A stretch of DNA of 39,207 nucleotides from Candidatus Cloacimonadota bacterium (GTDB lineage Bacteria; Cloacimonadota; Cloacimonadia; Cloacimonadales; JAQVBK01), in contig JAQVBK010000003.1 in the NCBI GenBank assembly GCA_028690365.1, positions 1 through 39,207 of the forward strand, read 5' to 3'. The stretch's first letter is position 1, and each line of letters starts with the position of its first letter. The position numbers were made by a program, and so were the translations under genes. Positions 1 through 39,207 of this stretch are shown here, in pieces. Under the pieces are notes generated by a model, which had not been told where the DNA came from, did not search any database, and saw only the letters and a list, made by a program, of their open reading frames with translations.

Positions 1-9
1 GTTAATAAA

Positions 10-1239
10 GTGATGAATTTATACAGTGAAAATGAGATAATGGATGATTTAGTCTGCGATAAGTTGGATGAAGAAGAAATTCATAAAGAAAAGATAACAG
101 AGATAACCTCATATATTTCTCAGATTTCCAGTCTCAAAAAAAATCTTATTCAGGGGGGATCTCATTTAGTAGACATCTCTCTACTGTATGCAGGGAATAT
201 ATATATAAAAAAGGGAGATAAAGTTGAGCCAGGAATTCTGCTTGGCGAAAATAAATATGAACCACCTAAAATGTACGTGATTTCATTATTTGGTAAAAGT
301 GAGTTTAAACTCAATTCTAAATTGATGGAAAAAGGACTGATGATAAAAGTGGGAGATAAGATTGAAGTTGATCAGAAAATACTGGATTTATCTTTAAATA
401 AGAGCGGTATTTTCAGTGCAATTCCAACATACTATAACTCTCCTGTACGTGGAATTGTAGAAAGGATAAATTGTGAATCCGGTACAATTATTGTTAGAGA
501 AATTCAGGATTATTCACTTGAACCGGTAGTGATGAATATTGCAAAAAAACTGAATGTAAAACCGGAAAATATCAGAGGTTATTTGAAAAAGAAACTACAT
601 GATTTTGTCTATGCGGGTCAGCTAATAGCTTTTAGAATTGAGAATAACTTATCGTATATTGTTAAGGCTGAAAGCAGTGGTACCATAACTGAGATTGATA
701 CCGAGAAAGGTACGCTGACTATTAAATATCAAAGCAAACCTTTCAGACGCTATTCCCTTTTCTATGGAAAACTAGTGGAAACAGACTCTAATGGCAGAAT
801 CGTTTGTGAAATAAAAGGGATAAAGATAGAAGCTACTTTAGGTTATGGCAGGGAAACTGCAGGATATTTAATTGATATTAATAATTTCCCGGAAGTCTCA
901 GAAAAGAGCAATTATGTAGTTTTCAGCAGTGATTGCTTATCTACTGAAGAACTGAACAAGTTGAGAATAAACAATCCGGCAGCATTGATTGTTCCTTCCT
1001 TATCTGAAAAAGATCTAATCACACTCTCCGGCTATGAGTTAGATGAGCATGAGTCTTCATTCTGTGAACTTCCTTTCTCAGTAATACTTACGGAAGGTTT
1101 TGGTGATATTCCAATGAAAGGAGAAATTCAAAAAAATCTCAATGATAACTGTGGGAAATGGATATATGTCAATACTGAGACGAAAAACAGAACTGGAGTG
1201 AGAAAACCGTATATGATTATTCAGGAGAGCCAGGCATGA
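10..1239 (+). CDS. Uncharacterised protein with repeated barrel-sandwich/KOW-like beta segments
   Basis: 409-aa ORF overlapping the next gene by 4 nt; repeated short beta motifs (KKGDKVEPGILLGE, IKVGDKIEVDQKIL, YAGQLIAFRIENNLSYIVKAESSGTITEID). Start could be the ATG at 13. Confidence 0.6.
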   Translation: MMNLYSENEIMDDLVCDKLDEEEIHKEKITEITSYISQISSLKKNLIQGGSHLVDISLLYAGNIYIKKGDKVEPGILLGENKYEPPKMYVISLFGKSEFKLNSKLMEKGLMIKVGDKIEVDQKILDLSLNKSGIFSAIPTYYNSPVRGIVERINCESGTIIVREIQDYSLEPVVMNIAKKLNVKPENIRGYLKKKLHDFVYAGQLIAFRIENNLSYIVKAESSGTITEIDTEKGTLTIKYQSKPFRRYSLFYGKLVETDSNGRIVCEIKGIKIEATLGYGRETAGYLIDINNFPEVSEKSNYVVFSSDCLSTEELNKLRINNPAALIVPSLSEKDLITLSGYELDEHESSFCELPFSVILTEGFGDIPMKGEIQKNLNDNCGKWIYVNTETKNRTGVRKPYMIIQESQA

Positions 1240-2186
1240 AAATCGTTGTTATAGAACTGGGAACGAATTCCATTAAATATCTGGAAGCAGAAACAATAAA
1301 CAATGAGATAATCATTTCATTTGAAACTGCAATTACTACCCGTTTGGGCGAAAATGTGAATCTGACAGGCCGTTATTCTGAAGAAGCTATGATAAGAACC
1401 TTGAAAGCTGTCAAAGATCTCTATGAAAAATCGTTGCAATTTAAATATGATAAACTTATTATTGCTGGTACTCAGTCACTAAGAGTTTCTGATAATGCGC
1501 TAGTTTTTGCAGAAAGATTAAGAAAAATATGTCCCCAGCCAATCAGGATTCTTACGAGCGAAGATGAAGCCAAATTATCATTTCTTGGAGTTGCAAACTC
1601 TCACATAACAACAGGCAATACACTAATTTTTGACAGTGGGGGAGGTAGTACTGAATTAATAATTGCATCAGAAAATGATCTAAAACTGAGTTGCAGTATT
1701 GATATAGGTGCAGTTAGCTTAACTGATAAATTTCAGTTATCAGAAGTTTTGACTGCCGGAAAGAAAAAAGAAGTATTTAGTTTTCTTACAGGTTTGTTTA
1801 ATGAAAGAATCAATGAAGATCAATCTGTTATGTCCTTAATGAAAAATAGAAATTTTGATGAAGTTATAGGAGTTGGTGGAACAGCAAACACTTTATTATC
1901 AATAAAAAAAAGTTATACAGAATGTATTTCATCAAAGATTATTAATGAGATTTACAATAAGGAAATCATGGCTTTCATTGAAGAAGTTTCAAAACAATCT
2001 TTACATGCTAGGCGAGCAATTCCGGGCTTATCTAATGATAGGGCAGACATAATACTGGGAGGCGCTATAATTATTGCACACATATTGGATAAGTTTGCTG
2101 CCGATAAGTTTTATGTATCTGAAAAGGGTGTAAGACATGGGCTTTTGTTTGAAGCAGTTTCTAATGAGTCATTAATTGATTATTGA
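1236..2186 (+). CDS. Ppx/GppA family exopolyphosphatase/phosphatase
   Basis: ASKHA-type motifs: VVIELGTNSIKYLEAE, TLIFDSGGGSTELI, IGVGGTANTLLSI, GLSNDRADIILGGA. Confidence 0.88.
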   Translation: MKIVVIELGTNSIKYLEAETINNEIIISFETAITTRLGENVNLTGRYSEEAMIRTLKAVKDLYEKSLQFKYDKLIIAGTQSLRVSDNALVFAERLRKICPQPIRILTSEDEAKLSFLGVANSHITTGNTLIFDSGGGSTELIIASENDLKLSCSIDIGAVSLTDKFQLSEVLTAGKKKEVFSFLTGLFNERINEDQSVMSLMKNRNFDEVIGVGGTANTLLSIKKSYTECISSKIINEIYNKEIMAFIEEVSKQSLHARRAIPGLSNDRADIILGGAIIIAHILDKFAADKFYVSEKGVRHGLLFEAVSNESLIDY

Positions 2187-2308
2187 ATAGATTGATTTTG
2201 AAGTGGAATTTTCTGGGCGAGATTGTTTTTAAAAATAAAAATGTTTAGTATAAAATCTTGACAGTAAATACATGGCGAAAGTTTTCATAAAACTAAAAAA
2301 GGTGTGCT

Positions 2309-5143
2309 ATGAGGCTATTCCTTGAGATTCTATACAATTTTGGTATTTTAGTGTCTATAAGTATCATTTCTGGTTTCATTTTTCAGAGATATCATGACAA
2401 AAAGAAAATAGCGGTTATTGGTCAGGGACTGCTTTTTGGAATTGCTTCAATAATTGGAATGTTGAATCCTGTGGTAGTTGGTGAAGGTCTGATATTTGAT
2501 GGTCGCTCTGTTGTGATAAGCCTCTCAGCATTATTCTATGGTCCGGTAGCTGGAATAATCTCTGCAAGTATGCCTGCTATTTTGAGAATTTTTCAAGGCG
2601 GTTCCGGGACAAGAATGGGAGTATCAGTAATTACTGCCTCTGTAATTATTGGTATTTACTTCCACTACTATTGGACAAAAAAACAAAAAAAAGTAACCTA
2701 TTTACACCTGATTTTTTTCGGAGTACTAGTACACGTTGCAATGTTGTTTTGTACTCTGGCTCTTCCTACGCATTTGATCATGAGCACACTTAAGAGAATT
2801 TGGTTTTCTGTTCTAACTGCATATCCTTTGGCAGAAGTCTTTATTGGAGTTATCCTGCTTGATGTAAATGAACACTGGAAAATAAAGAGACAACTACAAG
2901 CGAGTGAGGCTACTTACGGTTTCCTAATCAATAATACTACTGATACGATAGTCATCATATCTGCTGAAGGGAAACAGATTTATGTAAGTCCATCCGGAGA
3001 AAGAGAAACTGGATACAAAATCGAAGAAGTTCAGAATAAGAATATCACCGAATTGATTCACCCCGACGATTTACCCAAAGTTTATGAAAAAATTGCCGAA
3101 ATAATCAAAGAGCCCGATACCACCCAAACTGTAGAATATAGACATAAACATAAAACAAAAGGGTGGGTTCATCTTGAAGCAGTAGGAAAGAATTTTCTTA
3201 ATGAACCAAGTATAAACGGTATTATTGTATCTGTCAGAAATATATCAGAACGTAAATCTGTTGAAGAGGCATTAGTGGTTAGTGAGAAAAATCTGAGACA
3301 ACTTTTAGAATTAGCTCCTGATGCTTTTTTCCATGGTGATTCTAATGGAAATATAATTAACCTTAATTCTAAAGCTTCTGAATACACAGGTTATTCCAAA
3401 GATGAATTATTTGGTAAGAATCTCAAGGTGTTGTTTGAAGAAACAGTGCTGGAACAATTACCACTTGATTACGAAGCATTAAAAAGTGGTCAGGCTCTAA
3501 AATCCACCAGAGTAATCAGCAGAAAAGACGGCTCAATCCTTCCGGTAGAAATGAATTCATGTCAGATGCCGGATGGAACATATCAGACTTTTATAAGAGA
3601 TATTACCGAAAGAAAGATTGCTGAAGAAGCTTTGCTGAAAGAAAAAGAACAGCTACTTGTTACTTTGAGAAGCATTGGGGATGGCGTTATAACTGCTGAT
3701 GTAGAAGGAAGGGTCGTCTTGATTAATTCAATAGCTGAGAGGCTAACAGGATGGACTCAGAAGGAAGCTGAGGGAATGTTGTTATCGGAAGTATTCAATA
3801 TCGTTAACGAAAGTAGTGGTATGAAATCAGAAAACCCTGTGGAGAAAGCACTTGCAACTGGAGAAATACAGGAACTTGATGACCATACGGTGTTGATCTC
3901 TCGTAATGGAGATAGAAGATTGATAGCTGACAGCGGAGCACCCATCAAAGATAAGAAAGGCTCAATTACCGGAGTTGTACTTGTATTCAGAGATATGACA
4001 GAAAAAATCAAACTTCTCGAAGCAGCTCAGCAATCTCAGAAATTAGAATCAATCGGATTCTTAGCCGGTGGTATTGCTCACGATTTCAATAATTTGCTGG
4101 CAGGAATTTTTGGTTATATAAGTCTGGCAGAAGATATTTCAAGACAAGAAGAGGTTACAACTATCTTAAAGGAATCCCAGAATGCACTGGACAGAGCAAG
4201 AAGTTTAACTCACCAATTACTTACTTTTTCCAAAGGTGGAGAACCGGTAAAAAAGCTTCAATCACTTATACCTTTTTTGCAGGAAACAGTCCAATTTGCT
4301 CTCAGCGGGTCAAATGTTTCAGTTGAATTTAATATAGATGAGAATCTATCGTACTCATACTTTGATAAAAATCAAATTGCACAAGTCATAGATAATCTTG
4401 TTATTAACGCAAAACAAGCAATGCCCGAAGGGGGTAAAATAATAATATATGCTACAAATGAGTTGATAAAGGAAAGTGATAAATTAGTTCTATCTTCCGG
4501 GAATTATGTAAAGATTTCCATAAAGGATTTTGGATTGGGAATACCACGTGGAATTATTTCAAAGATATTTGATCCTTTCTTTTCGACAAAAGTATCGGGG
4601 CAGGGACTTGGACTGGCTATGAGTTTTTCGATAATTAAGAAGCATAGAGGATTGATTGAAGTTGATTCAAAACCTGATCAAGGTTCTATTTTCCACGTTT
4701 ACTTACCTGCAGGTAATAAAACCGAACTTGAAATAGACTCAGAAGAGTTTTATACACAAAGTTTTGCTAAGGGGAAAATCCTAATTATGGATGATGAGCA
4801 AATGGTAAGAGATGTCTTGAAAAAAATGTTGGAACAAATAGGTTTTGAAGTAATTGCGGTTGAGGACGGTAATAAAGCAATTAGAGCTTTTATTGAAGAA
4901 AGAAGTGAGAAGAGAAATTTCCAGGCGCTAATCTTTGATCTAACGGTTATTAATGGAATGGGGGGTAAAGAAGCAATAAAGCAAATCAGAGAAATTGACA
5001 AAGATGTAATTGCTTTTGTGAGCAGCGGATACAATTCTGATCCGGTTATTTCTAATCCGCAGAAATATGGTTTTTCAGATAGTATTTCAAAACCTTTTAA
5101 TTTTTCTGAACTAAAGAATTTCCTCCATAAATATCTTGTCTGA
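2309..5143 (+). CDS. Hybrid sensor histidine kinase: 5TM-5TMR_LYT-like membrane domain, multiple PAS domains, HisKA/HATPase, C-terminal receiver
   Basis: N-terminal TM segments with GLIFDGRSVVISLSALFYGP; PAS/PAC repeats; H-box GGIAHDFNNLLAGIFGY; GLGLAMSFSIIKKHRG; receiver KILIMDDEQMVRDVL...LIFDLTV. Confidence 0.9.
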   Translation: MRLFLEILYNFGILVSISIISGFIFQRYHDKKKIAVIGQGLLFGIASIIGMLNPVVVGEGLIFDGRSVVISLSALFYGPVAGIISASMPAILRIFQGGSGTRMGVSVITASVIIGIYFHYYWTKKQKKVTYLHLIFFGVLVHVAMLFCTLALPTHLIMSTLKRIWFSVLTAYPLAEVFIGVILLDVNEHWKIKRQLQASEATYGFLINNTTDTIVIISAEGKQIYVSPSGERETGYKIEEVQNKNITELIHPDDLPKVYEKIAEIIKEPDTTQTVEYRHKHKTKGWVHLEAVGKNFLNEPSINGIIVSVRNISERKSVEEALVVSEKNLRQLLELAPDAFFHGDSNGNIINLNSKASEYTGYSKDELFGKNLKVLFEETVLEQLPLDYEALKSGQALKSTRVISRKDGSILPVEMNSCQMPDGTYQTFIRDITERKIAEEALLKEKEQLLVTLRSIGDGVITADVEGRVVLINSIAERLTGWTQKEAEGMLLSEVFNIVNESSGMKSENPVEKALATGEIQELDDHTVLISRNGDRRLIADSGAPIKDKKGSITGVVLVFRDMTEKIKLLEAAQQSQKLESIGFLAGGIAHDFNNLLAGIFGYISLAEDISRQEEVTTILKESQNALDRARSLTHQLLTFSKGGEPVKKLQSLIPFLQETVQFALSGSNVSVEFNIDENLSYSYFDKNQIAQVIDNLVINAKQAMPEGGKIIIYATNELIKESDKLVLSSGNYVKISIKDFGLGIPRGIISKIFDPFFSTKVSGQGLGLAMSFSIIKKHRGLIEVDSKPDQGSIFHVYLPAGNKTELEIDSEEFYTQSFAKGKILIMDDEQMVRDVLKKMLEQIGFEVIAVEDGNKAIRAFIEERSEKRNFQALIFDLTVINGMGGKEAIKQIREIDKDVIAFVSSGYNSDPVISNPQKYGFSDSISKPFNFSELKNFLHKYLV

Positions 5144-5282
5144 TATAAAATAAACAACTGAAGCTATCATGAAGAAAAGATGCAGTTTTAATGTATTAAT
5201 ATGAGTTCAAAACTGCTCATTTATCTTGACACATAATGCTCTTAAAAATGCTTGGTCTTATATTATTTTCCGGAGGCTTAAT

Positions 5283-5663
5283 ATGGTTATAGAAAATTTA
5301 TTTTACACAGAATCCCATGAGTGGGTAAAAGTAATTGGCGAAGAAGCTTATGTAGGAATTACTGATTTTGCCCAAAGCGAACTAGGTGACATCGTTTATG
5401 TTGAACTACCGGACGAAGGTTCAGATGTTATTATGGGAGAAGCTTTTGGTTCAGTTGAAGCAGTTAAAGCAGTAGAAGATATTTTATCTCCCTTATCTGG
5501 AGAAGTAGTTAAAGTTAACACAGATCTTGAAAATTCACCTGAACTCATTAATCAATCTCCATTTGAAGATGGCTGGTTGATAAAAATCAGAATGTCTGAT
5601 AAAGAAGAATTAGAAAAATTACTCAGTCCTGCAGAATACACAGAATTGATCGAACAGAAATAA
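5283..5663 (+). CDS. gcvH: Glycine cleavage system H (lipoyl carrier) protein
   Basis: YTESHEWVKVIGEEAYVGITDFAQSELGDIVYVELP...GEAFGSVEAVKAVEDILSPLSGEVV. ATG at 5283 follows GGAGG; the ORF-track start at 5226 is probably too early. Confidence 0.93.
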   Translation: MVIENLFYTESHEWVKVIGEEAYVGITDFAQSELGDIVYVELPDEGSDVIMGEAFGSVEAVKAVEDILSPLSGEVVKVNTDLENSPELINQSPFEDGWLIKIRMSDKEELEKLLSPAEYTELIEQK

Positions 5664-5682
5664 ATAGCCCTTCGGGGCTATT
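5663..5682 (+). other. Perfect 8-bp hairpin with UUCG tetraloop between gcvH and gmk (possible terminator or leader structure)
   Basis: aatagccc-ttcg-gggctatt read directly; no clear T-tract follows. Confidence 0.5.
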
Positions 5683-5693
5683 ACCCTTGCTAT

Positions 5694-6314
5694 ATGACTA
5701 CCGGTTACTCAAAAAGAAATTTCCTGATAATTCTTTCTGCTCCATCAGGTGGAGGTAAATCAACTATAAAGAATGAGATACTGGAAAAATCAGAAAAGAT
5801 GGAATATTCGGTATCTTATACTACCAGAGCTCCCAGGGGTAGTGAAAAGGATGAGGTTGATTATTTTTTTGTCACTGAAAATAAATTTCTGGAACTAAAA
5901 GTAAAAAATGAATTTCTCGAATCAGCTTTAGTTCACGGAAATTGGTACGGGACATCAAGGTCTTTCATAGAATCAAAATTCAATCAGGGCAAGCATGTGA
6001 TAATGGATATCGATATTCAGGGAGCTGAATCTATCAGAAAAAGCGATATCGATTCCGTAAGTATTTTTATACTGCCACCTGACCTGGAAATACTTGAAAA
6101 GAGGTTGAGAGACAGAGGTACTGATAATGAAGAATCTATCAGGAAACGTTTATACAATGCCAGAAAAGAAATTGAAAAGATTTCAGATTACGAATACTTG
6201 GTAATAAATGACGATCTGAATGATGCTGTTACAGAAATCGAAGCAATAATAAAAGCTGAAGAAAACAAAGTGAAACGTTATAACAAAATTGAAAGCAAAT
6301 TTTACGGAGGATAA
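5694..6314 (+). CDS. gmk: Guanylate kinase
   Basis: LIILSAPSGGGKSTI P-loop, SVSYTTRAPRGSEKDEVDYFFV, VIMDIDIQGAESIR. Confidence 0.93.
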   Translation: MTTGYSKRNFLIILSAPSGGGKSTIKNEILEKSEKMEYSVSYTTRAPRGSEKDEVDYFFVTENKFLELKVKNEFLESALVHGNWYGTSRSFIESKFNQGKHVIMDIDIQGAESIRKSDIDSVSIFILPPDLEILEKRLRDRGTDNEESIRKRLYNARKEIEKISDYEYLVINDDLNDAVTEIEAIIKAEENKVKRYNKIESKFYGG

Positions 6315-6315
6315 T

Positions 6316-6531
6316 ATGAATGGTAGAGTAGAAGAATTTCTTGAAAATAATAATATGGATTATCTGTATTTGGTTTTGTCAAATCTAGAAATCAACAGAT
6401 TGAACTCACTTCCTGATTTTGTAAAAGAAAAATTTGACGACAAACTTACTGAAGTTGCTTTAACCCATGTGGCACAGAATGAGATCCCTGATTATATTAC
6501 TGAAGAAATTGCAGAAGAAGAAAATGAGTAA
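6316..6531 (+). CDS. Small protein in the rpoZ position; possible very divergent RNA polymerase omega subunit
   Basis: ATG at 6316 two nt after the gmk stop; MDYLYLVLSNLEINRLN...KLTEVALTHVAQNEI loosely follows the omega pattern (YxLVxxAxxRAxxL...ALxEIaxGki); gmk-rpoZ synteny. Confidence 0.5.
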   Translation: MNGRVEEFLENNNMDYLYLVLSNLEINRLNSLPDFVKEKFDDKLTEVALTHVAQNEIPDYITEEIAEEENE

Positions 6532-7193
6532 TGGTTCTTAGGTCTTTACAACAGTATTTGGAGTTAATGAAACTTTCAGGAATAAATGAGATATTTTCAT
6601 TAAAAAATGACATTCAAACCGATAATAGTAGAACTATTGAAGAGTTAAAAGAAAAATATAAAAATTGTAGAAAATGTCCGCTTTTCAAAGAGCGGACAAA
6701 TTTAGTTTATGGAGAAGGATCTTCTTCTCCCATTCTTATGCTCATAGGAGAAGGTCCTGGTGGAGAAGAGGATAAAACAGGAAAACCATTTGTAGGCAGA
6801 GCAGGGCAACTACTTACTAAAATGTTAAAAGCTATCAATATTGAAAGGGATGAAGTGTATATTACAAACATTGTTAAATGCAGACCACCGCAAAACAGAA
6901 ATCCGCTTCCGTCTGAATCTGAAATATGCATAAAATATCTTTACGAACAGATAGAATTGTTAAATCCACGTTTGATACTTTTGCTTGGTAAGGTTGCTTC
7001 GGTTAATCTCTTAAAAAAAAATCTGAAGATTGATGAATTTAGAAAAGAGGTATTTTTCTTTAATAATGCAAAAACATTTGTTACTTATCATCCCTCAGCT
7101 CTGCTAAGAAATGAAAACCTGAAAAAGTATGCCTGGGATGACCTGAAAAAATTGCGAATAGAATATGACAAAATTTTGGCTGAAGAACATTGA
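6531..7193 (+). CDS. Family 4 (Fe-S) uracil-DNA glycosylase
   Basis: CRKCPLF, MLIGEGPGGEEDKTGKPFVGRAGQLL, ITNIVKCRPPQNRNPLP, TYHPSALLRN. Confidence 0.92.
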   Translation: MVLRSLQQYLELMKLSGINEIFSLKNDIQTDNSRTIEELKEKYKNCRKCPLFKERTNLVYGEGSSSPILMLIGEGPGGEEDKTGKPFVGRAGQLLTKMLKAINIERDEVYITNIVKCRPPQNRNPLPSESEICIKYLYEQIELLNPRLILLLGKVASVNLLKKNLKIDEFRKEVFFFNNAKTFVTYHPSALLRNENLKKYAWDDLKKLRIEYDKILAEEH

Positions 7194-7205
7194 GGTAAAT
7201 AAACT

Positions 7206-8567
7206 ATGAACATCGAAAGCAAAACCAATATGAGACTATTACCACAGGAACCTAATGCTGAAGCAGCAGTTTTGTCTGCAATGCTGATAGATGGTTTTGC
7301 GGTTGCAAAAGTTATAGAACTCTTGGAAGAGAAGCATTTCTATAAGAAACAACATAGATTGATCTTTAGATGTATGCGTCAATTATTTGTAGAGAATACC
7401 GAAATTGATATTATTACTGTTATAGACCGACTCAACAGAGAAAATATTCTCGAAGAAATAGGTGGAACAACTTATCTGAATGAATTGATTGATATAGTAA
7501 TGAGTGGCTCAAATGTTGAGTATCATGCAAATATCGTATTGGAAAAAGCATTATTGCGGGAATTGATACAAACCTCAAATATAATTATTGAATCTGCTTA
7601 TAATTCAGATCTGCCTGTTAAGGAAATTGTTGATAATGCTGAACAGATGATTTTTAAAATTGCTGAAAGACCAAATCACAAATCTTTTATAAAAATTAGC
7701 GATATCCTGGTAGAGACCCTAAATAGTATTGAAAAGATTGCTACTACCAAAACTGTTGTTAACGGCGTTAGAACTGGTTTTGATGATTTGGATAGAATAA
7801 CTGGAGGATTCAGACCAGGGCAGTTTATAGTTCTAGCTGCAAGACCTGCTATGGGGAAAACTGCTTTTGCTTTAAATATTGCGTTCAATGCTTCAATGTA
7901 TCAGAATCTGAAAGTCGCCATATTCACTATGGAAATGGAAAATGAAGAGATCTTGCTCAGAATTATCAGTAGCGCATCTGAGGTGAATATGGATGTGCTC
8001 CATAAAGGCTATGGCATGGATGAGCAGAAGCTTATAAGAATTGCTCAGGTAGCTGAAGCTCTTAATGATAAAGATATTTACATTGATGATATGGGATCTA
8101 ATACACTTCTTGATGTCAGAGCAAAAAGCAGAAGACTCCAGGCAAAGATCGGTGGTCTTGACCTTATAATCATAGATTATTTACAGCTGATGTCTTCTGG
8201 TTTCAGAGCTGACAACAGACAACAGGAGATATCAGATATTTCCAGATCTTTGAAGGTTCTGGCAAAGGAATTAGGATGTCCGATTATCGGGTTATCTCAA
8301 CTTAATCGTTCTCTGGAAAATCGCGATGACAAACGACCCAAGCTTGCTGATTTGCGTGAATCAGGAGCTATTGAGCAGGATGCAGATATGGTTATGTTTA
8401 TTTATCGTGATGATTATTACAATAAAGAGTCTGACAAAGAAGGAATGGCTGAAGTAATTATCGGAAAAAACAGACATGGACCAACTGCAACTATTGAATT
8501 GGTCTTTATAAAACCGCTTACTCAATTCAGATCGAAAAGTTATGAAGTAAGCCATGTGGAAGAATAA
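7206..8567 (+). CDS. dnaB: Replicative DNA helicase
   Basis: LPQEPNAEAAVLSAML; GFDDLDRITGGFRPGQFIVLAARPAMGKTAFALNIA; IIDYLQLMSS; DLRESGAIEQDADMVMFIYRDDYY. Confidence 0.95.
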   Translation: MNIESKTNMRLLPQEPNAEAAVLSAMLIDGFAVAKVIELLEEKHFYKKQHRLIFRCMRQLFVENTEIDIITVIDRLNRENILEEIGGTTYLNELIDIVMSGSNVEYHANIVLEKALLRELIQTSNIIIESAYNSDLPVKEIVDNAEQMIFKIAERPNHKSFIKISDILVETLNSIEKIATTKTVVNGVRTGFDDLDRITGGFRPGQFIVLAARPAMGKTAFALNIAFNASMYQNLKVAIFTMEMENEEILLRIISSASEVNMDVLHKGYGMDEQKLIRIAQVAEALNDKDIYIDDMGSNTLLDVRAKSRRLQAKIGGLDLIIIDYLQLMSSGFRADNRQQEISDISRSLKVLAKELGCPIIGLSQLNRSLENRDDKRPKLADLRESGAIEQDADMVMFIYRDDYYNKESDKEGMAEVIIGKNRHGPTATIELVFIKPLTQFRSKSYEVSHVEE

Positions 8568-8593
8568 TAGCAAAAACAGATATTGAGAGAAAT

Positions 8594-9352
8594 ATGCTGG
8601 GATATTTGTTAAGACCATTATCTGAATTAGGCGAATACTTGCTTATGATGAGAGCTGCACTTGTTGCATCGTTAAAAACAATAAAGAGAAAATATGAAAT
8701 TCTTAAACAGATGAAGAAAATCGGATACGATTCTCTTTTGCTGATTTTTGTTACTTCAGGTTTCACCGGTTTGGTAACGGCTGTTCAAGCAACTTATCAG
8801 ACAAGCAACTATATTCCTAAAAGCCTGATAGGAGTTCTGGTCGGGAAATCAACTATGATTGAGTTAGCACCTGTTCTTACAGCTCTTGTACTAAGTGGCA
8901 AGGTAGGTGCTTCCATTGCTGCCGAAATTGGTACAATGAAAGTAAGTGAACAGATTGATGCCCTTGAAACTCTGGCAGTTGACCCTGTAGAGTATCTGTA
9001 CTATCCAAGAATTCTGGCTGGAATACTGATGTTTCCAGCCTTGACGATTTTCTCAAATGTAATTGCAATTTTATCAGCTTTTTTCTTATCAACTTTCAGG
9101 TACAAACTTAGTTTTTACAGCTTTTTCTCAAACATGAAAAACTATTTTCAACCCTATGATTTATGGGGAGGACTTGTCAAAGCTTTCTTTTTTGGATTCG
9201 TGGTCACTTCAATCGCCTGTTTCATAGGATCAAAAACTAAGGGGGGTGCAGAAGGAGTCGGTAAATCAGCTACTCAATCTGTTGTGTATTCGTCTATTTC
9301 TATTCTGGTGATGGATTTTGCTGTAGCATATTTTCTTTTTGGTAATCGATAA
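8594..9352 (+). CDS. MlaE/YrbE-family ABC transporter permease
   Basis: LAPVLTALVLSGKVGASIAAEIGTMKVSEQIDALETLAVDPVEYLYYPRILAGILMFPALTI is diagnostic of the MlaE family. Confidence 0.9.
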   Translation: MLGYLLRPLSELGEYLLMMRAALVASLKTIKRKYEILKQMKKIGYDSLLLIFVTSGFTGLVTAVQATYQTSNYIPKSLIGVLVGKSTMIELAPVLTALVLSGKVGASIAAEIGTMKVSEQIDALETLAVDPVEYLYYPRILAGILMFPALTIFSNVIAILSAFFLSTFRYKLSFYSFFSNMKNYFQPYDLWGGLVKAFFFGFVVTSIACFIGSKTKGGAEGVGKSATQSVVYSSISILVMDFAVAYFLFGNR

Positions 9353-10371
9353 TGAAATTTACAAACTACTCCTTGTTAATTCTCTTAATAATTGTGATTT
9401 CTTGTCGAAAACAACAGGAACCTGAATATATTACTGATAAACAAGACTATAGAATTGCCATACTGGACTTTATGAGTCATAATGTATTTGCCGAAAGTAT
9501 TTCAGAATATTTCACACCTTATGATTTGAATTTGAATTTCCAAGTCTTCAATAATCTCGGATCTCTACAAGATGCTTTAAAAAATGATAAGAAGTTTGAT
9601 CTGATTATGGGTCTAAAAAATACTGATGTTTATTTCTTTGAAAGTGATTCATTATTTGTAATATACGATGAAAAAATTAAGATGAAATCAGAGTACAAGG
9701 AAATGTATAAAATGGGGATAACTCCTCTTTTTTATAATTTTCTCTCTTTTACTTATTCGGAAAACCTGATAAAAAATCCACCTCAAACTTTCGGACAGTT
9801 AACAGACAATATACACGATCAACAATTTCTGGTTTTTTCTCCCGAATCAACTGATCTTGGCAGAGATTTTTTACTTTTTACAATAGCGCTTTGGAAGACA
9901 AATGGATTTCGTCATTTTTGGAGTGGTTTTAAACAGAATGTTATTATGGCTTCAAATGATATTGAATCAGGAGTTGATCGTTTCCTTGCAAAAGAAGCTC
10001 TTTATTGCCTCAGTTATTCTACTTTCCCATATTACATGAATAAACATGAAAATGAAAAAAAACTTAATTCAATTAGTTTTCAGGAGGGAGGTTTCAAAGT
10101 AGTATTCGGAGCTGCAATACCAAAAGAATCCAAATTCAGAAGTATTTCAGAAACGTTTGTTAAATATATCTATTCTGCTGAGTTTCAAAAGGAGATTCCT
10201 CTACTTTTGGCAATGTATCCGGTTGTTTCAGCAGAAGAGTTATCAGATGAATTAAAGCTACCAAAGAAACCAACTCTAGTCTACGATAAAGAATTAAGAT
10301 ATATGAATATTTGTCACAACTACGCAAATTGGTTAAAGATATGGAAAAAAGAAATTTTGACAAACAAGTAA
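9352..10371 (+). CDS. Periplasmic substrate-binding lipoprotein, thiamine/iron-type ABC family
   Basis: Lipobox VISC near the N-terminus; layout and C-terminus (LLLAMYPVVSAEELSDELKLPKKP...NYANWLKIWKKEIL) resemble TbpA/ThiB-type proteins. Confidence 0.65.
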   Translation: MKFTNYSLLILLIIVISCRKQQEPEYITDKQDYRIAILDFMSHNVFAESISEYFTPYDLNLNFQVFNNLGSLQDALKNDKKFDLIMGLKNTDVYFFESDSLFVIYDEKIKMKSEYKEMYKMGITPLFYNFLSFTYSENLIKNPPQTFGQLTDNIHDQQFLVFSPESTDLGRDFLLFTIALWKTNGFRHFWSGFKQNVIMASNDIESGVDRFLAKEALYCLSYSTFPYYMNKHENEKKLNSISFQEGGFKVVFGAAIPKESKFRSISETFVKYIYSAEFQKEIPLLLAMYPVVSAEELSDELKLPKKPTLVYDKELRYMNICHNYANWLKIWKKEILTNK

Positions 10372-10853
10372 GTGAACCATTTAGAATTGTGCTATTCCAA
10401 CCTGAGATTCCTGCAAATACCGGTAATATCAGCAGATTATGTGTAGGAAGTGCAGCAGAACTTCACATTATAAAACCTATGAGATTTTTACTGACAGATA
10501 AATACATGAAAAGAGCAGGATTAGATTATTGGGACAATTTGAAGCTTATTCTGCATGATTCATACGAAGAGTTTCTTGAAAAATACAAGGAAGAGAGAAT
10601 TTATTACCTTACAACTAAAGCTGTAAAAAATTATACAGATATTGAGTACAAGCCAGGTGATTTTTTTATGTTTGGTCCCGAAACAAAAGGTCTTCCTGAA
10701 TCAATAATTTTTTCTGAAAAGAATCAAGAAAATATCGTTACTATTCCAATGAACAAAAACATCAGATCAATAAATTTATCCAATAGTGTTGCAATTGTTT
10801 TATATGAAGCGTTAAGACAAAATGGTTTCAACAATATCTCAGATGGTAAGTAG
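10341..10853 (+). CDS. trmL: tRNA (cytidine/uridine-2'-O-)-methyltransferase, TrmL type (SPOUT)
   Basis: FRIVLFQPEIPANTGNISRLCVGSAAELHIIKP; MFGPETKGLPESI; IPMNKNIRSINLSNSVAIVLYEALRQ. Confidence 0.88.
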   Translation: MEKRNFDKQVSEPFRIVLFQPEIPANTGNISRLCVGSAAELHIIKPMRFLLTDKYMKRAGLDYWDNLKLILHDSYEEFLEKYKEERIYYLTTKAVKNYTDIEYKPGDFFMFGPETKGLPESIIFSEKNQENIVTIPMNKNIRSINLSNSVAIVLYEALRQNGFNNISDGK

Positions 10854-10894
10854 ATTTTTTTGTGACAAAAATATACACCGAAGCAGGAGTTAGT

Positions 10895-12106
10895 ATGTTA
10901 AAAGGGAAAAAGATATTATTGGGAGTTACAGGCGGAATAGCCGCTTATAAGGCAGTGGATTTGGTCAGCAGATTGGTTAAAGGCGGAGCAGAAATAAGAA
11001 TAATAATGACAAAAAATGCTTGTGAATTTGTAACTCCGTTAACTTTGAAAGCTGTGTCAAGCAGCAGAGTTTCTGTAGAAATGTTTGATTTGAATAACCC
11101 AATTGAACATATAGAATTGGCTGATTGGGCAGATTTTACTGTGATAGCTCCGGCAACAGCAGATGTAATTGGTAAACTGGCACACGGAATAGCAGATGAT
11201 TTACTGACTTCTACGGTTCTCGCTATAAAAAAGAAAATTCTTATTGTTCCGGCAATGAATGTAAATATGTATGCAAACACTGTTGTTCAGAACAATATTG
11301 CAATAATGATAAAAAGAGGCTTTCTTTTCATGGAACCGGAATCAGGCAGACTTGCTTGTGGATATCAGGGAAAAGGAAGATTTCCTGACGTTAATGAAAT
11401 CTTATATTATATATCTTCACTTGTCGATTACTCTAGAGATCTTATCGGGAAAAAAGTAATGGTAACCGCAGGTGCTTGCAGAGAATATTTTGATCCTATG
11501 CGTTTTATGACTAATTCATCTTCCGGTAAAATGGGTTTGGCTTTAGCAAGAGCAGCACACATAAGAGGTGCTGAGGTCGAGTTAATCACTGCTTCTGTTA
11601 CAGAAAGCATCCCTCATTATTTGAAACCAAAATCAGCTGTTTCAGCCGAACAAATGTTTGAAGCATGTTCCGAAACATTTCCTGAAATGGATTTGATTTT
11701 CATGACTGCAGCAGTTACCGATTACACCTTCATTGAGAAGCACGAGCAAAAGGTAAAAAAAGACAACATTGATTTGCAGATAAACATGATTAGAACAAAA
11801 GACGTTCTTCAGGAAATGGGAAATAATAAATCAAAAAATCAAATTCTGGTTGGATTTGCTGCAGAAAGTGATGAAATTGAAAGAAATGCAGGTAATAAAC
11901 TTGTGAAGAAGAATCTGGATTTTATTGTTGCAAACGATATCGCTGTATCAGGAAAAGATGAAACAAAAGTAATACTGATTAATCAGATTGCAAGTGAATA
12001 TCTGACTGGTTCAAAATTCGATGTTGCAAATCAAATAATAGATATTGTTTTTGAGAAAAACATTGTGAACTGCAATATGGAAGATAATGATGAAATGTCT
12101 AAGTGA
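10895..12106 (+). CDS. coaBC: Bifunctional phosphopantothenoylcysteine decarboxylase/phosphopantothenate-cysteine ligase
   Basis: KKILLGVTGGIAAYKAVDLVSRLVKGGAEIRIIMTKNA; PAMNVNMY; VTAGACREYFDPMRFMTNSSSGKMG; ATG at 10895 preceded by aggag. Confidence 0.93.
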   Translation: MLKGKKILLGVTGGIAAYKAVDLVSRLVKGGAEIRIIMTKNACEFVTPLTLKAVSSSRVSVEMFDLNNPIEHIELADWADFTVIAPATADVIGKLAHGIADDLLTSTVLAIKKKILIVPAMNVNMYANTVVQNNIAIMIKRGFLFMEPESGRLACGYQGKGRFPDVNEILYYISSLVDYSRDLIGKKVMVTAGACREYFDPMRFMTNSSSGKMGLALARAAHIRGAEVELITASVTESIPHYLKPKSAVSAEQMFEACSETFPEMDLIFMTAAVTDYTFIEKHEQKVKKDNIDLQINMIRTKDVLQEMGNNKSKNQILVGFAAESDEIERNAGNKLVKKNLDFIVANDIAVSGKDETKVILINQIASEYLTGSKFDVANQIIDIVFEKNIVNCNMEDNDEMSK

Positions 12107-12854
12107 GCAGAGAACTATAATTATCACAGGAGCAAGTGGTAGTATCGCTTCCGGACTTATTTCGAGATTCATTGAACTTGGAGACAAGCTTATTCTTATA
12201 TACAGAGTATTCACGGAAGAATATAATTCTATTAAAAAGAAATATCCTGAGCAGATTTTTGGAATTGAATCTGATTTAAAAAATCTTTCTGAAATACAGA
12301 ACAAACTAGATAATACTATTGCAGATAATAAACTTAACCCTGGTTTCTTGATTCACACTGCTGCAATGAGAAGCATTGATTTTTCGAGTTTAGCAGATGG
12401 CGAACCCCAAATTTGGTATGATGTGATTGAAAATAATCTTATCATAACATACCATATTCTAAGATGTTCAATAGAAATCCTCAGGAGAAATGGATTTGGT
12501 CGAATTGTACTCTTCGGTTCAAATGTTAGCAGGATAGGATTGGGAAATGGATCTGCTTATTCAGCTTCAAAAGCTGCAATAGCTAATTTATGTCGTTCTG
12601 TTGCTTGCGAAGAAGCTGAGAACAACATTCTGATAAATACCATTTCACCAGGACCAGTAAAAATTGATGATTCAAAGTTCAATCCGGAATACAGGGAGTT
12701 CAGAAAACAGTATTACGATGATCAACTCAAGAGAATTCCCTTGAATAGATTAGCAGACGTTGATGATATTTTTAACCTATGTAATTTCCTTATATCCAAA
12801 ACAAATACTTATATTACAGGCGAAGAAATTTTCGTTACCGGTGGAGCTCTATGA
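12087..12854 (+). CDS. SDR family oxidoreductase
   Basis: TIIITGASGSIASGLI; GSNVSRIGLGNGSAYSASKAAIANLCRSVACEEAENNILINTISPGPV; C-terminal ITGEEIFVTGGAL. Confidence 0.88.
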   Translation: MMKCLSEQRTIIITGASGSIASGLISRFIELGDKLILIYRVFTEEYNSIKKKYPEQIFGIESDLKNLSEIQNKLDNTIADNKLNPGFLIHTAAMRSIDFSSLADGEPQIWYDVIENNLIITYHILRCSIEILRRNGFGRIVLFGSNVSRIGLGNGSAYSASKAAIANLCRSVACEEAENNILINTISPGPVKIDDSKFNPEYREFRKQYYDDQLKRIPLNRLADVDDIFNLCNFLISKTNTYITGEEIFVTGGAL

Positions 12855-13603
12855 AATTTGTCTACTCAATATTTTTAACGTTGATGATCACTTTGCTACT
12901 GTCTTTTCAAAACAATGAGAAGTTAACTTTTAAGATTAAATATGGGATAATCTCAGCTGCTGAAGCTGTTTTAGAAGTAAGAGAAGAGTTGTATCGTGAT
13001 AGTACAGAAATTTACAAAATATCAGCTACAACAGAAACTAATTCTGTTTTTGATAAAGTATTTAAAGTCAGGGATTATATTGAATCTATTTGGAGAAAAG
13101 ATGATCTTGTATCTCTGAGATTTACCAAAAAATTGAGAGAAGGTAATTATCAACAGTACAGAATTCATTATTATTATCCTGAACAAAATCTTTCTATTTA
13201 CATGAAATATGGCAGGAAATCCAAAACTTTCAATGAAAAACAGATGGAGATTCCCGAGAGAACACAAGATATCTTTAGCGCGTTTTACTGGGTTAGAAAT
13301 CATGAATTTTCTGTCGGAGATTCTATAGATGTGAATGTCACTGTTGATGGTGGCAATTATGTAACAAGAGTCAATATCCTCGAAGAAGAAAAAGTGGACA
13401 CAATCTTTGGCAAAATAAACTGCTTCAAAATTGAACCGATTCTTAAAGGGGAATCTATATTTAACCAGACGGGAAGAGTATTTATTTGGCTGACTGCAGA
13501 TGAACACAAGATTCCTGTATTGCTAGAGAGTAAAATCATTTTCGGCAGTTTCAGAGCTATTCTTGAGAAAGCAGAAAATGTGGCTTTGGAAATAAAAGAA
13601 TGA
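12851..13603 (+). CDS. DUF3108-like exported protein
   Basis: Signal-like N-terminus; KIKYGIISAAEAVLEV..., KVFKVRDYIESI, DIFSAFYWVR are typical of the family. Confidence 0.7.
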   Translation: MKFVYSIFLTLMITLLLSFQNNEKLTFKIKYGIISAAEAVLEVREELYRDSTEIYKISATTETNSVFDKVFKVRDYIESIWRKDDLVSLRFTKKLREGNYQQYRIHYYYPEQNLSIYMKYGRKSKTFNEKQMEIPERTQDIFSAFYWVRNHEFSVGDSIDVNVTVDGGNYVTRVNILEEEKVDTIFGKINCFKIEPILKGESIFNQTGRVFIWLTADEHKIPVLLESKIIFGSFRAILEKAENVALEIKE

Positions 13604-14646
13604 AAGATGATTTTTTACTGAAAACAAGCAGTTACTTTTACGAGTTACCTGAAAATTTAGTAGCTCAATATCCTCTGGATAACAGAAGTCAATCACGTTT
13701 GCTACATTTGCATAAACAAACTGGAGAAATATCACACTTACGTTTCAATAATATTATTGATCTGTTGAATAAAGGTGATGTTCTGGTGATTAACAACACA
13801 AAAGTAATTCCTGCCAGATTATTTGGCACAAAGTCAACCGGTGCATTTGTTGAAGTATTTTTACTGAAACATCATGAGGAAAACAGATGGGAATGTCTGG
13901 TGCGCCCCGGCAGAAAATTACTCCCCGGAGCAATAGTGAATTTCAGTGACAAACTTACTGCAAAGATTATTGATAAAGCTGACGAAGGTAAAAGAATTGT
14001 GGAATTTTATTATGAAGGAGATTTTTGGAGACTACTTGATTCAATAGGTAAAACTCCGCTTCCACCTTATATATTGCGAGAAGCTGAAGAAAAAGATAAA
14101 GAGACCTATCAGACTGTATATGCCAACAAAAATGGTTCAGTAGCAGCACCTACTGCAGGTTTACATTTCACAGATGAAATTATCACTAAATTAAAAGAAA
14201 AAGGTGTAATCTTAGCTGAAGTATTGTTGCATGTGGGATTAGGAACATTCAGACCGGTGAAATCAGATTCCATCGAAAATCATGAGATGCACAGTGAATT
14301 TTGTGAGATTGGTACGGAAGCAGCAAATATAATAAACAAAGCTAAAAAAGAAAACAGAAGAGTGATTGCAGTAGGAACCACTTCTACCAGAACCCTTGAG
14401 AGCTTTGCACATGATAATTTGGTAAATTATGGATCTAAATGGACAAACATATTTATTCATCCAGGAAAGCAGTTCCAAATCATTGATGGACTTATAACAA
14501 ATTTTCACATGCCTGAATCAACACTGTTGATGCTGGTCTCTGCCTTTGCAGGTTATGAAAACATAATGAAAGCATATAAAATTGCTGTCGAAAAAGAATA
14601 TAGATTCTTCAGTTATGGCGATGCCATGGCAATTCTACCTGATTAG
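13600..14646 (+). CDS. queA: S-adenosylmethionine:tRNA ribosyltransferase-isomerase
   Basis: FYELPENLVAQYPLDNRSQSRLL; GDVLVINNTKVIPARL; AAPTAGLHFTDE; VGLGTFRPVKSDSIENHEMHSE. Confidence 0.95.
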   Translation: MKDDFLLKTSSYFYELPENLVAQYPLDNRSQSRLLHLHKQTGEISHLRFNNIIDLLNKGDVLVINNTKVIPARLFGTKSTGAFVEVFLLKHHEENRWECLVRPGRKLLPGAIVNFSDKLTAKIIDKADEGKRIVEFYYEGDFWRLLDSIGKTPLPPYILREAEEKDKETYQTVYANKNGSVAAPTAGLHFTDEIITKLKEKGVILAEVLLHVGLGTFRPVKSDSIENHEMHSEFCEIGTEAANIINKAKKENRRVIAVGTTSTRTLESFAHDNLVNYGSKWTNIFIHPGKQFQIIDGLITNFHMPESTLLMLVSAFAGYENIMKAYKIAVEKEYRFFSYGDAMAILPD

Positions 14647-14664
14647 TCACTGTAAAAAAACATT

Positions 14665-15543
14665 CTAAGCATGAGATGTAATTGGGTGACTAAAGATTTT
14701 GGGGAATCTATAAGTTGAAGATTTATAAAAAATACTTTCATTACTTATTATTTCAACATTTTCATCATTTTTATCGAGAAAATCGGGAGTAAAAAATAGA
14801 TGTATTACACATGTTTCTTCATGACAGATTGTTCGGATGAATGAAGCAATGTCTAAATAACCGGTAAATATTATATCATATACAAACAAAGAATTCTTAT
14901 CGTACTTGCAAATTACTACAGCATTACAATCTTCTACGTAATAAATATTGTCTGCAAACATATTTGTACAGTACCAGGTAATTATTCCGGCTGAATTCTC
15001 TATAGAAAATTTTTCAGATAGCGGTTTTCTTTGCTTACAGATATTTAGCAATAAGTCTCGATCTGTGCTTTTATCTAAAGCAAGTTTTCGTTTGTTAATT
15101 TCTTGTTTGATGGGGTGATGTTTTTTCCATAAGAATCTACTGTCACAAGTTTCTGAAAACCCATACTTCAAATAAAAATCTCTGGCATGTTCTTCCGGAA
15201 AAAGATAGATTAGATCAACTTTTTGTGAATATTTCTGTAATACTTTCTGCATAAGCTGGGAAGCGTATCCGTTATTTCTGTATTCAGGATGAGTCATTAC
15301 CGTACCAATCTGTAATGCACTAAGCTTTTTACCGGAAATTATTGCAGTAAGTTCACTAACTGAAACATTTGAGACTATTTTATCATTGTGGCAAAATGAG
15401 TGACAGATATAATTGTCAGTCCAGAAGTTATAGCTATACCACTTTTCAAAATCAATCCCGAAGACCGAATTTGCCAATTGATTAAAACTATTTCGTAAAT
15501 GTGGAACATCCTTATAATCATAGATATACTTAGTTTTTATCAT
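14665..15543 (-). CDS. GNAT family N-acetyltransferase (Eis-like layout)
   Basis: ALQIGTVMTHPEYRNNGYASQLMQKVLQKYSQKVDLIYLFPEEHARDFYLKYGFSE acetyl-CoA motif. Confidence 0.8.
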   Translation of the reverse strand: MIKTKYIYDYKDVPHLRNSFNQLANSVFGIDFEKWYSYNFWTDNYICHSFCHNDKIVSNVSVSELTAIISGKKLSALQIGTVMTHPEYRNNGYASQLMQKVLQKYSQKVDLIYLFPEEHARDFYLKYGFSETCDSRFLWKKHHPIKQEINKRKLALDKSTDRDLLLNICKQRKPLSEKFSIENSAGIITWYCTNMFADNIYYVEDCNAVVICKYDKNSLFVYDIIFTGYLDIASFIRTICHEETCVIHLFFTPDFLDKNDENVEIISNESIFYKSSTYRFPKIFSHPITSHA

Positions 15544-15781
15544 GTGGATATCCTCCTCACCGGAGCAAAATCTATATAGTCAAAAAATTATCAAGTGATA
15601 ATTATCAGATGTGATCAATGAGATGAAATTTCAGAAACAAAACTGAAAACTACAGAGCAAAAGTTTATCTAAATTTTAGTGATTATCAGTAATCAGTTAG
15701 AGACAAAAATTGACATCACTATACGTTAAAAATTCTTTACAAGAAAAAGCCTTGAAAAAATTTAACATAAAGGAGTTAAAA

Positions 15782-16156
15782 ATGTTCAAGATTAATGTTA
15801 CATCTCAATTTTCAGCTGCACATAAGCTGATAGACTACGATGGAAAGTGTTCTAATTTACACGGACACAACTGGACTGTAAGGGTAGGTATTTATTGCGA
15901 GAAAACTAATGAAATAGGTATCACCATAGACTTCACAAAGGTAAAAAAACATCTCTCAGATCTAATTGAAGAATTCGACCACAAATTCCTTAATGAACTG
16001 GACTGTTTTCATGGAATGAATCCAACTTCAGAGAACATTGCCAGGGTAATGTATAAAGATTTCTCCGAAAATCTCAAAGAGGAAGGGTGCAAACTAGCTG
16101 ATGTAGAAATATGGGAGTCTGATAAGTCTTCGATAATTTATACTGAGGAGATATGA
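15782..16156 (+). CDS. queD: 6-pyruvoyl tetrahydropterin synthase/QueD family
   Basis: FSAAHKLIDYDGKCSNLHGHNWTVRVGI; FDHKFLNEL; PTSENIARVMY; ATG at 15782 preceded by aaggag. Confidence 0.9.
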   Translation: MFKINVTSQFSAAHKLIDYDGKCSNLHGHNWTVRVGIYCEKTNEIGITIDFTKVKKHLSDLIEEFDHKFLNELDCFHGMNPTSENIARVMYKDFSENLKEEGCKLADVEIWESDKSSIIYTEEI

Positions 16157-16761
16157 TAAGAATTCTTGAATCAGAATTTATAACCAGCGCTGTTAACCCC
16201 GGACAATACCCTGAATCCACATGCGTTGACATTGCTTTTTGTGGTAAATCAAATGTTGGTAAATCTTCTATGATTAACACCCTCCTTAATCGAAAAACTA
16301 TTGCAAAAATAAGTAATACTCCCGGTAAAACTAGACTAATTAATTTTTTCAAAATAAGATTTCTTCACAATGAGCAAAACGAAGGATTTTTAAATTTTGT
16401 TGATTTGCCGGGATATGGTTATGCAAAAGTAAGCAAAACTGAGCGTGATAGTTGGAAAACAATGATTTCAAGTTTCCTGGAGAAAAGATTCCAGCTCAGA
16501 GGTTTAATTATTTTAGTAGATATCAGACATAAAGCAGATCCTAAAGATATTCTGATGTTGGAATTAGTTAGAAGATCAGGGATTCCTCATGCGGTTGTTG
16601 CCACGAAAACTGACAAACTAAAAAAGACTGTAGTAAATCAATATCTTCAGAACCTGAAAAACGAGCTTGGGCTTGTAGATGAAAACATTTATGGTTTCTC
16701 TTCTCTCAAAAAAAGCGGAGTAGAAAATGTTCTTCAGTGGATAGAAAATAGAGTTTTGTGA
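16153..16761 (+). CDS. engB: Ribosome biogenesis GTPase EngB/YsxC
   Basis: FCGKSNVGKSSMINTLLNRKTIAKISNTPGKTRLINFF; VDLPGYGYAKV; ATKTDKLKK. Confidence 0.95.
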   Translation: MIRILESEFITSAVNPGQYPESTCVDIAFCGKSNVGKSSMINTLLNRKTIAKISNTPGKTRLINFFKIRFLHNEQNEGFLNFVDLPGYGYAKVSKTERDSWKTMISSFLEKRFQLRGLIILVDIRHKADPKDILMLELVRRSGIPHAVVATKTDKLKKTVVNQYLQNLKNELGLVDENIYGFSSLKKSGVENVLQWIENRVL

Positions 16762-16794
16762 TTATTTAGAACCTACAACAATAATAGAGGATTT

Positions 16795-18678
16795 ATGTTA
16801 GACAAAATAAAAAGTCCTGCTGATATCAGAAAATTATCAATATCTCAATTGATTATTCTTGCTGCGGAAGTAAGGTCGAGAATTATTGATGTTACTGCTA
16901 AAAATGGGGGACACGTAGCTCCAAGTCTGGGTGCTACAGATATTGCGATTGCTTTGCTCAAGGTTTTTGATCCATTAGTAAATAGAATAGTATGGGATGT
17001 GGGACATCAGTCATACGCTTTTAAGATTTTAACAGAGAGAAACGAGCAATTTGATTCTCTGAGAAAACTGAATGGACTTAGTGGTTTTAATAATATATTT
17101 GAAAGTAAGTACGATGCGTTCGGAGTTGGTCACAGTAGCACTTCGATTTCTGCAGCTCTGGGAATTACTGTGGCAAAAGAGAAGAAGAAAGAAGAAGGAT
17201 TGGCAATTGCCGTAATAGGAGATGGAGCCTTAACAGGTGGAATGGCTCTGGAAGCATTGAATCATGCTGGTCATCTGCAAAAGAAGATGATTGTAATTCT
17301 GAATGATAATGAAATGTCTATTTCAAAGAATGTTGGTGCTCTTCAGAATTATCTGACAAATATGTTGGTAAGTAAACCTTACAATAAATTAAAAGAACAA
17401 GTTTGGGCATTATCCCACACTCTTCCGGATTCTATAAGAGGTAAATTCATTACTGGTGCACAGAAACTGGAAGAGAGTTTCATGAATATTCTGGTTCCCA
17501 ATATTATATTCGAAGATTTGGGATTCAAATACGTGGGACCTGTTGACGGTAATAATATTCACAGAATGGTAAGGATACTTCATAAAGTTAAGACCAATAT
17601 GCATGGTCCGATTTTGATTCATGCCATTACACACAAAGGAAAGGGATACTCATTTGCTGAAAAGAATTCACAGATGTTTCATGGACTAGGTCCTTATTAC
17701 AAAGAAACTGGTGTTTGCAAATCAGAAAAATCTGTCTCTTTCTCGAATGTTTTTGGTGCTGCTCTGTGTAATCTGGCAGAAACTGATTCAGAAGTAGTTG
17801 CAGTTACTGCTGCAATGGCTGATGGTACAGGACTAATACCTTTCAGCGAAAAGTTCACAGACAGGTTTTATGATGTAGGAATTGCGGAACAGCACGCAGT
17901 TACTTTTGCAGCAGGAATGGCAGTGAGAGGGCTGAAACCATATGTAGCTATCTATTCAACATTTATGCAAAGAGCTTTTGATCAACTTATTCATGACGTA
18001 GCACTACAAAAATTGCCGGTTGTATTTGCAATAGACAGAGGCGGATTGGTTGGAGAGGATGGAGCTACACATCATGGAGTATTTGATTTATCATTTCTAA
18101 ACATGATCCCTAATCTTACAATTATGGCACCTGCCTATGCGGAAGATCTGGATGCAATGATGAAGTACAGTCTTAGTCATCGTAATGGTCCTTGTGTTAT
18201 TAGGTATCCAAGAGGTACTGCTCTGTGTCAGAAGAAGAACACTGAAATCGAATATGGAAAATTTTCGGTTGTCGATGAAGGGGAAAAGATTGCAATTATT
18301 GGTGTTGGAACAGCATTTCACAAAGCACTGACTCTGAAAAATATCTTATCAGCTAAAGAAAAAATATCATCTACACTCATTAATCCTCTGTTCGTAAAAC
18401 CTTTAGATAACGAGCTACTGGGGAAAATAGAAGATAACCACAGTATTGTTATCACGATTGAAGATAATGCTCTGATTGGCGGTTTTGGTTCAAGTATAAA
18501 ATCATTTTACGTAAATTCTGATATAAAAGTTTTTTCATACGGAATTCCTGATGAGTTTATAACATTTGGAAATACTGAAGAGTTAGAGGATTTATTGGGT
18601 CTTACGCCTGAAAAAATTTACAATGATTTACTAAAAAACCGTCTTTTTCAAGAAATCATCAGAGAAAATACAAATTGA
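16795..18678 (+). CDS. dxs: 1-deoxy-D-xylulose-5-phosphate synthase
   Basis: GGHVAPSLGATDIAIAL; WDVGHQSYAFKIL; GDGALTGGMALEALNHAG; IAEQHAVTFAAGMA; DRGGLVGEDGATHHGVFD. Confidence 0.96.
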   Translation: MLDKIKSPADIRKLSISQLIILAAEVRSRIIDVTAKNGGHVAPSLGATDIAIALLKVFDPLVNRIVWDVGHQSYAFKILTERNEQFDSLRKLNGLSGFNNIFESKYDAFGVGHSSTSISAALGITVAKEKKKEEGLAIAVIGDGALTGGMALEALNHAGHLQKKMIVILNDNEMSISKNVGALQNYLTNMLVSKPYNKLKEQVWALSHTLPDSIRGKFITGAQKLEESFMNILVPNIIFEDLGFKYVGPVDGNNIHRMVRILHKVKTNMHGPILIHAITHKGKGYSFAEKNSQMFHGLGPYYKETGVCKSEKSVSFSNVFGAALCNLAETDSEVVAVTAAMADGTGLIPFSEKFTDRFYDVGIAEQHAVTFAAGMAVRGLKPYVAIYSTFMQRAFDQLIHDVALQKLPVVFAIDRGGLVGEDGATHHGVFDLSFLNMIPNLTIMAPAYAEDLDAMMKYSLSHRNGPCVIRYPRGTALCQKKNTEIEYGKFSVVDEGEKIAIIGVGTAFHKALTLKNILSAKEKISSTLINPLFVKPLDNELLGKIEDNHSIVITIEDNALIGGFGSSIKSFYVNSDIKVFSYGIPDEFITFGNTEELEDLLGLTPEKIYNDLLKNRLFQEIIRENTN

Positions 18679-20033
18679 AATACATACAAATCGATGACAC
18701 AATTGTAGCTCTTTCTACAGCAAATGCTAATGCTGCCATTGCAATTATACGTATAAGCGGAGAAAAGTCCATCGAGATTGTTGAAACCTTCTTCAAGAAT
18801 AAAAAACCACTTTCAAAAGCTAAAGCCAATAGAATGCTGAAGGGGAAAATATTCTCCGGAGATAGATTTGTAGATGATGTTATGGTCTGTGTTTATCGTA
18901 ATCCTATTTCTTATACCGGTGAAGATATGGTTGAAATTTTCTGTCATGGAAACTTGTTTATTGTGGATCAAGTAATTCAAATGTGTCTCACAAAAGCAAG
19001 AATTGCTGAGCCGGGAGAATTCACTCAAAGAGCTTATCTAAATAATAAGATAGATTTGACACAAGCTGAAGCAATAAATGATCTTTTGAAAGCGCAGACA
19101 AAACAATCACAGAGGTTAGCTCTGGAACAGATGAGTGGTTCACTTTTCCATAGAATCGAAGTATTGCTTTCAGGGATAACTGATTTGAGAACTTTACTTG
19201 AGCTGGAGATAGATTTTGTGGAGCAAGGTTTGGATTCGCTAGATGAAGAAAATTTTAGCAATAGGCTCAATGATATCAAACTGGAAATGGAAAGACTCGT
19301 TAAAAGTGGGGAAGAGGGGATAATACTGAGAGAAGGCTTAAAGATTAGTCTTCTGGGCTCTCCCAATGTAGGGAAATCAAGTATATTTAATAAATTTCTC
19401 CAGACTGAAAGAGCTATCGTCACTCCTGTTCCCGGAACTACAAGAGATTACTTGGAAGAAGCTCTGGCTATAGAAGGTTATTTGGTTCGTTTTTACGATA
19501 CAGCAGGATTAAGAGAAACAAATGATCTGGCAGAAAAAATCGGAATTCAGAAATCACTTGAAGTTATCAAGAATTCTGATGTAATTATATTCGTAACGGA
19601 TAATAATTTCGATCTCAGCCAACTGGAACTACTGGATAAAAATGAAATTAACGCACAAATAATTAAAGTTGTAAATAAGAGCGATTTGCTAAATCATGAG
19701 CAAAAAGAAAAGCTGAAAAAAGATTATGTTCTCTGTTCCACAGTAGAAGAAAATGGTCTGGATGAATTGAAGAAGATAATTATTAATAAAGTTAGGATTG
19801 AAGATAAAGAATTACATGAAGGCATACTGACTAATGCGAGACAAATCAGTTCAGTGCGAAATGCACTAAACTCTATGGAAAAAGCTCAGTATTCTTTTTT
19901 TAACGCAATGGGATATGAATTTACAGTTTTTGATCTTAAAGAAGCCAGCGAATACTTGGAAGAAATAATTGGAAAAGTAGCTGACGAGGACATATTAAAT
20001 AAAATTTTCTCTGAATTCTGTGTCGGTAAGTAA
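18675..20033 (+). CDS. mnmE: tRNA uridine-5-carboxymethylaminomethyl modification GTPase
   Basis: DTIVALSTANANAAIAIIRISG; AEPGEFTQRAYLNNKIDLTQAEA; GSPNVGKSSIFNKFLQTERAIVTPVPGTTRDYLEE; C-terminal EDILNKIFSEFCVGK. Start is TTG. Confidence 0.95.
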   Translation: MKYIQIDDTIVALSTANANAAIAIIRISGEKSIEIVETFFKNKKPLSKAKANRMLKGKIFSGDRFVDDVMVCVYRNPISYTGEDMVEIFCHGNLFIVDQVIQMCLTKARIAEPGEFTQRAYLNNKIDLTQAEAINDLLKAQTKQSQRLALEQMSGSLFHRIEVLLSGITDLRTLLELEIDFVEQGLDSLDEENFSNRLNDIKLEMERLVKSGEEGIILREGLKISLLGSPNVGKSSIFNKFLQTERAIVTPVPGTTRDYLEEALAIEGYLVRFYDTAGLRETNDLAEKIGIQKSLEVIKNSDVIIFVTDNNFDLSQLELLDKNEINAQIIKVVNKSDLLNHEQKEKLKKDYVLCSTVEENGLDELKKIIINKVRIEDKELHEGILTNARQISSVRNALNSMEKAQYSFFNAMGYEFTVFDLKEASEYLEEIIGKVADEDILNKIFSEFCVGK

Positions 20034-20034
20034 A

Positions 20035-20742
20035 TTACAAATCATTTATTTCTTCGTACAAATAATTGATAAGTTTATCTGCTAAGATTCCAATTATTCC
20101 CATCACAATTATATAAAAAGCCATACTCTGATATTGAAGTAGATAACGAAAATCTAATAATCTGAATCCCATTCCACTTTTCACTCCCAACATTTCTGCA
20201 GCTACCAGAGTTATCCAACCGATTCCCCATGTGAGTCGATAGAAATCTATGAGTTGTTTTTTCAGGATTGGCAACTCAATAAAAAAGAACACTTGCTTCA
20301 GATTTGCACCCAATACTGCAGCTTCATCCAGATATTCTCTCTCAATACCACCAAAAGCTTCGAGACAAAGTATTGTAACAGGAAAATACAATGCAATGAA
20401 CATTACTACCTGAATTGACAATTCTCCCAGCCCAAACCAGATAATCGAAAATGGAATCCAGGCAAATGGTGAAATGTGTCTCATAAAATTAAAAACTGGA
20501 AGAACTGATATCCTAAAAATCCGCTTCATAGATATCAGTTTTGCAGATATAATTGCAGCTACCCAGGAAAGGAGAGATATCACTGTTACTCTAATAACAG
20601 AGATTGTTACATCCATCAGTAAGAGCTTAATAGAGAAATTGAAAACTAAAGCATCTTTGAAGTCGATATTGAGACTTTGAATAAGCAGAGAGTAAAATAG
20701 AAGGAATATCCCAATAACTATGATAACTTTTAACAACCACAT
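20035..20742 (-). CDS. ABC transporter permease (SsuC/ThiY-partner type)
   Basis: RHISPFAWIPFSIIWFGLGELSIQVVMFIALYFPVTILCLEAFGGIEREYLDEAAVLGANLKQVFFFIELP. Confidence 0.85.
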   Translation of the reverse strand: MWLLKVIIVIGIFLLFYSLLIQSLNIDFKDALVFNFSIKLLLMDVTISVIRVTVISLLSWVAAIISAKLISMKRIFRISVLPVFNFMRHISPFAWIPFSIIWFGLGELSIQVVMFIALYFPVTILCLEAFGGIEREYLDEAAVLGANLKQVFFFIELPILKKQLIDFYRLTWGIGWITLVAAEMLGVKSGMGFRLLDFRYLLQYQSMAFYIIVMGIIGILADKLINYLYEEINDL

Positions 20743-21638
20743 TATTGAAAACTGTAATAAACTTCTTCAGATAAAGGAATGCGTGAGATATAGCCTTTTC
20801 GAAACATAGTTTCTGCAGCTCTTTTCTCAAAGTTCATTCCTTTAGTGTCAAGGCCAATTGAGTATTTTGTGTATCTAAGTGAAGGCAGAATAAGGGAATT
20901 TTCTATGTTATAGTATTTTGAAACGATATCAATGAGAAGAATGTCTGGTTTATTTTGAGGAAGCGATGTACCTAAAGCAGAGATTAACTCTTTCAATTGA
21001 ACCTCTTTTGTTCTAATATTTTTCTCATTCACTGCCAAATCGCAACAAGGATGTTCAGGGAAATAGTTGGAAAACCAATCAACAATTTTAAAATTATGTG
21101 ATAGTTTAAAAATAGAAGGTACATAATAACTCAGAGCATCTACCTGTTTTGATTCCAATGCTAACGCCATATCCATGGGGGTTCTGAAATAGACCAGTTC
21201 AGATGATTTAATTTGCAAAGAGTCCTTAAGCATTTCAAAAAAAATATCCAAAGTTGAACCGCGAAGAACACCAACTTTTTTATCGTTGAGTTCTTGAAGT
21301 CTGTCAATGTTCTGGTCGGCAATTATACCATCACTTTCTCTTTCCAGAAAAGAAGCAATTTTCACAGGAAGATTATTGGCTACATCTGACCAAACGTAAG
21401 TAAATGGCAAAATTGCAGCATCAATTCTGCCGGCTGACAAAGCCTCATTTGCTTCCCAACCTGAATTGAAGTAATATAGTTTGTAATCATTTTGATTTAG
21501 TCTATTCTCTTCAAATGCGATTAGGAGAGGCAGATAATCAAGAGATGGTTTAATTAACCCGATTCTCATATAATTATCTTTAGGTAAACATGATAGTAGG
21601 AAAATTAGTGTAATAATTGTAAGCTTTCTGATTTGCAT
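20742..21638 (-). CDS. NMT1/THI5-like ABC substrate-binding lipoprotein
   Basis: Lipobox LLSC; YLPLLIAFEENRL, GRIDAAILPFTYVWSDVANNLPVKIAS, LNDKKVGVLRGSTLDIFFEMLK; translationally coupled to the permease. Confidence 0.82.
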   Translation of the reverse strand: MQIRKLTIITLIFLLSCLPKDNYMRIGLIKPSLDYLPLLIAFEENRLNQNDYKLYYFNSGWEANEALSAGRIDAAILPFTYVWSDVANNLPVKIASFLERESDGIIADQNIDRLQELNDKKVGVLRGSTLDIFFEMLKDSLQIKSSELVYFRTPMDMALALESKQVDALSYYVPSIFKLSHNFKIVDWFSNYFPEHPCCDLAVNEKNIRTKEVQLKELISALGTSLPQNKPDILLIDIVSKYYNIENSLILPSLRYTKYSIGLDTKGMNFEKRAAETMFRKGYISRIPLSEEVYYSFQ

Positions 21639-21788
21639 AAAGTACTCCTTCCTAAGTTCAGTCAGGGTTGCTTCTGCAAAGCTTATTTCTTAACTGTACG
21701 TTGATTTTTATCAAAAAGTTATTTTGTCAATGATAACTATTTGAAACAAAGACATTTAACTATTTGATTATATGATCATTATATTGTA

Positions 21789-22679
21789 TTATCTGTATCC
21801 AAATTCCTTTATTGCGTTCTTTTTCTTGCGCCAGTCAGACTTGACTTTCACCCACAATTCAATTTGAGTACGACTGCCTGTCAATTTATAGCACTGACTT
21901 TCAGCAGCTTTTCTGATTTTTTTTATTTTTTCTCCGTTATTGCCAATGATGATTGCTTTTTGTGTATCTCTTTCAACCCAGATATTTGCCTGGATTAGAA
22001 TTTTATTGGGTAATTCTTCATATTTTTCCACAACAACTGCAGAAGAATAAGGAATCTCATCTTCATAATTGAGGAAAATCTGTTCCAGAATAGTCTCCTT
22101 AACAAAGAACCTCATAGGAAGATCGGATAATTGCTCAGTATCATAAAAAGGGGGATTGAAAGGTAGAAATGAAGTGACAACTTCTATAATATCTGAGAAA
22201 TCGTCTTTTTGGATTGCCGAAAGCGGAATAACAATTTCGAAATCTTGTTTTCTGAGGTTCTCAAGTTTTCTTTCCAGAACCTCTTCAGTAATGAGATCAA
22301 TTTTGTTCATTAAAGCAATTTTAGGGATGTCTTTTATTCTGGAAAGAGTTCTGATAACTTCAGTATCATATTCGGTCGGATAGGCGTTGGCATCAGTTAT
22401 AAACATGATTACATCAGAGTCTGTAAAAGCATTCTTTATGTATTCATTCATTTTATTGTGCAATTCGTAACGAGCTTTTACAAAGCCCGGGGTATCAAGA
22501 AAAATAATTTGTTTATTCGAGTCGTTAAGGATACCCTTTATGTTAACTCTTGTAGTCTGAGGTTTGGGGGAGATAATTGACAGTTTCTCTCCGATTAGTT
22601 TGTTACTGATTGTAGATTTACCTACATTTGATTTACCAACTATCGACACAAAGCCACAGCGGAATTCGCTATCATTCAT
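21789..22679 (-). CDS. era: GTPase Era
   Basis: CGFVSIVGKSNVGKSTISNKLIGEKLSIISPKPQTTRVNIKGIL; LDTPGFVKARYELHNKMNEYI; C-terminal KH domain. Confidence 0.95.
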   Translation of the reverse strand: MNDSEFRCGFVSIVGKSNVGKSTISNKLIGEKLSIISPKPQTTRVNIKGILNDSNKQIIFLDTPGFVKARYELHNKMNEYIKNAFTDSDVIMFITDANAYPTEYDTEVIRTLSRIKDIPKIALMNKIDLITEEVLERKLENLRKQDFEIVIPLSAIQKDDFSDIIEVVTSFLPFNPPFYDTEQLSDLPMRFFVKETILEQIFLNYEDEIPYSSAVVVEKYEELPNKILIQANIWVERDTQKAIIIGNNGEKIKKIRKAAESQCYKLTGSRTQIELWVKVKSDWRKKKNAIKEFGYR

Positions 22680-22687
22680 TTCTACTC

Positions 22688-23506
22688 CTATTCCAGAGTT
22701 TCAAATAGTCTTGGTGAGCTAATTTGTCCCTGATTTTTGTTTTCTCCATTCTTGTGTAAATTTTTCTTCAATACAACGACCTGCTCCAGCGAGGATAATT
22801 TAACAAATGGACTTATTATTGCCTTGATGAACACTTTGTCAGGTTCACTCACTAATTTATCCACTGTTCCAACGTAAAAACCCTGCGGAAAGATGGATGA
22901 GAGATTTGAAGTTATCAACGTGTCTGCAACACCGATGTCTTCTCCACGTCTGATCATAGACATAGTAAGATTTCCATATTCATCATTTTCTAAAATTCCC
23001 TGAACTCTGGAGCGTTTATCCATAACTGCTGCCTTGAAATCTGGATGATCAAAAGGTATTACCACTGATGTATTCAACGATGTAGATATAACCTTGCCAA
23101 TTATCCCTTTTGAGGTGATAACCGGATCATCTCTTTTTATTCTGTGCAAATCACCTCTGTTGATAATAAGATTCCTCTCATTGAAATTACCTGTAAAGCC
23201 AATTATATCTGCAACACTGAAGCCTTCTTTCCCAAATTCTGATGATACAGAAACGTTGCTGAGTCTGTTAAGCTCGTTCTGGAGATGATTATTTCTGATA
23301 ATTTCCGAATACAATTCTTCTTTCAGGGAGACATTTTCCAAAAGAGCTGTTCTAACTCTTTTTATCTCAAACACCGATTTGGTGAAAGGTAGAAATATTG
23401 TATTGCTTAAGAAATCTGCTTTTTTTATTCTGAAATTTGTAGTGCCCACAAAAAGAAGGAAAGATATCAACAGATAGAATATCAACTGTAGGCTATGACG
23501 CTGCAT
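22688..23506 (-). CDS. mreC: Rod shape-determining protein MreC
   Basis: Single N-terminal TM, coiled coil, ADIIGFTGNFNERNLIINRGDLHRIKRDDPVITSKGIIGKVI; lies directly after mreB. Confidence 0.92.
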   Translation of the reverse strand: MQRHSLQLIFYLLISFLLFVGTTNFRIKKADFLSNTIFLPFTKSVFEIKRVRTALLENVSLKEELYSEIIRNNHLQNELNRLSNVSVSSEFGKEGFSVADIIGFTGNFNERNLIINRGDLHRIKRDDPVITSKGIIGKVISTSLNTSVVIPFDHPDFKAAVMDKRSRVQGILENDEYGNLTMSMIRRGEDIGVADTLITSNLSSIFPQGFYVGTVDKLVSEPDKVFIKAIISPFVKLSSLEQVVVLKKNLHKNGENKNQGQISSPRLFETLE

Positions 23507-23562
23507 TATTACTCCGACTCACAAGTTATCTGTATGGAATAATGATGAACAAATTTTCATGC

Positions 23563-24603
23563 CTAATCTTCGACTTTGGTAATGAGGACTTTTCTGAACT
23601 CGTCCAGATTATCAAGTATTTTTCCGGCTCCCCTTACAACACATTTTAGTGGATCATTTATTCTATGAACAGGCAAGTCTACAGTTTCCATTAATTTTTT
23701 ATCTAATTGTTTCAGGCTTGCTCCACCACCGGTGAGAACTATACCTCTTGAGGCAATATCGGCTGCTAGTTCAGGCATGGTTCTTTCAAAAAGTCGCTTA
23801 ACAGCATCAATCATTGAGGTTATTGATTCACTGATTGCTTCTCTAATTTCTTCAGAAGAAATCTCTACAGTTACAGGATAGCCTGTCATAATGTTTCTAC
23901 CACGTACTTCCATTTTTAATTCTTTTTCCAGAGGTGCAGCAGAACCAATAGTTTTTTTAATCAACTCAGCTGTCTGTAAACCAACAAGTATGTTACTTTT
24001 CTTTCTAAGATAGTTCATTATATCTAAATCCAGTTTGTCTCCACCTAATCTGATAGAGTTGTGCACCACAATATGAGAAAGCGAAATAACGGCAATTTCT
24101 GTCGTTCCACCGCCTATATCCATTACCATGTTCCCCTGAGGTTTTGCTATAGGGAGATCTGCTCCGATAGCTGCTGCGATTGGTTCTGAAACAAGATATA
24201 CTTCTCTGGCTCCTGCATGCAGAGCACTATCTCTGACTGCTCTTTTTTCTACTTCTGTGATGCCGGAAGGTACACTGACAATAACTCTCGGTTTAATCAG
24301 GAGTCTTTTTTTCTGCGCCCGGAAGATTAAGTCTCTGAGCATGATTTCTGTTACCTGGAAGTCGGCAATAACACCATCTTTCAATGGTTTGATTACTTTT
24401 ACTTCATCAGGATTTTTTCCCAGCATATCCTTTGCGTCTTGTCCGATTGCAATGATTTTCTTATTGTCTCTGGAAACAGCTACTACTGAGGGTTCATCTA
24501 TAAGAATACCTATATTTTTTCGGTATACTAATGTATTTGCGGTACCAAGGTCAATTGCTATATCGTTGGTAAACATTCCAAAAAGGCTTTTAAAGTTAAA
24601 CAT
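23563..24603 (-). CDS. mreB: Rod shape-determining protein MreB
   Basis: NDIAIDLGTANTLVYRKNIGILIDEPSVVAVSRDN; MVMDIGGGTTEIAVISL; GIVLTGGGASLKQLDKKL; ATG at 24603 preceded by GGAGGG. Confidence 0.96.
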   Translation of the reverse strand: MFNFKSLFGMFTNDIAIDLGTANTLVYRKNIGILIDEPSVVAVSRDNKKIIAIGQDAKDMLGKNPDEVKVIKPLKDGVIADFQVTEIMLRDLIFRAQKKRLLIKPRVIVSVPSGITEVEKRAVRDSALHAGAREVYLVSEPIAAAIGADLPIAKPQGNMVMDIGGGTTEIAVISLSHIVVHNSIRLGGDKLDLDIMNYLRKKSNILVGLQTAELIKKTIGSAAPLEKELKMEVRGRNIMTGYPVTVEISSEEIREAISESITSMIDAVKRLFERTMPELAADIASRGIVLTGGGASLKQLDKKLMETVDLPVHRINDPLKCVVRGAGKILDNLDEFRKVLITKVED

Positions 24604-24744
24604 GTGCCCTCCACTGGACATTAAATTTCATAAATTAGATGTCTTTTTTTTTCTACTATTTTTATATGTCAAGCTTTGATGTGGAAAAGATTATCTTTAC
24701 AGTAAATATTGTGAATAGTGTAAATATTCATCAAATCTTGTTAA

Positions 24745-25308
24745 TTATTCCATTCTTGTTAATTCTACAAAATCACTTTGAGTATCAATGTCTTTTAAAA
24801 TGGCTTCATCATCCACTACGATACTTTTGAATCCTAAAGAATTTCTGACAGATTTTAAATTTGTTGCAGAAGCAGCTAATATTTCAGAAACTGATTCTTG
24901 CGAAATGATTACAGGATGTCCGTTTCTTCCTTGATATTGCGGAACAATAAAATGACCTTCTATGTCTATTAGTTTCTTAATTGTTTCAGTCTTTACAAAA
25001 GGTATATCACCGGGAGTTAGCATAATCTTTTCATAGTCCTGAAGTCTATTCAATCCTGCCTGAATAGATGAGAACATTCCAAGCCGATATTCTGCGTTAA
25101 AGATAAACTCTACTGTGCTGTAGTTCCTCAATACATCAATGATTCTTTCAGAGTCATTTCCTGTCACAACATATACTTTCTCAGCAAGCGGTGCTATAGA
25201 TAAAACTGTTTTTTCAATTATTGTTAAATTTCCAATAAATTTCAACAGTTTGTTTTCACCGAATCTAGATGATAATCCAGCAGCTAGTATAAGTCCGGCG
25301 ATTTTCAT
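24745..25308 (-). CDS. MobA/MocA-like NTP transferase (molybdenum-cofactor cytidylyltransferase-like)
   Basis: IAGLILAAGLSSRFGENKLL; MLTPGDIPFVKTETI; FIVPQYQGRNGHPVIIS. Confidence 0.8.
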   Translation of the reverse strand: MKIAGLILAAGLSSRFGENKLLKFIGNLTIIEKTVLSIAPLAEKVYVVTGNDSERIIDVLRNYSTVEFIFNAEYRLGMFSSIQAGLNRLQDYEKIMLTPGDIPFVKTETIKKLIDIEGHFIVPQYQGRNGHPVIISQESVSEILAASATNLKSVRNSLGFKSIVVDDEAILKDIDTQSDFVELTRME

Positions 25309-26495
25309 GACGACGTTTTTTTAAGGGAATTTGTTGCACCCACAATGTCTTTCAGACCGTGACCAGTTAATAGTATTACATTAGTGCTGTTTTCCTGAAG
25401 CTGATCAGCAATTTTGATAAAACCGGCAAAAGCAGCAGCGGCAGCAGGTTCAACAAATAACCCTTCCGAAGCAGCCAATTTTCTCTGCGCCTGCATAATT
25501 TCGTCATCTGTAACACTAATAACTTTTCCATTATGTTTCTTCAATTTAGACAGAGCGTAGAATCCACAACGAGGTACATTTACAGATATAGAATCAGCAT
25601 AGGTTTTTGCCTGATACAAAACAGGAAAACTTCCATTCTCAAACCCCTTTTGTAAAGAAGAGCTCCCTTCAGCCTGAACAGCATACAAGGTTGGAATATG
25701 AGTAATCAGACTCATGTTTAACAAATCTTCCAATCCTTTATAAACACCGGATAGGATTACACCATCTCCTGAAGGTATGAATATTACATCCGGAACTCTT
25801 AATAACTGACTGACAATCTCGAAAACAACAGTTTTCTTCCCTTCTATTGTAAGCGGATTAAACGCTGTATTCCGGCAAACGACCTCATAAGGTGATCTTA
25901 CGTAAAACTCTTTCATAGCTGTTTCAAAGGCTTCATCATAGCTTCCGTGCACTTTGATAACTTCTGCTCCATACATCAGTGATTGAACTATCTTTGCTTC
26001 GGGAGCTGACTCAGGTACGTAAATTTTTATTTTTTGTCTAGCTGAAGCTCCCACTCCCGCCATTGAGGAAGCCGCATTACCGGTGGAAGCTACAATAATT
26101 TCGTTGATACCAAAACTGCTGGCAAAAGCTGAAACGAGGTGGGAGGCGCGATCCTTAAGTGAACCGGTGGGGTTGAGAAAATCCAATTTAAAAAAAAGAT
26201 TACTCTGAAGTACACTCTTTGATAGATTTGCTGACTTAACAAGTGGGGTATTTCCAACCGGGAGTTTTGGAAAGTAATCTTCTCTTACGGGAAATGGTAT
26301 TGAAATTTTATCATATTTTGTAGCGAAATCATAAGCAATTTCAAGAATTCCCCGTAACGGCTGAGAGGAGTTATTCCTATCGCTGCAATTGGGACAAAGG
26401 TAGTTTTCGGGACTTATCTCCAATTCTTTCCCGCATTCACTACAACGGTAAAGGGCATTAGTAAAATTTATCTGCAACTTGCCCTCTATTTCCAT
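25305..26495 (-). CDS. Threonine synthase-like PLP enzyme with N-terminal zinc ribbon
   Basis: YRCSECGKELEISPENYLCPNCS; KLDFLNPTGSLKDRASHLV; VASTGNAASSMAGVGA; LLTGHGLKD. Confidence 0.85.
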   Translation of the reverse strand: MEIEGKLQINFTNALYRCSECGKELEISPENYLCPNCSDRNNSSQPLRGILEIAYDFATKYDKISIPFPVREDYFPKLPVGNTPLVKSANLSKSVLQSNLFFKLDFLNPTGSLKDRASHLVSAFASSFGINEIIVASTGNAASSMAGVGASARQKIKIYVPESAPEAKIVQSLMYGAEVIKVHGSYDEAFETAMKEFYVRSPYEVVCRNTAFNPLTIEGKKTVVFEIVSQLLRVPDVIFIPSGDGVILSGVYKGLEDLLNMSLITHIPTLYAVQAEGSSSLQKGFENGSFPVLYQAKTYADSISVNVPRCGFYALSKLKKHNGKVISVTDDEIMQAQRKLAASEGLFVEPAAAAAFAGFIKIADQLQENSTNVILLTGHGLKDIVGATNSLKKTSS

Positions 26496-27502
26496 CCGCG
26501 TCCACTGATGAGCAAAGATAAAAGCGCTTTGGAAGTGTGGAGACGATTCTCTGCTTCATCGTAGATTATGGAATGTTTGCTGTCCAAAACTTCATCAGTT
26601 ACTTCTTTATTGCGATCAGCCGGCAGGGCATGCATTATTTTAGAATCTTTCTTTGCTATAGCTAATCGGCGACTGTCATAAATCCAGTCTTTGTGTTTTT
26701 CCAGATTGTTCTGCATGGCTTTCTGGGTTTCTTCATTGTCTACATAATTATCGAAATAGCCAAATCCACCCCAGTTTTTGGGGATTACAATGTCGGCATT
26801 TTTAACTGCATCGTCCATTTCGTCGACAAAACTTATGTGTCCACCATTCTGTTCAGCATTGGTTTTGGCTTTATCAATAATATTTTTCTGGAGAGGAAAT
26901 TCTTTAGGATTGGCAACTGCAACATCCATACCAAATCTGGGGAAAAGCAGAATCTGTGATTGTGGAACTGATAAAGGTTTAGCGTGGGAAGTAGCATAAG
27001 CCCAAGTGACGGCAACTTTCAATCCTTTAAGATTTTTACCGTAATATTCCTGAATTGTCATTAGATCAGCAATTGCCTGTAGTGGGTGATAAACATCATC
27101 CTGCATGGAAATTACTGGTACATCAGAGTGCGTGGCAATGTCATTGAGATAGCGGTTCCCGATATTGTGAAAACAGTTTCTGATGGCAATACACTCACCC
27201 ATTCTGGATAAGACTTTTGCGGTATCTCTGGGAGTTTCGCCATGCGAAAGCTGCATTTTGCCGGGCGTTAAATCGTGGGCATGTCCGCCTAGCTGAGTCA
27301 TTCCTGCTTCCATGGAATTTCGGGTGCGGGTGGATTGTTCAAAAAAGAGCATAAACAAAGTTTTGTGCTTCAAATATTCGGGATATTCACCCATGGCATG
27401 TAATTTTTTTAATTCATTAGACCAATCTAAAACTGTTTCAATAGCCTGTTTTGACCAATCATCAAAAGTGATAAGATGTTTACCTCTGAGATTTGTTTCC
27501 AT
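26486..27502 (-). CDS. YgeW-like knotted carbamoyltransferase (AOTCase/OTCase superfamily)
   Basis: FFEQSTRTRNSMEAGMTQLGGHAHDLTPGKMQLSHGETPRDTAKVLSRM; DDVYHPLQAIADLMTI; VAVTWAYATSHAKPLSVPQS; MHALPADR. Confidence 0.82.
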   Translation of the reverse strand: METNLRGKHLITFDDWSKQAIETVLDWSNELKKLHAMGEYPEYLKHKTLFMLFFEQSTRTRNSMEAGMTQLGGHAHDLTPGKMQLSHGETPRDTAKVLSRMGECIAIRNCFHNIGNRYLNDIATHSDVPVISMQDDVYHPLQAIADLMTIQEYYGKNLKGLKVAVTWAYATSHAKPLSVPQSQILLFPRFGMDVAVANPKEFPLQKNIIDKAKTNAEQNGGHISFVDEMDDAVKNADIVIPKNWGGFGYFDNYVDNEETQKAMQNNLEKHKDWIYDSRRLAIAKKDSKIMHALPADRNKEVTDEVLDSKHSIIYDEAENRLHTSKALLSLLISGRGWK

Positions 27503-27775
27503 ATTTCCTCCTAATCTATCTATCTATAATTATAAATTGCCAAATGTGTGCTTACTATTTTCGGATATATTGTTAGTCAAGCAAATAAATAGCTAAATAA
27601 CTGAGGCAAAGTTGGCTATCTATCTACCAGACCAGAATCAAACCAGACCTGTTAAGATAAATAAACATAAAGATGAACAATATTTTATTGAAACAACGTA
27701 TGATAACTGCCTGACCAGTCTCAGTCCCGGATTTTTTGTTGACACAAAAACTGAGAAAAATGATTTGGAGTCAGT

Positions 27776-27852
<77 letters not shown>

Positions 27853-28038
27853 TTTTTGTAAAAAATCAACAATTTTCAAATTAATCTTTCTCACTTACGA
27901 TAAGATATTATTGTAAATATACCAATTCACAATGTATAATAATTTTTCCGATTTTCATGTATTTTTCATTTTATATTTCATTTTATTTTTTGTGAGAATG
28001 ATCCCTTTGGGAATAAAATGGTCTTCAGATTTTTATGT

Positions 28039-30045
28039 CTACTTAAACGCTTTCTTGTATGAAATCTGTTTGATTAAGCTGTAAAGAGTATAGACTGTTG
28101 TAGTACTCGCAAGACCTATACAGACATTTCTAATACTTTTCCCGGATTTATAGTCATCATAAAGAGAATCAGCTTTAATAGTATCTGTTGAGCTCTGATG
28201 ATCCGTGTAGGCGTTTTCGCTGGAAATGTGAAAGTAAGCTGCAGCGCCGCCAATGAAAAGAGTAGAACCCAGTCCAATCAATTTGTGAGTCTTCCAGAAA
28301 TCGGCTTTAGCCAGCATACTGCCGGAATATGTTTCCATGTTAAGTTCAAGTTTGAGTCTGTCGCCTTCAGCAATTTTGAATTTCTTCTCCGTATCAAGAA
28401 AGTTACTGTGTTTTGCTACCAGGGAATAATCACCAATCAGCAGAGAAATGCTGGCGGGAGAAATGTTTTCCAACTTATTGCCATTAAGAAAAAGGTCAGC
28501 TCCAACATCGGGACCAGGTTTGTCCTTTGCCTGACATTTTATGGAAACAATTCCCTCCATTGGTATTGGAGACAAAGAGACTTTATTGGTTTCACCTAAA
28601 GTGAGGAATACTTCTTTTTCATCACTGCGGTGTCGGTCGCGTTCAGCTCTGACACTATACTTTCCCGGTTTCAGTCTTTTTGAGACGAAACCGGTGCCAA
28701 CTGGTTCACCATTTATTATAAGCGAAGACTCATCAGCAGTAATTTCCAGAGTACCGAAATTTCTGGTCAATACCAGAGTTCTTTCAGTTTTTTCACCGTC
28801 TTTAACTTCCAATGCTTCTTCAGAATCTGCCCACAAATCTTTGGCTATACGAACATGATAACGACCGGAAGGCATTTTAGAGTTATGATAAGGAGTCTTT
28901 CCAACCGGAGCGTTATCAGTTCCCAAATAAACATCTGCTCCTGGTTCAGGACTTGAATTGATTGTTAACTCACCAAATGCCGGTTGTAATTCGACACTGA
29001 TAAACTTTTCATCACCGTCACTGATAGCAAAATCTTCAGTGTATTCATAGTAAAGATCGCTTTTAATTGTTATTCTGTGATTGCCGCTTTCAATCTGATT
29101 CTTTGAGGAGGGGGTACTGCCATAAGGCTTATTGTCCAGAGTAATAGTTGCTCCCTGGGGTGAACTGTTGACGGAAAGATAACCAAACTTTGGTTTTAGT
29201 ATAATTGTCCCTGGTGAAAAAGTTCCGTTTTCAGTTATGGTGAAGGTCATTGTCTGGGGATGGTATAGATTTTTCCGAAGGGTTAATTCATGTTCTCCCG
29301 GGAAAAGTTCGTCCACAGTAAAAGGTGTAACACCGACACGTTGAGAGTTGATGAGAATTTCTGCTCCTTCCGGTTCGGTTATGAGGTTGGCAAAACCGGT
29401 AAGTGGCATTTTCTGTGCTGAAGTACCGGGTATAAGCGTGATTTCTTCAGTTTTATCGTTGCTTAACTCAATATTCTGATTAGAAGTCTGAAAGCCATCT
29501 TTGGCAAATGTGAAGGTATAATTTCCAGCCGGTAAACGGAATACCGCCAGTCTATCTTTTGCCTGAACCGGAGCGAAATTATCTTTGCTGATATAAACAC
29601 CGGCTTCGTTGAGATTAAGTGTGAGGGTAAGCAGGTTGGCATCAGCGGAGATTACTGATATACCACGGTTGGTTATGGACATCTCATAGACCGTCCCTGA
29701 TTTTATCTCACCGATTCGTTCCCGCAATTCATATTTCAAATTACCAAATCCTTCTTTTTTGAAAGTAAAGAGTTTTGTGCCGGGACTGAAAAAAGCATGA
29801 TACTCCCCGCCTTTAGCTTCTAATTTATGCAAAAATGGTGAAACAACCAATAAATCATGGATTCCGGTACGGATAATGACCAGACCGACAAGATTCCCGT
29901 TGATATCTGTCTTTTCTCTTTGGTTCATTCTGGTTAGAGTAAGATTAGTTGGATTGAGGACAATATCCTGAGTGACGACAAATTCATCAGCTAAGAGGCA
30001 AAGAAAAGCTGATATTATCAGAAAAGCATACACGATAGATTTCAT
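28039..30045 (-). CDS. Exported PEGA-repeat protein (about five PEGA domains) with a C-terminal hydrophobic segment
   Basis: Repeats GYLSVNSSPQGATITLDNKPYGSTPSS, NLITEPEGAEILINSQRVGVTPF, GELTINSSPEPGADVYLG...PVGKTPY; signal peptide MKSIVYAFLIISAFLCLLA; ATG at 30045 preceded by ggagaataaa. Confidence 0.85.
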   Translation of the reverse strand: MKSIVYAFLIISAFLCLLADEFVVTQDIVLNPTNLTLTRMNQREKTDINGNLVGLVIIRTGIHDLLVVSPFLHKLEAKGGEYHAFFSPGTKLFTFKKEGFGNLKYELRERIGEIKSGTVYEMSITNRGISVISADANLLTLTLNLNEAGVYISKDNFAPVQAKDRLAVFRLPAGNYTFTFAKDGFQTSNQNIELSNDKTEEITLIPGTSAQKMPLTGFANLITEPEGAEILINSQRVGVTPFTVDELFPGEHELTLRKNLYHPQTMTFTITENGTFSPGTIILKPKFGYLSVNSSPQGATITLDNKPYGSTPSSKNQIESGNHRITIKSDLYYEYTEDFAISDGDEKFISVELQPAFGELTINSSPEPGADVYLGTDNAPVGKTPYHNSKMPSGRYHVRIAKDLWADSEEALEVKDGEKTERTLVLTRNFGTLEITADESSLIINGEPVGTGFVSKRLKPGKYSVRAERDRHRSDEKEVFLTLGETNKVSLSPIPMEGIVSIKCQAKDKPGPDVGADLFLNGNKLENISPASISLLIGDYSLVAKHSNFLDTEKKFKIAEGDRLKLELNMETYSGSMLAKADFWKTHKLIGLGSTLFIGGAAAYFHISSENAYTDHQSSTDTIKADSLYDDYKSGKSIRNVCIGLASTTTVYTLYSLIKQISYKKAFK

Positions 30046-30260
30046 TTTATTCTCCAACAGAATTTTTGAGCAAAAAAAAGGATTACGAGTCTGATGTCTA
30101 TAGTTTTGTTGAGAAAATTGAGAATAGGCATTTAATAGGGAATCAGTTTTGACAATCCGTAAAAAACTAGATTTCACAATTCAGATTGATAGCGATATGC
30201 ATCAGAAAAAAAATCATAGACAAATAATCTGATGCAAAGAATCTACCGCTCGGAGGATTT

Positions 30261-32102
30261 ATGTTCAAAAGATACCTTACATTGCTTATTTTAATATCAA
30301 TTGCTGTTTCTATTAACGCTCAGATGGCTGCCAACCGTATCAAACAACTAAAAAATTCTGAAAACATTGTCTATGGAGAAGCAACTGCTTCTACCTTCAG
30401 GGAAGCTGATAATCAAGCGCTGAGAAATCTGGTGAGTCAGATATCTGTAACTGTTGAGCATCAGTTTGAAGATATTATTACAGAATCCCAGGGCAATGTC
30501 AGAGAATATTCCCAAAGCGTACTGCACACATACTGCAATACAACCCTTAACAATGCCCGTTCCATTGTAGATGAAGAGAGTTATGCTCCTCAAATATACG
30601 TCATCCGTTATCTCGAAGTGGAAGATTTGAATGAACTTTTCTCTGCCCGTAAAAATAAAATCCTGACCCTGGTTCGGGAAGGGATACAGGCTGAAAATGA
30701 ACTGCGTATAGCCGATGCCCTCCGTAATTACTACTGGGCTTTTCGACTGTTGCGTACTCATCCCGATAATCAGAAAATTACTTTCAATTTTGACAGCAGG
30801 AACGAACTTGTTCTCTATCCTGCTTTGTATAATCGCATTCTCAGAGTATTCAGTTTACTCAAGATTGACCTGAAGAAAATTGAAGTGAATAAGGAAGAGA
30901 ACTTCAAAGAGTATTATCTCGATATCGCATACGGTAACGATAGCAAACCGGTACAAAATCTGACCTTTCGCTACCATGACGGCTATGGTTACTCCAAACC
31001 CCAGAATATAAGAGATGGATTAGGTTATACGGAATTGCACGCTGAAGCTGCCAGATCTCTTAACAGACTCAGAGTTACGGTGGAATATGAGTTTATTAAC
31101 CATATTACCGATAAAGAAATCCGCCAGGTGATGGAAGATATCCCCCCTTATTACTTTATGGAAAACAATTATCAGATTGCCCTGGATAATTGCCCTGAGC
31201 AGGAAGCTCCCCTCACTCATGAGATAAAAAGCAACACAGTTTCTGATGATATTTCTGCTGAGGAAATGAATAATTACCTCGATATCATTAAGAAAATTAT
31301 AAAAGCCATAGAAATCAAAGATTACAACTCGGTTGAGAAATATTTCACTGTCAATGGCTGGGAAACTTTTACCGGAATCGTTAAATACGGCAATGCTGTT
31401 GTGTTGTGCGAAGAGATGAACCTCACTTTTGCCAGACTGCAGGACGAGGTCATCGCCCGGGATATTCTGATGAAATTCTCCTTTGATACCAACAAAGAGG
31501 AGTTCACCGAAAAAGTTGTCTTTACCTTCCGGGATAAGAAGGTAGAGTCGCTCTCCTTTGCCCTTAGTGATGCTGCAGTAAACGATATTATGAACCGACC
31601 GGAACAATATGCCTCCCTGGCAGAAAAACTACAGATAATACAGTTTATGGAAACTTATAAATCAGCTTATTGCCTGAAAAGACTTGATTTTATTCAGTCC
31701 ATCTTCTCTGACGATGCCCTTATTATCATCGGACAGATTATGGAAAAAGACCCGGAGGTTGATGTGGAAGGACTCATCAGCAGAATAAGCGCTGACAATG
31801 TCCGTTACTTCAGAAAGACTAAAACAGAGTATGTTGAGCATCTCAGTAAAGTATTCCAATCCCAGGAAGTAATTAATATCCGTTTTGAGGATAATATCCT
31901 GCAAAGTGTGCAGCAGGGTGGCAGAATTTTTGGTATTCAGATTGCTCAGTATTACTACTCCACCAATTATGCCGATAAAGGTTACCTTTTTCTGATGTTT
32001 GATCTGACCGACTCTCAGAAACCCCGCATTTTGGTGCGCTCCTGGCAGCCGGAGAAAAATGCCGACGGATCCATCATCGGACTGACGGATTTTGAGTTCT
32101 AA
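30261..32102 (+). CDS. Secreted protein with N-terminal LPP20/FlgT-like domain
   Basis: Signal peptide LTLLILISIAVSINAQ; VYGEATASTFREADNQALRNLVSQISVTVEHQFEDI; SD cggagg upstream; last 40 codons duplicated at 32579-32707. Confidence 0.75.
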   Translation: MFKRYLTLLILISIAVSINAQMAANRIKQLKNSENIVYGEATASTFREADNQALRNLVSQISVTVEHQFEDIITESQGNVREYSQSVLHTYCNTTLNNARSIVDEESYAPQIYVIRYLEVEDLNELFSARKNKILTLVREGIQAENELRIADALRNYYWAFRLLRTHPDNQKITFNFDSRNELVLYPALYNRILRVFSLLKIDLKKIEVNKEENFKEYYLDIAYGNDSKPVQNLTFRYHDGYGYSKPQNIRDGLGYTELHAEAARSLNRLRVTVEYEFINHITDKEIRQVMEDIPPYYFMENNYQIALDNCPEQEAPLTHEIKSNTVSDDISAEEMNNYLDIIKKIIKAIEIKDYNSVEKYFTVNGWETFTGIVKYGNAVVLCEEMNLTFARLQDEVIARDILMKFSFDTNKEEFTEKVVFTFRDKKVESLSFALSDAAVNDIMNRPEQYASLAEKLQIIQFMETYKSAYCLKRLDFIQSIFSDDALIIIGQIMEKDPEVDVEGLISRISADNVRYFRKTKTEYVEHLSKVFQSQEVINIRFEDNILQSVQQGGRIFGIQIAQYYYSTNYADKGYLFLMFDLTDSQKPRILVRSWQPEKNADGSIIGLTDFEF

Positions 32103-32106
32103 GGAG
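31978..32106 (+). repeat. 129-bp direct repeat, copy 1 (3' end of the 30261 CDS)
   Basis: aaggttacctttttctgatg...ttttgagttctaaggag; 2 mismatches to copy 2 by hand alignment. Confidence 0.97.
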
Positions 32107-32245
32107 ACTTCTGAAGAATGTAAGTCAATCCACCGGATTGACATTGCTTTTTCCGGGAGGATTAGGCTACAAATAAGATGCATTTGATATACGTCACTCT
32201 TCGAAAGATGTAATTGCATTACAGTAAACCCAAAGATAGCCTTCA

Positions 32246-32493
32246 GTCTTCGCCTGACACAGCCCTAAATCATTTAAAGGCAACCTTCCGTCAAAAGCCG
32301 GACACGGCACCTAAATCCTCTACGTCAGTAGCCGCACTAAAGTCCTATCAAGGAGAAGACTTTAAATCACTAAGAACAACCTCACCCAACCTCTCCTATC
32401 AAGGAGAGGAGCTTCATCTCCCCTTCTCCTCGGTAGGAGCCGTGACAGGCGACTGACTGGAAGGGGTAGGACGGGGCTGTGTTCGGCGAAGAC
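32246..32493. repeat. Structured intergenic element bounded by 20-nt imperfect inverted repeats
   Basis: GTCTTCGCCTGACACAGCCC (32246-32265) versus GGGCTGTGTTCGGCGAAGAC (32474-32493), 18/20 complementary; internal hairpins TAAAGTC/GACTTTA, CTCTCC/GGAGAG, CTCCT/AGGAG. Confidence 0.75.
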
Positions 32494-32578
32494 GAAATGA
32501 GGTTACTCTTACACTCCACATAACTCCATAAAAAATAATTACACAGTGATTGCAGGAGATAAGAACCTCCTGCACCCC

Positions 32579-32707
32579 AAGGTTACCTTTTTCTGATGTT
32601 TGATCTGCCCGACTCTCAGAAACCCCGCATTTTGGTGCGCTCCTGGCAGCCGGAGAAAAATGCCGACGGATCCATCATCGGACTGACGGATTTTGAGTTT
32701 TAAGGAG
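32579..32707 (+). pseudogene. 129-bp direct repeat, copy 2 (orphan C-terminal 40 codons of the 30261-type gene)
   Basis: Still reads GYLFLMFDLPDSQKPRILVRSWQPEKNADGSIIGLTDFEF*; only ACC>CCC and TTC>TTT differ. Confidence 0.9.
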
Positions 32708-32763
32708 CGGAATCATGACTTAATTTATATCTTTCAATTGGTACTAATTCTAATTTGAATTTG

Positions 32764-33363
32764 CTACTTGATTTTTTTGTTAATAGATTCTATGTTATCA
32801 GCAATTTTTTTTATATTAGTATCAATATCTTCAGGAGTATTCAAAGAACATACATGTCTCAAGTATGTTAGATCTAAAATTACGCTTTCAACAAATTTTC
32901 TTTTTTTAAACTTATAACTTATACTGATTTCAAATTTATCACTTATCTCATTAGGGTTTTCTTTATATCGATATAAACCAGAATCAAAAAAAGTTTTTAT
33001 AATTTGATTAGGAGAAACTCCTGATAAAGATATTTCTCCCTTATCTGATATAATGCTTGGAGTATTTCTTTTTTCAGAACATATAGAGACTAATTTCGGC
33101 GTTGTTTTTATAATAACATTGTTTGCTGTCCTATTCCCCGTATTTCTTATTACAATAAAGAAATTTTTTACTTTCTTTGATGGTTCAATGGAGAAACTAA
33201 TAAATGGACGATTCTGTTCATTTATTGAATTGATAGTTGCTTTTAGGACAATTGCAGAAATACAGACACCAATAAATGATAAAACAGGATTCAATAATTC
33301 GATTAATTGTATTGAATCCCAAAATAGTCTGATATTTATAGCTATTAATCCAAACAAATCCAT
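32764..33363 (-). CDS. Small membrane-anchored protein of unknown function, second gene of the HEPN cassette
   Basis: N-terminal TM (LLNPVLSFIGVCISAIVLKATI) then beta-rich domain (FFIVIRNTGNRTANNVIIKTTP); SD aaggag before ATG at 33363. Confidence 0.7.
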   Translation of the reverse strand: MDLFGLIAINIRLFWDSIQLIELLNPVLSFIGVCISAIVLKATINSINEQNRPFISFSIEPSKKVKNFFIVIRNTGNRTANNVIIKTTPKLVSICSEKRNTPSIISDKGEISLSGVSPNQIIKTFFDSGLYRYKENPNEISDKFEISISYKFKKRKFVESVILDLTYLRHVCSLNTPEDIDTNIKKIADNIESINKKIK

Positions 33364-33423
33364 AATTCTCCTTAATATGAGCGATAATGATATCGACTGA
33401 CCATCTTCAGAAAGAAGATCGTA

Positions 33424-34503
33424 TTAAGTGATTTCAACTTTTTTCGTTATTAGTAATTGTTCAACCATATACTTAATAAGTCTAATGTCATTTCTTATTA
33501 AACCATAATTTTCTTCGTTTGATTCAATTCTCTTTTCTTTAGATTTCGAATGAACAATAGAATTTCGTATATCATAAAATCTTATAGCGATTTTATCTAA
33601 AGAAATACTATCAGACATTATGATCTCCTTACTTGAGATTTTTTTAAATAATTTTTTAAAGTAATAATTATGTAATAATCTATTAGTTTTTATATAATTA
33701 AGGACATCAGACTTTATTAAACATCTATTAAAAACGAATTTTAGGTCTTCCAGTTCACCACCATTTGTCTTCCTCTTTGAAAAAATACTAAGAAACTTAT
33801 CTCTAATATCTAACAATTTAGTTTTTTTTCCTGAATTAGAATGTGAGAGCTTTCGCAATATTCGATATTCAGGGAAGTAATATTCAAAGCAGTGATAATA
33901 CTGCAAATATTGATAAAATGGCAGATTACTACTCATGTTTGCTTTTAAATAATATTTTAATGGTTCAATGTCATATGTATGATCAATCTTAGGCAAACGA
34001 GCACTGCATTGCATCGCAAATTCAATATCATAAAGTTCTGACCAGTTATTAATGGTTCTTGGCTGATCAGTTAGAAGATCTAGATCAATATGCAATTTGC
34101 AGGATATTGAGAAAAGAACAGATAACCCAAATTTTGATAAATTTTCAAAAGCTTCTTGATGAGAACTAATATCAGCATCTGAAATAATTAAAGTAAATAT
34201 GTCACTTTTTAAAGAAAGAATTGAATGTTTGTATTCTAAAAGCTTTATAAAAGCTTTTGAGCAATATCCAATAGATAATGTTACTCCAAATGAGTTATCT
34301 ATGGTATTCATAAGAGGAGGTGAATTGTTCAATTCACCTTCATCAGAATATGATGGATCAAAATTTGAAATGTAATGGCAAAGATTTTCATATTCTATCT
34401 CATTTAACCCAGATAATTGACACTCTATTTTTCTCTTATTAAGTGAATAACCCGCTTCGTATCCTTTTAGTAATTCGTATTCAAGAAGCTCACTATTTAT
34501 CAA
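33424..34503 (-). CDS. Uncharacterised protein with putative C-terminal HEPN RNase-like motif
   Basis: FYDIRNSIVHSKSKEKR contains R-X4-H; TTG start at 34503 preceded by caggagg. Confidence 0.65.
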   Translation of the reverse strand: MINSELLEYELLKGYEAGYSLNKRKIECQLSGLNEIEYENLCHYISNFDPSYSDEGELNNSPPLMNTIDNSFGVTLSIGYCSKAFIKLLEYKHSILSLKSDIFTLIISDADISSHQEAFENLSKFGLSVLFSISCKLHIDLDLLTDQPRTINNWSELYDIEFAMQCSARLPKIDHTYDIEPLKYYLKANMSSNLPFYQYLQYYHCFEYYFPEYRILRKLSHSNSGKKTKLLDIRDKFLSIFSKRKTNGGELEDLKFVFNRCLIKSDVLNYIKTNRLLHNYYFKKLFKKISSKEIIMSDSISLDKIAIRFYDIRNSIVHSKSKEKRIESNEENYGLIRNDIRLIKYMVEQLLITKKVEIT

Positions 34504-34928
34504 GTCTTCCTCCTGTGATTTATGAAAAAATCTATACTCCTTTTTTTTTAACAGAAGTAATATTCATAATCTCTATTTATATCTATAGTAATATTCTTTC
34601 CCATAAGATGAGTTTTTCTTTAATCATTTATATCAAATTTAACGTTACAATTATATGATGCATTTAGCTTATTCATGCCTTATTCCATTTTTCAAAAAGC
34701 ACTTAATGTTCTTCAATTGGACTAACTATGTGCATTTTAAATATTAATGAACTTAAAAAAATTCGACTAACCCATCCTTCTACCTCATCCCTCCACTACT
34801 TCATAAAAACACTACCAAATGCAAAATCCGTAATAATTCTGTCAAATCAAAGTTCTGATCCTAACTTTTCAAATGAGAAGACTTCCTTATCTTCTGTGAT
34901 ATATCTTACAAGATATCAAATATAGTTG

Positions 34929-37900
34929 TTAATTATCCAAGTCCTTGACACATCGCACGGAGAAGCCGGCTGTCTTACTGCCGTGGCCGCGGTCCACCCG
35001 CGTACCGTCATAACTCAGCCTCCGGCCCCAGGCGTAGTCACTACCGCCCTCTGTAGAAGACCAAAAGCCACCGATGTAAGCCATGCTGTGGAAGCTCCCA
35101 TCGAGGCCGCTACGAAAACCACAGGGAAGGAAGTTGAAACCACTACTGCCAAACTCGGGGTCATTCTCCAGGTTCCCATCTGTCCACAAATCTGCCCTGC
35201 CGGCAAGTTTACTGCCTTCATTTGTGCCACGATTACCAGAATTATCTACTTCTTCCTGACTCATGCCAAGAGACATCTCCAATTCTTTTATATCATCATC
35301 TGAGGGCACTCTCCATCCCTCCGGAGCAAGATCTCTCGTGTCTACAACTGCATACCAATTGAAGAGATTGCCGTAAGTATCTGCATTAGATGGTGCGTTA
35401 TTGTAAACACAATAGGCTCCGCTTGTAGTACTTGTCCATGTACTATTATCTGTTACGTGAGGTATCTGGTCGCCATTACGATATCTCGTAACCTTCAGAT
35501 TCTCTGCCATCCAGTATTGGTTACCTATTCGTACAACTTGATAGATATTACCGTCAATATCAGTTACGTAATAGATTGGTATTTCAACAAGTAAAGAATC
35601 GGTAAAAGAAGATGAGTAAATATTGTAGAGGGCGTTTAATCTATAGGAATAGATAGTGTCTTGATCAAGATCAATATCAAAATAATTCATAATATCTGCG
35701 GGAATATTATCTGCCAGCAAGCTCCAATTGCCATTTTCAATTCTGCGCTCAAGAGAAAACCCATCTATACCCAATGAAGGATAATTCCATGTAAGAAGTA
35801 CATTGTTGTTATTTTGAATTACATAATTGAAATTTAGAGGAACAGGCAAGGTGTTATCAATTATTTCAGTTGTCAGCATTAAGCTATTATCGTCTTCATA
35901 ACAAGCATATATCCTGTACTGCAGATTCTGATTAACTTCCGCTTCTGAATCAGTCCAGGTGGAAACATTTTCTGCTACTGAGTCAAAAGGAATAATCCAG
36001 TCGCCATCTCCAACTTTCTTGTCGATTTTGAAGCCATGTTCGCCATTAATATCTTCTTGCCACTCAAGCTGAACGCTGTGAATATTGGGTTGAGAGTAAG
36101 TTAAATTAGTGGGAGCGGGAAGAATGTTATCAATTATTTCAGTTGTCAGCATAACACTATTTTCATCTTCATAATAAGCATATACCTTGTACTGTAGATT
36201 CTGATTCACTTCCGCTTCTGAATCAGTCCAGGTGGTTTCATTTTCATTTACAATGGCGTATGCTGTAATCCAATCATTTTCACCAACTTTCTTATCGATT
36301 TTAAAGCCATGTTCGCCATTAATATTTTCTTGCCACTCAAGCTGAATAGTATGAATGTTGGGGCGGGAATAGGTGAGATTGGAAGGAGGGGGAACGTTCA
36401 GATAGATATCTTCGGTAGGCAATAATTCGCTGAAATGATCTTCGTAATATGCGCTTACTTCGTATCTGATTGTGAGATTCAATCCCACATCTGTATCAAT
36501 CCAGGTAGTTGAATTTGCAGGTAGATATGCGTAACCGATGATAGTTTCCGCTCCTGTGTCATAGTCAATCACCTTATCAATTCTGAATCCGGTTTCTCCG
36601 TTTATGTTTTCCTGCCAACTGAGCCGGATGGAGTTAATAGAAATTACCTCATAACTTATATTTGTAGGGGATGGAATTGCGGTATCAATGGGAGGAGTGT
36701 TTACCGGAGAGCTGAGTTGAGTGCCCCAGCAGGAATAAATCCGATAATAAATTGTCTCATTAATTTCTGCTGAAGAATCAGTCCATGAGTAAATATTGGC
36801 ATCCAGCATTGCATAGTTTTCTTCCCACTCAGAGTTTTCGTTTTTTTTATCAATTCTAAAACTTTCTATACCTTCCATACTTTGCTGCCAACTAAGCTGA
36901 ACGCTGATTATATCAGGTCTGGAATAAACGAGGTTGGTGGGAGCGGGAATTGAATTATCAATCGCAACTGTATTTGAAAATAAACTATTGAATTCTTCGT
37001 AGTAACTATAAACTCTGTATTGCAAATTTTGACCGATCTCAGCGTTTGTATCTGTCCAGGTTGTCAGGTTAGCAGCAACAGAATCATACACAGTGAACCA
37101 GCTATCCGTACCAACTTTTTTATCGATTTTAAATCCTTGTTCACCGGTAATATCCTCTTGCCAATCAAGCCGGATATTATGGAGAGTAAGTCTTACATAA
37201 CTCAGTTCTTCAGGAGCAGGAATAGCATTGTCAATCAAAGGGGTAGTTCTATAATCCACCAGGTTGTTTCCGGAGAAGGGGGCAACTCTGTATCTAAGGT
37301 TCTGGTTTATCTCGGCATTTGAGTCTTCAAAGAATAGAGCGGTAGTAGTTCCCAACTCTTCCCAACTGCTATTGTCTACCTGCTTTTGAATCCGGAACCC
37401 TTCTTCTCCATTATTTATATCTGTCCAGGTCAACCGGATTTTATTGAGCAAAAGTTTTTCGAAGTTCAGATTCTGTACCGGTGAAAACGTAATTGTCTTT
37501 TGATTGCTTGCAGCGGGGGATAATTCAATCGGATCATTGCCATAAAAAGCGCAAACTCTATAATAAACTGTGTTGTAAGTATTCCTTATATTGATATTAT
37601 CAATATAACCAATTGTATTTTCAGCAGTGTGATGAATAACTGAGAAATTTTCACCATCAATTTTTCTTTCAATTCTGAATCCGTTTTCTCCATTGCTGTT
37701 ATCCTGCCAGTTCAGTGTGAAAGTGTGTACATTGTTTTGTGTTATGGTCAAATTGCCGGGTGCAGGGAAATCCATGGTAATTTGAGCTGAGAGTGGATTA
37801 CTCTCATTGTACTCAGTAACAGCCTTCACTCTGTATTCGTATTGGCGATTAGGCAGGATTGAGTCATCAAGAAATGAGGTTGTGTTGGGATTGAGGGTGG

Positions 37901-38726
37901 TGAGAATGGTGAAATCTCTTAACCCTCTGTCCCGAGAATTCGGGACATCTCCCTTGGAAAGGGAGACTCTGGATTCCCCATTCATAAGTTTACGGGGTGG
38001 AAGCTCTTCTATTCCACTCTGGGGGACAGAGGGGGTTATGGTCTTTTGATTTTCAGTTCTTCTATTATCCGGCGCATTCTTAACTCCCTGCCCCGATACG
38101 GCAGTTGCCGAACGGGTCGAGGAAGTCAAGTCTGCTTCAATATTGCCTTCGGTATTGTTTCGGGTTTCCTCTCCTTCTCCTATGCCGGAGAAGTATTTTC
38201 CTGTCTCCCTTCTCTCAATTACATATCCGGTTTCATAATCACAATCATGTTCCCAGCTCAGTGAAGCAGAATGAATAGTTTCCTGAATTATCGTGAGGTT
38301 CTCAATGGGATCAAATATGGTTTGGACATTGTTTTCCAGAGATGTCTTAGTGTGATTCTGGTCATTTCGACCGGTAACCCTGTAATAATAACGGTTTGTG
38401 GTAAGCAGTCCGGTGTCGGTAAATTCTGATTTATTAGCTTCAACTTCGGCATGGGGAAGGAAATGTTCATCAGAATCAGTTCTTCTCTCTATGAGATAGC
38501 TGCCCACTACTTTGCTATTCTCTTGCCATTGTAGTTTAACTGAAGAATCACTTAAAGCTGTGATGGATAATTCACCTGTCATGTTGCCCATATTATAGCT
38601 GGAATGATACGGACTGTTAGGCTCTTTCACATCGCAGGAGATAGCAAAGATTACTATCAATAGCAAAACGAGAGAATTGCACTTCAATGGATGATGTTTA
38701 ATATAAAAGTTATTTTTCGCTTTCAA
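34929..38726 (-). CDS. Giant surface lipoprotein: about 10 FnIII domains and a C-terminal FISUMP (Fibrobacter succinogenes major paralogous) domain
   Basis: Lipobox IFAISC; repeated LxWQExxxGExGFxIDKKV...NQNLQYRVYAYY; C-terminus DIDGNIYQVVRIGNQYWMAENLKVTRYRNGD...GWRVPSDDD...GFWSSTE...GFSVRCVKD. Confidence 0.9.
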   Translation of the reverse strand: MKAKNNFYIKHHPLKCNSLVLLLIVIFAISCDVKEPNSPYHSSYNMGNMTGELSITALSDSSVKLQWQENSKVVGSYLIERRTDSDEHFLPHAEVEANKSEFTDTGLLTTNRYYYRVTGRNDQNHTKTSLENNVQTIFDPIENLTIIQETIHSASLSWEHDCDYETGYVIERRETGKYFSGIGEGEETRNNTEGNIEADLTSSTRSATAVSGQGVKNAPDNRRTENQKTITPSVPQSGIEELPPRKLMNGESRVSLSKGDVPNSRDRGLRDFTILTTLNPNTTSFLDDSILPNRQYEYRVKAVTEYNESNPLSAQITMDFPAPGNLTITQNNVHTFTLNWQDNSNGENGFRIERKIDGENFSVIHHTAENTIGYIDNINIRNTYNTVYYRVCAFYGNDPIELSPAASNQKTITFSPVQNLNFEKLLLNKIRLTWTDINNGEEGFRIQKQVDNSSWEELGTTTALFFEDSNAEINQNLRYRVAPFSGNNLVDYRTTPLIDNAIPAPEELSYVRLTLHNIRLDWQEDITGEQGFKIDKKVGTDSWFTVYDSVAANLTTWTDTNAEIGQNLQYRVYSYYEEFNSLFSNTVAIDNSIPAPTNLVYSRPDIISVQLSWQQSMEGIESFRIDKKNENSEWEENYAMLDANIYSWTDSSAEINETIYYRIYSCWGTQLSSPVNTPPIDTAIPSPTNISYEVISINSIRLSWQENINGETGFRIDKVIDYDTGAETIIGYAYLPANSTTWIDTDVGLNLTIRYEVSAYYEDHFSELLPTEDIYLNVPPPSNLTYSRPNIHTIQLEWQENINGEHGFKIDKKVGENDWITAYAIVNENETTWTDSEAEVNQNLQYKVYAYYEDENSVMLTTEIIDNILPAPTNLTYSQPNIHSVQLEWQEDINGEHGFKIDKKVGDGDWIIPFDSVAENVSTWTDSEAEVNQNLQYRIYACYEDDNSLMLTTEIIDNTLPVPLNFNYVIQNNNNVLLTWNYPSLGIDGFSLERRIENGNWSLLADNIPADIMNYFDIDLDQDTIYSYRLNALYNIYSSSFTDSLLVEIPIYYVTDIDGNIYQVVRIGNQYWMAENLKVTRYRNGDQIPHVTDNSTWTSTTSGAYCVYNNAPSNADTYGNLFNWYAVVDTRDLAPEGWRVPSDDDIKELEMSLGMSQEEVDNSGNRGTNEGSKLAGRADLWTDGNLENDPEFGSSGFNFLPCGFRSGLDGSFHSMAYIGGFWSSTEGGSDYAWGRRLSYDGTRVDRGHGSKTAGFSVRCVKDLDN
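37915..38200. repeat. Structured repeat-like sequence apparently inserted in frame within the second FnIII domain
   Basis: Outer arms AACCCTCTGTCCC (37921-37933) / GGGACAGAGGGGGTT (38023-38037); internal palindromes GTCCCGA-gaat-TCGGGAC, CTCCCTT-gga-AAGGGAG, TGGAA...TTCCA; encodes roughly 80-90 non-FnIII residues. Confidence 0.65.
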
Positions 38727-38762
38727 TATTCACTTGTTTTAGCTTAATTTGCATTTTTTTTA

Positions 38763-38835
38763 CGGCCCGTAGCTCAGCTGGTAGAGCACGTGACTCTTAA
38801 TCATGGGGTCGAGGGTTCGATCCCCTCCGGGCCGA
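38763..38835 (+). tRNA. tRNA-Lys (anticodon CTT)
   Basis: Acceptor CGGCCCG/CGGGCCG, anticodon loop CTCTTAA, T loop TTCGATC; CCA not encoded. Confidence 0.94.
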
Positions 38836-38863
38836 CAAAAATTTTATTACCGGAAAACCAATG

Positions 38864-38889
38864 GAAGACCGACATTTTTGCCGGTCTTC
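38864..38889 (+). terminator. Possible terminator hairpin after tRNA-Lys
   Basis: GAAGACCG-acatttttgc-CGGTCTTC 8-bp stem; weak downstream T-richness. Confidence 0.4.
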
Positions 38890-39100
38890 TGCGTTTAATT
38901 CCTTTCAAGAAATATTCTTAATAACAAAAGTCAGGTCAGTTTTTTGTTAACTTTTTTCTTAGTTATTTTTAACAATATCTTATTTTTATAATTTTACTGA
39001 AAAGCTTATTACTAATATTTCAGAGAGACCATTACTGCCTCATTTCCGCAAATAGAATATCCTATTAATTAAATGAAATCAGACTGATACAGATCAAAAC

Positions 39101-39207
39101 ATGAAAAACGCACCAATCCTTTTTGCCTTTGCTGTATTTTTAATCAGCTGTAATTCACAATCCTCAGTTAAGGAACATGAATCCAAGAAAGAGAAAGCGG
39201 TTTTTCA
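39101..39207 (+). CDS. N-terminal fragment of a lipoprotein truncated by the window edge
   Basis: MKNAPILFAFAVFLISCNSQSSVKEHESKKEKAVF with lipobox LISC; runs off the end. Confidence 0.65.
   Translation, partial: MKNAPILFAFAVFLISCNSQSSVKEHESKKEKAVF

Follow-up and report, generated by a model that had tools for sequence, protein, structure and literature searches.

Locus organization

The window analyzed here is a complete 39-kb contig (39,207 nucleotides) of a 3.6-Mb Candidatus Cloacimonadota genome. At positions 32764-34503 it carries a cassette of two minus-strand genes, gene 1 followed by gene 2, which lie 60 bp apart (Table 1). The initial annotation of this stretch, made from the letters and their open reading frames, had described a co-directional pair with a gap of this size, and the two reading frames bear it out. 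We find no terminator-like site in the spacer between the genes.

Table 1. Coordinates of the cassette and adjoining features (positions in the window)
Feature	Position	Strand	Basis or remark
MITE-like repeat, ~250 bp	32246..32493		20-nt terminal inverted repeats GTCTTCGCCTGACACAGCCC, 90% complementary
Second copy of the 3' end of gene 30261-32102	32579..32707	+	Cassette boundary; 129 nt, 98% identical to 31978-32106
Gene 2	32764..33363	-	ORF, 199 aa, ATG start
Spacer, 60 bp, with Shine-Dalgarno AAGGAG ahead of the gene 2 ATG	33364..33423	-	Sequence
Gene 1	33424..34503	-	ORF, 359 aa, TTG start; DzbB-family protein
HEPN-like C-terminal domain of gene 1, residues ~179-353	within 33424..34503	-	AlphaFold2 helical model
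Predicted catalytic RX4H motif RNSIVH, residues 313-318	33550..33567	-	Conservation; alignment with ApeA-type HEPN
N-terminal alpha/beta region of gene 1, residues 1-179	33967..34503	-	AlphaFold2 model; poorly conserved
Shine-Dalgarno AGGAGG, 5 nt ahead of the gene 1 TTG	34504..34520	-	Sequence

The base composition of the cassette is extreme. Its G+C content is 27.1%, compared with 35.9 +/- 2.6% (lowest, 31.4%) for other 1740-bp segments, and the lowest-G+C segment of this size in the whole contig starts at 32711. The two genes share this composition, at 26-27% G+C each. The A+T-richness noted initially is therefore the contig extreme, and the hand count that had accompanied it (14 G+C in 60 nt at 33421-33480) is exact.

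A direct duplication adjoins the cassette: the copies at 31978-32106 and 32579-32707 are separated by 472 bp, and the second abuts the A+T-rich stretch, as if an insertion event had copied the end of its target gene. The MITE-like repeat at 32246-32493 recurs in part, over 53 bp, on contig C373 of this genome. The recent duplication and structured repeat reported beside the cassette are thus both present, the one 129 nt long at 98% identity and the other bounded by terminal inverted repeats. Together with the foreign composition, they support the earlier impression of an acquired locus. From its sequence, the cassette looks foreign, and we take it to be real and acquired.

Ordinary genes and genes for secreted proteins surround the cassette in the window; by eye we recognize no further defence genes among the window's reading frames. 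The gene at 34929-38726 encodes a protein of 1265 aa in which fibronectin-type repeats are numerous (the repeat unit in the DNA is 273 nt long) and whose C-terminal region resembles, by eye, the Fibrobacter major paralogous (FISUMP) domain.

Gene 1 belongs to a sparse, mobile family

Scans of the two proteins singly against Pfam, NCBIfam and PADLOC return nothing above cut-off, a sequence search against solved structures gives no match, and relatives of either gene are not found in viral contigs. The identity of gene 1 emerges at the level of its family. Among 125 genomes of the phylum, relatives of gene 1 occur in two, including the window's own; the other is a same-class relative (G124, contig JAGXLO010000011.1), which has the nearest relative of gene 1 and lacks gene 2. 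Scanning 84,980 genomes with a profile, we find 14 loci of the family, in Bacillota, Pseudomonadota, Cyanobacteriota, Bacteroidota and Cloacimonadota, with 17-31% identity to the gene 1 protein (best about 31-33%). An HMM built from the 13 members outside Cloacimonadota, and hence blind to the phylum, recovers gene 1 from the window at 84 bits (E 7.8e-26), with the next reading frame at 2 bits.

The PADLOC profile for DzbB matches 14 of the 15 family members (best E 4.5e-17). In a genome search gene 1 itself scores 31.9 bits against this profile (E 1.2e-7), although hmmscan of gene 1 alone against PADLOC gives no match, so that the link comes from the family- and genome-level searches only. 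This profile evidence places gene 1 in the DzbB family. Dazbog is an anti-phage system of two proteins, DzbA and DzbB (Millman et al. 2022; PDLC03835 and PDLC03836 in PADLOC). Its activation by methylases has been reported (PMC12409349).

The neighborhoods of the homologues vary. In Jeotgalibacillus (L026), the homologue overlaps an upstream DzbA gene (E 3.7e-44), forming a complete Dazbog pair, and precedes genes for GmrSD_N, RiboL-PSP-HEPN and N6-methylase proteins. The Aquabacterium homologue (L024) comes after a GmrSD_N gene. One homologue is on a conjugative plasmid, one lies within a cluster of conjugation genes (L023), one adjoins hicBA (L020), one is near a Fic gene (L022), and several are solitary at their loci. 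This sparse spread, with plasmid, conjugation and defence-gene neighbors, is as expected of a mobile defence gene, in this case one that occurs mostly without DzbA. The association with defence proposed in the initial annotation is likewise supported by the DzbB membership of gene 1. At two loci (L030 and L031, near 7224-8585), from Clostridium asparagiforme and Anaerocolumna, closely related DzbB-family genes adjoin the same GMP-synthase-like gene, which suggests an insertion hot spot.

Several other names were considered and set aside. For MauJ, 14 of the 15 family members give a match (best E 5e-6), with the match in gene 1 limited to the helix bearing a YYHxxE motif, and the name implies no function. 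Matches to DUF11 and Srb fall below cut-off, and a phage match (H3) was dropped because it spans unrelated annotated frames.

An invariant RX4H motif in a helical domain

Gene 1 carries an exact R-X4-H motif, RNSIVH, as had been pointed out initially. In a protein of this length, chance alone would often produce an R-x4-H; here all 15 diverse homologues share R313, N314, V317 and H318 (R-N-x-x-V-H), which, together with E207, are among the nine invariant positions of the 15-protein alignment. By one criterion for HEPN domains, the arginine of Rx4-6H is followed by a polar residue, N, D or H (PMC3710099), and in gene 1 it is N. A second criterion is a conserved acidic residue, typically within Ex3[KR]. 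The acidic E207 is invariant in the family, but a K or R four residues on is absent, so that there is no Ex3[KR].

In an AlphaFold2 model of gene 1 (pLDDT 70, with most helices better), residues 179-353 are all-helical and RNSIVH sits at the end of a helix spanning residues 302-317. With this model, Foldseek returns no HEPN or other match (best E 0.33). The structure prediction that had been proposed as a check thus gives the motif a helix-end position in an all-helical domain, but no fold match to a solved HEPN protein.

Comparison of profiles adds to the picture. Aligned by hhalign with seven ApeA-type proteins, the gene 1 family gives a P of 4.8e-4 with the motifs in register. The HEPN_Apea profile touches four family members weakly, below the Pfam cut-off (best E 0.0014); against that cut-off of 24.4 bits, gene 1 scores 11.9 bits and its relative in G124 scores 21.2 bits (E 5e-4). 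Profiles for CARF_HEPN, RT-associated HEPN and Cas13 also match the family weakly, and the PD-T4-2_B profile weakly matches a single distant member.

Could R-N-x-x-V-H belong to a helical domain without nuclease activity, which binds a nucleic acid or nucleotide, for example, and does not cleave it? The negative Foldseek result and the sub-threshold HEPN_Apea matches point that way, whereas the position of the invariant R, N and H at the end of a helix, the agreement of several independent weak HEPN models and the in-register hhalign alignment speak against it, and we regard such a domain as improbable. It is much more probable, in our view, that gene 1 belongs to the HEPN superfamily: the motif, its helical context, the weak HEPN profile matches and the ApeA-type alignment give the HEPN-like identity suggested in the initial annotation good, if not final, support, short of proof by fold. 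The N-terminal residues 1-179 are a candidate sensor or regulatory part.

Gene 2 is a membrane-anchored protein with varied neighbors

Gene 2 had been described as a membrane-anchored, beta-rich partner, and this description holds. Hydropathy gives one N-terminal transmembrane (TM) segment at residues 26-44, and the AlphaFold2 model (mean pLDDT 78.8) places a 7-strand Ig-like domain after it, followed by a C-terminal helix. In members of the gene 2 family, K and R lie mostly after rather than before the TM segment; by the positive-inside rule, the Ig-like domain probably faces the cytoplasm. Its fold matches are generic Ig-like sandwiches (adaptin ears, TRAP, pilins), and we adopt no function from them. 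The Pfam, NCBIfam and PADLOC scans reveal no nucleotidyltransferase or other known antitoxin domain. Over residues 18-188, gene 2 matches PHROG 9607 (E 3e-11).

There are four strong relatives of gene 2 within the phylum. In G052, the relative lies between mod and res in a type III restriction-modification (R-M) operon, with a 17-bp overlap with res; the G042 relative lies in a type I R-M operon between hsdM, with a short ORF intervening, and hsdS/hsdR. The G070 relative neighbors the gene of a 480-aa protein (L015:3634-5076, minus strand), with a 90-aa ORF between them; this protein starts MIRVYFDWNVFSYLK and is PIN-like by eye, with no Pfam or PADLOC match. The fourth relative, in G055, is at a contig end. 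R-M operons thus hold two of the five copies in the phylum, a small sample. More distant relatives adjoin an integron-type integrase (L043) or stand single in cyanobacteria. A further phrog_9607 match (G540) was left unused, as it lies within a methyltransferase-like ORF among housekeeping genes. The company of R-M genes, a PIN-like protein and an integrase indicates that gene 2 has no fixed link with gene 1.

Are the two genes one module?

The initial annotation had taken the two genes as a candidate defence or toxin module. That they form one conserved module is unproven, while the HEPN call was a good one: the pair is seen once among the loci examined, G124 carries gene 1 without gene 2, and relatives of gene 2 occur with type I and type III R-M systems. 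Any cooperation between gene 1 and gene 2 is therefore inferred.

Two independently acquired genes might simply have come to lie side by side, one a solo DzbB-type HEPN gene and the other an orphan membrane-protein gene from, or borrowed by, for example, an R-M system. Besides the single occurrence of the pair, this account draws on the gene 1 homologues that are solitary or have different neighbors, on the gene 2 relatives found without gene 1 (in R-M operons, near the integrase, in cyanobacteria), and on the 13 non-Cloacimonadota genomes with gene 1, in none of which (0/13) is a gene 2 relative detectable with the profile used. It fits less well with a shared strand, a 60-bp gap whose spacer lacks a terminator-like site, a Shine-Dalgarno sequence for each gene, and matching extreme composition. 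As the pairing was seen once, chance adjacency keeps an appreciable share of the probability, though we think it unlikely. Far less probable is a toxin-antitoxin pair, in which the HEPN protein would be a toxin neutralized by the membrane protein. HEPN domains are frequent toxins of such systems (PMC3710099) and the two-gene layout would suit one, but at 359 aa gene 1 is large and includes a separate N-terminal region, and relatives of either gene occur without the other. What decides the matter is gene 2, which has no antitoxin feature; with the pairing not conserved either, the toxin-antitoxin suggestion of the initial annotation finds no specific support. Judged by sequence, the locus is not a recognized toxin-antitoxin pair.

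The reading we somewhat favor over these is a horizontally acquired anti-phage cassette, composed of a DzbB-family HEPN ribonuclease and a membrane-anchored accessory, gene 2. It is built on family membership, the motif, its helical context, composition and gene order, and it reaches by inference to ribonuclease activity, a trigger, tethering and defence in the source organism. During infection, the N-terminal half of gene 1 or its partner gene 2, where the sensing function would have to reside, would detect a phage cue. The cue would release RNA cleavage by the R313/H318 site of gene 1, normally as a HEPN dimer, and cleavage would stop the growth of the phage or of the cell. With its cytoplasmic Ig-like domain and C-terminal helix, gene 2 would regulate the nuclease at the inner membrane face or tether it there. 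The cassette is in this sense a plausible variant defence module, still unproven.

A broader idea concerns gene 2 itself, which may be a portable membrane-anchoring accessory recruited by unrelated nuclease systems to place or control a nuclease at the point of entry of phage DNA, the inner membrane. The recruiting systems would be type I R-M, type III R-M, DzbB-type HEPN proteins and perhaps the PIN-like protein. We offer this tentatively and consider it rather doubtful at present. Even so, gene 2 as a membrane accessory common to unrelated nuclease systems may be the most promising lead from the locus: an unnamed membrane protein within R-M operons is brought to notice, and, should it tether nucleases there, defences with nothing else in common would share a spatial component at the membrane. 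For gene 1, the analysis widens DzbB, an uncharacterized subunit of Dazbog, into a broad HEPN-like family that is found mostly without DzbA, and so provides a testable catalytic site for DzbB.

Comparison with known systems

Dazbog is defined by DzbA, a DUF262-type protein. The cassette resembles it in the match of the DzbB model to gene 1 and its family, and in the DzbA gene directly upstream of one member. It differs in that the neighbor here is a membrane-anchored Ig-like protein rather than a DzbA/DUF262 protein, and in that gene 1 is highly divergent with a shorter N-terminal region. No DzbA is found beside the cassette (gene 2 by PADLOC and Pfam, with no match above cut-off, and the other adjoining ORFs by eye), and in its absence the locus is not a Dazbog system. 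PD-T4-2 (a DUF262 protein plus HEPN) and GmrSD-type systems similarly recall the homologues at L024 and L026, where a DUF262-type gene is beside the HEPN-like gene, whereas the cassette has no adjoining DUF262 gene and the PD-T4-2_B match is confined to that one distant member.

Membrane-associated bacterial HEPN proteins (PMC3710099) share with the cassette a predicted cytoplasmic HEPN domain at the inner membrane; their TM helices are fused to the HEPN domain, while here the TM segment is on a separate gene product. For gene 2, the wider PHROG 9607 family shares the TM segment and the R-P, N-x-G and A positions; its Cloacimonadota branch is found inside R-M operons.

ApeA proteins (HEPN_Apea, PF18739) are similar to gene 1 in size (~330-480 aa), in having an N-terminal non-HEPN region and a C-terminal HEPN domain with RN-x3-H, and in aligning in register around the motif. 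They are nevertheless a separate family, and with its HEPN_Apea score under the Pfam cut-off the locus is not ApeA. A true HEPN_Apea gene (L072, G000:C282:7165-7578; 76.5 bits) is present elsewhere in this genome, on a contig of 8 kb.
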